A program made the position numbers and the translations under genes. From assembly GCF_036248255.1 (NCBI RefSeq), contig NZ_CP109178.1, forward strand, positions 4,960,001 through 5,024,000: DNA of 64,000 bases, in the 5' to 3' direction. The notes under the pieces were generated by a model that was given only the letters and a program-made list of their open reading frames with translations, had not been told where the DNA came from and did not search any database. Position 1 is the first letter of the stretch. Every line of letters begins with the position of its first letter. This document shows, piece by piece, positions 1-64,000 of the stretch. Source of the DNA: Streptomyces sp. NBC_01717. GTDB lineage: Bacteria > Actinomycetota > Actinomycetes > Streptomycetales > Streptomycetaceae.

Positions 1-371
1 CTTTCCTGCGGCATCGGCGCGTCTGACATGCGCTGATGCCGGCCTTCCGGCTGCTGGGCGGATGGGGGCCGACATGTGTCGACTGTTTAGAGGCAATACT
101 GCTTTCCCTGCTAATCATTTGTACAGCGGTAGGCACCGCATTGTGAAGCCCAGCCAATTACCTGCGCGTGTCCACCTTCTATGCGCGATCCTGTGAGGAT
201 TTTTTTCGCGGGACTTTTCCCGCACGTTGTCACGGCCGATATCTCCGCGTGATCAGGGCCCGGTGATATCTACCCGCGTAGAATTTCCGGCCAGGTAGGC
301 TGAGGTCACCTGCGGGGGTCTGGGGAGCCCCCCGGAGAAACAGCCGCACCACACCACCACCGGGAGTGCCA
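1..371. other. Non-coding lead-in to the purSQL operon
   Basis: No convincing coding region is visible. A 10-bp stem-loop lies at about 11-39 and could end a gene to the left of the window. A second small hairpin of the GCGGGA/TCCCGC type lies near 213-228 beside a T-rich run. TAGAAT at 279-284 resembles a -10 box and could start the purS transcript, but I see no good -35 partner. The operon promoter should be in this stretch. Confidence 0.4.
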
Positions 372-632
372 GTGGCACGCGTCGTAGTCGACGTCATGCT
401 CAAGCCCGAGATCCTCGACCCGCAAGGACAGGCGGTGCAGCGCGCACTGCCCCGTCTCGGCTTCGAGGGAATCGCGGACGTACGTCAGGGAAAGCGTTTC
501 GAGCTCGAGGTCGAGGGGCCGGTCGACGACGCCGCCCTCACCCGCATTCATGAGATGGCCGAGACGTTCCTCGCCAACACCGTCATCGAGGACTTCACCG
601 TGAAGGTGGAGAAGGCCGAGGAGTCGAAGTGA
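372..632 (+). CDS. purS: Phosphoribosylformylglycinamidine synthase subunit PurS
   Basis: PurS is the small structural subunit of the three-part FGAM synthase (PurS/PurQ/PurL), which converts FGAR, glutamine and ATP to FGAM in cytoplasmic purine synthesis. The product is 86 residues, the usual PurS length, and opens [18 protein letters not shown], the typical actinobacterial PurS start. A GTG at 366 could add two residues. I prefer GTG 372 because GGGAG at 362-366 then lies five bases upstream as a ribosome binding site. The stop overlaps the purQ start in a GTGA, so the two are translationally coupled, and purL follows the same way. Confidence 0.95.
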
Positions 633-1305
633 CTGCTCGTATCGGAGTCGTCACCTTTCCCGGCACGCTCGACGACCAGGACAGCCTGAGGGCCGTACGC
701 GTCGCGGGCGCCGAACCCGTATCGCTGTGGCACCGCGACAAGGACCTGCACCAGGTCGACGCGGTCATCCTGGCGGGCGGTTTCTCCTACGGCGACTATC
801 TGAGGGCCGGAGCCATCTCCCGGTTCTCGCCGGTCATGGAGACCGTCATCGAGCAGGCGAAGGCCGGAATGCCGGTCCTCGGTATCTGCAACGGCTTCCA
901 GATTCTGACCGAGGCACATCTGCTGCCCGGCGCGATGCTGCGCAACAACCACCTGCACTTCATCTGCCGCGATCAGAAGCTGCGCGTCGAGAACGCGGAG
1001 ACCGCCTGGACCTCGGACTACTCCGCGGGCCAGGAAATCTCCGTACCGCTCAAGAACATGGACGGGCGTTACGTCGCCGACGAGCGCGTCCTCGACGAGC
1101 TGGAGGCGGAGGGCCGCGTCGCCTTCCGCTACCTGGATGTGAACCCCAACGGTTCGCTGCGCGACATCGCCGGCATCACCAATGCCGCGGGCAACGTCGT
1201 CGGTCTGATGCCGCACCCGGAGCACGCCGTCGAGCCGCTGATCGGAACCGGTCGCACCGACGGCCTCGGTTTCTTCACCTCGATCATCAAGAAGCTGGTC
1301 AACGC

Positions 1306-1309
<4 letters not shown>
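629..1309 (+). CDS. purQ: FGAM synthase glutaminase subunit PurQ
   Basis: PurQ is the class I glutamine amidotransferase subunit of FGAM synthase and supplies ammonia to PurL. The 226-residue protein has the usual length. The nucleophile elbow GICNGFQ places the catalytic cysteine at about residue 87, and the His/Glu pair of the triad is in [10 protein letters not shown] near the C-terminus. The GTG start overlaps the purS stop by four bases and the stop overlaps the purL start as ATGA, so the three subunits are made from one coupled message. Confidence 0.96.
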
Positions 1310-3555
<2,246 letters not shown>

Positions 3556-3581
3556 GCCGGTGCCGTGTCAGCGCTTTGAGC

Positions 3582-3615
3582 GAAGCCCCCGTCCGGTCCA
3601 CCGGGCGGGGGCTTC
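3582..3615 (+). terminator. Intrinsic terminator of purSQL
   Basis: A 15-bp stem (arms 3582-3596 and 3601-3615, one G-U pair) with a four-base loop lies 26 bases after the purL stop. There is little T-run, as is common in Streptomyces. Confidence 0.75.
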
Positions 3616-3757
3616 GTCATCGCGTGCGTACCGGTGCCGGATCGGTCCGGCGGTGGTGAGCGGCAGCGTCACTGCGGCTCGGAGTACGGCCTGGGCTCCT
3701 TCGCGACCGAGGCCGACCTGGGCACGGCGCCCGCCGGCTGCCCGTAGGCTCGCTGCC

Positions 3758-4558
3758 ATGCCGCCGTCCCAGAAGCGCGCCCGTCGCTACGACCTCGTCC
3801 GGACCCGCACCGCCGTACAGGCGCAGTTCGCCCATGTCCGGGCCGCGGTCAGTACTCTGACGCCGGATCAGCTGGCTCTGCCGACCCGGCTCGGGGAGTG
3901 GACGGTGCGCGAACTCGCCGCCCATCTGACAATGGCGGTCTCGAACGTCTGCCGGAACCTGGAACTGCCGGAGCCGCCCGGCGAGAAGCCCGAGCTCGCG
4001 CTGCTGGAGTGGCCGTTCTCGACCGCCGAGCGGGCCGGCCGGATCACCGACGACGCCAAGGCGCTCGCCGCGGACCGCCCCGATCTCGACGCGCTGTACG
4101 CGGAGGCCGCCGAGCGGTTCGAGGCGGTGGTGCCGGGCGTGGGCGAGGACCGGTTGCTGCCCACCCGGGTGGGCGTGATGCGGCTGGGTGACTTCCTCGT
4201 CACCCGCACGGTCGAACTCGTCGTGCACACGGACGACCTGAACGCGGCGGCCGGGCTGGACATCCCGTACGACCGGCAGGCCCTCGCCGCCTGCACCCGG
4301 CTGCTCACGGACGCTCTCGCGGAGAAGGCGCCCGGCGGTTCGGTCGAGGTGCGGGTCCCGCCGTTCTCGGTCGTCCAGTGCGTCCAGGGTCCGAAGCACA
4401 CCCGCGGTACGCCGCCCAATGTCGTCGAGACCGATCCGCTGACCTGGATCCGGCTCGCCACCGGGCGTACGCAGTGGTCCCGGGCGCTCGACGAGGCGAA
4501 AGTCAGCGCGAGCGGTGAGCGGGCCGACCTGAGCGACCTGCTGCCACTGCTCGGCTGA
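3758..4558 (+). CDS. DinB/MDMPI-fold, sterol-carrier family protein (mycothiol-dependent enzyme family)
   Basis: The 266-residue protein has an N-terminal helical DinB/MDMPI-like domain with the motif GEWTVRELAAHL, whose histidine belongs to the metal site in this family. A C-terminal domain of the bacterial sterol-carrier type follows. Relatives are annotated as the maleylpyruvate isomerase family of mycothiol-dependent enzymes, but the substrate of this conserved Streptomyces version is not known to me. The frame opens at 3560; ATG 3758 is chosen because the upstream part crosses the purL terminator and has no homologous look. It probably has its own promoter between 3616 and 3757. Confidence 0.8.
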   Translation: MPPSQKRARRYDLVRTRTAVQAQFAHVRAAVSTLTPDQLALPTRLGEWTVRELAAHLTMAVSNVCRNLELPEPPGEKPELALLEWPFSTAERAGRITDDAKALAADRPDLDALYAEAAERFEAVVPGVGEDRLLPTRVGVMRLGDFLVTRTVELVVHTDDLNAAAGLDIPYDRQALAACTRLLTDALAEKAPGGSVEVRVPPFSVVQCVQGPKHTRGTPPNVVETDPLTWIRLATGRTQWSRALDEAKVSASGERADLSDLLPLLG

Positions 4559-4594
4559 AAGGCGGGGAACCGGATCGGACCCTCGTACCGTCAC

Positions 4595-5416
4595 ATGGCC
4601 ATGTTCGGACAACGAATGACTGTCAGCGTCCTGGCTCTCCTCACCCTCGCCGCGTGCGGTACGGAGTCGGGTTCCGGCTCGGGGTCCGGCGACGGCAGCG
4701 GCACCGTACGGACCGACCTGCCCGTCACCGGCGTCCACTGGAACGTCGATTCGGTGACGGTCGGAGGGAAGAGGACCGTGGCCCCGGACGGCGCGCACGT
4801 CACGATCACACCCGACGGCAGGGCCACCGGCAACTTCGGCTGCAACCACTTCACCGCCCCGGTCCGCGTGGACGGTGACACGGTCACCGTGAAGCCGGCC
4901 ACGGCCACCGAGATGGGTTGCGAGAAGGATCTTCAGCAGTTCGAGCGGGCCCTGTCCAGCACGTTCAGCGGCAGACTCACCGCTGCTGTGGCGGAGAAGA
5001 GCCTGACCCTGACCACGGCGAAGGGCGACTCCATCGCCTTCACCTCGGAGCGTGCCGCCCCGCTCGTCGGCACCACCTGGACCGTCACCGCTCTGGTCTC
5101 CGGTTCGGCCTCCTCGTCACTGCCCGCCGGTGCGGGGAGGAAGGCGCAACTGAGCTTCGGCAAGGACGACTCCGTGCAGGGCAGCCCGGGCTGCAACCAG
5201 ATCCGCGGCACCGCGACGGTCTCCGGCTCCGCCATCACGTTCGGCCGGATCAACGGCACGAAGATGATGTGCCCGGATCCGCAGATGAAGGTGGAACGCG
5301 CGCTGCTCGCGATCCTGGACGGGAGGACGACGTACAGGATCGATCACCGCACGCTGACCCTCACCGCCGCGAACGGCGAGGGTTTCAGCGCCACGGCACC
5401 CGCACCCGGGAAGTGA
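4595..5416 (+). CDS. META-domain (HslJ-like) lipoprotein
   Basis: The protein has 273 residues. A short signal peptide ends in the lipobox LAAC, so the mature protein should be lipid-anchored outside the membrane. A Gly/Ser linker is followed by two META (HslJ-like) domains, each with the GCN core (GNFGCNHF near residue 75 and GSPGCNQI near 195) and a paired downstream cysteine (EMGCEKD, KMMCPDP) that probably forms a disulfide. META proteins are linked to heat or antibiotic stress in other bacteria; a role here is inference. ATG codons at 4601 and 4616 are possible alternative starts. The stop lies one base from the convergent sulfatase stop. Confidence 0.85.
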   Translation: MAMFGQRMTVSVLALLTLAACGTESGSGSGSGDGSGTVRTDLPVTGVHWNVDSVTVGGKRTVAPDGAHVTITPDGRATGNFGCNHFTAPVRVDGDTVTVKPATATEMGCEKDLQQFERALSSTFSGRLTAAVAEKSLTLTTAKGDSIAFTSERAAPLVGTTWTVTALVSGSASSSLPAGAGRKAQLSFGKDDSVQGSPGCNQIRGTATVSGSAITFGRINGTKMMCPDPQMKVERALLAILDGRTTYRIDHRTLTLTAANGEGFSATAPAPGK

Positions 5417-5417
5417 G

Positions 5418-6902
5418 TCAGGCCCCCGTCGAGTACGGGAGCAGGCCGGCGTCCGTCCTCTCCCAGGACGCCCGCAGCTCGGCCAGCAGCTTCGGTTCGG
5501 CCTGTGCCCGGTCCGCCTGTTCCCGCTGGTCATGGGCGAGCTGGAACAGCTGGTCGGTCCCGCTCCTGCCCCGGTAGTACTTCCAGCCGCCGCGTCGCAG
5601 CGCCCGCTCCCCGCGTACCCGCCAGAACAGATCCCGCTCCTTCGGCTCCTCGCCCCTCAGCAGGTATCCGGCGAGGCTGATGCCGTCCAGCGGGTACGCG
5701 GGGTCCGGCCGCGCGCCGCCGAGCTCCAGCAGCGTCGCGGTCCAGTCCGGCGAGAACACCGGCAGACCGCTCACCTGGTGCGGGTCGATCCTGGCCGGCC
5801 AGCGCAGCACTGCCGGGACCCGGATCCCGCCCTCCTGCAGCGAGGACTTGTTGCCGGAGAGCGGCCACTGGTACGAGAACCGCTCGCCGCCGTTGTCGCT
5901 GGCGAAGAAGACCAGGGTGTCCTCCGCCTGGCCGGACCGCTCCAGTGCCTTCAGCACCTCGCCGACCGAGCGGTCCAGGTCCTCCACCATCTGTTTGTAC
6001 TTCGCGACCGAGCCGCCGTCCGCGTGGAACAGCCCCGCCAGGCCCCCGGCCCTGATCCTGCGGACGATCTCGGCGCTCTCGGCCGTGTCGCCCTCCGCGA
6101 TCCACGGCCAGTGCGGGGTGGTGAAGTTGAGATTGAGCAGCCACGGCTTGTCGTGGTCGCGCCGTACGTACTCGCTCGCGCGCTCGGTCAGGATCCGCGT
6201 GTAGTAGCGGAGGTCCTTGTACTCGGCGTCGCCCTCGTACAGGTCGTACTCGCCGGCGAGGCCGAGCTTGGAGTAGTACTCCAGCGCCCCGCCGAAGTTC
6301 CCGAAGAACTCGTCCCAGCCGGACTTGGTGGGGCTGTAGTCCGGCAGATAGCCGCAGTGCCACTTGCCGATCAGCGCGGTGGCGTACCCGACTCCGCGCA
6401 GCAGAGAGGCGAGCGTCGGGTGCGTGGGTTCGAGGCCCACCGACCGGTCCGCGATGGGCTCGGCGAGACCGCCCTTCGTACGGCCCGGGTAGCGCCCGGT
6501 GTAGAGGCTGAAACGGGTGGGGGAGCAGGTCGCGGAGCCGGAGTAGGCGTCCGTGAACCGCACGCCCTGGCGGCCGAGACGGTCCAGGTTCGGGGTGCGG
6601 ATGTGCGGGGAGCCGTACGAGGAGAGGTCGGCCCAGCCGAGGTCGTCGCCGAGGATGAAGAGGATGTTGGGCCGCCGGGAGTGCTTGCCGCGGGCCGCCC
6701 GGAAGGGACGCTCACGGGACGCCTCGTCGGGAGCGGCCGCAGCCGCCGAGACAGGCGTGGCGGCGGAGGCGGGCGTGGCGACGGCCGGGATTCCGACCGC
6801 GGCTGTTGCGGCGGTCGCGCCGACGGCGGTCCCGAAGGCACGCCGGGTCAGCGATATCGAATCCGCACTTTCGTTCGAACTACTTGGGTCGCGAGAAGGC
6901 AT
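5418..6902 (-). CDS. Tat-exported type I sulfatase
   Basis: This is a 494-residue alkaline-phosphatase-superfamily sulfatase that should release sulfate from an organic sulfate ester outside the cell. LTRRAFGTA near residue 20 followed by an Ala-rich hydrophobic stretch is a Tat signal. NILFILGDDLGW carries the metal-binding Asp pair. CSPTR at 126-130 is the cysteine-type formylglycine motif, followed by SLYTGRYP. FASDNGG and GNKSSLQEGG fit later active-site elements. The substrate cannot be read from sequence. Formylglycine formation needs a separate generating enzyme, not in this window. A Cys-rich-ended leader peptide lies about 200 bases upstream on the same strand and may control it. Confidence 0.92.
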   Translation of the reverse strand: MPSRDPSSSNESADSISLTRRAFGTAVGATAATAAVGIPAVATPASAATPVSAAAAAPDEASRERPFRAARGKHSRRPNILFILGDDLGWADLSSYGSPHIRTPNLDRLGRQGVRFTDAYSGSATCSPTRFSLYTGRYPGRTKGGLAEPIADRSVGLEPTHPTLASLLRGVGYATALIGKWHCGYLPDYSPTKSGWDEFFGNFGGALEYYSKLGLAGEYDLYEGDAEYKDLRYYTRILTERASEYVRRDHDKPWLLNLNFTTPHWPWIAEGDTAESAEIVRRIRAGGLAGLFHADGGSVAKYKQMVEDLDRSVGEVLKALERSGQAEDTLVFFASDNGGERFSYQWPLSGNKSSLQEGGIRVPAVLRWPARIDPHQVSGLPVFSPDWTATLLELGGARPDPAYPLDGISLAGYLLRGEEPKERDLFWRVRGERALRRGGWKYYRGRSGTDQLFQLAHDQREQADRAQAEPKLLAELRASWERTDAGLLPYSTGA

Positions 6903-7103
6903 GACTGCTCCAGGACAGGGCTCGGCCGCGCACGGCGGGGCGGAGGGAGGCCTAACCCGACCCGTCAGGCGTCACCTGCGGACATGCGGACGCGCACACG
7001 GGTACGAGTGAGGGAAAGCAGGAACGGAAGCGGAGGACGCCGACGCGAGGGCGGGCTCGGCGCCGTCAGCAGGCGCGCGTCGACGCGGTGTGCGTCGCGG
7101 AAA

Positions 7104-7196
7104 TCAGGCGCAGCGACAGATGGCGCTCGCGACACGTCCCAGATCGACGTGGCGGCGCTCCACGAGCGTGACCGAACGGTCACCGAGAGGCTGCAT
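7104..7196 (-). CDS. Putative cis-acting leader peptide (Cys codons near the end)
   Basis: A 30-codon reading frame starts at ATG 7196 and ends at TGA 7104. Its last 20 residues read LVERRHVDLGRVASAICRCA, matching the LVxRRHVDLxR...SAxCR pattern of the short putative leader peptides that recur ahead of sulfur-related genes in Streptomyces. Two Cys codons, TGT and TGC, lie in the last four sense codons. It points at the sulfatase 200 bases downstream. By analogy with cysteine-responsive leader ORFs in actinobacteria, ribosome stalling at the Cys codons could set sulfatase expression. A 6-bp hairpin sits just upstream of the ATG and no strong ribosome site is visible. The role is inferred. Confidence 0.75.
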   Translation of the reverse strand: MQPLGDRSVTLVERRHVDLGRVASAICRCA

Positions 7197-7644
7197 GGGG
7201 CAGGAGCCTGCCAAGGAGGCATGCGCCTGTCAACGCCGGTCTCGCACTCCGGACGTCGGCCGACGCGCCGCGGGGCAGCGAGATCCGAAACCGGGACCGG
7301 TGCGATCCACGAACCGAGGTGTGGTGGCGGGGAAGCCGCATACCGCCCCGTCGGCCCCTCGTCCGGTGTGAGGCTCACCACGAAACGAGCGTTCGGGCAG
7401 CGCCTTCACCGGTCCGCCGACCGGCTCGCCGAGCGCGCGCCCGGCGCCGCGGCCCCGTGACATCCGCATGGCCGGAACTGGTCGGTAACCCGCCGCCAGA
7501 CCGGGCCTCAACCGCCCCCGGCCCCTCCCGCGCTGCCTCCGCAGCCCGCTCGCAGCCGAAAACCATCACTGTCCGTGATCTCTCGATCCACCCCGGGAAC
7601 GGCGTTCCGACGCCCTTCCCAGTGCTCCGGCGAGGTGTCCCCAA

Positions 7645-7674
7645 TTCGGACCCGTGGTCGATCTCGCCTACACT
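7645..7674 (+). promoter_or_regulatory. Candidate purF promoter
   Basis: TACACT at 7669-7674 is a good -10 box, with a weak TTCGGA at 7645-7650 eighteen bases upstream. The -10 box ends seven bases before the purF GTG, so the transcript would start at or next to the start codon. Confidence 0.45.
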
Positions 7675-7681
7675 CGGTGGC

Positions 7682-9208
7682 GTGCCCCGTGGTGATGGAC
7701 GACTCAACCACGACCTGCTCCCCGGAGAGAAAGGCCCCCAGGACGCTTGTGGCGTCTTCGGTGTCTGGGCTCCGGGCGAAGAGGTCGCCAAGCTCACCTA
7801 TTTCGGACTGTATGCCCTGCAGCACCGTGGACAGGAGTCCGCGGGCATTGCAGTGAGCAACGGGTCCCAGATCCTGGTCTTCAAGGACATGGGACTGGTC
7901 TCGCAGGTCTTCGACGAAACGTCTCTGGGATCTCTCCAGGGCCATATCGCGGTCGGTCATGCCCGCTACTCCACCACCGGTGCCTCGGTGTGGGAGAACG
8001 CGCAGCCGACGTTCCGTGCGACCGCGCACGGCTCGATCGCCCTGGGTCACAACGGCAACCTGGTCAATACGGCCCAGCTCGCCGAGATGGTCGCCGACCT
8101 TCCCCGCAAGGACGGCCGCGCCACCCAGGTCGCCGCGACGAACGACACCGACCTGGTGACCGCTCTGCTCGCCGGCCAGACCGACGACGACGGCAAGCCG
8201 CTCACCATCGAGGAGGCCGCCGCCAAGGTGCTTCCCGATGTGAAGGGCGCCTTCTCGCTCGTCTTCATGGACGAGCACACCCTCTACGCCGCCCGCGACC
8301 CGCAGGGCATCCGCCCGCTGGTCCTCGGCCGGCTGGAGCGCGGCTGGGTGGTCGCATCGGAATCCGCTGCCCTCGACATCTGCGGCGCCAGCTTCGTACG
8401 TGAGATCGAGCCGGGCGAGCTCGTCGCCATCGACGAGAACGGCCTGCGCACTTCACGGTTCGCGGAAGCGAAGCCCAAGGGCTGCGTCTTCGAGTACGTC
8501 TACCTGGCCCGCCCCGACACCGACATCGCCGGGCGGAACGTGTACCTCTCCCGCGTGGAGATGGGCCGCAAGCTGGCCGCCGAGGCCCCGGTCGAGGCCG
8601 ATCTGGTCATAGCGACTCCGGAGTCCGGCACCCCCGCCGCCATCGGTTACGCGGAGGCCAGTGGCATCCCGTTCGGTGCCGGTCTGGTCAAGAACGCGTA
8701 CGTCGGCCGGACCTTCATCCAGCCGTCCCAGACCATTCGCCAGCTGGGTATCCGCCTCAAGCTGAACCCGCTCAAGGAAGTCATCAAGGGCAAGCGTCTG
8801 GTGGTCGTCGACGACTCGATCGTCCGCGGCAACACCCAGCGCGCACTGGTCCGGATGCTCCGTGAGGCCGGCGCCGCCGAGATCCACATCCGGATCTCCT
8901 CCCCGCCGGTGAAGTGGCCCTGCTTCTTCGGTATCGACTTCGCGACCCGCGCGGAGCTGATCGCCAACGGCATGTCGGTCGACGAGATCTGCACGTCGAT
9001 GGGTGCCGACTCGCTCGCGTACATCTCGCTCGACGCGATGGTCGAGGCGACGACGATCGCCAAGCCGAACCTGTGCCGCGCCTGCTTCGACGGCGAGTAC
9101 CCGATGGAGCTCCCGGACCCGGAGCTGCTCGGCAAGCAGCTGCTGGAGACCGAGCTGGCGGCAGGCCCCGCGGCCACCGCCGCGGCCGACGCGCTGCGTC
9201 GTCCGTGA
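7682..9208 (+). CDS. purF: Amidophosphoribosyltransferase PurF
   Basis: PurF makes 5-phosphoribosylamine from PRPP and glutamine, the first committed step of purine synthesis. The 508-residue protein has a 22-residue propeptide and then CGVFG, so Cys23 becomes the Ntn nucleophile after processing. The PRPP loop VVVDDSIVRG lies in the second half. Cysteines in GCVFEY, WPCFFG and LCRACFDG fit the ligands of the [4Fe-4S] cluster of the Bacillus-type enzyme. The frame extends back to 7319, but GTG 7682 gives the normal N-terminus. It may be leaderless. purM follows after 60 bases. Confidence 0.96.
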   Translation: MPRGDGRLNHDLLPGEKGPQDACGVFGVWAPGEEVAKLTYFGLYALQHRGQESAGIAVSNGSQILVFKDMGLVSQVFDETSLGSLQGHIAVGHARYSTTGASVWENAQPTFRATAHGSIALGHNGNLVNTAQLAEMVADLPRKDGRATQVAATNDTDLVTALLAGQTDDDGKPLTIEEAAAKVLPDVKGAFSLVFMDEHTLYAARDPQGIRPLVLGRLERGWVVASESAALDICGASFVREIEPGELVAIDENGLRTSRFAEAKPKGCVFEYVYLARPDTDIAGRNVYLSRVEMGRKLAAEAPVEADLVIATPESGTPAAIGYAEASGIPFGAGLVKNAYVGRTFIQPSQTIRQLGIRLKLNPLKEVIKGKRLVVVDDSIVRGNTQRALVRMLREAGAAEIHIRISSPPVKWPCFFGIDFATRAELIANGMSVDEICTSMGADSLAYISLDAMVEATTIAKPNLCRACFDGEYPMELPDPELLGKQLLETELAAGPAATAAADALRRP

Positions 9209-9268
9209 CCGGTCCGCCACACCAGCTCTGCCATCAGCCCCGTATTTCCACACGAAAGATCCCAGGCA

Positions 9269-10342
9269 ATGTCTGAGACAACAGGTGCTTCCTACGCGGC
9301 AGCGGGCGTCGACATCGAGGCCGGCGACCGTGCCGTCGAGCTGATGAAGGAGTGGGTGAAGAAGACGCAGCGCGCCGAAGTCGCGGGCCTTGGCGGCCTG
9401 GGCGGTTTCGCCGGCCTCTTCGACGCCTCGGCGCTCAAGCGTTACGAGCGTCCGCTCCTCGCCTCCGCCACCGACGGCGTCGGCACGAAGGTCGACCTCG
9501 CCCGCCAGATGGGTGTGTACGACACCATCGGCCACGACCTCGTCGGCATGGTCGTCGACGACCTGGTCGTCTGCGGTGCCGAGCCGCTCTTCATGACCGA
9601 CTACATCTGCGTCGGCAAGGTGCACCCCGAGCGTGTCGCGTCCATCGTGAAGGGCATCGCCGAGGGCTGTGTCCTGGCGGGCTGCGCCCTGGTCGGCGGC
9701 GAGACCGCCGAACACCCGGGCCTGCTCGGCCCCGACGACTTCGATGTCGCCGGCGCCGGTACGGGCGTGGTCGAGGCCGACCGGCTGCTCGGCCCGGACC
9801 GTATCCGTAAGGGTGACGCGGTCATCGCGATGGCGTCGTCCGGACTTCACTCCAACGGGTACTCGCTCGTCCGCCACGTCGTCTTCGACCGGGCCGGCTG
9901 GGCGCTGGACCGCGACGTCGAGGAGTTCGGCCGCACGCTCGGCGAGGAGCTCCTGGAGCCCACCAAGATCTACTCGCTGGACTGCCTGGCGCTGACCCGT
10001 ACGACCGAGGTGCACGGCTTCAGCCACGTCACCGGCGGCGGCCTCGCCAACAACCTCGCCCGGGTCATCCCGGACGGGCTGCACGCCACGGTCGACCGCT
10101 CCACCTGGACGCCCGGCGCCGTCTTCGACCTGGTCGGCAAGGCCGGTCAGGTCGAGCAGCTGGAGCTGGAGATGACGCTCAACATGGGTGTCGGCATGAT
10201 CGCGATCGTCCCCGCGGAATCGGTGGACGTCGCGCTGACGACGCTGGCCGACCGCGGAGTCGACTCCTGGGTCGCCGGTGAGATCACGGACCGCGGCGCG
10301 CATGCGACGGGTGCCGAGCTCACGGGTTCGTACGCGCGGTAG
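9269..10342 (+). CDS. purM: Phosphoribosylformylglycinamidine cyclo-ligase (AIR synthase) PurM
   Basis: PurM closes the imidazole ring, turning FGAM into AIR with ATP, the step directly after PurSQL. The 357-residue length is normal. LLASATDGVGTKVDLA, the Asp-rich stretch GHDLVGMVVDDLVVCGAEPLF, and GGETAEHPG are diagnostic of the PurM/PurL fold. The product therefore acts on what the genes at the left end of the window make. It lies 60 bases behind purF, probably on one message, and is followed by a hairpin shared with the convergent DUF3073 gene. Confidence 0.96.
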   Translation: MSETTGASYAAAGVDIEAGDRAVELMKEWVKKTQRAEVAGLGGLGGFAGLFDASALKRYERPLLASATDGVGTKVDLARQMGVYDTIGHDLVGMVVDDLVVCGAEPLFMTDYICVGKVHPERVASIVKGIAEGCVLAGCALVGGETAEHPGLLGPDDFDVAGAGTGVVEADRLLGPDRIRKGDAVIAMASSGLHSNGYSLVRHVVFDRAGWALDRDVEEFGRTLGEELLEPTKIYSLDCLALTRTTEVHGFSHVTGGGLANNLARVIPDGLHATVDRSTWTPGAVFDLVGKAGQVEQLELEMTLNMGVGMIAIVPAESVDVALTTLADRGVDSWVAGEITDRGAHATGAELTGSYAR

Positions 10343-10462
10343 GCGGGGCGGGGCAGGACGCACCACCGGAGCCGTCCGGTGCCGTTCTGCCCTCCATCGC
10401 CGGAAGCCCCGGGAACGACCGCGTCCCGGCCCGGCACGCTCAGCTGGATCCGGGCAGCACAA

Positions 10463-10492
10463 AACCCGGTCCGGGCGAGCCCGAACCGGGTT
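10463..10492. terminator. Bidirectional terminator between purM and DUF3073
   Basis: The arms AACCCGGT (10463-10470) and ACCGGGTT (10485-10492) are perfect complements, with a further CGGG/CCCG pairing inside. It lies between two convergent genes, preceded by AAAA and followed by TTGTTGT, so it can work on both strands. Confidence 0.75.
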
Positions 10493-10509
10493 GTTGTGTC
10501 AGCGCGAGG

Positions 10510-10767
10510 TCAAGCGCCGCGGCGCTGTGACGACGGACCGGACTGATCGTCCTCGTCCTCGTCATCGTCGTCGTTGTACAGATCCGCGTACTGTGCGTAC
10601 GGGTCATCTTCCTCGTCGTCGTCCTCGAACGGCTCTGCGTTCGGTGGTTGACTCGAAGGCGATGCGCCCAGCTCATTGGCCAGACGCGACAGGTCAGTCC
10701 CGCCGCTGCTGTACTTCAGCTGGCGGGCGACCTTTGTCTGCTTGGCCTTTGCCCGGCCGCGCCCCAT
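10510..10767 (-). CDS. DUF3073 protein
   Basis: A small conserved actinobacterial protein of unknown function, 85 residues. The N-terminus MGRGRAKAKQTKVARQLKYS is strongly basic. The second half is very acidic, with runs of Asp/Glu (FEDDDEEDD, NDDDDEDEDD), giving a two-tailed charge pattern that suggests binding to nucleic acid or to a basic partner; this is inference. The frame extends to 10824, but ATG 10767 gives the conserved start and has a GAGGGG ribosome site upstream. Its place beside purM is a conserved Streptomyces arrangement as I recall it. Confidence 0.9.
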   Translation of the reverse strand: MGRGRAKAKQTKVARQLKYSSGGTDLSRLANELGASPSSQPPNAEPFEDDDEEDDPYAQYADLYNDDDDEDEDDQSGPSSQRRGA

Positions 10768-10992
10768 GGCTCGACCCCCTCGGTGACGGGGCTCGACGGC
10801 CCCAGAGTCTTGACACGCGTTCATGTTTCAGGACGGACTCTCGGCAGAGAGACCGTGCCCGTAGGGCTTTAACGGTACCTGCTTCCGTGGCCATACGGTA
10901 CGCCGCCCGCATCACAGGCCCCGGAACAGGACCAGCAAGAAGCCCTGTCCTCGCTGGTCAACTGCGATTTTAACCTCTTCTTGGCATGCGAC

Positions 10993-11030
10993 CCGCCGAC
11001 CGGCGTGAGTCTTGTCTCGCCGGTCGGCGG
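10993..11030 (-). terminator. Terminator of vdh
   Basis: A perfect 13-bp stem (10993-11005 with 11018-11030) and a 12-base loop lie downstream of vdh on the minus strand, ahead of the DUF3073 promoter region. Confidence 0.65.
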
Positions 11031-11103
11031 ATCGGTGGGCCATGGAGCGCCGAGGTGCGGGGAAGACGCCTGGTGAGGCACCCGGGACCCTCGGTGACGG
11101 ATG

Positions 11104-12186
11104 TCAGCGGCGGCGCGCCTCAGCCATCCGCTGCTCGGCGATCCGGTCGGCCGCCGCGGCCGGCGGAATGCCGTCATCCTTCGCACGTGCGAATATGGCG
11201 AGCGTGGTGTCGAAGATCTTCGACGCCTTCGCCTTGCACCGGTCGAAGTCGAAGCCGTGCAGCTCGTCGGCGACCTGGATGACACCGCCCGCGTTCACCA
11301 CGTAGTCGGGGGCGTAGAGGATCGAACGATCCGCGAGGTCCTTCTCGACACCCGGGTGCGCGAGCTGGTTGTTGGCCGCACCGCACACCACCTTGGCGGT
11401 GAGTACCGGAACGGTGTCATCGTTCAGCGCGCCGCCGAGCGCGCAAGGGGCGTAGATGTCGAGGCCCTCGGTGCGGATCAGCGTCGCGGTGTCCGCGGCG
11501 ACCGCGACCTCGGGATGGAGCTCGGTGATCCGGCGCACCGACTCGTCGCGTACGTCCGTGATGACGACCTCGGCGCCGTCCTTCAGTAGATGCTCGACGA
11601 GGTGGCGGCCGACCTTGCCGACGCCCGCGACCCCCACTTTCCGGCCACGCAGCGTCGGGTCGCCCCACAGGTGCTGGGCCGAGGCCCGCATGCCCTGGAA
11701 GACACCGAAGGCGGTGAGCACGGACGAGTCGCCGGCGCCACCGTTCTCCGGGGAGCGGCCGGTGGTCCACCGGCACTCGTGGGCGACGACGTCCATGTCG
11801 GCGACGTAGGTGCCGACGTCGCAGGCGGTCACGTAACGCCCGCCGAGCGAGGCCACGAACCGGCCGTAGGCCAGCAGCAGTTCCTCGGTCTTGATCTTCT
11901 CGGGGTCGCCGATGATGACGGCCTTGCCGCCGCCGTGGTCGAGACCGGCCATGGCGTTCTTGTACGACATGCCGCGCGCCAGGTTCAGCGCATCCGCGAC
12001 GGCCTCCTCCTCGGAGGCGTACGGATAGAAGCGGGTGCCGCCGAGGGCCGGGCCCAGGGCGGTGGAGTGGATGGCGATGACGGCCTTGAGGCCGCTGGCA
12101 CGGTCCTGGCAGAGCACGACTTGCTCGTGGCCCCCCTGATCCGACTGGAACAGGGTGTGCAGGACGCCGTCGGTCACATCGGTCAC
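11104..12186 (-). CDS. vdh: Valine (branched-chain amino acid) dehydrogenase
   Basis: This NAD-dependent dehydrogenase deaminates valine, leucine and isoleucine to 2-oxo acids and so feeds branched-chain acyl-CoA starters to fatty acid and polyketide synthesis. The 360-residue protein closely matches the Streptomyces Vdh pattern. [20 protein letters not shown] carries the two catalytic lysines (about 76 and 88), and [10 protein letters not shown] is the dinucleotide-binding loop. GTG 12186 is chosen over the open frame to 12276 because GGGAG lies seven bases upstream and it gives the known N-terminus. It is divergent from the gene at 12362 with a 175-base spacer. Confidence 0.93.
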
Positions 12187-12361
12187 TGTGGTGACTCCCA
12201 AGTACGAATCGGCGGAGACCCTCCTGAAGGTGGGGAGGGTCCCGGACCGACCGGCACGGCCGGTCCGACTGGGCAAGAGCGTAAGTCCTGCGCGGACGTA
12301 GATCTGTTCCAGTGCCGAGGATCACCCCCCGGCGGAGTACGGGCGTGACACGATTTGCTGC

Positions 12362-13207
12362 ATGTCGGTGGTGTCTTCGGTTGTCGTCCCTTACGCGTCC
12401 TACCTCCGGGTGTACGAACCGCTGGCCGCCTTCCCGGAGCCTGAACGCACCCACTGGGCCCGGTATGCGGGGCGCGCCCGTATCCCCACGGCCCAGGACG
12501 AACTGCGCCGTTCGCTGGCCAACTTGGTGGCCACTCCACCGGTCGGGGTGCCGGTGCACGAGAGCGGGGACGCGTTCGTCGCCGAGCTGAACGGCGTGGT
12601 CTGCGTCTGTCCGTGGCGGACCCGGCTGCGCGGCTGGCTGGCACTGGGGGAGCTGGCGGAGATGTTCCCGGCTCCGGTGCTCGACGCGGTGCTGCCTCCG
12701 GTGGTGCGCGGGCAGGCGGTCGCGGACCACGAGCGGTGGGCGGAGCGCAATCCGGACGCCCGGCCGTGGATTCGAACCGCGGTGTGGCAGGTCCCGGTGC
12801 GGTGGTTCGTCCTCTTCGCCGACGAGGAGCGCGAGCACACCGGGGCGGACGCGGACGGGGGAGCGCCGGTGCTGCGCTACCGGACTCCGATGGTGCAGGC
12901 GCGGCGCCGGCTGGCCCGGGCGCTGAAGACGCTGCGTGAGAGCGTCGACGAGGGTCCGCTGACCGAGGGGCTGGTGGACGTCGGGCGCTGGCTGGAGGAG
13001 TTCCATCCGCGTGCGCTGGTCGAGCTGGACTACGGCGGCCTGGTGCACGCGCTGTCGGCGAAGCAGCTCGCCGAGGACCGGTCGGCCCTGGATGTCGCCG
13101 AGGGCATCGCGGCGCTGCAGGCCGGTGACTCCGAGGGCGCGGGTGAGGCGTACGGGCGGCTGGCCGAGCGCTGGCGCGCCGTGAGGGACCGTCAGTTCGC
13201 CAACTGA
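12362..13207 (+). CDS. Conserved Streptomyces hypothetical protein
   Basis: A 281-residue soluble protein with no family I can name. It has no signal peptide or clear membrane span. Trp/Arg-rich stretches (WRTRLRGWLALGELAEMF, WQVPVRWFVLFADEER) occupy residues 85-165, and a helical, charged segment with alternating Arg and Glu fills the C-terminal third. GC bias at third positions and length support a real gene. It sits between vdh (divergent) and bldC (same strand, 537 bases downstream), the order I remember for other Streptomyces, so it is probably under purifying selection. Function unknown. Confidence 0.75.
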   Translation: MSVVSSVVVPYASYLRVYEPLAAFPEPERTHWARYAGRARIPTAQDELRRSLANLVATPPVGVPVHESGDAFVAELNGVVCVCPWRTRLRGWLALGELAEMFPAPVLDAVLPPVVRGQAVADHERWAERNPDARPWIRTAVWQVPVRWFVLFADEEREHTGADADGGAPVLRYRTPMVQARRRLARALKTLRESVDEGPLTEGLVDVGRWLEEFHPRALVELDYGGLVHALSAKQLAEDRSALDVAEGIAALQAGDSEGAGEAYGRLAERWRAVRDRQFAN

Positions 13208-13744
13208 TCCCGGCCGATCCGAGCCGGCTTTGAACCGTTGCCCCGTGTGACTCGTGAGAGCGGTGAGGGCGAAGGGGCGGGAACGTACTCCAGTGACTCC
13301 AGGACCTACGTCCCGAACCGGGCCTTTGCCTCAAGGGTGACGGATAGCACTAACTGGGCCCTTGCGCCCTTCCCTACTCCTCGTGCCAAAATAGGACAAG
13401 GAGTCCGGGGAGGACTCCTTCCGTCCAAGTATGGGCGGAATGCTCGGCATTGCACGCTATGGGGGGTCTGGTGACTCCTGATCGCTCTGTGACTGATCGT
13501 CACGGTGGTGTGACTGTCCGCTATGGCATGGTCCATCGGCTTCCGTCGCTGATGAACACCTGGGAGGGCAATTCCATCGGTTTGGCCGACGTGGCTGGAC
13601 GGATGGTGTAGTTGTAGTGCCGAGGACAAGCCGTTCGTCCTATAACCGACTCGGCCCGCGTCCGCCATTTCGGGCAACGTGGGTCAAGGTGCAGAATTTA
13701 GAGGAAAGAACCGAGATGGTTCGGTTCTCCCGAGGAGGCCGCTC
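13208..13744 (+). promoter_or_regulatory. Long bldC upstream region
   Basis: There is no convincing gene in 537 bases. A perfect 9-bp stem-loop (AAGGAGTCC 13398-13406, GGACTCCTT 13412-13420) lies 325 bases before bldC and could end the preceding gene or shape a long leader. TATAAC at 13641-13646 resembles a -10 box about 100 bases before the start codon. GAGGAGG at 13732-13738 is the bldC ribosome site. Confidence 0.45.
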
Positions 13745-13951
13745 ATGACCGCTCGCACCCCTGATGCCGAGCCGCTGCTGACCCCGGCTGAGGTTGCCAC
13801 GATGTTCCGCGTGGACCCGAAGACGGTCACCCGTTGGGCCAAGGCAGGCAAGCTCACGTCCATCCGCACGCTCGGTGGACATCGCCGGTACCGCGAGGCA
13901 GAGGTCCGCGCACTGCTTGCGGGTATTCCGCAGCAGCGCAGCGAGGCCTGA
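13745..13951 (+). CDS. bldC: Developmental regulator BldC (MerR-like)
   Basis: BldC is a small MerR-like DNA-binding protein that binds cooperatively to direct repeats and holds back entry into development, acting as repressor and activator. The 68-residue length matches BldC exactly. LLTPAEVATMFRVDPKTVTRWAKAGKL is split over the winged helix-turn-helix, and TLGGHRRYRE is the wing. There is no effector or dimerisation domain. ATG 13745 follows a strong GAGGAGG site; the open frame to 13679 adds a non-family extension. A strong terminator follows at 14081. Confidence 0.96.
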   Translation: MTARTPDAEPLLTPAEVATMFRVDPKTVTRWAKAGKLTSIRTLGGHRRYREAEVRALLAGIPQQRSEA

Positions 13952-14360
13952 CACACCCCTGTCGCCGCGCCATAACCGGGCTGCCCGGGTCCCCCAACCC
14001 GCGTTTGCCCATCCATAGCTCCACACGACGGGCGTCCGCCCCAACGGGCGCCATACCTATGCCATACGGGTGCGTCGTTCGATCGCGCTGGACTCCGCCG
14101 GGTCCAGCGCGATCTTTTTTGTGCCCGCACGGCGGATGGCGGTCCTGCGAGGCGACCCGGGATCGGCTGTGCGGCGGCTTCTGTGCCGGCCGGTGATGAC
14201 TGTCGGGCGCGCCTGCCGGCCCTGCCGGACGGTCTCCTGGGGGCTCTCTCGGCGGCCCCCCGATGACCCCGTCCGAGTAGTGCAATTGCACATATTAAAT
14301 TCGCCAGTTGTAGGAAGGGTGTAAAGTCACCCTTTCTCAAAACTCATGCAGTGACTCCCG
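13952..14360. other. 3' region of bldC and AT-rich spacer
   Basis: No gene is seen. After the bldC terminator (14081-14120) the stretch 14275-14345 is much richer in A/T than its surroundings. It carries a perfect 12-base palindrome GTGCAATTGCAC at 14280-14291 and a 7-bp hairpin AAGGGTG/CACCCTT at 14315-14334. The latter could end the convergent DUF6274 gene. Confidence 0.4.
14081..14120 (+). terminator. bldC terminator
   Basis: A perfect 13-bp GC-rich stem (14081-14093 with 14102-14114) with an 8-base loop and a six-T tail is a textbook intrinsic terminator, rare in this genome for having a T-run. It lies 130 bases past the bldC stop. Confidence 0.9.
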
Positions 14361-14762
14361 TCACACGGCCCGAGTCTTGCCGGCGTCGAGACCGCCACTG
14401 CCGAGAAAGGGAATTCCTCGCTCTTGGGCATGGGGCGACAGGCCTTCCTCCTCGGCTGTCACCTGGTCGGCCGACGCGTCGGAGGCGTGGGCGGGCGCGG
14501 CGGCTGCGGCGGTGTCAGGAACGGCCGCCGGCGCCCCGCTGGGGAGGTCGGGGGGTTCGGGGGCACGCGTGGCCCCGGAGGCCGTCACGTACCCGAGGAA
14601 GCCCGTGACCGGTTCCATGGAGTCGGCGGCGGGCTCCATGGCGAGCCGCAGGAGCCGATGGCAGATCGGGCAGTGCCGGGTGAGATGCCGGTAGCCGGAA
14701 GCGGCCGCCAGGTGGGCGCGCAGCAGCGCCCGGGTCTCGTGCCTCGCCGTGGATGCCGCCAT
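14361..14762 (-). CDS. DUF6274 protein
   Basis: A 133-residue conserved Streptomyces protein of unknown function. The start MAASTARHETRALLRAHLAAASGYRH leads into HCPICHRLLRLAM near residues 30-45, a CxxCH-type element that could bind metal or form a disulfide. The C-terminal half is Ala/Pro-rich and looks disordered. The frame runs on to 14960 across the tRNA-Asp gene, which is artefact. ATG 14762 is preceded by GGGGGG at a spacing of eight bases. It is convergent with bldC. Confidence 0.7.
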   Translation of the reverse strand: MAASTARHETRALLRAHLAAASGYRHLTRHCPICHRLLRLAMEPAADSMEPVTGFLGYVTASGATRAPEPPDLPSGAPAAVPDTAAAAAPAHASDASADQVTAEEEGLSPHAQERGIPFLGSGGLDAGKTRAV

Positions 14763-14862
14763 CCGCGCCACCCCCCGGTGGAACGCGCTGCCCCGCGCCG
14801 TGAAACAGGGACAGTCCCTGTTGTCTGAGTACTCGTTGGCAGTTGCCGGAGTCAAGACACGC

Positions 14863-14894
14863 GAAAGCCCGGATCCTTGAGGATCCGGGCTTTC
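14863..14894 (-). terminator. Terminator of tRNA-Asp
   Basis: Perfect 14-bp arms (14863-14876 and 14881-14894) around the loop TTGA lie 8 bases beyond the 3' end of the minus-strand tRNA. Confidence 0.75.
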
Positions 14895-14901
14895 ATTACT
14901 G

Positions 14902-14976
14902 CGGTCCTGACGGGATTTGAACCCGCGGCCTCCACCTTGACAGGGTGGCGAGCACTCCAAACTGCTCCACAGGACC
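14902..14976 (-). tRNA. tRNA-Asp (GTC), copy 1
   Basis: The reverse strand folds into a 75-base cloverleaf. The acceptor is GGTCCTG paired with CAGGACC, the anticodon stem CCACC/GGTGG flanks the loop CTGTCAA with anticodon GTC, and the T-loop is TTCAAAT. CCA is not encoded. It is identical to the Asp gene at 21197-21271. Confidence 0.95.
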
Positions 14977-15091
14977 AGGTTTTCGCTGCTGCCTTGCGGC
15001 TGGCTGCGAAAACAGACTGTACAGGAGGTTGGAGGCTCTGGTCGACCTCACTCCTGGTGGTGGCTCGGTTACAGCCCCGAGGGCGCCCGGG

Positions 15092-18000
15092 TCACGGCGC
15101 CGCGGCGTCGATCGCCTTCACGATCCGCTTGTCGGAGACGGGGTACGCGGTGCCCAGGGCGTGTGCGAAATAGCTGACCCGGAGCTCCTCGATCATCCAG
15201 CGGATGTCCAGGACCTCCTGCGGAACGGGCCTGCCCTGCGGCATCTGTTCGAGCAGCCAGGCGTACTCGTCCTGCATCTCGTGGACCTTCTCCATGCGCG
15301 TGGTGTCGCGCTGGACGGCCGTCGGCATCTGCTGCAGCCGGCGGTCCGCTGCGACCAGATAGCGCATCAGGTCGGGCAGCCTGCGCAGCCCGGTCTTCGT
15401 GACGAAACCCGGCGGTACGAGGGCCGCGAGCTGGTCCCGCACATCGGTGACGTTGCTGACCAGGACGAGGCTGCTGGTGGCCTTCAGGCGCCGCTCGCAG
15501 GCCTGCCAGGCGGCCAGTACCTGCTGGACCTGGGCGACGGTGTGCTCGGTCAGTGCGACGAGATCGGCGCGGACCTTGTCGTACAGCTTCCGGAACGACT
15601 CCTCGTCCCAGGCCGGACCGCCGTGGGCGCCGATCAGCCGGTCCGCGGCCGCCGTCGCGCAGTCCTCGAACAGGGCCTGGATGGAGCCGTGCGGGTTGCG
15701 GGACAGGGCCAGCTTCTGCTGGTTCGTCAGCTTGTCCGAGGCGAACTTGGCAGGGTTCACCGGGATGTTCAGCAGGATCAGCTTCCGGGTGCCGCGCCAC
15801 ATGGACTGCAGCTGCTCGGCCTCGGTGTCGAAGAGTCGTACGGCCACGGTCTCGCCCTGGTCGACCAGCGCCGGGTACGCCTTGACCGGCTGGCCGGCCC
15901 GACGGGTCTCGAAGACCCGGTTCAGGGTGCCGATCGTCCAGTCCGTGAGGCCCGACCGCTCGATGGACTCGCCCGACGGGCCCGCGGTGGCCGCAGCGGC
16001 CTTGGAGAGGGCCTGACGGGCCTTGGGGCGCAGCTGGAGCTTCAGCGCCTCCAGGTCCTTGTCCTCGGCCACCTTGCGGCGCCGCTCGTCGACGATCCGG
16101 AACGTGATCTTCAGGTGGTCCGGGATCCGGGACAGGTCGAAGTCGTCGGCGGAGACCGGGACGCCGACCATCCGCTGGAGCTCACGCGCGAGTGTGGCCG
16201 GCAGCGGCTCCTGCAGCGGCACCGCCCGGTCCAGGAACTTGCCCGCGTAGTTCGGCGCGGGGACGTAATGCCGGCGGATCGGCTTGGGCAGCGACCGGAT
16301 CAGCTCGGTGACGACCTCTTCGCGCAGCCCCGGGATCTGCCAGTCGAAGCCCTCCGAGGTGACCTGGTTGAGCACCTGGAGCGGGACATGGACGGTCACA
16401 CCGTCCGCGTCCGCGCCGGGCTCGAACTGGTAGGTCACCTTGAACTTGAGCTTCCCCTGCCGCCAGGAGTCCGGATAGTCGTCCTTGGTGACGGCCCCGG
16501 CCTTCTCGTTGATGAGCATCGAGCGCTCGAAGTCGAGCGTGTCCGGCTCGTCGCGGCGCTTGTGCTTCCACCAGGAGTCGAAGTGCGCGCCGGAGACGAC
16601 GTGCTCGGGAATCCGCTGGTCGTAGAAGTCGAAGAGTGTCTCGTCGTCCACGAGGATGTCGCGGCGGCGCGCCCGGTGCTCCAACTCCTCGACCTCGCCG
16701 AGCAGTTTGCGGTTGTCGTGGAAGAACTGATGGTGCGTCCGCCAGTCGCCCTCGACCAGCGCGTTCCGGATGAAGAGATCGCGGGACGTCTCCGCGTCGA
16801 TCCGGCCGAAATTGATCTTGCGCTGGGCCACGATCGGTACGCCGTACAGCGTGACCCGCTCGTACGCCATCACCGCCGCCTGGTCCTTCTCCCAGTGCGG
16901 CTCGCTGTACGTGCGCTTCAGCAGATGCTGGGCCAGCGGTTCGATCCACTCCGGCTCGACCTTGGCATTGACCCGCGCCCACAGCCGGGACGTCTCGACC
17001 AGCTCGGCCGACATCACGAACCGCGGCTGCTTCTTGAAGAGCGCCGAACCGGGGAAGACCGCGAACTTGGCGCTGCGCGCACCCAGGTACTCGTTCTTCT
17101 CGGTGTCCTTCAGCCCGATGTGCGACAGCAGCCCGGCCAGCAGCGAGGTGTGCACCGCCTGCTCGGGCGCGGCCAGGTCCGCCGAGGGCTCCTCGAGATT
17201 CATGCCCATCTGCTTGGCGACCGTGCGCAGCTGCGCATAGATGTCCTGCCATTCGCGGATGCGCAGGAAGTTCAGATACTCCTGCTTGCACATCCGGCGG
17301 AAGCTGGACGAGCCGCGCTCCTTCTGCTGCTCGCGGATGTACCGCCACAGATTCAGGAAGGCCAGGAAGTCGGACGTCTCGTCCTTGAAGCGGGCGTGCT
17401 GCTGATCGGCCTGCGTCTGCTTGTCCGAGGGCCGCTCGCGCGGGTCCTGGATGGAGAGCGCGGCGGCGATCACCATGACCTCGCGCGTGCAGCCGTTGCG
17501 GTCGGCCTCGATGACCATGCGGGCGAGGCGCGGGTCGACGGGCAGCTGCGCGAGCTTCCGCCCCAGCTGCGTCAGCCGCTTCTTCGGATCCTTCTCGTCC
17601 GGGTCCAGTGCGCCGAGCTCCTGGAGAAGCTGCACACCGTCGCGGATGTTGCGGTGGTCCGGCGGGTCGATGAAGGGGAACTTCTCGATGTCGCCGAGGC
17701 CGGCCGCGGTCATCTGGAGGATGACGGACGCCAGGTTCGTGCGGAGGATCTCCGCGTCCGTGAACTCCGGGCGGGTCAGGAAGTCGTCCTCGGAGTAGAG
17801 CCGGATGCAGATGCCGTCCGACGTACGGCCGCAGCGGCCCTTGCGCTGGTTGGCGCTGGCCTGCGAGATCCGCTCGATGGGCAGCCGCTGGACCTTGGTG
17901 CGGTGGCTGTAGCGGGAGATCCGGGCGTTGCCCGGGTCGATCACGTACTTGATGCCGGGGACGGTCAGCGAGGTCTCGGCGACGTTCGTCGCCAGAACGA

Positions 18001-19024
18001 TCCTGCGGCCGGTGTGGCGCTGGAACACCCGGTGCTGCTCGGCGTGCGACAGGCGCGCGTAGAGAGGGAGCACCTCGGTGTGGCGGAGGTTCTTCTTGTT
18101 CAGGGCGTCCGCGGTGTCGCGGATCTCGCGCTCGCCGGAGAGGAAGACCAGGACATCGCCTGGGCCCTCCGCCTGGAGCTCGTCGACGGCGTCGCAGATC
18201 GCGGTGATCTGGTCGCGGTCGGAGTCGTCGCCCTCTTCCTCGAGGAGCGGCCGGTAGCGCACCTCGACCGGATACGTACGCCCGCTGACCTCGACGATCG
18301 GTGCATCACCGAAGTGCCGGGCGAAGCGCTCGGGGTCGATGGTCGCCGAGGTGATGACGACCTTCAGATCGGGGCGCTTGGGCAGCAGCCTGGCCAGGTA
18401 GCCGAGCAGGAAGTCGATGTTCAGCGACCGCTCGTGGGCCTCGTCGATGATGATCGTGTCGTACGCGAGCAGTTCGCGGTCCGTCTGGATCTCGGCCAGC
18501 AGGATGCCGTCCGTCATCAGCTTCAGATACGTGGCGTCCGGATTCACCTGGTCGGTGAAGCGGACCTTCCAGCCGACCGCCTCGCCGAGCGGGGTCCTCA
18601 GCTCGTCGGCGACGCGCTCGGCGACCGTACGGGCCGCGATCCGCCGCGGCTGGGTGTGCCCGATCATGCCCCGGACGCCGCGCCCCAGCTCCATACAGAT
18701 CTTGGGGATCTGCGTGGTCTTGCCGGACCCGGTCTCACCGGCGACGATCACGACCTGGTGGTCGCGTATCGCCTCCAGGATCTCGTCCTTCTTCTGACTG
18801 ACCGGAAGCTCTTCCGGGTACGAGAGAGCGGGCACCCGCGCGGCGCGCCCTGCGAGCCGCTCGGCTGCCTTCCCGGCCTGGGTGGCGATCTCGTCCAGCA
18901 CTGCCTGCTGGGCCTCGGGCTTACGGATCCGGCGCGCCCCTTCGAGGCGGCGGCCGAGCCGGTGCGCGTCGCGGAGCGAGAGCTGTCCGAGCTGGGACTG
19001 GAGATCGACAAAGGAAGTAGACAT
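15092..19024 (-). CDS. hrpA: ATP-dependent RNA helicase HrpA (DEAH box)
   Basis: A 1310-residue cytoplasmic DEAH-box helicase of the HrpA type, expected to remodel RNA or ribosome-bound mRNA. Walker A GETGSGKT is at about 96-103, the DEAH box is in IIIDEAHERSLNIDFLLGYL near 190, SAT is in VITSATIDPERF, and the motif VI region is ASANQRKGRCGRTSDGICIRLY. A winged-helix and OB-like region follow, then the long HrpA-specific C-terminal domain. Length is normal. It is separated from the downstream tRNA-Asp by about 115 bases. Confidence 0.95.
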   Translation of the reverse strand: MSTSFVDLQSQLGQLSLRDAHRLGRRLEGARRIRKPEAQQAVLDEIATQAGKAAERLAGRAARVPALSYPEELPVSQKKDEILEAIRDHQVVIVAGETGSGKTTQIPKICMELGRGVRGMIGHTQPRRIAARTVAERVADELRTPLGEAVGWKVRFTDQVNPDATYLKLMTDGILLAEIQTDRELLAYDTIIIDEAHERSLNIDFLLGYLARLLPKRPDLKVVITSATIDPERFARHFGDAPIVEVSGRTYPVEVRYRPLLEEEGDDSDRDQITAICDAVDELQAEGPGDVLVFLSGEREIRDTADALNKKNLRHTEVLPLYARLSHAEQHRVFQRHTGRRIVLATNVAETSLTVPGIKYVIDPGNARISRYSHRTKVQRLPIERISQASANQRKGRCGRTSDGICIRLYSEDDFLTRPEFTDAEILRTNLASVILQMTAAGLGDIEKFPFIDPPDHRNIRDGVQLLQELGALDPDEKDPKKRLTQLGRKLAQLPVDPRLARMVIEADRNGCTREVMVIAAALSIQDPRERPSDKQTQADQQHARFKDETSDFLAFLNLWRYIREQQKERGSSSFRRMCKQEYLNFLRIREWQDIYAQLRTVAKQMGMNLEEPSADLAAPEQAVHTSLLAGLLSHIGLKDTEKNEYLGARSAKFAVFPGSALFKKQPRFVMSAELVETSRLWARVNAKVEPEWIEPLAQHLLKRTYSEPHWEKDQAAVMAYERVTLYGVPIVAQRKINFGRIDAETSRDLFIRNALVEGDWRTHHQFFHDNRKLLGEVEELEHRARRRDILVDDETLFDFYDQRIPEHVVSGAHFDSWWKHKRRDEPDTLDFERSMLINEKAGAVTKDDYPDSWRQGKLKFKVTYQFEPGADADGVTVHVPLQVLNQVTSEGFDWQIPGLREEVVTELIRSLPKPIRRHYVPAPNYAGKFLDRAVPLQEPLPATLARELQRMVGVPVSADDFDLSRIPDHLKITFRIVDERRRKVAEDKDLEALKLQLRPKARQALSKAAAATAGPSGESIERSGLTDWTIGTLNRVFETRRAGQPVKAYPALVDQGETVAVRLFDTEAEQLQSMWRGTRKLILLNIPVNPAKFASDKLTNQQKLALSRNPHGSIQALFEDCATAAADRLIGAHGGPAWDEESFRKLYDKVRADLVALTEHTVAQVQQVLAAWQACERRLKATSSLVLVSNVTDVRDQLAALVPPGFVTKTGLRRLPDLMRYLVAADRRLQQMPTAVQRDTTRMEKVHEMQDEYAWLLEQMPQGRPVPQEVLDIRWMIEELRVSYFAHALGTAYPVSDKRIVKAIDAAAP

Positions 19025-19443
19025 ACGGGTCCCAGGATCGCACCCGGGCCCGAGGAACGGCGAACATATTTTGCGCGGCCTGCGTCACGACCGTGGTGAC
19101 CGTGGGGAAGGCCGGGATCACAGCACGTACCATTTCGGGCAACCGATCTTCGTGCCGCAGTCGAAAGCTGGTCCCCGTGTCCCGTGCGCAGTGGTGCTGC
19201 CCGGCGGCGGTGCCCGCAGTCGTACCGGGGCTCTTCCGCGGGGCTGCGACGGCGGTGGGTGGCGAGGCGTCGCAGAAGGCGGCCGCCGGACAGGGGGCGG
19301 CCGAGCCTCCCGTACGAGTCGGGTTGCGGGGCTCCGAGCCTGCCGCGCCCACCCCGGTGGAACTCTCCGTACTGCGGGTCTAGACGGCCCCGCGTCACCC
19401 GGCCGTCCCCTCACCACCCCGTACTACGAGCACGGAGCTTGCC
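19025..19443. other. Spacer between hrpA and the dsbA-like gene
   Basis: The 419 bases hold the hrpA promoter on the minus strand and that of the plus-strand thiol-redox pair. A plus-strand open frame at 19093-19383 (96 codons) is possible, but I find no ribosome site, domain or signal sequence in it and do not call it. Confidence 0.35.
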
Positions 19444-20214
19444 ATGCCCACGCCCAAAACGCCCTCGCCGAAGCCGTCCTTCAGGAAGCCGCTGCTCTAC
19501 GGCACCGGCGTCGTCCTCGCCGCCGCGTTGCTCGGCTACGTCTCCCACCGGGCCACCGCTCCCGACCACTCGGCTTCCGATTCCTCGTACGTCGCCGAGG
19601 TCACCGCCGACCCGGATGCCGGCGTCTACCCCGAGCTGGCGAAGCTCGCCCGCCGCGACCCCGGCGACAAGCTGGCGCAGGGCCGGGCGGACGCGCCCGT
19701 CGTCCTCATCGAGTACGCCGACTTCAAATGCGGCTACTGCGGCAAGTTCGCCCGCGACACCGAATCCGCTCTGGTGAAGAAGTACGTCGGCAACGGCACC
19801 CTGCGCATCGAATGGCGCAACTTCCCGATCTTCGGCGCCGAGTCCGAGGCAGCCGCGCGCGCCGCCTGGGCCGCAGGGCAGCAGGGCCGCTTCTGGCAGT
19901 TCCACGCCGCCGCGTACGCCGAAGGGGCCAAGGAGAAGGGCTTCGGCAAGGCCCGGCTGAAGGCCCTCGCCCAGCAGGCGGGGGTGGCGGACCTCGACCG
20001 GTTCGCCCGCGACGCCGACAGTTCCGCCGCGTCCGCCGCGGTCAGCAAGGACCAGGAGCAGGGATACGGGATCGGGGCCACCTCCACCCCGTCGTTCATG
20101 ATCAACGGCCGCCCGATCGCCGGTGCCCAGTCGATGGAGGTCTTCACCCAGGCGATCGACGCGGCGGCGGACCGGGCCAGGAACACCAAGGATGCCAAGG
20201 GCGCCGACAAGTGA
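19444..20214 (+). CDS. Membrane-anchored DsbA-family thiol oxidoreductase
   Basis: A 256-residue thioredoxin-fold protein. After a short basic N-terminus one hydrophobic segment (residues 17-34) anchors it in the membrane with the catalytic domain outside. FKCGYCGKF puts the redox pair at Cys96 and Cys99. The helical DsbA insertion covers about 115-200, and TSTPSFMING supplies the cis-proline loop. It should oxidise or isomerise disulfides in exported proteins. The stop overlaps the next gene, a CcdA/DsbD-type membrane protein, in a GTGA, so the two are probably electron-transfer partners. Confidence 0.9.
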   Translation: MPTPKTPSPKPSFRKPLLYGTGVVLAAALLGYVSHRATAPDHSASDSSYVAEVTADPDAGVYPELAKLARRDPGDKLAQGRADAPVVLIEYADFKCGYCGKFARDTESALVKKYVGNGTLRIEWRNFPIFGAESEAAARAAWAAGQQGRFWQFHAAAYAEGAKEKGFGKARLKALAQQAGVADLDRFARDADSSAASAAVSKDQEQGYGIGATSTPSFMINGRPIAGAQSMEVFTQAIDAAADRARNTKDAKGADK

Positions 20215-21059
20215 CCTCGGGCATCGGCTACTTCGCGGCCCTGCTCGGCGGGCTGCTGGCCCTGGTCAGCCCGTGCAGCGCCCTGCTGCTGCCCGCCTTC
20301 TTCGCCTACTCCATCGACTCCGCCGCCCGGCTGCTGGCCCGTACCGGCATCTTCTACGCCGGTCTGGCCACCACCCTTGTGCCGCTCGGCGCCGCCGGCT
20401 CGTATTCCGGACGGCTCTTCTACAGCCACCGCGACGAGCTCGTCCTCGGCGCCGGCTGGCTGATCATCGTCCTCGGCGCGGCGCAGATCGTGGGCCTCGG
20501 CTTCGCCTCGCGCCGGATCGCCGCGCTCAGTGGCCGGATCAGGCCGACGACCGTCGTGTCCGTCTACGCCCTCGGCGCCGTCTACGGCCTGGCCGGCTTC
20601 TGTGCCGGGCCGATCCTCGGCAGCGTCCTGACGGTGGCGGCGGTCAGCGGCAGCCTCGTCTACGGCGGACTGCTGCTCGCCGTCTACGCCCTGGGCATGG
20701 CCGTTCCGCTGTTTCTGCTCGCGCTGCTCTGGGAACGCTTCGACCTCGGTCGCCGGGCGTGGCTGCGCGGTCGGACCTTCCGGTTCGGCCGCTTCGAACT
20801 GCACACCACGACCCTGCTGTCGGGGCTGTTCTTCATCGGGCTCGGCGCGCTGTTCCTGGCCTACGACGGGACGACCGCGCTGCCCGGACTGCTGGATGTG
20901 GACGATTCGTTCGCCGTCGAACAGTGGGCCCGGCGCATCGGCGAGTTGGTGCCGGACGCGATCGCGCTGGTGACCGCGGTCGCGGTGGTGCTGCTGGTTC
21001 TCGGGGTGCGGGCGTGGCGCCGCCGGGACGTGAACTCCGCGGAGCGGGAAGAGGTCTGA
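20211..21059 (+). CDS. CcdA/DsbD-type membrane thiol-redox transporter
   Basis: A 282-residue integral membrane protein with six or more hydrophobic segments. Cys22 in LVSPCSALLLP and Cys131 in AGFCAGPIL sit at equivalent places in the two membrane repeats, as in CcdA, which carries reducing equivalents from cytoplasmic thioredoxin across the membrane. GTG 20211 overlaps the stop of the DsbA-like gene; the open frame that reaches back to 18882 is only hrpA antisense and the other frame of dsbA. With its neighbour it forms a thiol-redox pair. Cytochrome c maturation is a possible use, but no other ccs gene is adjacent. Confidence 0.88.
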   Translation: MTSGIGYFAALLGGLLALVSPCSALLLPAFFAYSIDSAARLLARTGIFYAGLATTLVPLGAAGSYSGRLFYSHRDELVLGAGWLIIVLGAAQIVGLGFASRRIAALSGRIRPTTVVSVYALGAVYGLAGFCAGPILGSVLTVAAVSGSLVYGGLLLAVYALGMAVPLFLLALLWERFDLGRRAWLRGRTFRFGRFELHTTTLLSGLFFIGLGALFLAYDGTTALPGLLDVDDSFAVEQWARRIGELVPDAIALVTAVAVVLLVLGVRAWRRRDVNSAEREEV

Positions 21060-21065
21060 CACGAC

Positions 21066-21094
21066 GAAGGCCCCATCCGGTGGATGGGGCCTTC
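21066..21094. terminator. Bidirectional terminator (ccdA-like gene / tRNA cluster)
   Basis: Perfect 13-bp arms (21066-21078, 21082-21094) with a three-base loop. It starts seven bases past the ccdA-like stop and seven bases before the 3' end of tRNA-Phe, so it can stop transcription from both sides. Confidence 0.8.
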
Positions 21095-21100
21095 GAGAGG

Positions 21101-21174
21101 TGGCTGGGGCCGGGATCGAACCGGCGACCTATCGCTTTTCAGGCGATCGCTCGTACCAACTGAGCTACCCAGCC
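21101..21174 (-). tRNA. tRNA-Phe (GAA)
   Basis: A 74-base cloverleaf on the minus strand: acceptor GGCTGGG/CCCAGCC, anticodon loop with GAA, T-loop TTCGATC, discriminator A. It is last in the Glu-Asp-Phe cluster. Confidence 0.95.
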
Positions 21175-21196
21175 ACGCAGCACTTACGAGCTGCAG

Positions 21197-21271
21197 CGGT
21201 CCTGACGGGATTTGAACCCGCGGCCTCCACCTTGACAGGGTGGCGAGCACTCCAAACTGCTCCACAGGACC
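21197..21271 (-). tRNA. tRNA-Asp (GTC), copy 2
   Basis: Identical over its full 75 bases to the tRNA-Asp at 14902-14976. It is the middle gene of the three-tRNA cluster. Confidence 0.95.
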
Positions 21272-21309
21272 AAGCTGTTGTGCGACTAAGTGTCGCACAA
21301 GGTGGTGCG

Positions 21310-21382
21310 TGCCCCCAACGGGATTCGAACCCGTGCTACCGCCTTGAAAGGGCGGCGTCCTGGGCCACTAGACGATGAGGGC
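21310..21382 (-). tRNA. tRNA-Glu (TTC)
   Basis: A 73-base cloverleaf with acceptor GCCCTCA/TTGGGGGC-type pairing (one G-U), anticodon loop CTTTCAA with TTC, and T-loop TTCGAAT. It is first in the transcribed order Glu-Asp-Phe; the promoter should lie just above 21382. Confidence 0.95.
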
Positions 21383-21552
21383 AGAACTGCTACTTCTGCG
21401 TCTATCGCCCCCCGAAGAGGGACGTGAGAAGCATCTGACTCCGCTTCCCCTCAAGAGGTTCCGCTTCTTCTTCAACCTCTGGGGTCTCGGAACGGTCAGG
21501 CCCTGACCGGCGCCCTTGGGCACGTCGGAGACTGTACTACGGCGTTTCGGTG

Positions 21553-23166
21553 TCAGCCAAACCGAATAGGCGAAGGGGTCGCTCCGGGTTGGTTCCCCTC
21601 CGGCAGATGGCGGCTGACCTCGGCCGTTGTCAGGCCGAGCCCGCCGAGTGTGATCTCGTCCCAGGCCTGCAGACGGCGGGTCGTGCGGTCCAGATAGAGC
21701 ACCGAGGCGCGCACCTTTTCCGGCTTCTTGTTCTGCAGGGCGCGCAGGCCGCCGCCGCCCGTGGAGCCTTCGACCTTGAGTCGGGTGCCGAATCTCATCA
21801 GCTCGTTCTGCCGGTGGTGCACATGGCCGGCGAGGACCAGCGGAACCGTGCCGTCCGTCTCGCGGGCCGCGTCCGGCTCGTGGGTGACGGCGATGTCGAC
21901 CGGCGTGCCGGCCTGCTCCTGGTCGCGCAGCGCGGAGGCGAGCCGCATGCCCGCCAGCCGCTCGGCGGCCGCGCCCTGGGCAGGCTGCGAGCGGTCCGGG
22001 GTGAACTGGGGGTCCCCCATGCCGGCCACCCGCAGCCCGCCGACATCCACCGCCCGGCCGTCGTCCAGCACGTGCACGTTCTTGAACCGCTCCAGATACA
22101 TCTGGGTGATGCGCGAGTCGTGATTCCCGCGGACCCAGACGTAGGGCGCGCCGAGATCGCGGATCGGGTCGAGGAAGCCGTTCTCGACCGCGGAGCCGTG
22201 GTCCATCGTGTCGCCCGAGTCGATGATCACGTCGATGTCGTACTGCCGGACCAGCGAGCCGATGATCTGCCAGGACGCGGGGTTGAGGTGGACGTCGGAG
22301 ACATGCAGGACGCGGAGGGTGGCGGGGTCCGGACGGTAGACGGGGAGCGTCGACGTGGCGTCGTACAACTTGGTCACATTGGTGACGAGCCGGGCCAGTT
22401 CGCGCTGGTAGACGTCGAAGTCGGTGACGATCGAGCGGGCGTCACCGACCACCGACGGAGCGCTGGAGAGCAGGCCGGAGAACTTGGGCTCCAGCACGGA
22501 CCTCGGGTTCCAGGTTGCGTACGCGCTGACGCCCGACGCGGCCAGGAGCGCCAGTGCGAGCCCGCCGGCGGCCAGGGCGCGGCGCGGGCGGCGGTAGACG
22601 GCGAGGCCGAGCGCGGTGGCGCCGGAGACGACGGCTGTGCAGGAGCGCAGAGCGAGGTCGCGGGCGCCGGTGGAGACGTCCTCGGTGACCTCCTGCTGGA
22701 GACCGGAGAGCCGTTCGGGGTGCTGGACCAGAGCCTCGGAGCGCACCGGGTCGAGGCGGTCGACATCGACGTCGAGACGGACCGGGGCTATGTGGGAGTC
22801 CAGCTCCAGGGCGCCGAGCGGGGCCACGTTGATCTTCGTGCCGCCGGTGAGGGAGGGGCGCAGGGTCATGGTGGTGTCCATGGGCCCGACGGGCGTACGG
22901 ACACTGCCGACGATCAGCAGCCCCAGCCAGGCACCGAACACGACGACGGCGAGCAGGCCCAGTGCGCGGGCGTAGGGGTGCGGGGTGGCGCCGAGGGAGG
23001 GCGCGAGGGCGGGGGTGTCGCCGGGGACGGCGGGACGGGAACGGTGGTGGCGCAGGGCGCGGGCCACCGCGTCGGCTGCTGCGGTCACTCCGGCCGGGAC
23101 GGCTGTTGCTGCGCGGAACGGGTGGCGGGGCATTGGGCGCGTATGCCCGGGGAGTGGGGCGGCCAT
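21553..23166 (-). CDS. Membrane metallophosphoesterase
   Basis: A 537-residue calcineurin-like phosphoesterase with an N-terminal membrane part: one span at about 68-90 and a second pair of hydrophobic stretches at about 168-218. The catalytic domain follows from about residue 265 with the metal ligands in HVSDVHL, DSGDTMDHG, VRGNHDS and LAGHVHH. The substrate is unknown. The phosphatase domain is probably outside the membrane, but this is inference. A second ATG at residue 12 is possible; no clear ribosome site favours either. The gene is divergent from the metallopeptidase, with 68 bases between. Confidence 0.88.
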   Translation of the reverse strand: MAAPLPGHTRPMPRHPFRAATAVPAGVTAAADAVARALRHHRSRPAVPGDTPALAPSLGATPHPYARALGLLAVVVFGAWLGLLIVGSVRTPVGPMDTTMTLRPSLTGGTKINVAPLGALELDSHIAPVRLDVDVDRLDPVRSEALVQHPERLSGLQQEVTEDVSTGARDLALRSCTAVVSGATALGLAVYRRPRRALAAGGLALALLAASGVSAYATWNPRSVLEPKFSGLLSSAPSVVGDARSIVTDFDVYQRELARLVTNVTKLYDATSTLPVYRPDPATLRVLHVSDVHLNPASWQIIGSLVRQYDIDVIIDSGDTMDHGSAVENGFLDPIRDLGAPYVWVRGNHDSRITQMYLERFKNVHVLDDGRAVDVGGLRVAGMGDPQFTPDRSQPAQGAAAERLAGMRLASALRDQEQAGTPVDIAVTHEPDAARETDGTVPLVLAGHVHHRQNELMRFGTRLKVEGSTGGGGLRALQNKKPEKVRASVLYLDRTTRRLQAWDEITLGGLGLTTAEVSRHLPEGNQPGATPSPIRFG

Positions 23167-23234
23167 GCGGGACGAGGGGGGTTGGGGCGCGGCGGCCGGG
23201 GGTCGTGCGGCCGGGCTTACGTGACAATGGCGGG

Positions 23235-23585
23235 GTGCTGGAGATGACGCGCGAAGAGTTCGAGGAACTGGTCGCCGAGGCCCTGGACCGCATTCCGCCG
23301 GAGCTGACGCGGCTGATGGACAACGTCGCGGTGTTCGTCGAGGACGAACCGGACGCCGGCGATCCGGAGCTGCTCGGGCTGTACGAGGGCACGCCGCTGA
23401 CCGATCGCGGTGAGTGGTACGCCGGGGTGCTGCCGGACCGGATCACGATCTACCGGGGGCCGACGCTGCGGATGTGCGAGTCGCGCGAGGATGTGGTCGC
23501 CGAGACGGAAATCACGGTCGTCCACGAGATCGCCCACCATTTCGGCATCGACGACGAGCGGCTGCACGCGCTGGGATACGGCTGA
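23235..23585 (+). CDS. Zincin-like metallopeptidase family protein
   Basis: A small 116-residue cytoplasmic protein of the bacterial zincin-like family (the PF06262 type). TVVHEIAHHFGIDDERLH near the C-terminus gives His97, Glu98, His101 and Asp107, the minimal HExxHxxGxxD zinc site. EFEELVAEALDRIPPEL and the following Glu/Asp-rich segment are typical of the family's N-terminus. The physiological substrate is not known. The GTG at 23235 gives the family N-terminus; ATG 23244 is an alternative with GGCGGGG upstream. Confidence 0.88.
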   Translation: MLEMTREEFEELVAEALDRIPPELTRLMDNVAVFVEDEPDAGDPELLGLYEGTPLTDRGEWYAGVLPDRITIYRGPTLRMCESREDVVAETEITVVHEIAHHFGIDDERLHALGYG

Positions 23586-23737
23586 GCCGACGGGCGGAAA
23601 GTGAGCGGCCGTTCGGGTCGGGCGGGGCGCAGGGGCGTCCGGGATCGGGGCTCGGGGCGTGTCCCTTGCGGGGGAACGGGAGTTGGGCACAGCGCCCCCT
23701 CCCGTCCCGTTTCGCTCCCGCCCCGGAGGTGCCGCCC

Positions 23738-24331
23738 GTGCGCCAGTTGCCCGCCTTGTCCGTCCCTGTTCGATGGGCAGCCGTCACCGCCGTGACGCTC
23801 GCCGCGTCCACCGGCTGCATGAGCATCGGCGACGACGGGGGGAAGTCGGTCCCGTCGCAGTCGGCCCGGCCGAAGGGCTCGGTGAGCGAACCGGACGGTT
23901 CCACGGTGGCCGGTACGGGACGGGCCCGTTCCGGAAGCGGCGCGGAGGCGCACTCCGACCGGGAGGCCCCCGAATCGCCGGACCCGAGCGCCTCCGTGAG
24001 CGCCTCGACCGGTCCCGGCGGCGGGCAGGCGACCGTCGGGACCGGTCATCCGCTGCCGACGCGGGGAGGACACCTGCCGATGCCGTCGCCACCGGGGTCC
24101 GGCGGGCCGCAGCAGCCGCCGGTGCAGTCGTCGGGGCCGTCGGGGCCTTCCGAACCGTCCGGGCCGGCCACCCCCGAGCCGTCGGGCACGCCCGATCCGG
24201 AGCCTTCGGATCCGTCTCCGGGGCCGTCCGAGTCGCCGGCCGCGCAGCTCCGCAGTGACGCGATGAGCGTGCCGGACGCGCTGGAGGCGATGCGGACGCC
24301 CGAGGTGTCGCCGCAGGTGGGGCCGGTGTAG
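23738..24331 (+). CDS. Pro/Ser/Gly-rich putative lipoprotein
   Basis: A 197-residue exported protein of no known family. The GTG start has GGAGGT seven bases upstream. A hydrophobic N-terminal segment ends in AASTGC, a weak lipobox, so it is probably lipid-anchored. Nearly all of the rest is low-complexity Pro/Ser/Gly/Glu, with repeated PSG, PSEP and DPEPSDP units, which looks like a disordered cell-wall spacer. A short ordered-looking end (LRSDAMSVPDALEAMRTPEV) could be a binding peptide. The open frame back to 23414 overlaps the metallopeptidase and is not real. Confidence 0.65.
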   Translation: MRQLPALSVPVRWAAVTAVTLAASTGCMSIGDDGGKSVPSQSARPKGSVSEPDGSTVAGTGRARSGSGAEAHSDREAPESPDPSASVSASTGPGGGQATVGTGHPLPTRGGHLPMPSPPGSGGPQQPPVQSSGPSGPSEPSGPATPEPSGTPDPEPSDPSPGPSESPAAQLRSDAMSVPDALEAMRTPEVSPQVGPV

Positions 24332-24353
24332 TGGGCGGTTCGGGACGCGCGGT

Positions 24354-24383
24354 TTGCGCAATGTGGGTGGGGGTGCGTATGGT
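24354..24383 (+). promoter_or_regulatory. Candidate promoter of the DEAD-box helicase
   Basis: TTGCGC (24354-24359) and TATGGT (24378-24383) with an 18-base spacer fit a housekeeping promoter. A start near 24390 would leave a leader of about 150 bases before the ATG, long enough for the post-transcriptional control common in cold-shock helicases. Confidence 0.5.
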
Positions 24384-24540
24384 AGTAGATCGTTTGATCC
24401 CATTGCCCGGCGCCGACACAGAAGAGCGCCGTGTGGCGCGTACTCTCCCTTGCCGTGGCTGGACCGCATTGAGGCGGTCGAAATTGCGAATCACGGAGTT
24501 ATGGGCGCGTGCCGAGACTCCGGAAGGTTTCGCATTTCGC

Positions 24541-26838
24541 ATGTCCAATTTCAGCTCTGACAACACCGTCATGCCCGAGAACGACGAGATTGTCACCGCA
24601 GCCGAGGCCGTAGTGGCCGAGGCCGCCGAGGTGTCCGAGTCGACCGAGACCGTCGACTCCACCGAGGCCACCACCGACAACGACACCACTTCCGCGGACG
24701 CCTCCGCCGATTCCGAGGACGCCGAGCCGACCGTCACCTTCGGGGACCTGGGCCTGCCCGAGGGCATCGTCCGCAAGCTCGCGCAGAACGGTGTGACCGC
24801 GCCCTTCCCGATCCAGGCCGCGACCATTCCGGACGCCCTGGCCGGCAAGGACATCCTGGGCCGTGGCCGTACCGGCTCCGGCAAGACGCTCTCCTTCGGT
24901 CTGCCGACCCTGGCCACGCTGGCCGGCGGCCACACCGAGAAGAAGAAGCCCCGCGCGGTCATCCTCACCCCGACCCGTGAGCTCGCGATGCAGGTCGCGG
25001 ACGCGCTGCAGCCTTACGGCGACGTGCTCGGCCTGAAGATGAAGGTCGTCTGCGGTGGTACGTCGATGGGCAACCAGATCTACGCGCTGGAGCGTGGTGT
25101 CGACGTCCTCGTCGCCACCCCGGGCCGGCTGCGCGACATCATCAACCGGGGCGCCTGCTCCCTGGAGAACGTCCAGGTCGCCGTCCTCGACGAGGCCGAC
25201 CAGATGTCCGACCTGGGCTTCCTGCCCGAGGTCACCGAGCTGCTCGACCAGGTTCCGGTCGGCGGGCAGCGCATGCTCTTCTCCGCCACGATGGAGAACG
25301 AGATCGGCACGCTGGTCAAGCGTTACCTGAACAACCCGGTGAGCCACGAGGTCGACAGCGCCCAGGGCAACGTCACGACCATGTCGCACCACGTCCTCGT
25401 CGTGAAGCCGAAGGACAAGGCGCCGGTCACCTCCGCCATCGCCGCGCGCAAGGGCCGCACCATCATCTTCGTCCGTACCCAGCTGGGAGCGGACCGCATC
25501 GCCGAGCAGCTCATCGAGTCGGGCGTGAAGGCGGACGCGCTGCACGGCGGCATGACGCAGGGTGCCCGTACCCGCGTTCTTGAGGACTTCAAGAAGGGCT
25601 ACGTCAACGCGCTCGTCGCGACCGACGTCGCCGCCCGCGGTATCCACGTCGACGGCATCGACCTGGTCCTGAACGTGGACCCGGCCGGTGACCACAAGGA
25701 CTACCTGCACCGCTCGGGCCGTACCGCCCGGGCCGGCAAGTCCGGTGTCGTCGTCTCGCTGGCGCTGCCGCACCAGCGCCGCCAGATCTTCCGCCTGATG
25801 GAGGACGCGGGCGTCGACGCCTCCCGCCACATCGTGCAGGGCGCGGGCGTCTTCGAGCCGGAGGTCGCCGAGATCACCGGTGCCCGTTCGCTGACCGAGG
25901 TCCAGGCCGACTCCGCGAACAACGCCGCCAAGCAGGCGGAGCGCGAGGTCGCCGACCTGACCAAGCAGCTGGAGCGCGTCCAGCGCCGCGCCGGTGAGCT
26001 CCGCGAGGAGGCCGACCGTCTGGTCGCCCGTGCTGCGCGCGAGCGGGGCGACGACCCCGAGGCAGCGGTGGCCGAGGCGGCCGCCGAGGCGGAGGCCGCG
26101 ATCGAGGCCGCCGTCTCCGTACCGGAGCAGCCCGCAGCGCGCGACGACCGTCGCGACGACCGCGGCAACTTCGACCGCCGCGACAACCGCGGTGGCGACC
26201 GTCGTGACGACCGGGGCGGCGACCGCGGTGGTTACCGCGGCGGCGACCGTCGTGACGACCGCGGTGGTGACCGTGGTGGGTTCCAGCGTCGTGACGACCG
26301 CTCGTCCGGTGGCTTCCGCCGGGACAACGACCGTCCGTCGTTCAACCGCGACCGTCGTGACGACCGCGGTGGTGACCGTGGTGGGTTCCAGCGTCGTGAC
26401 GACCGTCCGTCGGGCGGCTTCCGCCGTGACAACGACCGTCCGTCGTTCAACCGTGACAACGACCGTCCGTCGTTCAACCGCGACCGTCGTGACGACCGCG
26501 GTGGTGACCGTGGTGGGTTCCAGCGTCGTGACGACCGTCCGTCGGGCGGCTTCCGCCGGGACAACGACCGTCCGTCGTTCAACCGTGACAACGACCGTCC
26601 GTCGTTCAACCGCGACCGTCGTGACGACCGCCCGTCCGGTGGCTTCCGCTCCGGTGGCAGCGACCGTCCGTTCAACCGCGACCGTCGTGACGACCGTCCG
26701 GCCGGTGGCTTCCGCTCCGGTGGCAGCGACCGTCCGACCGGCCGCCGCGACGACCACCGTGGTGGCACGGGCACCGGCACCAACACCGGGTCCTTCGGCC
26801 GTCGCGACGACAAGCCGCGTTGGAAGCGCAACGGCTGA
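24541..26838 (+). CDS. DEAD-box RNA helicase with Arg/Gly/Asp repeat tail
   Basis: A 765-residue DEAD-box helicase. An acidic, Glu/Ser/Thr-rich N-terminus of about 65 residues is followed by the Q-motif region, GRTGSGKT (motif I), LTPTREL, VATPGRL, VLDEADQM (motif II), FSATM (motif III), then helicase C with FVRTQ, VATDVAARGIHVDG and HRSGRTARAG (motif VI). A helical linker ends near residue 535. The last 230 residues are RRDDRGGDRGG, DRPSFNRD and SGGFR repeats encoded by near-identical DNA repeats, probably an RNA-binding, phase-separating tail. It should unwind structured RNA, for example in the cold or in ribosome assembly. ATG 24541 gives the family start. Confidence 0.93.
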   Translation: MSNFSSDNTVMPENDEIVTAAEAVVAEAAEVSESTETVDSTEATTDNDTTSADASADSEDAEPTVTFGDLGLPEGIVRKLAQNGVTAPFPIQAATIPDALAGKDILGRGRTGSGKTLSFGLPTLATLAGGHTEKKKPRAVILTPTRELAMQVADALQPYGDVLGLKMKVVCGGTSMGNQIYALERGVDVLVATPGRLRDIINRGACSLENVQVAVLDEADQMSDLGFLPEVTELLDQVPVGGQRMLFSATMENEIGTLVKRYLNNPVSHEVDSAQGNVTTMSHHVLVVKPKDKAPVTSAIAARKGRTIIFVRTQLGADRIAEQLIESGVKADALHGGMTQGARTRVLEDFKKGYVNALVATDVAARGIHVDGIDLVLNVDPAGDHKDYLHRSGRTARAGKSGVVVSLALPHQRRQIFRLMEDAGVDASRHIVQGAGVFEPEVAEITGARSLTEVQADSANNAAKQAEREVADLTKQLERVQRRAGELREEADRLVARAARERGDDPEAAVAEAAAEAEAAIEAAVSVPEQPAARDDRRDDRGNFDRRDNRGGDRRDDRGGDRGGYRGGDRRDDRGGDRGGFQRRDDRSSGGFRRDNDRPSFNRDRRDDRGGDRGGFQRRDDRPSGGFRRDNDRPSFNRDNDRPSFNRDRRDDRGGDRGGFQRRDDRPSGGFRRDNDRPSFNRDNDRPSFNRDRRDDRPSGGFRSGGSDRPFNRDRRDDRPAGGFRSGGSDRPTGRRDDHRGGTGTGTNTGSFGRRDDKPRWKRNG
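26246..26745 (+). repeat. Nested tandem repeats in the helicase tail
   Basis: A 132-base unit (44 codons) occurs twice in tandem at about 26351-26482 and 26483-26614 with almost no differences. It is preceded by a 105-base version (about 26246-26350) that lacks one 27-base subunit coding DRPSFNRDN. Two shorter units of about 60-66 bases follow. All lengths are multiples of three, so gain or loss keeps the frame. Confidence 0.85.
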
Positions 26839-26868
26839 GTGCAGTGAAGACCTTCTGAAGGTCTGCTG

Positions 26869-26904
26869 AAAGCGGGCCCGTCCTTCACGGACGGGCCCGC
26901 TTTT
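26869..26904 (+). terminator. Terminator of the DEAD-box helicase
   Basis: A 13-15-bp stem (26869-26883 with 26889-26903), a five-base loop and a T-rich tail (TTTTCTTTTC) 30 bases after the helicase stop. Confidence 0.88.
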
Positions 26905-27062
26905 CTTTTCGCTCCCGTCACAAGCGGAACGGCTGCTAATATCCGGCGACTTGCACAGGGCAGGGGCACGGCCGGGGGGCCTGGCGTGATTCCTTTGCGG
27001 CAGGCTGCCGTTGACTCCCTGTGCCATTCATGCCTTTTCAGGTATTTCGGGGAGGGACCCTC

Positions 27063-29201
27063 TTGGCACGCCTTGCTTTCGTACGCGGCCGTTCCGTCGT
27101 ACGCGGTCGCGCGGCACTGGCCGCTCTCATCGTGATCGCGGCCGGACTCGGCACGATGTCGAGCGCCAGTGCCCTGGACACGCCGACTCCCGTACAGACG
27201 GGCGGGGTGTGGGGCATCGACTTCGCCGGCGGAACGCTGAACACGGTGGAAGTCGCGCCGAGCGGTGAGCAGTTCGTCTTCGCACGCCAGGTCGGCCAGG
27301 GCGGATCGACGGTGGGCGACCGCACTTCCATGGGATACGCCGGCACATACGCAAACGGTGCCCACATCAAGCGCGTGCCGTGCGACGCCGGTTCCTGCGT
27401 ATCGCTGCGTGCCACCGGAAACGGTCATGTGGGCCGTTTCTTCGTCAACAACGGCGTGGAGCGCGCCCAGATCTGGCTGACGGCGAACGGTTACCACTCG
27501 GCCGATGAACCCGCGGTCACGGGTGGTCAGTTCGTGGACGTCACCGGACGCTATTTCGTCTACAACGCCGCGTCGACCGGAAAGCAGTACATCGACGACG
27601 TTTCCGAATACCGCTCGACGAATGTCCGAATGACCCGGCCCATCGGCGCTGCCTCGGTATGGGGCGCCCTGCTGTGGACGTCCGGTTCCACCGCCGGAGC
27701 CGTCACCGCGATCGATCTCGAAAAGAAGAAGACCGTCGAGACGCTCGCCACCGGCGCGCCCTGTGCGGTCAAGGAATTGCAGACCGTGGGCCGCTGGATC
27801 TACTGGAACTGCGGTACGAGCGGCCCCGCCGGTGTGTACGACCGTACGGCGAAGAAGAGCTTCACCGTGCCGTCCGGTGCCGCACTCGTCGGCGACGGCT
27901 ATCTCGTACAGCACGACCGGTCCGCCGGGAAGTTGATGCTCACCGACTTCCACACCGGGAAAGCCGTGGCGCCCCGGGAGATCGCGGATCTGCCTGCGGG
28001 CAGCACCGGCGACCAGCGACGGCTGACCTGGGCCGTGGACAAGTTCGGAGGCGACATCGCGTACGTCGGCCCGGACCACGCAATCCGGTTCGTGCAGAGC
28101 GGTGTGCCCGCACAACCGCTGGCGAAGATCGAGTCCGATCTCGGCGACGGTTATCTCGACTACAAGAACACCTACGGCAGCCAGTACTGGGACAGCACCT
28201 GGCAGCTCAACAAGCCGGCGAGGTGGACCTTCACGGTCAAGGACGCGCTCGGTCGCACGGTCCGCACGCTTTCCGGGGATTCCGGCGCCGAGGTCAAGGT
28301 CGAGTGGGACGGCAGGACGGACGCGGGCGGCTACTCCTTCAACGGCCCCCACACCTGGACGCTGAGCGCGAAGGCCTCCGACGGCGACGGCACCTACACC
28401 ACCAGTGGGAAGATCGCGGTCAGCGGCGGCCGGCAGGGCCACCACGACCAGGGCGGCTACGCCCTCGGTGAGCTGGTCACGCTCAACTCCTCCGGCGGTC
28501 TGACCCTTCATTACACCGAGGGCAAGGGCACCTTCGACTGGAAGCGGTCCGCCTCCGGCTGGCCCGCGGGCACGGTCGCCGTCCCGTTCGGGGACATGGG
28601 CAGCGACCGGTGTTCCGAAATGCTCGTACGGATGCCGAACGGGGAGCTTCGTCGGTACGCCGGCAGGTGCGGGGACTCGTACAAGCCGACCAGCAGCCAC
28701 ACGTCTCTGGGCACCGGCTGGAACGCGTACAACGTACTGACGGCGCCCGGGGATCTTACCGGGGACGGCCGGACCGACCTGCTTGCACGCAAGACGTCCA
28801 CCGGTGACATCTACCTCTTCGCCAACGACGGACACAGCAAGCTGAAGGCCGGCGTGAAGATCCGTTCGGCGTGGGGCGGCTACACGAAGATCGTGGGTGC
28901 GGGAGACCTCAACGGTGACGGGTACGGCGATGTGCTGGCCCGCCACAAGGACGGGACGCTCTACCGCTACAACGGCACCGCCACCGGCGTGCTGAAGGAC
29001 CGGGTGAAGGTCTTCTCCGCGTGGGGAGCCTCGTACAACGTCGTCGTCGGGGTGGGAGACATCTCCGGTGACGGCAAGGCCGACCTCGTCGAGCGGGACG
29101 GCTCCGGCAATCTCTACCGCAACAACGGCGACGGCAAGGGATCGTTCGGCGCGCGTACGAAGATCGCCACCGGGTGGCAGGGCTACAAGGGAATCTTCTG
29201 A
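27063..29201 (+). CDS. Secreted FG-GAP/VCBS repeat protein
   Basis: A 712-residue exported protein. I choose TTG 27063 because GGAGGG lies six bases upstream and it leaves a clean signal peptide: basic start, hydrophobic core ALAALIVIAAGLGTM, cleavage after SASA. In-frame ATGs at 27021 and 27030 lack a ribosome site. Residues 40-370 look like beta-propeller blades. Then follows a FlgD-like Ig segment (WTFTVKDALGRTVRTL...WDGRTDAGG), and last a set of FG-GAP repeats with calcium-type loops (GDLTGDGRTDLLAR, GDLNGDGYGDVLAR, GDISGDGKADLVER). No catalytic motif is seen. It may bind a surface ligand or an extracellular polymer. Confidence 0.82.
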   Translation: MARLAFVRGRSVVRGRAALAALIVIAAGLGTMSSASALDTPTPVQTGGVWGIDFAGGTLNTVEVAPSGEQFVFARQVGQGGSTVGDRTSMGYAGTYANGAHIKRVPCDAGSCVSLRATGNGHVGRFFVNNGVERAQIWLTANGYHSADEPAVTGGQFVDVTGRYFVYNAASTGKQYIDDVSEYRSTNVRMTRPIGAASVWGALLWTSGSTAGAVTAIDLEKKKTVETLATGAPCAVKELQTVGRWIYWNCGTSGPAGVYDRTAKKSFTVPSGAALVGDGYLVQHDRSAGKLMLTDFHTGKAVAPREIADLPAGSTGDQRRLTWAVDKFGGDIAYVGPDHAIRFVQSGVPAQPLAKIESDLGDGYLDYKNTYGSQYWDSTWQLNKPARWTFTVKDALGRTVRTLSGDSGAEVKVEWDGRTDAGGYSFNGPHTWTLSAKASDGDGTYTTSGKIAVSGGRQGHHDQGGYALGELVTLNSSGGLTLHYTEGKGTFDWKRSASGWPAGTVAVPFGDMGSDRCSEMLVRMPNGELRRYAGRCGDSYKPTSSHTSLGTGWNAYNVLTAPGDLTGDGRTDLLARKTSTGDIYLFANDGHSKLKAGVKIRSAWGGYTKIVGAGDLNGDGYGDVLARHKDGTLYRYNGTATGVLKDRVKVFSAWGASYNVVVGVGDISGDGKADLVERDGSGNLYRNNGDGKGSFGARTKIATGWQGYKGIF

Positions 29202-29220
29202 CCCGGATGCGGGTGAGGAC

Positions 29221-29248
29221 AAGGGCGCGGCCTCCGGGGCGCGCCCTT
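29221..29248 (+). terminator. Terminator after the FG-GAP gene
   Basis: Perfect 9-bp arms (29221-29229 and 29240-29248) with a 10-base loop, 20 bases past the stop. Confidence 0.65.
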
Positions 29249-29325
29249 GCGTCGTACGGCATGTTTTCCCAGTCGTAACCACGACGGCGGCATGCGTACG
29301 CCGGGGCGAGGGCATCGCTGGGGTC

Positions 29326-30846
29326 ATGACAACAGACATCAGCGAGGACAAGCCGCCACCGGGCGTTTCCGACGAGGAGCGTCTGGCGCAGCTCGGGTAC
29401 ACGCAGACGCTCGCCCGGCGTATGTCCGCCTTCTCCAACTACGCCGTCTCGTTCACGATCATCTCGGTGCTCTCCGGCTGTCTGACGCTGTATCTGTTCG
29501 GCATGAACACCGGCGGTCCCGCCGTCATCACCTGGGGCTGGGTCGGTGTCGGCCTGATGACGCTGTTCGTCGGGCTGGCGATGGCGGAGATCTGTTCGGC
29601 GTACCCGACCTCCGCGGGCCTCTACTTCTGGGCGCACCGGCTGGCCCCGCCGCGCTCGGCGGCGGCCTGGGCCTGGTTCACGGGCTGGTTCAACGTCCTC
29701 GGTCAGGTCGCCGTCACCGCGGGAATCGACTTCGGGGCGGCTTCCTTCCTCGGGGCGTATCTGAATCTCCAGTTCGACTTCGAGGTGACGCCCGGCCGCA
29801 CGATCGTGCTGTTCGCCGCGATCCTGCTGCTGCACGGACTCCTGAACACGTTCGGCGTCCGCATCGTCGCGATCCTGAACAGTGTGAGTGTGTGGTGGCA
29901 CGTGCTGGGGGTCGCCGTCATCGTCGGCGCGCTGACCTTCGTACCGGACTCCCATCAGTCGGCGTCGTTCGTCTTCACCGAGTTCGTGAACAACACCGGC
30001 TGGGGCAGCGGCTTCTACGTCGTGATGATCGGGCTCCTGATGGCCCAGTACACCTTCACCGGCTACGACGCGTCCGCCCACATGACGGAGGAGACCCACG
30101 ACGCGGCGACGGCGGGGCCGCGGGGCATCGTCCAGTCGATCTGGACCTCCTGGATCGCCGGCTTCGTCCTCCTCCTCGGCTTCACCTTCGCCATCCAGTC
30201 GTACGACGGAGCCCTGAACTCCCCGACCGGCGCCCCGCCGGCCCAGATCCTCCTGGACGCCCTCGGCGCCACCACCGGCAAGCTCCTGCTGCTGGTCGTC
30301 ATCGGTGCGCAGCTGTTCTGCGGGATGGCGTCCGTGACCGCCAACAGCCGCATGATCTACGCGTTCTCCCGGGACGGCGCACTTCCGTTCTCCCGCGTCT
30401 GGCACACGGTCAGCCCCCGCACCCGCACCCCCGTCGCCGCGGTCTGGCTGGCCGCGACCGGCGCCCTGGCCCTCGGCCTCCCGTACCTGATCAACGTCAC
30501 CGCGTACGCCGCAGTGACCTCGATCGCGGTGATCGGTCTCTACATCGCGTACGTCATCCCCACCCTGCTCCGCCTCCTGCGCGGCGACGACTTCACCCCG
30601 GGTCCCTGGCATCTCGGCCGCTGGTCCCGGCCCATCGGGATCGTCGCGGTGGTGTGGGTGGTCGTCATCACCGTCCTCTTCATGCTGCCGCAGCTGTACC
30701 CGGTCACCTGGGAGACGTTCAACTACGCCCCGATCGCGGTCCTGGTGGTTCTGGGGTTCGCGGCGACGTGGTGGTTCGCGTCGGCGCGGCACTGGTTCCT
30801 CGAACCGGATCACAAACGCACGAGCACGGACATGTCGGCGGACTGA
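29326..30846 (+). CDS. APC-superfamily amino acid permease
   Basis: A 506-residue integral membrane protein with about twelve hydrophobic segments. RLAQLGYTQTLARRMSAFSNYAVSFTII is the typical start of the amino acid/choline transporter (BAT1/GABA-permease-like) group of the APC superfamily, and TGYDASAHMTEET is the conserved loop before span 7. It should take up an amino acid, polyamine or GABA by cation symport. The substrate cannot be read. The start ATG 29326 gives the family N-terminus; the longer frame back to 29068 overlaps the FG-GAP gene. It stands alone, with no enzyme partner beside it. Confidence 0.88.
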   Translation: MTTDISEDKPPPGVSDEERLAQLGYTQTLARRMSAFSNYAVSFTIISVLSGCLTLYLFGMNTGGPAVITWGWVGVGLMTLFVGLAMAEICSAYPTSAGLYFWAHRLAPPRSAAAWAWFTGWFNVLGQVAVTAGIDFGAASFLGAYLNLQFDFEVTPGRTIVLFAAILLLHGLLNTFGVRIVAILNSVSVWWHVLGVAVIVGALTFVPDSHQSASFVFTEFVNNTGWGSGFYVVMIGLLMAQYTFTGYDASAHMTEETHDAATAGPRGIVQSIWTSWIAGFVLLLGFTFAIQSYDGALNSPTGAPPAQILLDALGATTGKLLLLVVIGAQLFCGMASVTANSRMIYAFSRDGALPFSRVWHTVSPRTRTPVAAVWLAATGALALGLPYLINVTAYAAVTSIAVIGLYIAYVIPTLLRLLRGDDFTPGPWHLGRWSRPIGIVAVVWVVVITVLFMLPQLYPVTWETFNYAPIAVLVVLGFAATWWFASARHWFLEPDHKRTSTDMSAD

Positions 30847-30937
30847 CGACCTCCTGTGACGGCTCGACGTGGCCCGGCGGCCGATACCCGATCGGCGGCC
30901 GGGCCGCGGCGGGCTATGCTCAGGGGTGATTCGCCGA

Positions 30938-31010
30938 GGGCCGTTAGCTCAATTGGCAGAGCAGCGGACTTTTAATCCGTTGGTTGTGGGTTCGAGTCCC
31001 ACACGGCCTA
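30938..31010 (+). tRNA. tRNA-Lys (TTT)
   Basis: A 73-base cloverleaf: acceptor GGGCCGT/ACGGCCT (G-U at the top), D-arm GCTC/GAGC, anticodon loop CTTTTAA with TTT, T-loop TTCGAGT, discriminator A. CCA is not encoded. TATGCT at 30915-30920 may be its -10 box. Confidence 0.95.
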
Positions 31011-31048
31011 CGTGTCGCGGGGCGAGGTTTCGGCCTCTGACCTGCAAG

Positions 31049-31086
31049 GGAGCGCCCCGCCCGGTTCCGACCGGGCGGGGCGCTCC
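31049..31086. terminator. Terminator between tRNA-Lys and adenosine deaminase
   Basis: A perfect 16-bp stem (31049-31064, 31071-31086) with the loop TTCCGA lies between convergent genes and can serve both. Confidence 0.85.
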
Positions 31087-31133
31087 GTCGTCGGCAGGTG
31101 TCCGTGGTGTCAGGACCGGGTGTGCCGGGTCCG

Positions 31134-32756
31134 TCAGTCTGCCCTGGTGGTGGCGAAACGCCGCTCGAAGGCCACGAACGCGGCCTCCTGACGCCACTGG
31201 ACCTGAGCCTTGGTGCTGGTGTTCAGGAGTCGCCGGCACTGCTGCCGGGGGTTGTCCGCGCCGGGGCCGGTGTGGCGGCAGGGGCCGGTGAGACGGTAGC
31301 CGTCGCGGGTCGGGTTGCCCCGCCAGAGGCCGGCACCCGGCAGGAAGGCGTACTCCAGGGAGGCTCGCGCGAGGTCCTTCAGCTCGCGGTAGCCGAGGTC
31401 GTACGTCCTGGCGGCGTACCGGTACTCATGGCTGATGTCGATCCGGGAGACACCGGGGTCATCGGTGGCCAGCACGACGGGCACGCCGTAGGAGCGGTAG
31501 GTGGTGAAGGGGTGGTCGGCGCCCCTGACCCCGAGGATCTGCGCGTTGCTGGTGAACGGCACCTCGACCGCGATCTCCCGGTCGGCCATGGCGCGGGCGA
31601 GCCGCTGCCAGTTGTCCTCGTGGACCAGGTCGACACCGTGGCCGATGCGTTCGGCGTGGCCGACGTTCACGGCCTCACCGATATGGAAGGCCAGGTCCTC
31701 GGGCTTGACCAGGCCGGGCCACAACTCGCCCGCGTGCAGGGTGATGTGCGTCTTGGGATACACACGGTGCAGATAGTCGAGCATCCGCATCTGGAGGCTG
31801 TAGTTCCGCAGGGAGCTGTCCCAGTCCTCCGGCTGCACCGGATTCACGGCGACGAACCGCTTGTCCCGTTCGGCGAGGCGCATGCCCAGGGCCATCTGGG
31901 TGAAGACCCGCTCGGGTGAACTGCCGCGCGACACCTGGGAGATCCATCGCACCGGCACCCGGCAGCCGGCCTCCGCGCGGGGCGTGCCGCACCGTGCCGC
32001 CGTGCGGAACTCCGCGTCGGACTCGTCCGTCTCCCGGCTCGCCTCGGCGACCAGTTCGTCCAGCTTGCCGCCGGCCAGCAGTTTGCCGTGCAGCTTCGCC
32101 AGGTCGTCGTCCCAGCCGACCTCGTCGGCCAGGATCCGTGCGCCGTCGGACGCCGGGGTCACCATCGACTCCAGATAGAACTGGTTCTGCCTCGCGACGG
32201 TGTCGGCCACGTCGGCGAGCAGCTTGCCCCGGTGGCGCCAGGTGACCTCGTCGAACTTCCCGAACGTGTCGAAGAAGTGGTCGTGCCCCGACCGGCCCGG
32301 CGGGAAGTCCTGCATGGACCAGGCCCGCAGCACCGCGCGGCGGAAAGCGGTGTCGGTCAGGGCGTCGGACGCCGGCCGTCGGCCCGCACCGCACGGCGGC
32401 GGCACCGCGGTCAGCGTCTGCTCGTCGATGCACAGACCGTCGTCCGCGGCGAGCGAGATCAGGTACTCGGTCGAGACGGCGCCCGACAGGTGGTTGTGCA
32501 GGTCCCCTCCCTTCGGCAGTGCCGTGAAGAAGGCACTCAGCGCGGCCGGATCGTTCCGGACCGCGGCGAGCCGCGCGGAGGCCAGGTACTCCCCGCGGGT
32601 GGGCGGCGGCAGGGGCGCGGCGGCACGGGGCTGAGCGGCGGCCACCGGCTGAGCGGCGACGGACAGCGTGCCCGGCAGCAGGGACAGGACGGCGAGCGCG
32701 CCGAGACCGATCGGGGCCAGGGGGCCACGCGCGCGGCGCACGGAGCGGCGGTTCAC
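31134..32756 (-). CDS. Secreted adenosine deaminase-family protein
   Basis: A 540-residue exported member of the adenosine deaminase family, about 200 residues longer than cytoplasmic ADA and closer in plan to secreted ADGF/ADA2-like enzymes. A basic start (NRRSVRRARG) and hydrophobic core (LGALAVLSLLPG) form the signal peptide. GGDLHNHLSG gives the first zinc ligands (His87, His89), THITLHAGE and RIGHGVDL the central ones, and VLATDDPGVS the catalytic Asp region. Five or six Cys may form disulfides. It probably salvages extracellular adenosine. GTG 32756 is preferred because AGGTGA lies six bases upstream; GTG 32765 is possible. Confidence 0.88.
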   Translation of the reverse strand: MNRRSVRRARGPLAPIGLGALAVLSLLPGTLSVAAQPVAAAQPRAAAPLPPPTRGEYLASARLAAVRNDPAALSAFFTALPKGGDLHNHLSGAVSTEYLISLAADDGLCIDEQTLTAVPPPCGAGRRPASDALTDTAFRRAVLRAWSMQDFPPGRSGHDHFFDTFGKFDEVTWRHRGKLLADVADTVARQNQFYLESMVTPASDGARILADEVGWDDDLAKLHGKLLAGGKLDELVAEASRETDESDAEFRTAARCGTPRAEAGCRVPVRWISQVSRGSSPERVFTQMALGMRLAERDKRFVAVNPVQPEDWDSSLRNYSLQMRMLDYLHRVYPKTHITLHAGELWPGLVKPEDLAFHIGEAVNVGHAERIGHGVDLVHEDNWQRLARAMADREIAVEVPFTSNAQILGVRGADHPFTTYRSYGVPVVLATDDPGVSRIDISHEYRYAARTYDLGYRELKDLARASLEYAFLPGAGLWRGNPTRDGYRLTGPCRHTGPGADNPRQQCRRLLNTSTKAQVQWRQEAAFVAFERRFATTRAD

Positions 32757-32947
32757 GGAGGTCACCTGCGCATGATCCCGAGTACCTCCGACGCTCGACG
32801 CGCGACCGGCGGTCGCCCGGCCCGGTCCACCCGGCCGAGTGATCACACCTGCGTCCTGCTGCCTCTTCTCCGCGGCGGCGAGCCGGTTGCCGTTGATGTG
32901 AGGTGCATCTCAGTAGGCTGATGCGCCCGGACGAAGGAGCACTGCGC

Positions 32948-34069
32948 ATGAGTCTGCGCCTGAAGGCGATCACCCGCGAGGAGCACCTGGCCTTCGTCAG
33001 GGAGCGGCCCTCCGCGAGCCACATGCAGCTTCCCTCGTGGGGGGATGTGAAGCCGGACTGGCGGGCGCGGAGCCTGGGCTGGCTCGACGAGAGCGATCGG
33101 CTCGTCGGCGTGGGGCTGGTCCTGCTCAGGCCGCTGCCGAAGCTCAGGCGATACCTCGCCTATCTGCCCGAAGGACCGCTCATCGACTGGTCCGCTCCGG
33201 ATCTGGCCCGGTGGCTGCAGCCGATGCTCGACCACCTGAAGGCGCAGGGCGTGTTCTCGGTGAAGATGGGCCCGCCCGTCGTCGCCCGCCGCTGGAGCGC
33301 GGAGGCCGTCAAGGCCGCGATCGCCGATCCGCGGGCCGGACGGCTGGGGGACGCCGAGGCCACCGCCCGCGAGCCACGGGCCTTCGACATCGCCGACCGG
33401 CTGCGCGCGATGGGCTGGCGGCAGACCGAGCCCGGCAGCGAGGACGGCTTCGCCGCCGGTCAGCCGAGGTACGTATTCCAGGTCCCGTTCGCGGGCAAGT
33501 CGCTGGAAGAGGTCCAGCGAGGCCTGAACCAGCAGTGGCGCCGCAACATCAAGAAGGCCGAGAAGGCCGGCGTCAAAGTCGTCCGGGGCGGCTACGAGGA
33601 CCTGCCCGCCTTCCACCGGCTCTACGTCGAGACCGCCCGGCGGGACCGGTTCATCCCCCGCCCGCCGGCCTACTTCCAGCGGATGTGGACCGCCCTCACG
33701 GCCGAGGACCCGGACCGGATGCGGCTCTACCTCGCCCATCACGAGGGCGAGGTCCTTGCGGCGGCGACGATGCTGACCGTGGGCGAGCACGTCTGGTACT
33801 CGTACGGTGCCTCCGCCGACCGCAAGCGCGAGGTCCAGCCCAACAACGCCATTCAGTGGCAGATGATGTCCGACGCCCACGAACTCGGTGCGAGCGTCTA
33901 CGACCTGCGTGGCATCACCGACACCCTGGACGAGGACAACCACCTGCTGGGTCTGCTCCGCTTCAAGGTCGGCACCGGTGGCGAGGCCGTGGAGTACCTC
34001 GGCGAATGGGACTTCCCTCTCAACAGGTTCCTGCACAAGGCACTCGACCTGTACATGTCCCGCCGCTGA
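32948..34069 (+). CDS. FemAB/FemX-family aminoacyl-tRNA peptidyltransferase
   Basis: A 373-residue protein made of two GNAT-like halves, as in Fem factors that add glycine or another residue from aminoacyl-tRNA to the stem peptide of lipid II. SFxxxP-like SHMQLPSWGDVKPDW, RYLAYLPEGPLIDW, the RNIKKAEKAGVKV strip, FIPRPPAYFQRMW and the ending YDLRGITDTL...LLRFKVGTGG...YLGEWDFPLN are family hallmarks. Streptomyces peptidoglycan carries a single Gly bridge on LL-diaminopimelate, so a glycyltransferase role is likely, but non-canonical substrates occur in this family. ATG 32948 gives the family start. A gene for a cell-wall step next to cobN has no obvious meaning. Confidence 0.88.
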   Translation: MSLRLKAITREEHLAFVRERPSASHMQLPSWGDVKPDWRARSLGWLDESDRLVGVGLVLLRPLPKLRRYLAYLPEGPLIDWSAPDLARWLQPMLDHLKAQGVFSVKMGPPVVARRWSAEAVKAAIADPRAGRLGDAEATAREPRAFDIADRLRAMGWRQTEPGSEDGFAAGQPRYVFQVPFAGKSLEEVQRGLNQQWRRNIKKAEKAGVKVVRGGYEDLPAFHRLYVETARRDRFIPRPPAYFQRMWTALTAEDPDRMRLYLAHHEGEVLAAATMLTVGEHVWYSYGASADRKREVQPNNAIQWQMMSDAHELGASVYDLRGITDTLDEDNHLLGLLRFKVGTGGEAVEYLGEWDFPLNRFLHKALDLYMSRR

Positions 34070-34105
34070 GGCCGGGTCCGGGAAGTCCCACCACGCCCGT
34101 CGGGG

Positions 34106-37100
34106 TCAGTCCTCGCCCTCCAGGTCCCCCTCCGTCTCCAGGAACACCTGGCGCAGCGCCTCCAGGACCGTCGGGTCGGGCTTGGACCACATGCCGCGGG
34201 ACTCGGCTTCCAGGAGGCGTTCCGCGATGCCGTGGAGGGCCCAGGGGTTGGCCTGCTGGAGGAACTCGCGGTTGGTCGGGTCCAGGACGTACGTCTCGGT
34301 GAGCTTGTCGTACATCCAGTCGGCGACCACGCCCGTTGTCGCGTCGTAGCCGAAGAGGTAGTCGACCGTCGCGGCCAGTTCGAAGGCGCCCTTGTAGCCG
34401 TGGCGGCGCATCGCCTCGATCCACTTGGGGTTGACCACGCGTGCGCGGAAGACCCGGGACGTCTCCTCGACCAGGGTGCGGGTGCGGACCGTCTCCGGGC
34501 GGGTGGAGTCGCCGATGTACGCCTCGGGGGCCGTACCGCGCAGGGCGCGGACGGTGGCCACCATGCCGCCGTGGTACTGGAAGTAGTCGTCCGAGTCCGC
34601 GATGTCGTGCTCGCGGGTGTCCGTGTTCTTGGCGGCCACGGCGATCCGCTTGTAGGCCGTCTCCATCTCGTCGCGGGCGGGCCGGCCGTCGAGTTCGCGG
34701 CCGTAGGCGTAGCCGCCCCAGACCGTGTAGACCTCGGCGAGGTCGGCGTCGGTGCGCCAGTCGCGGCTGTCGATGAGCTGGAGGAGGCCCGCTCCGTACG
34801 TACCGGGGCGGGAGCCGAAGATACGGGTGGTGGCGCGGCGTTCGTCGCCGTGTTCGGCGAGGTCGGCCTGGGCGTGGGCGCGGATGTGGTTGTGGTCGGC
34901 GGGTTCGTCGAGGGATGCGGCGAGGCGTACCGCGTCGTCGAGCAGCCCGATGGTGTGCGGGAACGCGTCGCGGAAGAAGCCGGAGATGCGCAGGGTCACG
35001 TCGATGCGCGGGCGGCCCAGGTCGGCGAGGTCGATCGGCTCCAGGCCGGTGACGCGGCGTGAGGCGTCGTCCCAGACCGGTCGGATGCCGAGCAGCGCCA
35101 GTGCCTCGGCGACGTCGTCGCCCGACGTACGCATCGCGCTGGTGCCCCACAGGGACAGGCCGACCGAGGTGGGCCATTCGCCGTTGTCGGTGCGGTAGCG
35201 CTCCAGGAGCGAGTCGGCCAGGGCCTGGCCGGTCTCCCAGGCGAGCCGGGACGGGACCGCCTTCGGGTCCACGGAGTAGAAGTTGCGACCGGTCGGCAGG
35301 ACGTTGACCAGGCCGCGCAGCGGGGAGCCGGACGGGCCCGCGGGGACGAAGCCGCCGTTCAGGGCGTGGACGGTGTGGTCCAGTTCCGCCGTGGTGGCGG
35401 CGAGGCGGGGGACCACCTCGCGGGCGGCGAAGTCGAGGATGTCCCGGACCGGTTGAGGGTGGGCCGCCGCCACGGTCGCGACCGCCGACGGGTTCCAGTC
35501 CGCGTCCTCCATCGCCTGGACCAGGGCGCGAGCCTGCTCCTCGGCCTCGTCCGCCGTGGTGCGGGTGGCGGCGGACTCGTCGAGGCCCAGTGCCTCGCGC
35601 AGGCCCGGCAGCGACGCCGTACCGCCCCAGATCTGGCGGGCGCGCAGGATCGCGAGGACCAGGTTGACCCGGTCCGGGCCGGCCGGTGCGCCGCCCAGGA
35701 CGTGCAGCCCGTCGCGGATCTGGGCGTCCTTGATCTCGCAGAGCCAGCCGTCCAGATGCATGATGAATTCGTCGAAGCCCTCGTCGTCCGGGCGGTCGTC
35801 GAGCCCCAGGTCGTGGTCGAGCTTCGCGGCCTGGATCAGGGTCCAGATCTGGGCGCGGATCGCGGGCAGCTTCGCCGGGTCCATCGCGGCGATCTGGGCG
35901 TGCTCGTCGAGGAGCTGCTCCAGGCGTGCGATGTCGCCGTAGCTGTCCGCGCGTGCCATCGGCGGTACGAGGTGGTCGATCAGGGTGGCGTGGACGCGGC
36001 GCTTGGCCTGCGTACCCTCGCCCGGGTCGTTCACCAGGAACGGGTAGACGAGCGGGAGATCGCCCAGTGCCGCGTCCGGGCCGCAGGCGGCGGACAGGCC
36101 CGCGTTCTTGCCGGGCAGCCACTCCAGGTTGCCGTGCTTGCCGAGGTGGATCATCGCGTCGGCGCCGAAGCCGCCGTCGCCCCGGTCGGCCGCGATCCAG
36201 CGGTATGCGGCCAAGTAGTGGTGCGAGGGCGGCAGATCGGGGTCGTGGTAGATCGCGATCGGGTTCTCGCCGAAGCCGCGCGGCGGCTGGATGAGGATCA
36301 GGAGGTTCCCGCGGCGCAGGGCGGCGAGCACGATGTCGCCCTCGGGGTTGCGGGAGCGGTCCACGAACATCTCGCCGGGGGGCGGGCCCCAGTGCTGCTC
36401 GACGGCGACGCGGAGTTCTTCCGGCAGTGTGGCGTACCAACGCCGGTAGTCGGCGGCCGGGATCCGGACCGGGTTGCGGGCCAACTGCTCCTCGGTCAGC
36501 CACTCCTGGTCGTGGCCGCCGGCCTCGATCAGGGCGTAGATCAGCTCGTCGCCGTCCCCGGAGACCAGGCCGGGGAGGTCGGCCTCGGGACCGAAGTCGT
36601 AACCCTCGGCGCGCAGCCGGCGCAGCAGGGCGACCGCGCTGGCCGGGGTGTCTAGGCCGACCGCGTTGCCGATACGCGAGTGCTTCGTCGGGTACGCGGA
36701 GAGGACGAGCGCCAGGCGCTTGTCCGCGGCCGGGATGTGGCGCAGCCGTGCGTGGCGTACGGCGATTCCGGCGACCCGGGCTGCGCGCTCGGTGTCCGCG
36801 ACGTATGCGGGCAGGCCGTCCTCGTCGATCTCCTTGAACGAGAACGGGACGGTGATCAACCGGCCGTCGAACTCGGGGACCGCGATCTGGCTGGCCGCGT
36901 CGAGCGGGGAGACGCCCTCGTCGTTGTCCTCCCAGTCGCTGCGCGAGCCGGTCAGGCAGAGCGCCTGCAGGATCGGCACATCGAGGCCGGTGAGCGCGCC
37001 CGCGTCCCAGGACTCGTCGTCGCCGCCGGCGGACGCCTCGGCGGGCCGGGTGCCGCCCGCGGCGAGGACGGTGGTGACGATGGCGTCAGCGGCGCGCAGT

Positions 37101-37705
37101 TCGTCGATGAGCTCGGGTTCCGGGGTGCGCAGCGAGGCGACGTACAGGGGGAGGGCGCGGGCGCCCGCGTCCTCGACCGCCCGGCAGAGCGTGTCGATGA
37201 ACGCGGTGTTCCCGCTCATGTGGTGGGCGCGGTAGTAGAGCACCGCGATGGTCGGACCGTCGGTGACGCGCGCGGTGCGCTCCAGAGGGCCCCAGGAGGG
37301 GGCGGGCGCCGGGGGTTCGAAGCCGTGGCCGGTCAGCAGGACCGTGTCGGAGAGGAACCGGGCCAGCTGGTCCAGGTTGGCCGGGCCGCCGTGCGCCAGG
37401 TAGGCGTGGGCCTCGGCGGCGATCCCGATCGGCACGGTGGAGGCGGCCATCAACTGGGCGTCGGGTGCCTGTTCACCGGTGAGGACGACAACCGGCCTGT
37501 CGGTGGCGAGGACTTGGTCGAGCCCCTCCTGCCAGGCACGGACACCGCCGAGGAGGCGTACGACGACGAGGTCGGTGCCGTCGAGGAGAGCCGGGAGGTC
37601 GTCGAGCGGCAGGCGCGAGGGATTGGCGTAGCGGTAGGTCACCGGACCGTCCGCGGCGCGGGCGCTGAGCAGGTCGGTGTCGGACGTCGACAGGAGCAGG
37701 ATCAT
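34106..37705 (-). CDS. cobN: Cobaltochelatase subunit CobN
   Basis: CobN is the large, porphyrin-binding subunit of the ATP-dependent cobaltochelatase that puts cobalt into hydrogenobyrinate a,c-diamide in the oxygen-requiring B12 route. At 1199 residues it has normal size. MILLLSTSDTDLLSA, VVRLLGGVRAWQEGL, YYRAHHMSGNTAFID and GFGENPIAIYHDPDLPPSHHY are typical. The AAA and VWA partners (CobS/CobT or Chl-like) are not in the window. ATG 37705 gives the family start with AGGAAGG upstream at somewhat long spacing. A cobalamin riboswitch in its leader should switch it off when B12 is plentiful. Confidence 0.94.
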   Translation of the reverse strand: MILLLSTSDTDLLSARAADGPVTYRYANPSRLPLDDLPALLDGTDLVVVRLLGGVRAWQEGLDQVLATDRPVVVLTGEQAPDAQLMAASTVPIGIAAEAHAYLAHGGPANLDQLARFLSDTVLLTGHGFEPPAPAPSWGPLERTARVTDGPTIAVLYYRAHHMSGNTAFIDTLCRAVEDAGARALPLYVASLRTPEPELIDELRAADAIVTTVLAAGGTRPAEASAGGDDESWDAGALTGLDVPILQALCLTGSRSDWEDNDEGVSPLDAASQIAVPEFDGRLITVPFSFKEIDEDGLPAYVADTERAARVAGIAVRHARLRHIPAADKRLALVLSAYPTKHSRIGNAVGLDTPASAVALLRRLRAEGYDFGPEADLPGLVSGDGDELIYALIEAGGHDQEWLTEEQLARNPVRIPAADYRRWYATLPEELRVAVEQHWGPPPGEMFVDRSRNPEGDIVLAALRRGNLLILIQPPRGFGENPIAIYHDPDLPPSHHYLAAYRWIAADRGDGGFGADAMIHLGKHGNLEWLPGKNAGLSAACGPDAALGDLPLVYPFLVNDPGEGTQAKRRVHATLIDHLVPPMARADSYGDIARLEQLLDEHAQIAAMDPAKLPAIRAQIWTLIQAAKLDHDLGLDDRPDDEGFDEFIMHLDGWLCEIKDAQIRDGLHVLGGAPAGPDRVNLVLAILRARQIWGGTASLPGLREALGLDESAATRTTADEAEEQARALVQAMEDADWNPSAVATVAAAHPQPVRDILDFAAREVVPRLAATTAELDHTVHALNGGFVPAGPSGSPLRGLVNVLPTGRNFYSVDPKAVPSRLAWETGQALADSLLERYRTDNGEWPTSVGLSLWGTSAMRTSGDDVAEALALLGIRPVWDDASRRVTGLEPIDLADLGRPRIDVTLRISGFFRDAFPHTIGLLDDAVRLAASLDEPADHNHIRAHAQADLAEHGDERRATTRIFGSRPGTYGAGLLQLIDSRDWRTDADLAEVYTVWGGYAYGRELDGRPARDEMETAYKRIAVAAKNTDTREHDIADSDDYFQYHGGMVATVRALRGTAPEAYIGDSTRPETVRTRTLVEETSRVFRARVVNPKWIEAMRRHGYKGAFELAATVDYLFGYDATTGVVADWMYDKLTETYVLDPTNREFLQQANPWALHGIAERLLEAESRGMWSKPDPTVLEALRQVFLETEGDLEGED

Positions 37706-37754
37706 GCGGCGTCGGGCCTTCCTCGGGGTGTCCACGCCCCGGGCGGTGTCGGAA

Positions 37755-37905
37755 TGGAGTTCTCCCCTGCTCGAAAGGGATCGAGACCTTGGGGAAGGGA
37801 GTTCCTGACTCGCCCGGCCGTTGCAGCCGGACTCACAGTGGCGGGACCGCGCCGGATTCGCACCGGGCTTCCTCCCACGTCGCCGTCTCCGGCGATGCCG
37901 GGCCG
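37755..37905 (-). promoter_or_regulatory. Cobalamin (B12) riboswitch ahead of cobN
   Basis: Read on the minus strand, the leader holds the conserved core: GGAAGCCCGGTGCGAATCC, then GCGGTCCCGCCACTGTGAG, then the B12-box element CGAGTCAGGAACTCC. After it, TCCCC at about 37792-37796 pairs with GGGGA at about 37762-37766 around a TCGA/TCGA stem. This is a plausible expression platform that could be paired or freed with the state of the aptamer. TACTAT at 37924-37929 is a fitting -10 box. The expected action is repression of cobN by adenosylcobalamin. cobG on the other strand starts about 70 bases beyond and is not behind it. Confidence 0.9.
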
Positions 37906-37977
37906 GGTGGCCCGCTGCTAGGCATAGTAAGGGTCATACATCGGATGGGATTCATACAGCTCAGGATGATGGTCGGT

Positions 37978-39294
37978 ATGCTCGCCGCCATGTCCACTTC
38001 GCCCACTCCGCCGTCGGCCCAGGGGGAGCCCCCGACCCGGGACCGTGGCGATGCCTGCCCGGGGTCGCTGCGGCTGCACCGGGCGGACGACGGCGCGCTG
38101 GCGCGGGTACGGATCCCCGGTGGTGTGCTGAGCATCCGGCAGGCGGACGTGCTCCTGGAGGCCGCACGGGAGTTGGGCGACGGTGAGCTGCATCTCACTT
38201 CGCGGGGCAATGTCCAGCTGCGCGGGCTCGGCCAGGAGTGCGGCGGACGGCTCGCCGAACTCCTCGGCGGGGCAGGGCTGCTGCCGTCCCGGCGCCATGA
38301 GCGGATACGTAACGTGGTGGCCTCCCCGCTCTCCGGGCTGGACGGCCGGGGCCGGTCGGACGTCCGGCCGTGGCTGACCGAGCTGGACGGACTGTTGTGC
38401 GGAAGTGACAAAGCGGCCGGGTTGTCCGGCCGCTTTCTGTTCGCGCTCGACGACGGCCGCGGTGACGTGGACGCCCTGGGTGCGGATGTGACGTTGCTGG
38501 GGCGGAGCGACGGCAGTGCGCTGCTGCGGACCGGGACCGCGGGGGCGGTTCTGAGGGTCTCCGGGGCGGATGCGCCCCGTGCCGCGCTCATTGCCGCCGA
38601 GACGTTCGTGGACGTGGCGCGGGAGACGGGCGCCTGGCGGGTGAGCGAACTGCCGCTCCCTTCCGAGGAATTGCTGGCGACAGTGGGAACGGCGTTGCGT
38701 GCGGACGGCGTTGACGCGGCCCGTCACGTGGAGCACGTACCGCCGCCGACGGCGACACAGGAGCCCGAGTACGGACTCGTCGGCACCTCCGGCCCGGCCG
38801 CGCTCTGTGTGGGTGTGCCGTTCGGACGCGTCACCGGTGCGCAGTGGGAGAGCCTGACCCGCGCGGGCGGTGAGATGCGGCTGACCCCCTGGCGGAGCGT
38901 CGTCGTGACAGGTGTGGCGCGCGACCGGGCGGCGGCTCGGCTGGCCGAGTGGGGCGCGGCCGGACTGGTGGCCGGGCCCGACTCCGCGTGGACCGGCGTC
39001 GCGGCCTGCATCGGCCGGCCGGGCTGTGCGAAGTCCCTGGCCGATGTACGGCGGGACGCCGAGGCCACGGTGACGGCGGGGGAGCCGGGCATCGCGCGAC
39101 TCCCGGTGTACTGGTCGGGCTGTGAACGCCGGTGCGGCCACCCCAAGGGCAGCTGGGTCGACGTCGTCGCCGTCCCCGGCGGGCACCAGGTGTCCCGGGT
39201 GCGCGGAGACGTGCGGGGCGCCCCGGCGACGGTCCACGGCAACCCGTCCGACCTGGCCGCCGCGGTGACGGCAGCCCGCAGTACCTGTAGCTGA
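37978..39294 (+). CDS. cobG: Precorrin-3B synthase CobG
   Basis: CobG is the oxygen-dependent monooxygenase that hydroxylates precorrin-3A to precorrin-3B before ring contraction. It is a 438-residue relative of nitrite/sulfite reductases. ELHLTSRGNVQLRGL is the hallmark N-terminal motif, and the [4Fe-4S] ligands are in ACIGRPGCAKS and YWSGCERRCGHP. Its presence shows that this is the aerobic ring-contraction route. The start is uncertain: ATGs at 37945, 37966, 37978 and 37990 are in frame, and none has a strong ribosome site. It heads cobG-cobH-cobIJ and is divergent from cobN. Confidence 0.88.
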   Translation: MLAAMSTSPTPPSAQGEPPTRDRGDACPGSLRLHRADDGALARVRIPGGVLSIRQADVLLEAARELGDGELHLTSRGNVQLRGLGQECGGRLAELLGGAGLLPSRRHERIRNVVASPLSGLDGRGRSDVRPWLTELDGLLCGSDKAAGLSGRFLFALDDGRGDVDALGADVTLLGRSDGSALLRTGTAGAVLRVSGADAPRAALIAAETFVDVARETGAWRVSELPLPSEELLATVGTALRADGVDAARHVEHVPPPTATQEPEYGLVGTSGPAALCVGVPFGRVTGAQWESLTRAGGEMRLTPWRSVVVTGVARDRAAARLAEWGAAGLVAGPDSAWTGVAACIGRPGCAKSLADVRRDAEATVTAGEPGIARLPVYWSGCERRCGHPKGSWVDVVAVPGGHQVSRVRGDVRGAPATVHGNPSDLAAAVTAARSTCS

Positions 39295-39362
39295 ACCACC
39301 GGCCCCAGCGCCCCACACTCTGTCAGCCCGACCACCCACCGACCGGAGAGAGCGAAACCACC

Positions 39363-39989
39363 GTGTTCCAGTACGAGAAGGACGGACCGGCGATCTACCG
39401 CCAGTCCTTCGCCACCATCCGCGCCGAGGCGGATCTCGCGGGCCTGCCCGCCGACGTCAGCCAGGTCGCGGTCCGCATGATCCACGCCTGCGGCATGGTC
39501 GACCTCGTACGCGACATCGACTTCACCCCGGGCGTGGTGGCCGGCGCCCGCCGGGCGCTGCGGTCCGGCGCGCCGATCCTGTGCGACGTGGCCATGGTCG
39601 CCAGCGGTGTCACCCGCAAGCGGCTGCCCGCCGACAACGAGGTCATCTGCACCCTGTCGGACCCCTCGGTCCCCGATCTCGCCGCGAAGCTGGGCACGAC
39701 CCGCAGCGCCGCCGCGATGGAGCTGTGGCGGGACCGCATGGAAGGGGCGGTGGTGGCCGTGGGCAACGCGCCGACCGCGCTGTTCCGGCTGCTCGAGATG
39801 ATCGAGGAGGGTGCTCCCCGCCCGGCCGCAGTCATCGGTGTGCCCGTCGGCTTCGTCGGAGCCGCTGAGTCCAAGGACGCCCTGGCCGACCATCCGTCCG
39901 GTCTGGAACACCTGGTCGTACGGGGCCGTCGCGGCGGCAGTGCCATAGCCGCGGCCGCGCTCAACGCGATCGCCAGCGAGGAAGAGTAA
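39363..39989 (+). CDS. cobH: Precorrin-8X methylmutase CobH
   Basis: CobH moves a methyl group from C-11 to C-12, turning precorrin-8X into hydrogenobyrinate. The 208-residue length is normal. RMIHACGMVDLV carries the catalytic histidine (His41), with CDVAMVASG and VGVPVGFVGAAESK (here IGVPVGFVGAAESKD) as further family motifs. GTG 39363 follows a GGAGAG site. It lies 68 bases after cobG and two bases before cobIJ. Confidence 0.95.
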   Translation: MFQYEKDGPAIYRQSFATIRAEADLAGLPADVSQVAVRMIHACGMVDLVRDIDFTPGVVAGARRALRSGAPILCDVAMVASGVTRKRLPADNEVICTLSDPSVPDLAAKLGTTRSAAAMELWRDRMEGAVVAVGNAPTALFRLLEMIEEGAPRPAAVIGVPVGFVGAAESKDALADHPSGLEHLVVRGRRGGSAIAAAALNAIASEEE

Positions 39990-39991
39990 GA

Positions 39992-41428
39992 GTGAGCGAA
40001 CAGAACACGGGCCGGCTGTACGGGGTGGGACTCGGGCCCGGCGATCCGGCACTGATGACCGTACGCGCGGTGCAGATCATCGCCGAGGCCGACGTCATCG
40101 CCTATCACAGCGCCCGCCACGGGCGGTCCATCGCACGCTCCATCGGGGGCTACCGGGGTGCGATGGAGGAGTTCTACGGCGAGGCCGCGGCCCGGCTGGC
40201 GGTGCACCTGGACGCCGGACGGACGGTGGCGGTGCTCGCCGAGGGCGACCCGATGTTCTACGGCTCCTACATGCACATGCACAAGCGGCTCGCCGACCGC
40301 TATCCCACCGAGGTGATCCCCGGCGTCACTTCGGTCAGCGCGGCCGCCGCCCGGCTCGGCACCCCGCTCGCCGAGGGCGAAGAAGTGCTGACGATCCTGC
40401 CCGGCACCCTGCCGGAGGAGGAGCTGACGGCCAGGCTGGCCGCCACCGACGCCGCCGTGGTGATGAAGCTGGGGCGTACGTTCCCCGCGGTGCGCCGCGC
40501 CTTCGAGGCGTCGGGGCGGCTGGACGAGGCGCACTACGTGGAGCGCGCCACGATGGCCGGGGAGCGTACCGGCGATCTGGCGGACACCGACCCGGACTCC
40601 GTGCCGTACTTCGCCGTCGCGGTGCTGCCCAGCCGGATCGACGCATCTCGCCCGGAAGCGAGTGCGGACGCGGCCGGCACCGGTGAGGTCGTGGTCGTGG
40701 GTACCGGTCCCGCCGGACCGCTGTGGCTGACCCCGGAGACCCGCGGGGCGCTGGCCGCCGCCGACGACCTCGTCGGCTACACCACGTATCTGGACCGCGT
40801 CCCTGTCCGCCCCGGGCAGGCCCGTCACGGCTCGGACAACAAGGTGGAGTCGGAGCGCGCCGAGTTCGCCCTCGACCTGGCCCGACGCGGCCGCCGCGTG
40901 GCCGTGGTGTCGGGCGGCGACCCGGGGATCTTCGCGATGGCGACCGCCGTGCTGGAGGTGGCCTCGCAGGACGCGTACGCGAAGGTGCCCGTGCGGGTGC
41001 TGCCCGGCGTGACCGCGGCCAACGCCGTCGCCGCCCGTGCGGGCGCGCCGCTCGGCCACGACTACGCCACGATCTCGCTCTCCGACCGGCTCAAGCCGTG
41101 GGAGGTGATCGCCACCCGGCTGCGCGCGGCCGCGGCGGCGGATCTGGTGCTGGCGCTGTACAACCCGGGTTCGCGGACCCGCACCGAGCAGGTCGGCAAG
41201 GCCCGTGACCTGCTGCTGGAGCTCCGTTCGCCGGAGACTCCTGTGGTGGTGGGCCGGGATGTCGGCGGGCCCTCGGAGAGCGTACGGATCGTCACCCTGG
41301 CCGAGCTGGAACCGGCCGAGGTCGACATGCGGACGATTCTGCTGGTCGGTTCCTCGCAGACGCGGTCGGTGCGGCGGGGGGACGGCCGGCAGATCGTGTG
41401 GACGCCGCGGCGGTACCCGGAGGTCTGA
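39992..41428 (+). CDS. cobIJ: CobI-CobJ fusion: precorrin-2 C20- and precorrin-3B C17-methyltransferase
   Basis: A 478-residue fusion of two SAM-dependent methyltransferases of the tetrapyrrole class. Residues 1-228 are CobI (C-20 methylation): LYGVGLGPGDPALMTVRA, VLAEGDPMFYGS and VIPGVTSVSAAAARL. After a short Ala/Ser-rich linker, residues about 232-475 are CobJ (C-17 methylation with ring contraction): VVVGTGPAGPLWLT, VVSGGDPGIFAMA, VLPGVTAANAVAARAGAPLGHDY. Fusing the steps on either side of CobG's hydroxylation may help pass the unstable product on. It follows cobH by two bases and is last in this operon. Confidence 0.94.
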   Translation: MSEQNTGRLYGVGLGPGDPALMTVRAVQIIAEADVIAYHSARHGRSIARSIGGYRGAMEEFYGEAAARLAVHLDAGRTVAVLAEGDPMFYGSYMHMHKRLADRYPTEVIPGVTSVSAAAARLGTPLAEGEEVLTILPGTLPEEELTARLAATDAAVVMKLGRTFPAVRRAFEASGRLDEAHYVERATMAGERTGDLADTDPDSVPYFAVAVLPSRIDASRPEASADAAGTGEVVVVGTGPAGPLWLTPETRGALAAADDLVGYTTYLDRVPVRPGQARHGSDNKVESERAEFALDLARRGRRVAVVSGGDPGIFAMATAVLEVASQDAYAKVPVRVLPGVTAANAVAARAGAPLGHDYATISLSDRLKPWEVIATRLRAAAAADLVLALYNPGSRTRTEQVGKARDLLLELRSPETPVVVGRDVGGPSESVRIVTLAELEPAEVDMRTILLVGSSQTRSVRRGDGRQIVWTPRRYPEV

Positions 41429-41439
41429 GGTCCGGCCTC

Positions 41440-41493
41440 AGAGCCTGTCGGGTGACCTCTGATGGGGCGGACGAAGGTCACCCGACAGGCTCT
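41440..41493. terminator. Long inverted repeat between cobIJ and cobK
   Basis: A perfect stem of about 19 bp (41440-41458 with 41475-41493) and a 16-base loop lie between the convergent cobIJ and cobK; it includes the cobK stop. It can end both messages. The arm AGAGCCTGTCGGGTGACCT looks like a dispersed element rather than a plain terminator. Confidence 0.75.
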
Positions 41494-42239
41494 CAGCCGC
41501 GCAGGCCGGCCAGCCAGTCCACGGCGAGTTCCGGCGTACCGACCACGGGCACGCCCTCCGGGACCGGCGGCCTGCGGACCACCACCACCGGGATGCCGGC
41601 CTCCCGGGCGGCGGCCAGCTTCGGTGCGGTGGCGTCGCCCCCGCTGTCCTTCGTGACGAGGACATCGAGGCGGTGACGGCGGATCAGTTCGCGCTCGCCG
41701 TCGAGCGTGAAGGGCCCCCGGTCCAGCAGGATCTCCATCCGCGCCGGGCGCGGTCCGTCGGGGGCGTCCACGGACCGCATCAGGAACCACAGGGAGTCGA
41801 GGCCGGCGAAGGCGGCGAGCCCCATCCGGCCCGTGGTCAGGAAGACGCGACGGCCCAGCGCGGGCAGGGCGGCAGCCGCCTCGTCGAGGGATCCGACCGG
41901 ATGCCAGCGGTCGCCGTCGACGGGCACCCAGCCGGGCCGGCGCAGCGCGAGCAGGGGAACATGGGCGGCGGCGGCGGCCGACGCCGCATGGAAACTGATC
42001 GTTCCGGCGAAAGGATGGGTGGCATCGATGAGCGCGTCGACCCGGTGCGTACGCAGCCACTCGGCGAGCCCGTCGGCTCCGCCGAACCCGCCGACCCGCA
42101 CCTCGCCGGGCGGCAGCTTCGGACTGGCCACCCGGCCGGCGAGCGAACTGGTGACCCGGGCCCCGGCCGGGAGCGCCCCCGCCAGGCTCTCGGCGAGGCG
42201 GCGGGCCTCCGTCGTGCCACCGAGGACGAGTACGTGCAT
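41493..42239 (-). CDS. cobK: Precorrin-6A reductase CobK
   Basis: CobK reduces precorrin-6A to 6B with NADPH. The 248-residue protein starts MHVLVLGGTTEARRLAESL, the typical nucleotide-binding N-terminus, with IDATHPFAGTIS, RRVFLTTGRMGL and VLVTKDSGGDAT as later motifs. Length is normal. The open frame continues to 43388 opposite cbiD but ATG 42239 is the family start. The cbiD ATG lies only 15 bases away on the other strand, so each promoter must sit inside the neighbour's coding region or another arrangement must apply. Confidence 0.93.
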   Translation of the reverse strand: MHVLVLGGTTEARRLAESLAGALPAGARVTSSLAGRVASPKLPPGEVRVGGFGGADGLAEWLRTHRVDALIDATHPFAGTISFHAASAAAAAHVPLLALRRPGWVPVDGDRWHPVGSLDEAAAALPALGRRVFLTTGRMGLAAFAGLDSLWFLMRSVDAPDGPRPARMEILLDRGPFTLDGERELIRRHRLDVLVTKDSGGDATAPKLAAAREAGIPVVVVRRPPVPEGVPVVGTPELAVDWLAGLRG

Positions 42240-42254
42240 GGGATCGGTCCAGAC

Positions 42255-43370
42255 ATGAGTGAGGCGAAGGGCGGGCGCAGCGCCCAACTCAAACACACCG
42301 GCCTGCGGCCCGGCTGGACGACCGGTGCCTGTGCGACCGCGGCCACGACCGCGGCGTACACGGCCCTGCTGACCGGCGACTTCCCCGACCCGGTGTCCAT
42401 CACCCTGCCGAAGGGCCAGACCCCCGCGTTCGCGCTGGCGGTCGAGGAACTCGACGGGGAGCGGGCGACGGTCGGCGTGGTCAAGGACGCGGGGGACGAC
42501 CCGGACGTGACGCACGGCGCGCTGGTGCGGGCCACCGTGCGCCGCCTGCCGCCCGGTTCGGGTGTGGTGTTCCGGGCCGGTCCGGGGGTGGGCACGGTGA
42601 CCCGCCCCGGTCTGCCGCTCGACGTCGGCGAGCCCGCGATCAACCCGATGCCGCGGCAGATGATGCGCGACCACATCGCGCGCGTTGCTGCGGACCACGG
42701 GGCCACAGGCGACGTCGAGATCACCGTGTCCGTCGATCACGGTGAGGAGATCGCCCGTTCCACGTGGAACCCGCGCCTGGGCATCCTGGGCGGTCTGTCG
42801 ATCCTCGGCACGACCGGGGTCGTCGTCCCGTACTCCTGCTCGGCGTGGATCGACTCGATCCGCCGCGGCGTGGACGTGGCCCGCGCGGCGGGGCACACGC
42901 ATGTGGCGGGGTGCACGGGGTCGACCTCGGAGAAGACCGTCGTCGCCGAGTACGGCCTGCCGGAGATCGCGCTGCTCGACATGGGGGACTTCGCGGGAGC
43001 GGTGCTCAAGTACGTACGCAGGCATCCGGTGGACCGGCTGACGGTCTGCGGCGGGTTCGCGAAGCTGTCGAAGCTCGCTGCCGGCCATCTCGATCTGCAC
43101 TCGGCCCGCTCCCAGGTCGACAAGGGGTTCCTGGCCGAACTCGCCCGGCAGGGCGGCGCGGACGCGGCCCTGGCCGCCGAAGTGGCGGACGCCAACACGG
43201 GCCTGGCCGCCCTCCAGCTGTGCGCGGCGGCCGGGGTCCCGCTGGGTGACCTGGTCGCGGTGGCCGCGCGCGACCAGGCGCTGTCGGTGCTGCGCGGGGC
43301 GCCGGTGGCCGTGGACGTCATATGCATCGACCGGGCGGGCACGGTCGTCGGCCGCAGCGGAGTCCACTGA
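42255..43370 (+). CDS. cbiD: Cobalt-precorrin-5B (C1)-methyltransferase CbiD
   Basis: CbiD methylates C-1 and deacylates the ring at the precorrin-5 stage. In classical aerobic producers this job belongs to CobF, so here the CbiD type serves a pathway that otherwise has CobG and CobN. The 371-residue protein opens LRPGWTTGACATAATTAA, the family signature, with GTVTRPGLPLDVGEPAINP and GTTGVVVPYSCSAWIDS further on. ATG 42255 is fixed by the family start; no ribosome site is clear. It is followed by a hairpin and the convergent cobM. Confidence 0.93.
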   Translation: MSEAKGGRSAQLKHTGLRPGWTTGACATAATTAAYTALLTGDFPDPVSITLPKGQTPAFALAVEELDGERATVGVVKDAGDDPDVTHGALVRATVRRLPPGSGVVFRAGPGVGTVTRPGLPLDVGEPAINPMPRQMMRDHIARVAADHGATGDVEITVSVDHGEEIARSTWNPRLGILGGLSILGTTGVVVPYSCSAWIDSIRRGVDVARAAGHTHVAGCTGSTSEKTVVAEYGLPEIALLDMGDFAGAVLKYVRRHPVDRLTVCGGFAKLSKLAAGHLDLHSARSQVDKGFLAELARQGGADAALAAEVADANTGLAALQLCAAAGVPLGDLVAVAARDQALSVLRGAPVAVDVICIDRAGTVVGRSGVH

Positions 43371-43464
43371 CCGTTCGGTCTCCCCCACCCCGCCCCTTCC
43401 CTGGAGTCCGCGATCACGGGACGGGATCGGTGTTCAAGCCCGTCCGGCGAGTGAGGGCCGGGGC

Positions 43465-43483
43465 CCGGGGGCGGCGCCCCCGG
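43465..43483. terminator. GC-rich hairpin between cbiD and cobM
   Basis: A nearly uninterrupted palindrome CCGGGGGC-GGC-GCCCCCGG in the 117-base gap between convergent cbiD and cobM. It is preceded by TCAAGCCCGTCCGGCGAGTG, which resembles a common Streptomyces intergenic sequence. Confidence 0.6.
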
Positions 43484-43487
43484 GGAG

Positions 43488-44237
43488 TCAGCAGACGTGC
43501 CGGTCGCGCTCCGCCGAGTACAGGTGGCTGTCGCGGAACTGCTCGGCGCCCAGCGTGCGGCCGACCATGATGACGGCGGTACGGATCACTCCGGCGGCCT
43601 TCACCTGCTCGGCGATGTCGCTCAGCGAACCGCGCAGGATCAGCTCGTCCGGGCGGGACGCCATGGCCACCACGGCGGCCGGGCAGTCGGCCCCGTAGTG
43701 CGGCAGCAGCTCCTCGACCACCCGGTCCACGTACCGGGCGGCCAGGTGCAGCACGATCAGCGCACCGCTGCGCCCGAGCGTCGCCAGGTCCTCGCCGTCC
43801 GGCATGGCTGTGGCGCGGTGGGCGATCCGGGTGAGGATGACGGTCTGGCCGACGGTCGGCACGGTCAGCTCCCGCTTCAGCGCGGCGGCGGCCGCCGCGA
43901 ACGCCGGGACGCCGGGCACCACTTCGTACGGCACACCTGCCGCGTCGAGACGCCGCATCTGCTCGGCGACCGCGCTGAAGACCGACGGGTCGCCGGAGTG
44001 CAGCCGGGCCACGTCGTGCCCGTCCTCGTGGGCGCGTACCAACTCGTCCGTGATCTCGTCGAGGTTGAGCTGCGCGGTGTCGACGAGCAGGGCGTCCGGG
44101 GGGCATTCGGCGAGCAGTTCGCGGGGGACCAGGCTGCCCGCGTACAGACAGACCTGGCAGGCGGCGAGCGTCCGGGCACCGCGCACCGTGATCAGGTCGG
44201 CGGCGCCGGGCCCGGCGCCGATGAAGTACACGGTCAT
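43488..44237 (-). CDS. cobM: Precorrin-4 C11-methyltransferase CobM
   Basis: CobM methylates C-11 of precorrin-4 with SAM. The 249-residue protein begins MTVYFIGAGPGAADLITVRG and has LHSGDPSVFSAVAEQM and EVVPGVPAFAAAAAAL, the two tetrapyrrole-methylase motifs, and VILTRIAHRATAMP, typical of CobM/CbiF. ATG 44237 follows an AGGAGA site and overlaps the cobL stop by four bases (ATGA), so it is coupled to cobL. The open frame to 44306 lies inside cobL. Confidence 0.94.
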   Translation of the reverse strand: MTVYFIGAGPGAADLITVRGARTLAACQVCLYAGSLVPRELLAECPPDALLVDTAQLNLDEITDELVRAHEDGHDVARLHSGDPSVFSAVAEQMRRLDAAGVPYEVVPGVPAFAAAAAALKRELTVPTVGQTVILTRIAHRATAMPDGEDLATLGRSGALIVLHLAARYVDRVVEELLPHYGADCPAAVVAMASRPDELILRGSLSDIAEQVKAAGVIRTAVIMVGRTLGAEQFRDSHLYSAERDRHVC

Positions 44238-45523
44238 CTGTTCTCTCCTGATGAGGACGGTGAGGACGGGATCGGGGAGGTGCCGGCGGGCTTGCACACG
44301 GACCACTGGGTGACCGGCATGGCCTGCCGCCAGCCGGTGAAGCCGCCGACCGGCACGGCGTGCGCCACCGTGAGCCGCACCAGCTCGCCGCCGTGGCGCC
44401 GGTACCGCTCGGCGAGCAGCGCCTCGGACTCCAGCGTGACGGTGTTGGCGACCAGCCGTCCGCCGGGCGGCAGCGCGTCCCAGCAGGCGTCGAGCAGTCC
44501 CGGCACGGTCAGCCCACCGCCGATGAACACGGCGTCCGGCACCGGCAGTCCGGCGAGCGCCTCCGGGGCCCGGCCGGTGACCACATGCAGCGTGGGGACG
44601 CCGAGCCGATCAGCGTTACGTGCGATGCGCCCGGCCCGTACGGGGTCGCGCTCGACAGTGACGGCGCGACAGGACGGGTGCGTACGCATCCACTCGACGG
44701 CGATCGATCCGGAACCGCCGCCGACGTCCCACAGCAGCTCGCCGGGTGCCGGGGCCAGTGCCCCGAGGGTGGCGGCGCGGACATGACGCTTGGTGAGCTG
44801 TCCGTCGTGCTCGTAAGCGTCGTCCGGCAGGCCGGGTACGGCGCCGAGCCGCAGTGCGTCCGGGGCCCGCCGGCACTCGACCGCAATGACGTTCAGCGGA
44901 TCGCCCGACGGGTGCGCCCACCCGTCGGCCGTCCCCGTGACACAGTCCTCGGCCTCGCCGCCGAGCTGTTCCAGCACTCGCATCGGGCTGGGCCCGAAAC
45001 CGCGTTCGCGCAGCAGCGCGGCCACTTCACCGGGGGTTCCGGCGCCCGCGCTCAGCACCAGCAGCCGCCGGCCCTCGTGCAGGGCGGCGGCCAGCCGGGC
45101 GGTGGGTCTGCCCACCAGCGTGACGACCTCGGTGTCCTCCAGCGGCCAGCCGAGCCGGGCACAGGCATAGGAGACGGACGACGGATGCGGCAGGACGCGG
45201 AGGTTTCCGGCACCCAACTCCTCGCAGAGCGCGCGCCCGATGCCGTAGAACATGGGGTCGCCACTGGCCAGCACGGCGACCCGAAGCCCCCGATGCGCGG
45301 CAAGGAGACCGGCCACGGCGGGCCGCAGCGGAGAGGGCCAGGGCACACGGCGCCCCGTACAGACCGGCGGCAGCAGATCCAGCTGCCGCGCACCGCCGAT
45401 CACCGCCTGCGCGTCGAGCAGCGCCGCGCGCGAGTTCTCCGGCAGCCCCGCCCACCCGTCGGCGCCGATCCCCACCACGGTCGGCGCAGGTGGCGGGGGT
45501 ATTGCGGGCTCTGTGGGGATCAC
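44234..45523 (-). CDS. cobL: Precorrin-6Y C5,15-methyltransferase (decarboxylating) CobL
   Basis: CobL carries out two methylations (C-5, C-15) and a decarboxylation. The 429-residue two-domain fusion has a CbiE-like tetrapyrrole-methylase domain (TVVGIGADGWAGL, VLASGDPMFYGIG, VLPHPSSVSYACARLGWP) in residues 1-235. A CbiT-like Rossmann methyltransferase follows (GELLWDVGGGSGSIAVEW, AVTVERDP, PDAVFIGGGLT). GTG 45523 is chosen because CGAGGT lies seven bases upstream. ATG 45616 is possible but adds a stretch of no family likeness. It starts the cobL-cobM pair. Confidence 0.93.
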   Translation of the reverse strand: MIPTEPAIPPPPAPTVVGIGADGWAGLPENSRAALLDAQAVIGGARQLDLLPPVCTGRRVPWPSPLRPAVAGLLAAHRGLRVAVLASGDPMFYGIGRALCEELGAGNLRVLPHPSSVSYACARLGWPLEDTEVVTLVGRPTARLAAALHEGRRLLVLSAGAGTPGEVAALLRERGFGPSPMRVLEQLGGEAEDCVTGTADGWAHPSGDPLNVIAVECRRAPDALRLGAVPGLPDDAYEHDGQLTKRHVRAATLGALAPAPGELLWDVGGGSGSIAVEWMRTHPSCRAVTVERDPVRAGRIARNADRLGVPTLHVVTGRAPEALAGLPVPDAVFIGGGLTVPGLLDACWDALPPGGRLVANTVTLESEALLAERYRRHGGELVRLTVAHAVPVGGFTGWRQAMPVTQWSVCKPAGTSPIPSSPSSSGENR

Positions 45524-45678
45524 GGCCGGTACCTCGGTGTTCGGGGGCTGACGCAGCCGAAACTCTACTGTTCGCGCTGACCGGCGAGATCGTTCCGGCC
45601 GGGTGAGCATCGCCATACGTACGGCGGAACACCCTCGGCCGGACAGTGCCTCTCCCCCGGCCCGCAGGACAGCGCAAG

Positions 45679-45710
45679 GCCCCTGCCCGGCGCGTGGGCC
45701 GGGCAGGGGC
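45679..45710 (-). terminator. Terminator of the SSI-like gene
   Basis: Perfect 12-bp arms (45679-45690, 45699-45710) with an eight-base loop, 20 bases past the stop on the minus strand. Confidence 0.75.
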
Positions 45711-45731
45711 GTTCGGGACCCGAGGCCCGGA

Positions 45732-46139
45732 TCAGAACGCGAAGACGGGTCCCGCGGCCGCCTCCATGACGCAGGCGTTCGGGTAGGTGCGCTGCCAGTC
45801 CACCGTGTCGCCGTCGTACGTCCCCTTCGCGGTGACCGTGACGGGGTCGTGGATCAGCGGGCACAGGTGCGGGTCGCCGGGCAGCCTGTCGAAGTCGCCA
45901 CCGGCCTCGTCCAGCGCGGCGCACGCCTCCGCCGCCCTCGGGTAGTGGCCCTCGGGGGTGGCCGGACACTGGAGGGCGATGCCGCGGATCCAGGTGTTCT
46001 CGCTGCCGGAGACGGTCAGGAAGAGGACGGTTTCCCGGGAGTCGGCGTGTGCGGTCGGGGACATGAGCAGGGGTGCGGCCAGGGCGGCTGCTGTCAGCCA
46101 GACGGCGGCCAGGCGCCGGGCGACGGTAGAGATGATCAC
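45732..46139 (-). CDS. Secreted subtilisin-inhibitor-like (SSI) protein
   Basis: A 135-residue precursor: signal peptide (basic VARR, then LAAVWLTAAALAAPLLM, cleavage after AHA) and a mature domain of about 105 residues. Four cysteines fit the two SSI disulfides. HLCPLIHDPVTVTAKGTYDG aligns with the reactive-site region of Streptomyces subtilisin inhibitors (CPMVYDPV type), placing Leu-Ile at P1-P1'. The end ACVMEAAAGPVFAF matches the SSI C-terminus. It should block a secreted serine protease with a taste for large hydrophobic residues. GTG 46139 is the best start, though its ribosome site is weak. Confidence 0.85.
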   Translation of the reverse strand: MIISTVARRLAAVWLTAAALAAPLLMSPTAHADSRETVLFLTVSGSENTWIRGIALQCPATPEGHYPRAAEACAALDEAGGDFDRLPGDPHLCPLIHDPVTVTAKGTYDGDTVDWQRTYPNACVMEAAAGPVFAF

Positions 46140-46475
46140 ACCGGGGGTAACGAACCGCCGGTCACGAGGACACGAGCGGCGCTCCTTCCAGGTGGGGTGA
46201 ACGGACGGTTCGGGCATGCCGTTCGATCCGTGGGGCCAGCTCGTATCCGCAGGGCTGCCGCACTCCGCCGGTGCAGGACGGAGACTGCACGCCCGTGGAG
46301 CAGATCCTCATGGGCGTGGGCATCATCCCCGCATCACCGGGTCGATGCGGACATGGAAGCGGCCCCGCTGGTCTCGCCACCGGAGCCGGCCCTTCCAGGG
46401 CGCCACACGTGAGAGTGTACGTCCTTACTTTTTAGGATACACCGCAAATCGGTTAAAAGCGGATTCTTTTCCCGT
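46140..46475. other. Spacer with an AT-rich segment and possible gene remnant
   Basis: The 336 bases hold no gene I can support. On the plus strand, one frame around 46250-46350 (QGCRTPPVQDGDCTPVEQIL and nearby) has protein-like composition but no start or ribosome site, so a decayed gene is possible. The segment 46410-46480 is markedly AT-rich for this genome. Confidence 0.3.
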
Positions 46476-46724
46476 CTATTCCGTGCTGCCGTGCCACTGC
46501 CCCTCGACGCGGAACCACAGGTCCGCCGCGTAGACGGCATGGACGACCGGGGCTTCCCCCCTCGCCACCTGCAGGACCCTCAAGGCGCCGCTGGGGAGCA
46601 CGTCGTACTCGTAGACCACCTCGGAGTCGCCGTCCGTGGTGTCCGTGTACGAGATGTCCGCCACCCCCCGCTCCGCGTATTCCTTGGGAGGACGATCCTC
46701 GACCAACTTGACGAAAACACCCAT
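46476..46724 (-). CDS. Small hypothetical protein
   Basis: An 82-residue soluble protein that I do not recognise. MGVFVKLVEDRPPKEYAERG is followed by an acidic, beta-rich stretch (ISYTDTTDGDSEVVYEYDVL) and RVEGQWHGSTE at the end; the shape suggests a small beta-barrel or an immunity-like fold, but that is a guess. There is no signal peptide. The frame is open to 48437, but that part is antisense-frame of the FAD oxidase. ATG 46724 is 72 bases after the FAD-oxidase stop, so the two could share a message. Confidence 0.6.
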   Translation of the reverse strand: MGVFVKLVEDRPPKEYAERGVADISYTDTTDGDSEVVYEYDVLPSGALRVLQVARGEAPVVHAVYAADLWFRVEGQWHGSTE

Positions 46725-46795
46725 ACATTGACGATAGGACCGCCGAAGCCGTCGCGCTCGCCGGACGGCGTCCACGACCGAGGAGCCGGAACCGG

Positions 46796-48181
46796 TCAGT
46801 GCTGCTCGGCCGGCGTGATGTTCTGGTTGGCGTGGAAGAAGTTGTCCGGGTCGTAGGCCTGCTTGATCTTCGCGAGCCTGTCGTAGTGACCGCGGTAGGT
46901 GGCCCTCACCCGGTCCGGCGTCTCGCCCGCGCCGATGAAGTTCACGTACGTGCCGCCCATCGAGTGCGGATGCAGCTCCTCCCAGTAGTCCACGCACCAC
47001 TGCCTGAGCTTCTCGGCGCTGTCGGGGTCCGGGTCGATGCCCGCGATGACACCGGACCAGACCGCGTCCCGATAGGCCCAGGCCGTGTCGTCGGGGCCCA
47101 GCCGGTGGGCTGCTCCGTCCACCGGGTACAGATGCATGGTCGACAGATCGGTGGGGAGGTTCTCGGCGTACTTGGTGTGCACGTCGATGGCGCCGTCCGT
47201 GATCCGGTCGAAGAGATTGCCGCGCCAGTACCACTGCAGACCGGCCGGGAGCAGTTCGTCGAACATGCCCTGCAGCGCGGGGTACGGCATCGGTGCCGTG
47301 AAGTGGAAGGCCGGCGGGCCCGGTTCGTTCACGACCTTTAGGGTCTCTTCCAGGAGTTCGGGGTCGCCGGTCCAGCACCAGACGACGCCGCACATCTTCT
47401 GGCCGTGCAGCTCCTCCGGGAACGGCGGGCCGGGTGGCACGCTGAGCGCCGCGAAGAAGCCGTTCAGCGCCTCGGGCGCCTGCGGCAGGAAGTCCCGGTA
47501 CCACTCGAGGACTTCGCGGGTCCGGTCGACCGGCCATACGGTGATCGCCACGCCCACGGTGTCCACCGGGTGCAGCCGGAAGCTGAACGAGGTGACGACG
47601 CCGAAGTTCCCGCCGCCGCCCCGCAGCGCCCAGAACAGATCGGCGTTCTCGCTCTCGTTCGCGGTGACGAAGCTGCCGTCGGCCAGTACGACGTCCGCCG
47701 CGAGCAGGTTGTCCACCGTCAGGCCGTAGCTGCGGGTGAGATAGCCGTGGCCGCCGCCTAGGGTGAGGCCGCCGATACCCGTGGTGGACTGGATCCCGGC
47801 CGGGGTGGCCAGCCCGAAGCCGTGGGCGGCGTGGTCGAGGTCGGCGAGCCTGCTGCCGCCGCCGACGCGGGCGGTACGGGTGCTCGGATCGATGTGCGCC
47901 CAGCGCATGGGCGACAGGTCGAGGGTGACGCCGTCGTCCACCAGGCACAGTCCGCCACCGCTGTGGCCGCCGCCCCGGACGGCGAGTTCGAGACCTTCGT
48001 CGCGGATGAAGCCGACGGCGGCCATGACGTCCGCCGCGTCCGCGCACCGCACCACGGCAGCCGGACGCCGGTCGATCATGGCGTTGTAGACCGTGCGCGC
48101 CTCGCGGTACTCCGGGTCCTGCGGGCCGATGACCGGGCCACGCAGCGCGGTTCGCATCGCTTCGAGAGTGGTGCCGTCCAT
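46796..48181 (-). CDS. FAD-linked oxidase with BBE domain
   Basis: A 461-residue flavoprotein of the berberine-bridge-enzyme group. The FAD-binding PCMH domain covers about 35-215; VRGGGHSGGG contains His73, the usual site of 8-alpha-histidyl FAD, and GGLTLGGGHGYLTRSYGLTVDN is the second FAD loop. The cysteine that makes a second covalent link in many BBE enzymes is not at the usual place, so one-point attachment is expected. The C-terminal BBE motif is YDPDNFFHANQNI. It oxidises an unknown alcohol, sugar or secondary metabolite. ATG 48181 follows AAGGAG. It has no signal peptide and is divergent from the sulfite-oxidase-type gene. Confidence 0.9.
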   Translation of the reverse strand: MDGTTLEAMRTALRGPVIGPQDPEYREARTVYNAMIDRRPAAVVRCADAADVMAAVGFIRDEGLELAVRGGGHSGGGLCLVDDGVTLDLSPMRWAHIDPSTRTARVGGGSRLADLDHAAHGFGLATPAGIQSTTGIGGLTLGGGHGYLTRSYGLTVDNLLAADVVLADGSFVTANESENADLFWALRGGGGNFGVVTSFSFRLHPVDTVGVAITVWPVDRTREVLEWYRDFLPQAPEALNGFFAALSVPPGPPFPEELHGQKMCGVVWCWTGDPELLEETLKVVNEPGPPAFHFTAPMPYPALQGMFDELLPAGLQWYWRGNLFDRITDGAIDVHTKYAENLPTDLSTMHLYPVDGAAHRLGPDDTAWAYRDAVWSGVIAGIDPDPDSAEKLRQWCVDYWEELHPHSMGGTYVNFIGAGETPDRVRATYRGHYDRLAKIKQAYDPDNFFHANQNITPAEQH

Positions 48182-48330
48182 GGTCGTCTCCTTGCCGGGC
48201 GCGCGGACCGCCGATTCCTCCACGCTCCCGCCGGGCGGGGGGCCGTGCAATCGCGCGGAGCCGCGCAAAGAGCGACATGCGGTGTCGGGGAGCGGTGGGC
48301 TCCGGACGCCGGCGGGCGCACCATGAAGCC

Positions 48331-49485
48331 ATGGATGAAGGCCCAGGGGCCTTTGCCGGCGACCTCAGCCCACCGGGGCGCCTCGCCGGGCCCGGCGAGG
48401 GCATCAGCCCGGAGGAACTCGCTCTCGCGGCGCGCAACCATGGATTGCCGCTGGAGGCGCTGCGTCACGACCTCACCCCGCTCGGACTGCACTACGTACT
48501 GGTCCACTACGACATCCCGTACGTCCCCGACGCCTCCGTCGCGCGCTGGCAGCTCACCGTGCACGGCCGGGTCCGCAGACCGCTGGCGCTGGACGTGGCG
48601 GCCCTCCGGTCGTTTCCGGCCGTCACCCTCCGCGTCACGATGGAGTGCGCGGGCAACGGCCGGGCCCTGCTCGCACCGCGCCCGGTCAGCCAGCCGTGGC
48701 TGGTGGAGGCGGTCGGTACGGCGGAGTGGACCGGGGTGCCGCTCCGACTGCTGCTCGCCGAGGCCGGAATCGAGCCGGATGCCGTCGAGGTCGTCTTCAG
48801 CGGGGCCGACCATGGGGTCGAGCGGGGCGTGGAGCAGGACTACCGGCGGAGCCTGCCGCTGGACGTGGCCGCCGGAGACGATTCGGCAGCGCTGGTGGCG
48901 TACCGGATGAACGGCGGGCCGCTGCCGCCGCAGCACGGCCATCCGCTACGGCTGGTGGTGCCCGGCTGGTACGGCATGGCGCATGTGAAGTGGCTCCGCG
49001 AGATCCGGCTCACCGGCACCCCGTTCACCGGATTCCAGCAGGCGACGGCCTACCGCTACCGCCAGGAGCCCGGCGATCCGGGCCGGCCCGTCACCCGGAT
49101 GGCCCCACGGGCGCTGATGATCCCGCCCGGGTGCCCGGACTTCATGTCCAGGATCCGTTTCGTACGCCCCGGCCGCGTTCTGCTGGAAGGAAGGGCCTGG
49201 TCGGGGTGGCCGCCGGTCACCCGGGTCGAGGTGACCACGGACGACTGCCGCTCCTGGTGCGACGCCGAACTCGCCCCGCCGGACAGGAGCGGGGCGCACC
49301 TCTGGGCCTGGCAACGGTGGCAGTCGTTCTGGACGGCCACGCCGGGGAACCATGTCCTCGCCGCCCGCGCCACCGATGCGGCGGGCCGGGTCCAGCCGCT
49401 CACCCAGCCGTGGAACCGCGGCGGCTTCGGTAACAACCGCATCCAGCGGATCCCGGTCCACTGCGGGCCGGGACGGCCGGGATGA
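48331..49485 (+). CDS. Molybdopterin-dependent sulfite oxidase-family protein
   Basis: A 384-residue enzyme of the sulfite oxidase family. VTMECAGNGR places the molybdenum-ligating cysteine at about residue 106, in the ECxGNGR motif. VVFSGADHGVERG, PLPPQHGHPLRLVVPGWYGMAHVKWL and the C-terminal Ig-like dimerisation domain (VEVTTDDCRSW) are standard. No haem domain is fused and no Tat signal is seen, so it should act in the cytoplasm or be exported with a partner. The natural substrate could be sulfite, but related proteins reduce other oxides. A sulfatase lies far left in the same window, with no direct link visible. Confidence 0.88.
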   Translation: MDEGPGAFAGDLSPPGRLAGPGEGISPEELALAARNHGLPLEALRHDLTPLGLHYVLVHYDIPYVPDASVARWQLTVHGRVRRPLALDVAALRSFPAVTLRVTMECAGNGRALLAPRPVSQPWLVEAVGTAEWTGVPLRLLLAEAGIEPDAVEVVFSGADHGVERGVEQDYRRSLPLDVAAGDDSAALVAYRMNGGPLPPQHGHPLRLVVPGWYGMAHVKWLREIRLTGTPFTGFQQATAYRYRQEPGDPGRPVTRMAPRALMIPPGCPDFMSRIRFVRPGRVLLEGRAWSGWPPVTRVEVTTDDCRSWCDAELAPPDRSGAHLWAWQRWQSFWTATPGNHVLAARATDAAGRVQPLTQPWNRGGFGNNRIQRIPVHCGPGRPG

Positions 49486-49521
49486 GGGAGTACGCCGTGG
49501 CGGCCGGAGGGGCGGTACGGC

Positions 49522-49938
49522 TCAGATGAGGAGCTTCGTCTTCGCCTGCCGGAACTCCTCTTCCGTGATCGCGCCCCGGTCCTTGAGGTCCGCGAGTTTC
49601 GCCAGGTCCTCGACGCTGCCGCCGCTCTTCGGTGTGCCGCCACCCGTGTGACCGGTGCCTGCGGCCTCACGGACGTACGTCTTGAAGGCGGCTTCTCTCT
49701 CCTGGGCCTCCTTGAGGTCGCGCTTGCCCATGGATTTGCCACGCGCGATCACATAGATCAGGACGCCGAGGAACGGCAGCACCAGGGCCAGGATCAGCCA
49801 GCCCGCCTTGGCCCAGCCCCCCAGGTCGTCGCTGCGGAAGATGTCCGCGATGACCTTGAAGAGGAGGAACAGCCACATGATCCAGAGGAAGAACCAGAGC
49901 ATGGTCCAGAACAGATTGAGCAGGGGGTAGTCGTCCAT
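49522..49938 (-). CDS. PLDc_N/SHOCT membrane protein
   Basis: A 138-residue membrane protein. The first 70 residues hold two hydrophobic segments (LFWTMLWFFLWIMWLFLLFK and WLILALVLPFLGVLIYVI) of the PLDc_N type. A charged linker with KRDLKEAQERE follows, then a C-terminal SHOCT domain (SVEDLAKLADLKDRGAITEEEFRQAKTKLL split over about 105-138). SHOCT motifs mediate oligomerisation. Such proteins are common in Streptomyces and their function is unknown. The short gap to the sulfite-oxidase-type stop is convergent. Confidence 0.85.
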   Translation of the reverse strand: MDDYPLLNLFWTMLWFFLWIMWLFLLFKVIADIFRSDDLGGWAKAGWLILALVLPFLGVLIYVIARGKSMGKRDLKEAQEREAAFKTYVREAAGTGHTGGGTPKSGGSVEDLAKLADLKDRGAITEEEFRQAKTKLLI

Positions 49939-50106
49939 GTTCGGCTCCCTGGTCGTCGCTGTGGCGCAGCGTCGAATGACTGATGTCTGAATTCTGAATC
50001 AGTCATATCACCACATATAGCCGCCTGCTCGCCGTCGTTCGAGGCCGTTCCTCAGGGGGTGGTGCGGAGTACCTTGGAATCATGAGGGAGGCGTGGGCGA
50101 GGGCGT

Positions 50107-50328
50107 ATGAGAGCCGCAGATGAGTCCGCCCTGAGCCCGGTCGGGGCGATCGGGCGCGTGACCGTGCCGATCCCGCAGGACGGCCCGGGCGAAGTGCTGG
50201 TGGCCGTACGGGGTGGGTCGGAGGCCTACACCGCATGGTCGACGACGTCGATCGACCGCGACGAACGTGTGGTTGTCGTCGACTCGGTCTCGGCGCGCAG
50301 CGTGATGGTCGAACGGCTGCCGGCCTGA
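50107..50328 (+). CDS. Small NfeD-like OB-fold protein
   Basis: A 73-residue protein with the pattern of the NfeD C-terminal OB-fold: VGAIGRVTVPI, then GEVLVAV, then ERVVVVDSVSARSVMVERL. It lacks the membrane and protease parts of full NfeD. NfeD OB domains usually sit beside SPFH/flotillin proteins, and an SPFH gene begins 91 bases downstream, which supports both calls. It may be a partner that binds the SPFH assembly. Confidence 0.7.
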   Translation: MRAADESALSPVGAIGRVTVPIPQDGPGEVLVAVRGGSEAYTAWSTTSIDRDERVVVVDSVSARSVMVERLPA

Positions 50329-50419
50329 ACGCAGGAAGCGGAGCCGGGACCCGACCTCAGGGACCGACGCCGAGAACCCGACACCGCGATGAAAACGACC
50401 CAACGGCAGGAGTTCGCTC

Positions 50420-51616
50420 ATGTTGTTCTGGCACGTTCCCGCCCCCAACGAGGCGATGCTCATCTCCGGATCGAAGCGGCAGACGCAGGACACCCAGTTC
50501 CGGATCGTCACCGGCCACGGCAGTTTCGTCGTACCCGTGAAGCAGAAGGCGCGCATGCTCTCCCTGGCGCTGCGCGAGGCGGAGATCACCGAGGACTGCG
50601 TCACCCAGCAGGGCATCCGTCTCAACGTCCGCGCGGTCGCCGTCTTCAAGGTCGGTGACGACGCCGTCTCCATCGCCAACGCCGCACGCCGCTTCCTGTC
50701 CGAGCAGGACCAGATGGAGGAGCTCGCCGGCCGGATCTTCGCCGGTCACCTGCGTTCCATCATCGGCGGGCTGACCGTCGAACAGATCATCCGGGAACGG
50801 AACCGGGTCTCCCAGGAGGTCATCGCGGGCAGCCACGGCGAGATGGAGAAACTCGGCATCGTCGTGGACGCCCTCCAGATCCAGGAGATCGACGACGCCA
50901 CCGGCTACATCAACAACCTCGCGGCCCCGCACGCGGCCGCCGTCGCCAGCCAGGCCCGGATCGCCCAGGCCAGGGCCGACCAGGAAGCGGCCGAGCGCGA
51001 GCAGCAGGCCGCGGCGCTCAAGGCCGAGTACGAACGGGACACCGCGATCAAGCGGGCCGGCTTCCTCGCCGAGACCGAGCAGTACAACGCCCGCGCCGCC
51101 CAGGCCGGACCGCTGGCCCAGGCCAGGGCGTCGCAGGAGGTCATCGAGGAGCAGACGGCTCTGGCCGAGCGGCAGGCCGGGCTGGCCGCACAGCGGCTGG
51201 AGGCGGAGGTCAGGCGTCCGGCGGACGCCGAGGCGTACCGGCAGCGCACGCTCGCCGAGGCCGCCCGTGACCGGGCGAAGTTCCAGGCCGACGGCAACGC
51301 GTACACCGAACGGACCCTGGCTCAGGCGCAGGCCGACGCCAACACCGCCCGCGCCGCCTCGCTCCGGGACGGCAACCAGGAACTGATCGCTGCCAACCGC
51401 ATCGTGGAGAACCTGCCGGCGCTGGCCGACGCGGCCGCCCGCGGGATGAAGGGGGCCAATCTCACCGTGCTCAACGGCACCAACGGGGTCAATGAGATGG
51501 CGGCGGGTGTGGTGGGCCAGGGGCTGGCCATTCTCCACTCGCTCCAACGCAGCGCGAGCGCGGGGAAACCGGCGGTCGGCGCGAAGCCGGCGCCGCGCAT
51601 CACCGACTCGAACTGA
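50420..51616 (+). CDS. SPFH-domain (flotillin-like) protein
   Basis: A 398-residue membrane-associated scaffold. The SPFH domain fills residues 1-190 (EAMLISGSKRQ, RIVTGHGSFVVPV, RLNVRAVAVFKVG, IIGGLTVEQIIRERNRVSQEV). A long coiled coil rich in Ala, Glu and Arg runs from about 190 to 330 as in flotillins. The C-terminus ends with a small hydrophobic stretch (NEMAAGVVGQGLAILHSL). No N-terminal membrane span is seen, so membrane contact is probably by hairpin or acylation. Flotillin-like proteins organise membrane microdomains. It likely shares a message with the NfeD-like gene. Confidence 0.9.
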   Translation: MLFWHVPAPNEAMLISGSKRQTQDTQFRIVTGHGSFVVPVKQKARMLSLALREAEITEDCVTQQGIRLNVRAVAVFKVGDDAVSIANAARRFLSEQDQMEELAGRIFAGHLRSIIGGLTVEQIIRERNRVSQEVIAGSHGEMEKLGIVVDALQIQEIDDATGYINNLAAPHAAAVASQARIAQARADQEAAEREQQAAALKAEYERDTAIKRAGFLAETEQYNARAAQAGPLAQARASQEVIEEQTALAERQAGLAAQRLEAEVRRPADAEAYRQRTLAEAARDRAKFQADGNAYTERTLAQAQADANTARAASLRDGNQELIAANRIVENLPALADAAARGMKGANLTVLNGTNGVNEMAAGVVGQGLAILHSLQRSASAGKPAVGAKPAPRITDSN

Positions 51617-51733
51617 CCCGGTCGGGGCCGGGACGGGAAAGGTGCGGGAAGGGCGTCGGGGCCGTCCGATCGGGCAGCCATTTCATCGGTGGTCAGCAGT
51701 GCGTTCCTGATGGCGTACAGTTGTGTTTACCGA

Positions 51734-51807
51734 CGCGGGGTGGAGCAGCTCGGTAGCTCGCTGGGCTCATAACCCAGAGGTCGCAGGTTCAAATCCTGTC
51801 CCCGCTA
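51734..51807 (+). tRNA. Initiator tRNA-fMet (CAT)
   Basis: A 74-base cloverleaf with anticodon CAT. The acceptor starts with a C1-T72 mismatch and the anticodon stem ends in three G-C pairs (CTGGG/CCCAG), both initiator features. The T-loop is TTCAAAT and the discriminator is A. Confidence 0.95.
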
Positions 51808-51812
51808 CTGAA

Positions 51813-51853
51813 GAATCAGGCCCGGCATGCATTAAGCGTGCCGGGCCTGATTC
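51813..51853 (+). terminator. Terminator of initiator tRNA
   Basis: A 15-bp perfect stem (51813-51827 with 51839-51853), an 11-base loop and a short T-run, 5 bases past the tRNA. Confidence 0.88.
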
Positions 51854-52063
51854 GTGTTTTCCGTCCCCCCTTTGGCCGATGAGGAGTCGCCGCGCGACGC
51901 CGCTCCGGCAAACCTGGGAAGCGGGACGCATGTCCGCAGCCGTGCGCATACAGGTCAGGGTCAGCCGTGCGTGTGCCGTGCAGGGACAGCCGTGCGGGTA
52001 CGGGGTATGAGACAGGGCACACCGCCCAGGACAGCACAGGGCGCGCCGGGCAGGAGACCACAG

Positions 52064-53266
52064 GTGGGGATGGCGAAGGAGCTGCGCGGGGGGCGGGCCC
52101 GGGGGCGTGCCAGGGGGCGTGCCGTGGTGCGCGGCTGGGCCTGGTGGTTCGTGCGTGCGCTGCCGTTTCTGATGATCGTCGGTGGGCTCGTGTTCGACTA
52201 CCTCAGCCCACCGCCCTTCACCGCCGTCCCGATGTTCGTGGCCGCTCCGTTGATCGCCGCACCGTTCTTCTCGCTGACCAACACCGTCCTTACCGGCGTC
52301 GCCGCGATTTTCTCGATCCTCGCGCTGAGGTTGTCCAGCGGCACTCTGCTGCACATCGTGCCGTCCATCGAGCTCTCCACCGTGATCACGGTCTCGGGCC
52401 TCGCCGTCGTCATCAACCAGGTCGTACGCCGCGGCAACGAGCAGCTGGCTTCGGCGCGGGTCATCGCGGAGACCGCCATGCGGGCCGTGCTGCCGACGCC
52501 GTCCGAGCGGATCGGGGGACTCCATGTCGCCGCGCGGTACGAGGCTGCCCAGGCGGACGAATTCGTCGGTGGTGACCTGTTCGCCGTGGCGGAGAGCTCG
52601 TACGGAGTACGGCTCGTGGTCGGGGACGTGCGGGGCAAGGGGCTCGAAGCGGTCGGGACGGTGGCGGTGGTCATCGGCGCGTTCCGGGAGGCCGCCGAGC
52701 AGGAGGATTCGCTGGAGGGCGTGGCGCGGAGGCTGGAGCGGGCGCTGGCGCGGGAGGGGGCGAGGCAGGGCGGGATCGATCCGGTCGAGGGGTTCGTCAC
52801 CGCCGTGCTCGCCGAGATTCCGCCTGGTGCGGCCGAGGTGCGGATCGTCAACCGCGGCCACCCCGAGCCGCTGCTGCTCCACCCCGACGGTTCGCTGGAG
52901 GTGTTGTTCCCGACGGTGCCCGCGCTGCCGCTCGGCATGGACCTGGGGGTGTGGACGGACCGGGCCGACGTATGGGAGCTGGCCACCGGGATGACGCTGC
53001 TCGCGTACACGGACGGACTCTCCGAGGCGCGCGACGCCCAAGGGGTCTTCTACGATCCGGCGGCCCGGCTGCGCGGGCGGATCTTTCCCGGGCCCGAGGA
53101 GCTGCTGTCCGCGCTGGCCGACGACGTACGGCTGCACACCGGCGGCAGATCCACCGACGACATGGCGCTGCTCGCGGTCGCACGTCCCGCGCAGGGGCAG
53201 CCGAAGCGGCGCAGAACTGTGAAGATCGTGGGCCGGGATGCGAGTGAGGAAGGGCTGAGTCGGTGA
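52064..53266 (+). CDS. Membrane PP2C/SpoIIE-family serine phosphatase
   Basis: A 400-residue protein with three or four membrane spans in residues 20-120 (PFLMIVGGLVFDYL, VPMFVAAPLIAAPFF, TVLTGVAAIFSILAL, TVITVSGLAVVI) and a cytoplasmic PP2C/SpoIIE phosphatase domain from about 140. AVLPTPSERIGGLHVAARY, DEFVGGDLFAV, VVGDVRGKGLEA and LAYTDGLSEARD carry the metal-binding aspartates. Such enzymes dephosphorylate anti-anti-sigma factors. No kinase or STAS gene is adjacent. GTG 52064 is chosen because AGGAG lies seven bases upstream; ATG 52007 and ATG 52070 are alternatives. Confidence 0.88.
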   Translation: MGMAKELRGGRARGRARGRAVVRGWAWWFVRALPFLMIVGGLVFDYLSPPPFTAVPMFVAAPLIAAPFFSLTNTVLTGVAAIFSILALRLSSGTLLHIVPSIELSTVITVSGLAVVINQVVRRGNEQLASARVIAETAMRAVLPTPSERIGGLHVAARYEAAQADEFVGGDLFAVAESSYGVRLVVGDVRGKGLEAVGTVAVVIGAFREAAEQEDSLEGVARRLERALAREGARQGGIDPVEGFVTAVLAEIPPGAAEVRIVNRGHPEPLLLHPDGSLEVLFPTVPALPLGMDLGVWTDRADVWELATGMTLLAYTDGLSEARDAQGVFYDPAARLRGRIFPGPEELLSALADDVRLHTGGRSTDDMALLAVARPAQGQPKRRRTVKIVGRDASEEGLSR

Positions 53267-53678
53267 AGGGGCTTCGCAGGGCGATGCCACCGTGCGTAAT
53301 CGAAAGGCCTCGCTCCGCATAACATTTGACGCAACGTCAGAAACCGGGTAGTGGCTGAGTGGCGATCAACTCGCCCGTTTCCGCCCGATTGTGTCCCGTA
53401 AAGTCCAGGCCAAGGGCGTTAACGATCAGTGGGAACGGCTTGGAATCGGACCCGTCCGTCTATTAACGTTCGATAACGCAGCGCGGTTGTCCCAGCCGTC
53501 GTCAGTGGCGGCACCGTGCGCGAGCGCCGAATTCCGTAAGGGAACCGGGGAACCACCTACATGGGGTGAATCGGACACCTGTGTCTCGTGAGAGGCAGAG
53601 GGATCCGTAGGAGACCTTCCTGCTCCGAACCCGTCAGCTAACCCGGTAGGCGAGAAGGAAGGAAAGGAGTGCGCCCCC
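53267..53678 (+). promoter_or_regulatory. Long leader of the M23 gene
   Basis: No gene. The AT-rich element TTAACGTTCGATAACG near 53464-53479 and TTGACG near 53330 are possible promoter parts, and the riboswitch fills most of the second half. AAAGGAG at about 53663-53669 is the ribosome site. Confidence 0.6.
53515..53662 (+). promoter_or_regulatory. c-di-AMP (ydaO/yuaA) riboswitch
   Basis: The leader holds the conserved ydaO-type blocks in order: CGCCGAATTCCGTAAGGG, then GGGGAACC and ACATGGGGTGAATC, then CCGAACCCGTCAGCTAACC followed by CGGTAGGCGAGAAGG. The aptamer ends just before the ribosome site of the M23 gene. The known ligand of this class is cyclic di-AMP, which turns expression off; in Streptomyces the class is found before cell-wall hydrolase genes. 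No classic terminator hairpin is obvious between the aptamer and the GTG, so the switch mechanism is open. Confidence 0.93.
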
Positions 53679-54797
53679 GTGGCGTCCAACAAGCCTGCCC
53701 CCGAAGCCCCCTCCCGGTTCGGCTCCGACTTCACGACCGAGTACGGAACCGAGCAGAGAACCGATTTCGGCGCCGAGTTCACCACTGAATTCGCGACCGA
53801 CGGTTTCGGTGAGACCGACCGGGCGTGGGAGGAATGGAACCCCACCGAGGAGTCCGTCCGCCCCGTGCGCGGCAGGCACCGCGTCGTCAAGCAGCGCAAC
53901 GGGCTCGCCCGCAGCTCCACGGTGCTCGGAGTCGGCGTCATCGCGGCCGTGGGCGCGGGTGGCATGGCCACCGCGCAGAGCAAGCCGCCGGTCTCCATCT
54001 CCCTTCCCGACTCTCTCGCGGACAACCTCCCCGACGCCAAGTCCCTTCCCGGCGTGGGCGCCCTGTTCTCCGACGAGTCCGCCACCGACCAGGCGAAGTC
54101 CGCGGCTGCCACCGCCCCGCTCACCAGTGCCGGCATCACCACCGCCGAGGCCGAGCAGGGCACCACCGACGCCGGTGAGGCGCTGCGAGCCCGCATCCTC
54201 CAGCAGGCCGAGCAGCAGCAGAACGCCGCCGAAGCGGAGATCAAGGCCGCCGAGGAGAAGGCCGCCGCGGAGAAGGCCGCCGCCGAGGCCAAGGCGAAGC
54301 AGGACGTCGCAGAGGCCAAGGCCGCCGCCGAGAAGAAGAAGGCGGAGGAAGCGGCGAAGGCGAAGGCCGAGGCCGCACGGCTTGCCAAGCTCGCCGCCTC
54401 CTACGCCATCCCCACCTCCTCGTACACGATCACCTCGACCTTCGGTGAAGCCGGTTCGATGTGGTCCTCCGGTTACCACACCGGCCTCGACTTCGCGGCG
54501 CCGACCGGCACCCCGATCAAGGCCGTCCACAGCGCCACCGTCAAGTCGGCGGGCTGGTCCGGTTCGTACGGCTACCGCACGGTCCTGGAGCTCGAGGACG
54601 GTACGGAGCTGTGGTTCTGCCACCAGTCGTCGATCGACGTCAGCGTCGGCCAGAAGGTCACCACGGGTGACACCATCGGCCGTGTCGGAGCCACCGGCAA
54701 CGTGACCGGACCCCACCTCCACCTGGAGGTCCACACCCCGGACGGCACCGGCATCGACCCGATGACCTGGCTGCGCGACAAGGGCCTCACCGTCTGA
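53679..54797 (+). CDS. M23 (LytM-type) peptidoglycan endopeptidase
   Basis: A 372-residue exported hydrolase. A long N-terminal hydrophilic stretch of about 80 residues precedes a hydrophobic segment (STVLGVGVIAAVGAGGMA), so it is a signal anchor or late-cleaved signal. Residues about 165-235 form an Ala/Glu/Lys coiled coil. The catalytic LytM domain follows: YHTGLDFAAP (zinc His and Asp), CHQSS and GPHLHLEVH (second His pair). It should cut peptide cross-links in the wall. GTG 53679 follows AAAGGAG. Expression is expected to follow c-di-AMP through the leader riboswitch, in keeping with spore germination and growth control. Confidence 0.92.
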   Translation: MASNKPAPEAPSRFGSDFTTEYGTEQRTDFGAEFTTEFATDGFGETDRAWEEWNPTEESVRPVRGRHRVVKQRNGLARSSTVLGVGVIAAVGAGGMATAQSKPPVSISLPDSLADNLPDAKSLPGVGALFSDESATDQAKSAAATAPLTSAGITTAEAEQGTTDAGEALRARILQQAEQQQNAAEAEIKAAEEKAAAEKAAAEAKAKQDVAEAKAAAEKKKAEEAAKAKAEAARLAKLAASYAIPTSSYTITSTFGEAGSMWSSGYHTGLDFAAPTGTPIKAVHSATVKSAGWSGSYGYRTVLELEDGTELWFCHQSSIDVSVGQKVTTGDTIGRVGATGNVTGPHLHLEVHTPDGTGIDPMTWLRDKGLTV

Positions 54798-54983
54798 GCC
54801 CGCGCCGGTTCTCCGGCCCCGCGAACCCGGCAGTCCTGACGCTCCCCCCCGACGTCAGGGCTGCCGGTCTGCTGTCCCCGGTCCTTGCGACGCCGGTGCC
54901 GACGCCCGTGCGGATGCCCGTGCGGATCCCCTTTCATCCCCCGGTACGGAATAGCGGCCGCGGCGGAGTCCGTTGATCCATTC

Positions 54984-55928
54984 ATGACTTCTCTTCGTAA
55001 GCTCGGCTCTTCCGACCTCCAGGTCTTCCCGCTCGCGCTCGGTGGCAACGTCTTCGGCTGGACCGCCGACGAGGCGCAGTCGTTCGCCGTACTCGACGCG
55101 TACGTCGCGGCGGGTGGCAACTTCCTGGACACCGCCGACGCGTACTCCGCGTGGATCCCCGGCAACGAGGGCGGCGAGTCGGAGACGGTCATCGGCAAGT
55201 GGCTCGCCGCACGCTCCAACCGCTCCGACATCGTCGTCGCCACCAAGGTCGGCGCCCACCCCGCGTACAAGGGGCTCTCCGCCGCCACCATCAAGGCCGC
55301 GGCCGAGGAGTCGCTGCGCCGGCTGGGCACCGACCACATCGACCTCTACTACACGCACTTCGACGACGAGACCGTCCCGGTCGAGGAGATCATCACCGCC
55401 CTCGACCAGCTGGTGAAGGACGGCAAGGTGCGCGAGATCGCCGCCTCCAACATCAGCCCGGAGCGGCTCCAGGCGTCTCTGGACTTCTCCGAGCGCGAGG
55501 GGCTCGCACGTTACGTCGCCCTGCAGCCGCACTACAACCTCGTCTCCCGCGACACGTACGAGGGCGAGCTCCAGGAGACGGCCGCCCGCGCCGGGCTCGC
55601 CGCCGTCCCGTACTTCGCCCTGGCCTCGGGCTTCCTCACCGGCAAGTACCGTCCGGGTGCGTCGGTGGAGAGCGCGCGGGCCGAGAAGGCCGGCCAGTAC
55701 CTGGCGTCGGAGCGCGGTCAGAAGGTCCTGGCCGCACTCGACAAGGTCGCCAAGGAGCGCGGCGCCGAGGTCGCGACCGTCGCCCTGTCCTGGCTCGCCG
55801 CCCGTCCGACCGTCGCCGCGCCGATCGCCTCGGCCCGTACGGTCGAGCAGGTGCCCGCACTGGTGGCCGTGGCCGACCTTCAGCTGACCGAACAGGAACT
55901 GGCGGAGCTCACCGAGGCGTCGGCCTGA
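54984..55928 (+). CDS. Aldo/keto reductase
   Basis: A 314-residue NADPH-dependent aldo/keto reductase with a TIM-barrel pattern. MTSLRKLGSSDLQVFPLALGG is the family start, FLDTADAYSAW holds the catalytic Asp and Tyr, VVATKVG the Lys, and DLYYTHFDD the His. AASNISPERL and the C-terminal ASARTVEQV contact the cofactor. The substrate is unknown. ATG 54984 gives the family start; the open frame to 54885 is rejected. It stands between the M23 gene and the convergent PrsW-like gene. Confidence 0.92.
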   Translation: MTSLRKLGSSDLQVFPLALGGNVFGWTADEAQSFAVLDAYVAAGGNFLDTADAYSAWIPGNEGGESETVIGKWLAARSNRSDIVVATKVGAHPAYKGLSAATIKAAAEESLRRLGTDHIDLYYTHFDDETVPVEEIITALDQLVKDGKVREIAASNISPERLQASLDFSEREGLARYVALQPHYNLVSRDTYEGELQETAARAGLAAVPYFALASGFLTGKYRPGASVESARAEKAGQYLASERGQKVLAALDKVAKERGAEVATVALSWLAARPTVAAPIASARTVEQVPALVAVADLQLTEQELAELTEASA

Positions 55929-56004
55929 GCCCTCACCGGGAGCGCGGGGGCGGGACGCTGCCGTACGGCGGCCGGGCATACGGCTGCTGGGCGTGGGGTG
56001 GCAG

Positions 56005-57552
56005 CTACGGGTTCGGGCGGTAGCCGCCGTACTGCGGGTACGGGGCCGGCCCCGTAGGTATGTACCGGGGGCGCAGGCGGCCAGTCGCCTGCGCCGCGTA
56101 GGTCAGCGCGGGTCCGGCCACCTCCCTGCGCTGCCAGAGATGGTGCAGCAGCTCCAGCTCGCGCGCCACGAAGTCCGGGTCCGCGGCCCCGCGGCGGGCC
56201 CGGTGGCGCAGGAACGCCAGCGACGTCGCGAACGACTCGTACTCGGCGACCGCGCGGGCGGCCGCTCTGCCCCGCGCCTTGGCCTGCGCCTTGGCATGAC
56301 GACGGACCTGAGCCACGACCCGGCTGCCGCCGTACGCCGGCGAGTGGACCGGTGGCGGGCCGGGCGCGGGGTAGCCGTAGCCGGGGCTTGTGTACGGCAC
56401 TGCGTACGAGGTGCTGTATGCAGTCGCACTTCCGTGGACACTCGCGCTTCCGTTCGCACGCGCGTGCTGGTGGCGTGCCATGTCCCGGGCCATGCCGCGG
56501 GCCCGCATCGAGGAGAGCGCGAGCGGCTCGGCCGGGGTGAGCCAGCCGGCTGCCGCATAGGCGGGCAGCTCGGTGGCCAGTGTCCGCAACTCCCGTTGGC
56601 GCGACCAGATCACCAGCCAGGTGACCAGCCCGAAGACCGGGACCATGAACACCCCGTACACGACATAGAAGCCGTACGGACCGAACGATCCCGAGCCGTT
56701 CCACAGGGCGTGCATGCCCATCGCGAGGATCAGCCCGAGCAGGGGCAGCAGGATCCGGCGGATGCGGTGGCGACGTGCGCAGAGCGCCGCGAATCCGAAA
56801 CCCAGGCCGGTCAGCACAGTGAATAGCGGATGCGCGAACGGCGTCATCACGACGCGTACGAAGAACGTCGCGGCCGTCACCGACGCGAAGCCCGATGTAC
56901 CGATCTGCTGGTCCTCGCCGAAGGCATTGCCCAGATAGAGGATGTTCTCGGTGAAGGCGAAGCCCGTCGCGGTGAAGCCCGCGATGACGACGCCGTCGAG
57001 GATGCCGCTGAAGTGGCGCCTTCGGAAGAGGAAGATCAGAAGGACGGCCGCGGCCTTCGCGCTCTCCTCGACCACCGGCGCTATCACCGTGGCGCCGAGG
57101 GTGTCCGCGCCCGCCGGGTCGGCGGTGGCCGTCGCGATCCAGCGGGTCGCGAACGAATTCGCGATGATCGCGACCAGAGCGGCGGCGCACGCACCCCAGG
57201 CGAAGGCGAACAGCAGATTCCGCCAGGACCACGGCTCGACCCGGTCCAGCCAGCGGAACGCCGCCATCAGAAGCGGTACGGGCAGTACGGCGAGGCCCAG
57301 ACCGACCAGGAACCCCTCCGTACCCGTCTGATCGCGGACCAGGGCGAGGATCACCAGCCCGCAGAGAGCCAGCACCGTGAAGACCGCACCGGCACGGAAC
57401 GTCTTGCTCCGCCAGACCAGGCCGACCCGGCGCGGCCGGTAGCGCCACTGGCCCCGTTCCGGCACGGCCGCCAGGATCTCGCCGACCCGCTGCTCCTGGA
57501 GAAGCGGGACGGCCGGCTGCGACTGTTTCTGCTGCACAGACCCGTCGGACAC
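56005..57552 (-). CDS. PrsW-family intramembrane metalloprotease-like protein
   Basis: A 515-residue membrane protein with about nine hydrophobic segments in residues 50-335. PVVEESAKAAAV carries the EExxK motif, FAFTENILYLGNAF the second, and TPFAHPLFTVLTG and GMHALWNGSG the histidine motifs of PrsW/CAAX-type proteases. In Bacillus PrsW starts release of SigW from its anti-sigma factor; the target here is unknown. A hydrophilic tail of about 170 residues, rich in Tyr/Pro/Gly then Ala/Arg, is an addition of this group. No sigma/anti-sigma pair is adjacent. Confidence 0.88.
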   Translation of the reverse strand: MSDGSVQQKQSQPAVPLLQEQRVGEILAAVPERGQWRYRPRRVGLVWRSKTFRAGAVFTVLALCGLVILALVRDQTGTEGFLVGLGLAVLPVPLLMAAFRWLDRVEPWSWRNLLFAFAWGACAAALVAIIANSFATRWIATATADPAGADTLGATVIAPVVEESAKAAAVLLIFLFRRRHFSGILDGVVIAGFTATGFAFTENILYLGNAFGEDQQIGTSGFASVTAATFFVRVVMTPFAHPLFTVLTGLGFGFAALCARRHRIRRILLPLLGLILAMGMHALWNGSGSFGPYGFYVVYGVFMVPVFGLVTWLVIWSRQRELRTLATELPAYAAAGWLTPAEPLALSSMRARGMARDMARHQHARANGSASVHGSATAYSTSYAVPYTSPGYGYPAPGPPPVHSPAYGGSRVVAQVRRHAKAQAKARGRAAARAVAEYESFATSLAFLRHRARRGAADPDFVARELELLHHLWQRREVAGPALTYAAQATGRLRPRYIPTGPAPYPQYGGYRPNP

Positions 57553-57642
57553 CCGATGACCCTAACGAGGGGGACCGACAACTGACCATGGGGCGACGGG
57601 GGATGCGTACCGGCCCCGTAGGAAAATCAGCAGCTCAGCGGC

Positions 57643-58452
57643 TCAGCGGCGGGCGAACAGCAGGTCGTGCACGACATGGCCCTTGTCCAGGCCCTGTCCC
57701 TCGAACCGGGTCAGCGGCCGGAACGCGGGCCGTGGCGCGTAGCCGCCGTCCGCCTGGGTGTTCTCGAAGCGGGGGTGCGCGGTCAGCACCTCCAGCATCT
57801 GCTCGGCGTACGGCTCCCAGTCGGTCGCACAGTGCAGCACGGCCCCCGGCTTCAGCCGCTGCGCCACCAGATCGAGGAATTCCGGCTGGATCAGCCGCCG
57901 CTTGTGGTGGCGCTTCTTCGGCCACGGGTCGGGGAAGTACACCCGCAGTCCGTCGAGCGAGTCCGGCGGCAGCATCTCGCGCAGCAGGATGATCGCGTCG
58001 CCGTTGGCCACCCGGATGTTGGACAGACCGTTCCGGTCCGCGAGACCGAGCAGGTTGCCCTGGCCCGGGGTGTGCACATCGACGGCGAGTATGCCGGTGC
58101 CCTGGTCGTCGGCCGCCATCTGCGCGGTGGCCTCACCCATCCCGAAGCCGATCTCCAGCACGACCGGGAGCCCGTCGAACAGCTCCGGCAGGTCGAGGAC
58201 CGACTGCCCGTCGATGTCCAGACCCCACTTCGGCCAGAGCCGCTGCAGAGCGTCCTCCTGGCCGGGTGTGACACGGCTGCGGCGCGGCTGGAAACTGCGG
58301 ATCCGGCGCTCGTGGTGCGAACCGGCCGGATCGGCGGCGGGCCCGCCGGGGAAGCGCGGCTCCTGACGCAGCCTGCGCTGCCGCTCGAAGGCGGCGGCAC
58401 GCAGATCGTGGGACTCGTCGGTCTCGGGGGCGGGATTCAAGGACTCAGACAC
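57643..58452 (-). CDS. trmB: tRNA (guanine-N7-)-methyltransferase TrmB
   Basis: TrmB makes m7G46 in tRNA. The 269-residue protein has a hydrophilic N-terminal extension of about 60 residues (RRIRSFQPRRSRVTPGQ) and then the Rossmann methyltransferase core: VLEIGFGMGEATAQM, ILAVDVHTPG, RVYFPDPWPKKRHHKRRL and the end GHVVHDLLF. The start overlaps the lhgO stop by eight bases, so it is coupled to that gene. Confidence 0.94.
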   Translation of the reverse strand: MSESLNPAPETDESHDLRAAAFERQRRLRQEPRFPGGPAADPAGSHHERRIRSFQPRRSRVTPGQEDALQRLWPKWGLDIDGQSVLDLPELFDGLPVVLEIGFGMGEATAQMAADDQGTGILAVDVHTPGQGNLLGLADRNGLSNIRVANGDAIILLREMLPPDSLDGLRVYFPDPWPKKRHHKRRLIQPEFLDLVAQRLKPGAVLHCATDWEPYAEQMLEVLTAHPRFENTQADGGYAPRPAFRPLTRFEGQGLDKGHVVHDLLFARR

Positions 58453-59701
58453 AATGCCCCGATTCTACGGCGGGCGGCTTCCATCCCGTCCCGCGTGCCC
58501 GGAGCAGCGCCCTGCGTGCCACCTCCCGCCCGATGGGCAGCGAGGCCGTAGCGGCGGGCGACGGGGCGTTCAGTACGTGCACGGTGTGCGGGGCCTCACG
58601 GATCAGGAAGTCGTCCACCAGCGTGCCGTCGCGCAGCACCGCCTGGGCCCTGACGCCCGCCGCGGCGGGACGCAGATCGTCCTCGGTGACGTCGGGCAGC
58701 AGCCGCCGCACCGCGGCCGTGAACGCGCGCTTCGACAGCGAGCGGTGCACCTCTCCCGCCCCGTACCGCCAGTGCCTGCGTGCGATCCGCCAGGAGCCGG
58801 GCCAGGCCAGCGTGTCGAGGAGCTCGTTCGGGCGTACGACCGGCCAGCCGTACCCCTCGCGGGCCAGCGCCGGCACCGCGTTCGGCCCGACGTGGACGTT
58901 GCCGTCGTGGCCCCGGGTCAGATGCACCCCGAGGAACGGGAACGCCGGGTCGGGGACCGGGTAGACCAGCCCGCGCACCAGCTCCGGCCTGGCCAGCTCG
59001 TAGTACTCCCCGCGGAAGGGCACGATCCGCACGCCCGGGTCGTCGCCCGCGAGGAGCGCCACCCGGTCGCACTGCAGCCCCGCGCAGTTGACCAGGACCC
59101 GGGCCCGCACCACCCGTCCGTCCGCCGTCCGCACCGCCACACCCCACGGGCGGCGGTCGATCGCCGTGACCTCCGCCCCGAACCGGATCAGCCCGCCCGC
59201 GCCACGCACCTCGGCCGCGAACCGCTCGGTGACGGCCTTGAAGTCGCACACCCCGGTCGTCCCGACCCGGATCGCCGCGAGCCCGCGCACCTGCGGCTCG
59301 TACTCCGCGATCTGCGCAGGTCCCAGCTCCCGCACCGGCAGCCCGTGATTCCGGCCGCGCTGCACCAGCGCGTGCAGCCGGGGCAGCTCGGACCGCTCGG
59401 TCGCGACGATCAGCTTGCCGGTCACCGCGTGCGGAATGCCGTGCTCCGCACAGAAGTCGACCATCTCCGCGGCGCCGCGCACCGCATAGCGGGCCTTCAG
59501 CGAGCCAGGGCGGTAGTAGATACCGCTGTGGATCACGCCGCTGTTGCGCCCCGTCTGATGGCGCGCCGGGCCCCACTCCTTCTCCAGCACCGTCACCCGC
59601 GTGCCCGGAGCGGTCCGCGTGATCGCATACGCCGTCGACAGGCCGACGATCCCGCCGCCGATCACCAGCACATCGCAGTCGTACGCCGCGTGCGTCATCA
59701 T
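58445..59701 (-). CDS. lhgO: L-2-hydroxyglutarate oxidase
   Basis: A 418-residue FAD-dependent oxidase that turns L-2-hydroxyglutarate into 2-oxoglutarate, a metabolite-repair step. DCDVLVIGGGIVGLSTAYAI is the FAD Rossmann loop, GRNSGVIHSGIYYRPGSLKA the family hallmark, and RGEYYEL plus GVHLTRGHDGNVHVGPNA further signatures. ATG 59701 is chosen because GGAGG lies seven bases upstream; the next codon is also ATG. It heads a pair with trmB, a link that is positional only. Confidence 0.92.
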   Translation of the reverse strand: MMTHAAYDCDVLVIGGGIVGLSTAYAITRTAPGTRVTVLEKEWGPARHQTGRNSGVIHSGIYYRPGSLKARYAVRGAAEMVDFCAEHGIPHAVTGKLIVATERSELPRLHALVQRGRNHGLPVRELGPAQIAEYEPQVRGLAAIRVGTTGVCDFKAVTERFAAEVRGAGGLIRFGAEVTAIDRRPWGVAVRTADGRVVRARVLVNCAGLQCDRVALLAGDDPGVRIVPFRGEYYELARPELVRGLVYPVPDPAFPFLGVHLTRGHDGNVHVGPNAVPALAREGYGWPVVRPNELLDTLAWPGSWRIARRHWRYGAGEVHRSLSKRAFTAAVRRLLPDVTEDDLRPAAAGVRAQAVLRDGTLVDDFLIREAPHTVHVLNAPSPAATASLPIGREVARRALLRARGTGWKPPAVESGHCV

Positions 59702-59862
59702 CACGCCACCTCCCACCCCGATAGTGCACTGACCCACTGACAACGCACTCAAACCCACGGGGCCCAGCGTGGCGCCGAGATTTCGGCCGGAGGCCGCCTG
59801 CGCGTCGCCCGGAGGACTCCGCGCAGGCATCCGAGGAGGCGGCCGTCGCCCGGGGGAGGCCG

Positions 59863-61458
59863 CTACGCGGGCGCCACCAGCAGCGGTCGCGCCCGCTCAC
59901 GCAGCTCGGCGACGCGCGGCTCGTCCCCGTACGGTTCGAGGCGGTGCAGCAGGTCCCGTACGTACTCGGTCGTCCGCGCCGACGAGATGCGGCCCGCCAC
60001 CTCCACCGCCCGGGTGCCCGCCGCGCACGCCGCGTCGAGGTTGCCCGACTCCAGCTCGGCGACCGCCGAGACCACCAGTCGCAGCCCGTGCGAGCGGACG
60101 AACTCCTCGGTGGGCCGGGACAGTGCCTGTTCGGTGAAGCGCCGCACCTGCCGGGGCGCCTTCAGATCGCGGTAGCACTCCGCGGCGTCGGCGGCGAACC
60201 TGTCGTACGAGTAGAAGCCCAGCCACGACGGGTCCGCGTCGCCGTCCCGGGAACGCTCCAGCCAGCTCTCGGCGGCCTTGAGCGCCGCCCCCGCGGCCGG
60301 TGCGTCGCTCGCCTTCGCGTGGGCCCGCGCCTCGACAAGACGGAAGAAACTCATGGTGCGGGCGGTGGCGAGCCCGCGATTGCGTTCGACGGCGGCCTGC
60401 GCGAGGTCGACCCCCTCGTCGGCGAAGCCGCGATAGGTCGCCTGCAGCGACATCGAGGCGAGGACATAGCCGCCGAGCGGTACGTCGGCGGCGGCCCGGG
60501 CCAGCCGCAGCGCCTGGATGTAGTACCGCTGCGCGGCTTCCTGCTGGCCGGTGTCGAATGCCATCCACCCGGCGAGTCTGGTCAGCTCGGCGGCGGCGCC
60601 GAACAGCGCCCGGCCCACCTCGTCGCTGTACGAACCGAGGAGCAGTGGCGCCGCGTCCACCCGTAAGCACTCCGGGACCATGGAGGAGCGCCAGTCGCCG
60701 CCGCCGTACTTGGAGTCCCAGCGGCGCGCGTCCTGGGCCGCCTCGCGCAGCTTGGTCACGTCGCTGTGGCCGACCCGGAGCGGCGAGATGTCGTTCATGG
60801 AGTCGGGCCCCGGCTGTACGGGAAGGGCGGGAGCTCCCGGAGCACCCGGCGCGCCCTCCGGGCTCGGAACGCCCGGTGCTGCGCCTGCTGATGCGCCCCG
60901 TTGTGCGCCCGGCGCACTCTGTGCGCCGTGTGCAGTCGGCACACTCTGCGTGCCGAGGATCTCCACCTCCGCGGCCGACGAGTCGCGTGCCACCGACGCG
61001 TCGGCGGGGGATATCAGCCAGCGGGACGCGGGTGTCGCATACGCACTGACCGAGAACGAGCCCGCCAGCGACTGCCAGATCCCGCCGCCGCCCGCCCGCC
61101 GTCCGGCCAGATCCAGCCGATACAACTCGGTTGCCGAACGCACCGCCTCACCCACATCGCGCGGGAAGGCAAGACCGACCTCCGGCGCCGGATCGGCGTC
61201 CGCGAGCCCGATCTCGTGCAGCGGGACCGGGCGGCCGAGTTTCGCGCCGATCGCCGCGGCGATGAGATGGGGCGCGGCGCCCTGAGGCACCATGCCCTTG
61301 GAGACCCATCTCGCCACCGAGGTCTTGTCGTAGCGAAGTGTCAGACCGCGCTGCGCCCCGAGGTCGTTGACCCGCCGGGCGAGCCCGGCGTTGCTGATTC
61401 CCGCGAGGGCGAGAACGGTTCCGAGCTTCTCGTTCGGCCCGCGTTGCTCCCTGGACAT
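59863..61458 (-). CDS. NsdA-like HTH/TPR regulator (sporulation-associated)
   Basis: A 531-residue cytoplasmic protein. Residues 1-85 look like a helix-turn-helix of the Streptomyces NsdA/Bal-like type ([32 protein letters not shown]). A low-complexity Ala/Gly/Pro linker (about 165-225) leads into TPR-like helices to the end ([45 protein letters not shown]). This plan matches regulators that hold back sporulation and antibiotic production; as I recall, orthologues at this locus are called sporulation-associated. The signal it senses is unknown. Confidence 0.8.
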
Positions 61459-62563
61459 GCGCCACCCCTCGACACACAGACGGCCGCCGCGTCACCCGTC
61501 GAGGCGCGCGGCATTCGTACCGTGTCCTCCCCAGGGACGGACCCCGGCACTCCGGCCGCACAGGCATGTGGCCGAGCCCCGAGGAATATGCCTCCTGCCG
61601 AGAACCTCAGTGAACCCAGCGTAGTTCGCCGCATCCCTACCGTTAAGGGGCAGACGTCCGTATGGCGGGATTGTTGCCCGTGCGGACGGTCGCGGACGGA
61701 CGGTGGAAGGAGTGCGACGGGACGGAGGGGAGGTGGGAGGGCGCGAGGGGCGGGAGGGGAGCGCGAGGCGGACGGCCGGCGGACACGAGGCGGACGGGGA
61801 GCGAGCCCGCCGTGACGATCCGGTCGCCCTGCGGACCTGCCGGAATGCCGCTCCGGACCCTGCGGGGCGAGCTCCCCTCGTGCTCCTGCCGTGTGGCCGT
61901 GCGCCCGGCCGTGCGCTGTTGTCCGGCCGTCGAGAGAGCGCTTCCATGGGTGCTGCGTGGGTCGGCCCACTGCACTGGACACAGTGGGCTGGGGGACACT
62001 GCCGCCTCATTCCCCGCAGGCGGCGGACCGGTCCGGGAGGCGTACCCCGCCTTCCGGACCGTGCGCGGAACCGGTGCGGCAGCCAGTACGGAGTCGGCGC
62101 GGATTCGGCCCGACAGCCTTGCCCCAAACCGCAATATAACGGCGCATCATGTGCGACGTTCTTCGTGCCCAGCAGTCGATCTACCCTCCGAGAATGGCCG
62201 AATGACGTCGGTCGGTCAGGGTTGAGCCGAGCGATTCGCGGACACTCGAAGGGCCGTTGACGGGCGGACCGTACCGGCCGGATTTCAGCCGGTACGGTCC
62301 GGGTGCGGCGGGGAACGCAACACCCGGAACGTTTGCCTCCGTTGTCCTGCGGCCCGCCACGCCGTCCGCGCCGACGGGGTCGGGCACCCGCCACCTGCCC
62401 TCCGGCCTTTGCCAGGGGCGCATGCGCTTCCGACGTGCGCCCTCCGTAGCCACTCCTGCGCGCCGTTGTCGTGGCAGCATGTTCGCAACGGCGCTGCATG
62501 CTCCCGCAGTTCTCCCGACATGTTCCGGGCGCGCCGTTTTGTCCACAGCCTGTGGAGGCGGCG
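61459..62563. other. 1.1-kb region without a convincing gene
   Basis: Between the NsdA-like regulator and the Asn-synthetase-like gene nothing has the features of a protein gene. There is a G/A-rich low-complexity stretch at 61680-61830. Then TATAAC at 62135-62140 and a strong hairpin at 62266-62300 could bound a small RNA. A short palindrome at 62542-62556 includes part of the ribosome site of the next gene. Confidence 0.4.
62266..62300 (+). terminator. Terminator-like hairpin with no gene before it
   Basis: Perfect 13-bp arms (62266-62278, 62288-62300) and a nine-base loop stand in the middle of the empty region. The nearest plus-strand gene upstream on this side is several kilobases away. 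Confidence 0.6.
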
Positions 62564-64000
62564 ATGCGTTGGTTGGTGGGGTGGAGCAGTATCGCCGCGA
62601 GTTTCGGCACGGTCGGGGCCGTCGACGCGGGTGACGAGGGGCGCACGGTGCACCCCGTGGGCTCCCAGCTCCTGTGGGGCGACCCGGATCCGCTCTGGGC
62701 CGTCGGCGACTGGCGGCCCGACGAGATCCGGATCAGCACCCTGGAGACCGCCGAGGGCACACCCACCGCCCGCCTCGCCGTCCTCGGCTGCTGCGGCGCC
62801 ACCGACGAACAGCTCCGGCTCGGCCTCCTCGCCGCCCGCGGCGGGGCGCTGCGCCATCTCACCGCCTGGGCAGGCAGTTACACGGCCGTCGTCCAGATAG
62901 GCCGACGGGTCACCGTCGTCGGGGACCTCGCCGGAGCCCGCCCGGTCTTCTACACACCGTGGGCCGGCGGCACGGCGTACGCGACCGCCGCACTCCCGCT
63001 CGCCGACCTGATCGAGGCGCAGCTGGACATCGGCCACCTGGCCGCGCTGCTCGCCTGCCCCGAGACACCGGAGGCGCTGCGTGACGGCACTCCGTACGTG
63101 GGTGTGAAGCGCATCCCGCCGGGGCACGCGCTCATCCTCCGCGAGGGCTCGCGCGAGATCACCGGGTACGAACCGGTGGCCTCCCTCGCCGTTGCGGCGC
63201 CCCAACTCGACCCGGTGAGCGCCGTGGACGGGGTGCGCGATGCGCTGGTCGAAGCGGTACGCGCCAGACTCACGGCCCCGCGCCACGCCCCCGAGTCCCT
63301 GCCGCCCGACCCGGGCCCGGTCCCCGGCATGGGCCCCGCCGAACGCCGCGCCGCCCGCGGCGCACCCGTCCCCGGCATCGGCGCCGACCTCTCCGGAGGC
63401 AGCGCCTCCGCCACCCTCGCCCTGCTCGCCGCGGGGCTGCCGGGGCTGCCCGGCACGCTCCTCGGCCACGGCACGGGAGCGGGCGAGCGGCTGCTCGCCG
63501 TCACCTTCAACGACCTCACCACCCGCGACCACGAGGACGAACTCGAACGCGCCGCGGTCATCGCCGCCAACCCGCGCCTGCACCACATCGTCGTCGCCGC
63601 CGGCGAGGAGGCCCTGCCCTACGCCGACCTGGGCAGTGGCCCGCTCACCGACGAACCGGCCGCATCCCTCGTCGTCGCCGAACGCCACCGCCGCCGGCTG
63701 GCCGCGGGCAGCGCCGACCACTTCGTCGGTGACGGTGCCCGGCAGGTCCTCGACGCCCACCCGGCCCGACTCGCCGACCTCCTGATGGATCGGCGCCGAC
63801 GCCACCTCCTGCGCCCGGTCGCCGCCCTGGCCAGAGCCGAACGGCCGTCGGCGCACTCGTTGTTCGTCCCGCTGACCGTCTACCGCGCCGCCCGCCGCCT
63901 GGCCCGTACGTCGTACCGCACCGGCCTCGAGGCGGCGGCCGCCCGGCTCCCGGACGCCAATCGCCACACCCCCGGCCTCGACACCCCCGCCGACGCCTCG
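62564..64000 (+). CDS. Asparagine synthase-related protein (partial, runs off the window)
   Basis: At least 479 codons, open to the window end. The start ATG has GGAGG five bases upstream. The N-terminal 200 residues look like the Ntn amidotransferase fold of Asn synthetase (YTAVVQIGRRVTVVGDLAGARPVFY, IPPGHALIL), but residue 2 is Arg, not the catalytic Cys, so glutamine cannot be used. The synthetase domain follows; its PP-loop reads DLSGGSASATLALLAAG at about 275-290, where the usual SGGxDS Asp is Ala. These traits recall lasso-peptide cyclases and beta-lactam synthetases, which also lack the Cys, though those keep the Asp. Substrate unknown. Confidence 0.8.
   Translation, partial: MRWLVGWSSIAASFGTVGAVDAGDEGRTVHPVGSQLLWGDPDPLWAVGDWRPDEIRISTLETAEGTPTARLAVLGCCGATDEQLRLGLLAARGGALRHLTAWAGSYTAVVQIGRRVTVVGDLAGARPVFYTPWAGGTAYATAALPLADLIEAQLDIGHLAALLACPETPEALRDGTPYVGVKRIPPGHALILREGSREITGYEPVASLAVAAPQLDPVSAVDGVRDALVEAVRARLTAPRHAPESLPPDPGPVPGMGPAERRAARGAPVPGIGADLSGGSASATLALLAAGLPGLPGTLLGHGTGAGERLLAVTFNDLTTRDHEDELERAAVIAANPRLHHIVVAAGEEALPYADLGSGPLTDEPAASLVVAERHRRRLAAGSADHFVGDGARQVLDAHPARLADLLMDRRRRHLLRPVAALARAERPSAHSLFVPLTVYRAARRLARTSYRTGLEAAAARLPDANRHTPGLDTPADAS

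What the first reader, a model, noticed from the sequence alone, without database searches (positions are those of the whole stretch)
6903..7196. Cysteine-ended leader peptide ahead of an exported sulfatase
A 30-codon ORF ends in LVERRHVDLGRVASAICRCA, the motif of short Streptomyces leader peptides, with two Cys codons just before the stop, and points at a sulfatase 200 bases away. Cysteine-sensing attenuation of an extracellular sulfatase would tie sulfate scavenging to sulfur supply. Seen: ORF, motif, orientation, sulfatase motif. Known: related leader peptides precede sulfur genes. Inferred: control by Cys-tRNA.
Basis: partly seen in the sequence, partly recalled or inferred. Interest (0 to 1): 0.7.

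Follow-up and report, generated by a model that had tools for sequence, protein, structure and literature searches.

The report
Cysteine-sensing leader peptide before sulfatase
A 30-codon peptide gene in a Streptomyces-type chromosome, kept by evolution just ahead of an exported sulfatase, looks like a switch that makes the enzyme when cysteine is short; the kind of switch is known, but its use on a sulfatase and its strict use of one rare cysteine codon are worth a test.

Summary
Window 7104-7196 (-) encodes MQPLGDRSVTLVERRHVDLGRVASAICRCA*, 201 nt before a sulfatase start. It scores 38.9 bits (cut-off 27) against NCBIfam NF042934 'putative leader peptide': a new member of a known kind. The peptide is under selection: 39 of 49 distinct Streptomyces-type sulfatase loci carry it (34 of 34 on the window's side of the tree); the core is 86% identical, flanking DNA 30-34%, pN/pS 0.17. 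A -35 and a -10 box stand just before the ATG in 39 of 39, so the mRNA probably starts at the AUG. Six of 13 other leaders in this genome precede clear sulfur genes, four plausible ones, three unclear. Unexpectedly, the conserved Cys codon is the rare UGU in 39 of 39 sulfatase leaders and 63 of 64 others read; other Cys codons in those 64 are 42 UGC, 7 UGU. No intrinsic terminator and no general Shine-Dalgarno sequestration was found; spacers are C-rich and G-poor. Likeliest: a ribosome pauses at UGU when Cys-tRNA is short and blocks Rho termination. Cysteine response and Rho are inferred, not shown.

The parts
7228..7233 (-). -35 box TTGACA
   Evidence: TTGAC 36-38 nt before the ATG in 39 of 39 distinct sulfatase leaders
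7205..7210 (-). -10 box CAGGCT, 17 nt after the -35 and 8 nt before the ATG; predicts a transcript start at or 1-2 nt before the AUG
   Evidence: nAnnnT at spacing 17 or 18 in 39 of 39; start site itself not measured
7104..7196 (-). leader peptide ORF, 30 codons plus stop, MQPLGDRSVTLVERRHVDLGRVASAICRCA*
   Evidence: NF042934 38.9 bits, cut-off 27; pN/pS 0.17 in the 34 main-clade rows
7116..7118 (-). conserved Cys codon UGU (codon 27), proposed pause site
   Evidence: TGT in 39 of 39 sulfatase leaders and 63 of 64 other leaders
6903..7103 (-). 201-nt spacer between leader stop and sulfatase start; richest C-over-G 78 nt begins 26 nt after the stop
6908..6911 (-). Shine-Dalgarno-like GGAG of the sulfatase
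   Evidence: most orthologs have GGAG or a similar motif here
5418..6902 (-). exported type I sulfatase, 494 aa, CSPTR site
   Evidence: PF00884 192.7 bits; C126-R130 invariant in 9 of 9 aligned relatives

Best explanation
The ORF is a cysteine-responsive leader peptide (cis-acting attenuator) of the sulfatase. Transcription starts at or within a base or two of the AUG, so the peptide is read without a Shine-Dalgarno. With enough Cys-tRNA the ribosome reads through the UGU codon, stops three codons later and leaves; the bare, C-rich, G-poor spacer then lets Rho end transcription before the sulfatase. When Cys-tRNA is short the ribosome pauses at UGU next to the stop codon, covers the start of the spacer and lets RNA polymerase go on. 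The exported sulfatase is then made when sulfur is needed, along with other leader-controlled sulfur genes. Shown by comparison: conserved peptide, promoter position, UGU, spacer composition, gene company. Inferred: the pausing, Cys-tRNA as the signal (about 0.8) and Rho as the effector (about 0.45).
For: Family match above cut-off. Leader in 34 of 34 rows on the window's side of the sulfatase tree. Core 86.1% identical against 29.9% upstream and 33.4% after the stop; pN/pS 0.17. -35 and -10 boxes at fixed distance in 39 of 39. UGU at the conserved Cys in 39 of 39, against 0 of 77 Cys codons in the sulfatase genes and 84 of 765 in gene calls of 40 loci; 63 of 64 other leaders also UGU. Only anticodon GCA found for Cys among the tRNAs. 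Sibling leaders precede TauD, sulfite/nitrite reductase, cysteine synthase, rhodanese, cysteine dioxygenase, SsuC-like permease. Spacer C/G 1.74 against 1.04 in controls, p 9e-14; Rho present.
Against: No expression, start-site or cysteine-response data. Ten of 15 sister-clade sulfatases have no leader, so the enzyme can do without it. Rho itself is untested; the spacers are slightly more folded than shuffles (mean z -1.0, 10 of 39 under -2), the gene calls behind the C/G control are crude, one spacer is only 57 nt, and a ribosome at UGU would cover only the first bases of the spacer.
Confidence: 0.7

Rival explanations
1. Translational attenuation: mRNA folding hides the sulfatase Shine-Dalgarno, and a ribosome paused on the leader opens it, as I recall for the mycobacterial polycysteine short ORFs. 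The Cys sensing is the same, the effector differs.
For: Passages in PMC13236596 and PMC9031893 name translation attenuation by Cys short ORFs in M. smegmatis. In 4 of 33 loci the modelled opening of the SD exceeded all 8 shuffles. Local hairpins near the SD appear in some groups.
Against: Over 33 of 39 loci the modelled opening is no larger than in shuffles (p 0.43), and 4 of 33 beyond all 8 shuffles is about what chance gives (1 in 9). SD opening energy also does not differ from shuffles (p 0.71). Spacers run from 57 to 441 nt and are not alignable over the family.
Confidence: 0.25
2. Nascent-peptide arrest: the conserved chain R..DL.R.....C in the exit tunnel, and not the codon alone, stalls the ribosome, and cysteine (free or on tRNA) is the ligand, in the manner of TnaC.
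For: Residues other than Cys are strongly conserved (pN/pS 0.17); Arg four before Asp in 64 of 64 other leaders, a position that the counting pattern did not require (the D, R and C of the pattern are fixed by it). Classical attenuators, as I recall, conserve mainly the sensing codons.
Against: No stall data; the profile search itself favours conserved residues. A simple codon-speed mechanism explains UGU without a special chain.
Confidence: 0.25
3. The leader is real but the sulfatase has its own promoter in the spacer, so the leader hardly affects it.
For: Spacers are long and variable (57-441 nt). Ten sister-clade sulfatases have no leader.
Against: Same-orientation pairing kept in 34 of 34 main-clade rows. 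No conserved block in the spacer. The consensus promoter scan found none there, but it also missed the leader promoter and so says little.
Confidence: 0.08
4. The ORF makes a small protein with a job of its own, not a regulator of the sulfatase.
For: The peptide sequence itself is conserved.
Against: The same motif precedes many unrelated sulfur genes in one genome, and the third base of one Cys codon is fixed, which a protein function would not need.
Confidence: 0.05

Closest known systems
NCBIfam NF042934.1 cis_reg_atten, 'putative leader peptide'
   Same: Motif LVxRRHVDLxRVxSxxC near the C-terminus, short ORF ahead of a gene; 38.9 bits over the cut-off of 27
   Different: Nothing in the peptide sets it apart. 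The client, an exported sulfatase, and the invariant UGU are what I add; whether the family record names sulfatases I did not see
Mycobacterial polycysteine leaderless short ORFs (NF042936 Ms4527A, NF042933 Ms5788A; Canestrari 2020, not held, known from citations and recall)
   Same: Leaderless short ORF with Cys codons near the stop ahead of sulfur genes; weak profile similarity (28.1 and 22.3 bits)
   Different: Below both cut-offs of 45; one conserved Cys, not a run; SD sequestration not supported here
Cys leaders without terminators in Mycobacterium, Propionibacterium and Bifidobacterium (PMC1262725, passages)
   Same: Cys leader, no terminator, pyrimidine motifs and Rho proposed
   Different: There a run of Cys codons near the stop; that paper's passages name no Streptomyces cys leader
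E. coli tnaC attenuator
   Same: Proposed logic only: a ribosome held at the end of the leader masks the Rho-loading region (named as precedent in PMC1262725)
   Different: No sequence relation; tnaC senses free tryptophan, here shortage of charged Cys-tRNA is proposed

Membership tests
NF042934 putative leader peptide | profile score over the curated cut-off | tested here: met
   38.9 bits against 27
NF042934 putative leader peptide | short ORF, same strand, upstream of its client gene, conserved there | tested here: met
   39 of 49 distinct Streptomyces-type sulfatase loci
NF042934 putative leader peptide | regulates the client in cis | not testable with these tools
   no expression data
Mycobacterial Ms4527A and Ms5788A leader families | profile score over cut-off 45 | tested here: not met
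   28.1 and 22.3 bits
Polycysteine leaderless attenuator (mycobacteria) | run of consecutive Cys codons | tested here: not met
   C-R-C in the window, one conserved Cys in the set
Polycysteine leaderless attenuator (mycobacteria) | leaderless transcript | tested here: inconclusive
   -35 and -10 boxes at leaderless distance in 39 of 39; start site not measured
Polycysteine leaderless attenuator (mycobacteria) | stalled ribosome frees a sequestered ribosome-binding site | tested here: inconclusive
   no excess over shuffles, p 0.43, 33 of 39 loci; a folding model only
Classical terminator/antiterminator attenuator | GC hairpin followed by a U run before the gene | tested here: not met
   none in the window; 4 of 39 spacers have one or more, 5 sites against 10.5 expected
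Rho-dependent leader attenuator (tnaC-like) | C-rich, G-poor untranslated stretch after the leader | tested here: met
   C over G in 39 of 39 spacers; median 1.74 against 1.04 in 65 controls
Rho-dependent leader attenuator (tnaC-like) | termination depends on Rho | not testable with these tools
   Rho RNA-binding domain present at two loci of the genome
Type I sulfatase (PF00884) | domain match and CxPxR formylglycine site | tested here: met
   192.7 bits; CSPTR invariant in 9 of 9

The most novel reading that the evidence does not exclude
The actinobacterial leader family is a cysteine-sensing arrest peptide whose pause needs the wobble-read codon UGU at one fixed site together with a conserved nascent chain, and which gates Rho rather than a hairpin. 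This genome would then hold about a dozen such switches for sulfur supply, with a secreted, polysaccharide-type sulfatase as an outward-facing member.
Probability: 0.25. Interest if true: 0.72.

Novelty: new member of a known kind. Interest (0 to 1): 0.5.

Why it matters
If true, an exported sulfatase is under the same kind of cysteine switch as the cell's own sulfur enzymes, so scavenging of sulfate esters would follow internal need for sulfur. The site-specific UGU rule (63 of 64 non-sulfatase leaders read, including 26 of 26 loci from 22 genera outside the window's genus) is simple and testable: it predicts that one synonymous base change, UGU to UGC, would blunt the switch. It would also help to explain how attenuation works in actinobacteria that lack clear terminators.

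Tried and rejected
Rfam search of 6700-7800: one sub-threshold match to a viral microRNA family at 7708-7791, outside the element, taken as chance. Folding of leader plus spacer in the window: no better than shuffles (z 0.66). Intrinsic terminator: rejected. SD sequestration as a general mechanism: not supported. A hairpin common to the family in the spacer: not found; group alignments gave only local hairpins. TTG start at 7214 (36-aa version): rejected because it lies upstream of the -10 box. Mycobacterial Cys-leader families: below cut-off. Papers: in the ten searches no listed title or abstract start describes a Cys leader before a sulfatase or a fixed UGU; only open-licence papers are held and figures are not. 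Canestrari 2020 is not held and is used from recall and from citations.

Full report
What is there. On the minus strand an ORF of 30 codons runs from ATG at 7196 to the stop at 7106-7104: MQPLGDRSVTLVERRHVDLGRVASAICRCA. It points at a 494-aa sulfatase (6902-5418) that starts 201 nt further on. The sulfatase matches PF00884 (192.7 bits) and has the CxPxR site; its nearest solved relatives by sequence are type I sulfatases, several of them named carrageenan or N-acetylgalactosamine-6-sulfate sulfatases. The genome has two loci over the cut-off of PF03781, the family of formylglycine-generating enzymes. Export is inferred from a TRRAFG-type signal seen by eye. An amidophosphoribosyltransferase-like gene (purF, named from recall of its sequence, not from a call) starts divergently at 7682.

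Known kind. The peptide matches NCBIfam NF042934 'putative leader peptide' at 38.9 bits (cut-off 27) and falls below the cut-offs of two mycobacterial Cys-leader families (28.1 and 22.3 bits against 45). The kind was therefore already described. In passages I read that leaderless Cys-rich short ORFs precede sulfur genes in mycobacteria and are taken to sense cysteine (PMC4633059, PMC9094748, PMC9031893, PMC13236596), and that cys leaders without terminators occur in Mycobacterium, Propionibacterium and Bifidobacterium, with Rho as a possibility (PMC1262725). The key experimental paper (Canestrari 2020) was not held.

Conservation. The sulfatase is patchy: 11 of 61 genomes searched, the window's own included, had a match at E 1e-100 or better, all in the genus. 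Ten of these loci, the window, and the 80 loci kept by a scan of genome contigs make 91 loci. A leader HMM found the leader within 1500 nt upstream in 41 of 91, at E 4.8e-9 or better; the next hit had E 1.3. Four of the 14 HMM rows are sulfatase leaders. Two rows (L029, L035) repeat L016 and L018 and were dropped: 39 leaders among 49 distinct Streptomyces-type sulfatases (one of them, L034, is labelled Microtetraspora), and 0 of 40 more distant relatives on the coding strand. On the sulfatase tree the window's side has the leader in 34 of 34 rows; a sister clade has another leader type (DLCRQSxAxC) in 5 of 15 and none in 10 of 15 (L087 sits on a very long, unsure branch). Streptomyces clavuligerus plasmid pCLA1 (L024) has the leader and a 78% identical sulfatase 300 bases on; it is not in these counts.

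Selection on the peptide. In the 34 main-clade rows the 17-codon core is 86.1% identical, against 29.9% in the DNA from -120 to -46, 43.6% in the promoter and 33.4% in the 30 nt after the stop. Codon positions 1, 2 and 3 are 93.7, 93.6 and 71.0% identical; pN/pS is 0.17, against 0.30 in the sulfatase (150 random pairs of 32 rows; L067 and L087 left out) and 3.35 and 2.50 in the other two frames.

Promoter. TTGAC stands 36-38 nt before the ATG in 39 of 39, with nAnnnT 17 or 18 nt after the -35 box in 39 of 39 (one search had failed to parse L054). Streptomyces lividans promoters show -35 nTGACn and -10 TAnnnT, and 17% of its transcripts are leaderless (PMC8079986, passages). The mRNA therefore probably begins at the leader AUG; this is inferred. 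The consensus scan found no promoter here and is blind to this type.

The UGU rule. The conserved Cys codon is TGT in 39 of 39 sulfatase leaders. In the sulfatase genes of the same loci Cys is TGC in 77 of 77; in crude gene calls TGT is 84 of 765 in 40 loci and 20 of 119 in the window. I then read other leaders: 12 of 13 in the window's genome, 23 of 23 from 15 other genomes of the genus (28 loci were handed out, five sulfatase leaders dropped; few gene families, so not independent), and 28 of 28 from a class-wide draw, 26 of them from 22 genera outside the genus (the draws listed more matches whose letters were not read; five loci cut by contig ends were checked). The other Cys codons of these 64 leaders are 42 TGC and 7 TGT (Fisher p 2e-22, not corrected for relatedness). 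In the 39 sulfatase leaders the other Cys codons are 28 TGC and 9 TGT. The one exception, L116, is a weak match (E 0.02). In the 64 other leaders the neighbouring codons vary, so the constraint is on this codon and not on a longer DNA motif. Of 68 tRNA matches two are tRNA-Cys, both with anticodon GCA; one match at 4959456-4959527 was not called by ARAGORN and reads by eye as Gly. UGU would thus be read by G:U wobble. A slowly read codon at the sensing site is the simplest reason for the rule.

Company. The 13 other leader candidates in this genome precede clear sulfur genes in six cases (TauD, sulfite/nitrite reductase, SsuC-like permease, cysteine synthase, rhodanese, cysteine dioxygenase), plausible ones in four (luciferase-like monooxygenase, flavin reductase, a family-3 solute-binding protein, a methanethiol-oxidase-like protein behind the weak L116), and unclear ones in three (a ROK regulator, a dicarboxylate-type symporter, and L114 with no recognised neighbour). 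Of 16 genomes of the genus, 16 had leaders at E 1e-4 or better, 3 to 13 each.

How it works. Three effectors were tested. Intrinsic terminators: 5 sites in 39 spacers against 10.5 expected, in 4 of 39 loci. SD sequestration: over 33 of 39 loci the modelled opening of the SD by a stalled ribosome is no larger than in shuffles (p 0.43); 4 of 33 exceed all 8 shuffles, about what chance gives. Rho: 39 of 39 spacers have more C than G, with median C/G 1.74 against 1.04 in 65 control regions upstream of other gene calls (p 9e-14) and pyrimidine share 0.65 against 0.51; the 100 nt after the other leaders are also C-rich (13 of 13, 23 of 23, 27 of 28). Against Rho: spacers are a little more folded than shuffles (mean z -1.0), the control rests on crude gene calls, and a ribosome paused at UGU covers only the first bases of the spacer. 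I commit to Cys-tRNA-dependent pausing at UGU with Rho as the likelier effector; both are inferred.

Verdict. A known kind of switch on a client that I did not find described, with one unexpected rule. It stands as a new member of a known kind. The UGU rule and the conserved chain leave open that the family is a true arrest peptide.

Noticed in passing
G000:C1:3340298-3340522 (L225) and 8683596-8683793 (L226): Two loci of the window's genome carry a Rho RNA-binding domain over the cut-off (99.8 and 54.1 bits), so there may be a second Rho-like protein.
   Followed up: no
L243 (G000:C1:5807058-5807129) and L232 (G000:C1:7483643-7483713): Two tRNA-Cys genes, both anticodon GCA; one lies in a Val-Val-Val-Cys-Gly cluster, the other alone.
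   Followed up: partly
window 7104-7196 and its orthologs: Val and Ser codons 4 and 8 after the conserved His: Beyond UGU, some synonymous sites of the sulfatase leaders are fixed: GTC in 23 of 23 Val and AGC in 38 of 38 Ser rows. Unexplained; not seen in the other leaders.
   Followed up: partly
L022, L045, L047, L054, L079: A sister sulfatase clade carries a different leader type (DLCRQSxAxC), patchily, in 5 of 15 rows, as if the leader had been gained or lost several times.
   Followed up: partly
L063 (Actinomadura chibensis), reverse strand within 1500 nt upstream of the sulfatase: A strong leader match (E 7e-8) that points away from the sulfatase, perhaps ahead of a divergent gene.
   Followed up: no
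L005 and L009 (own genome): Leaders ahead of a ROK-family regulator and a dicarboxylate-type symporter, unexpected clients that may deserve a sulfur role.
   Followed up: no
PMC8079986, Table 4, passage: The S. lividans peptide called metL, before metNIQ, ends CMCRRMCAF with three Cys codons; it may sense cysteine rather than methionine.
   Followed up: no
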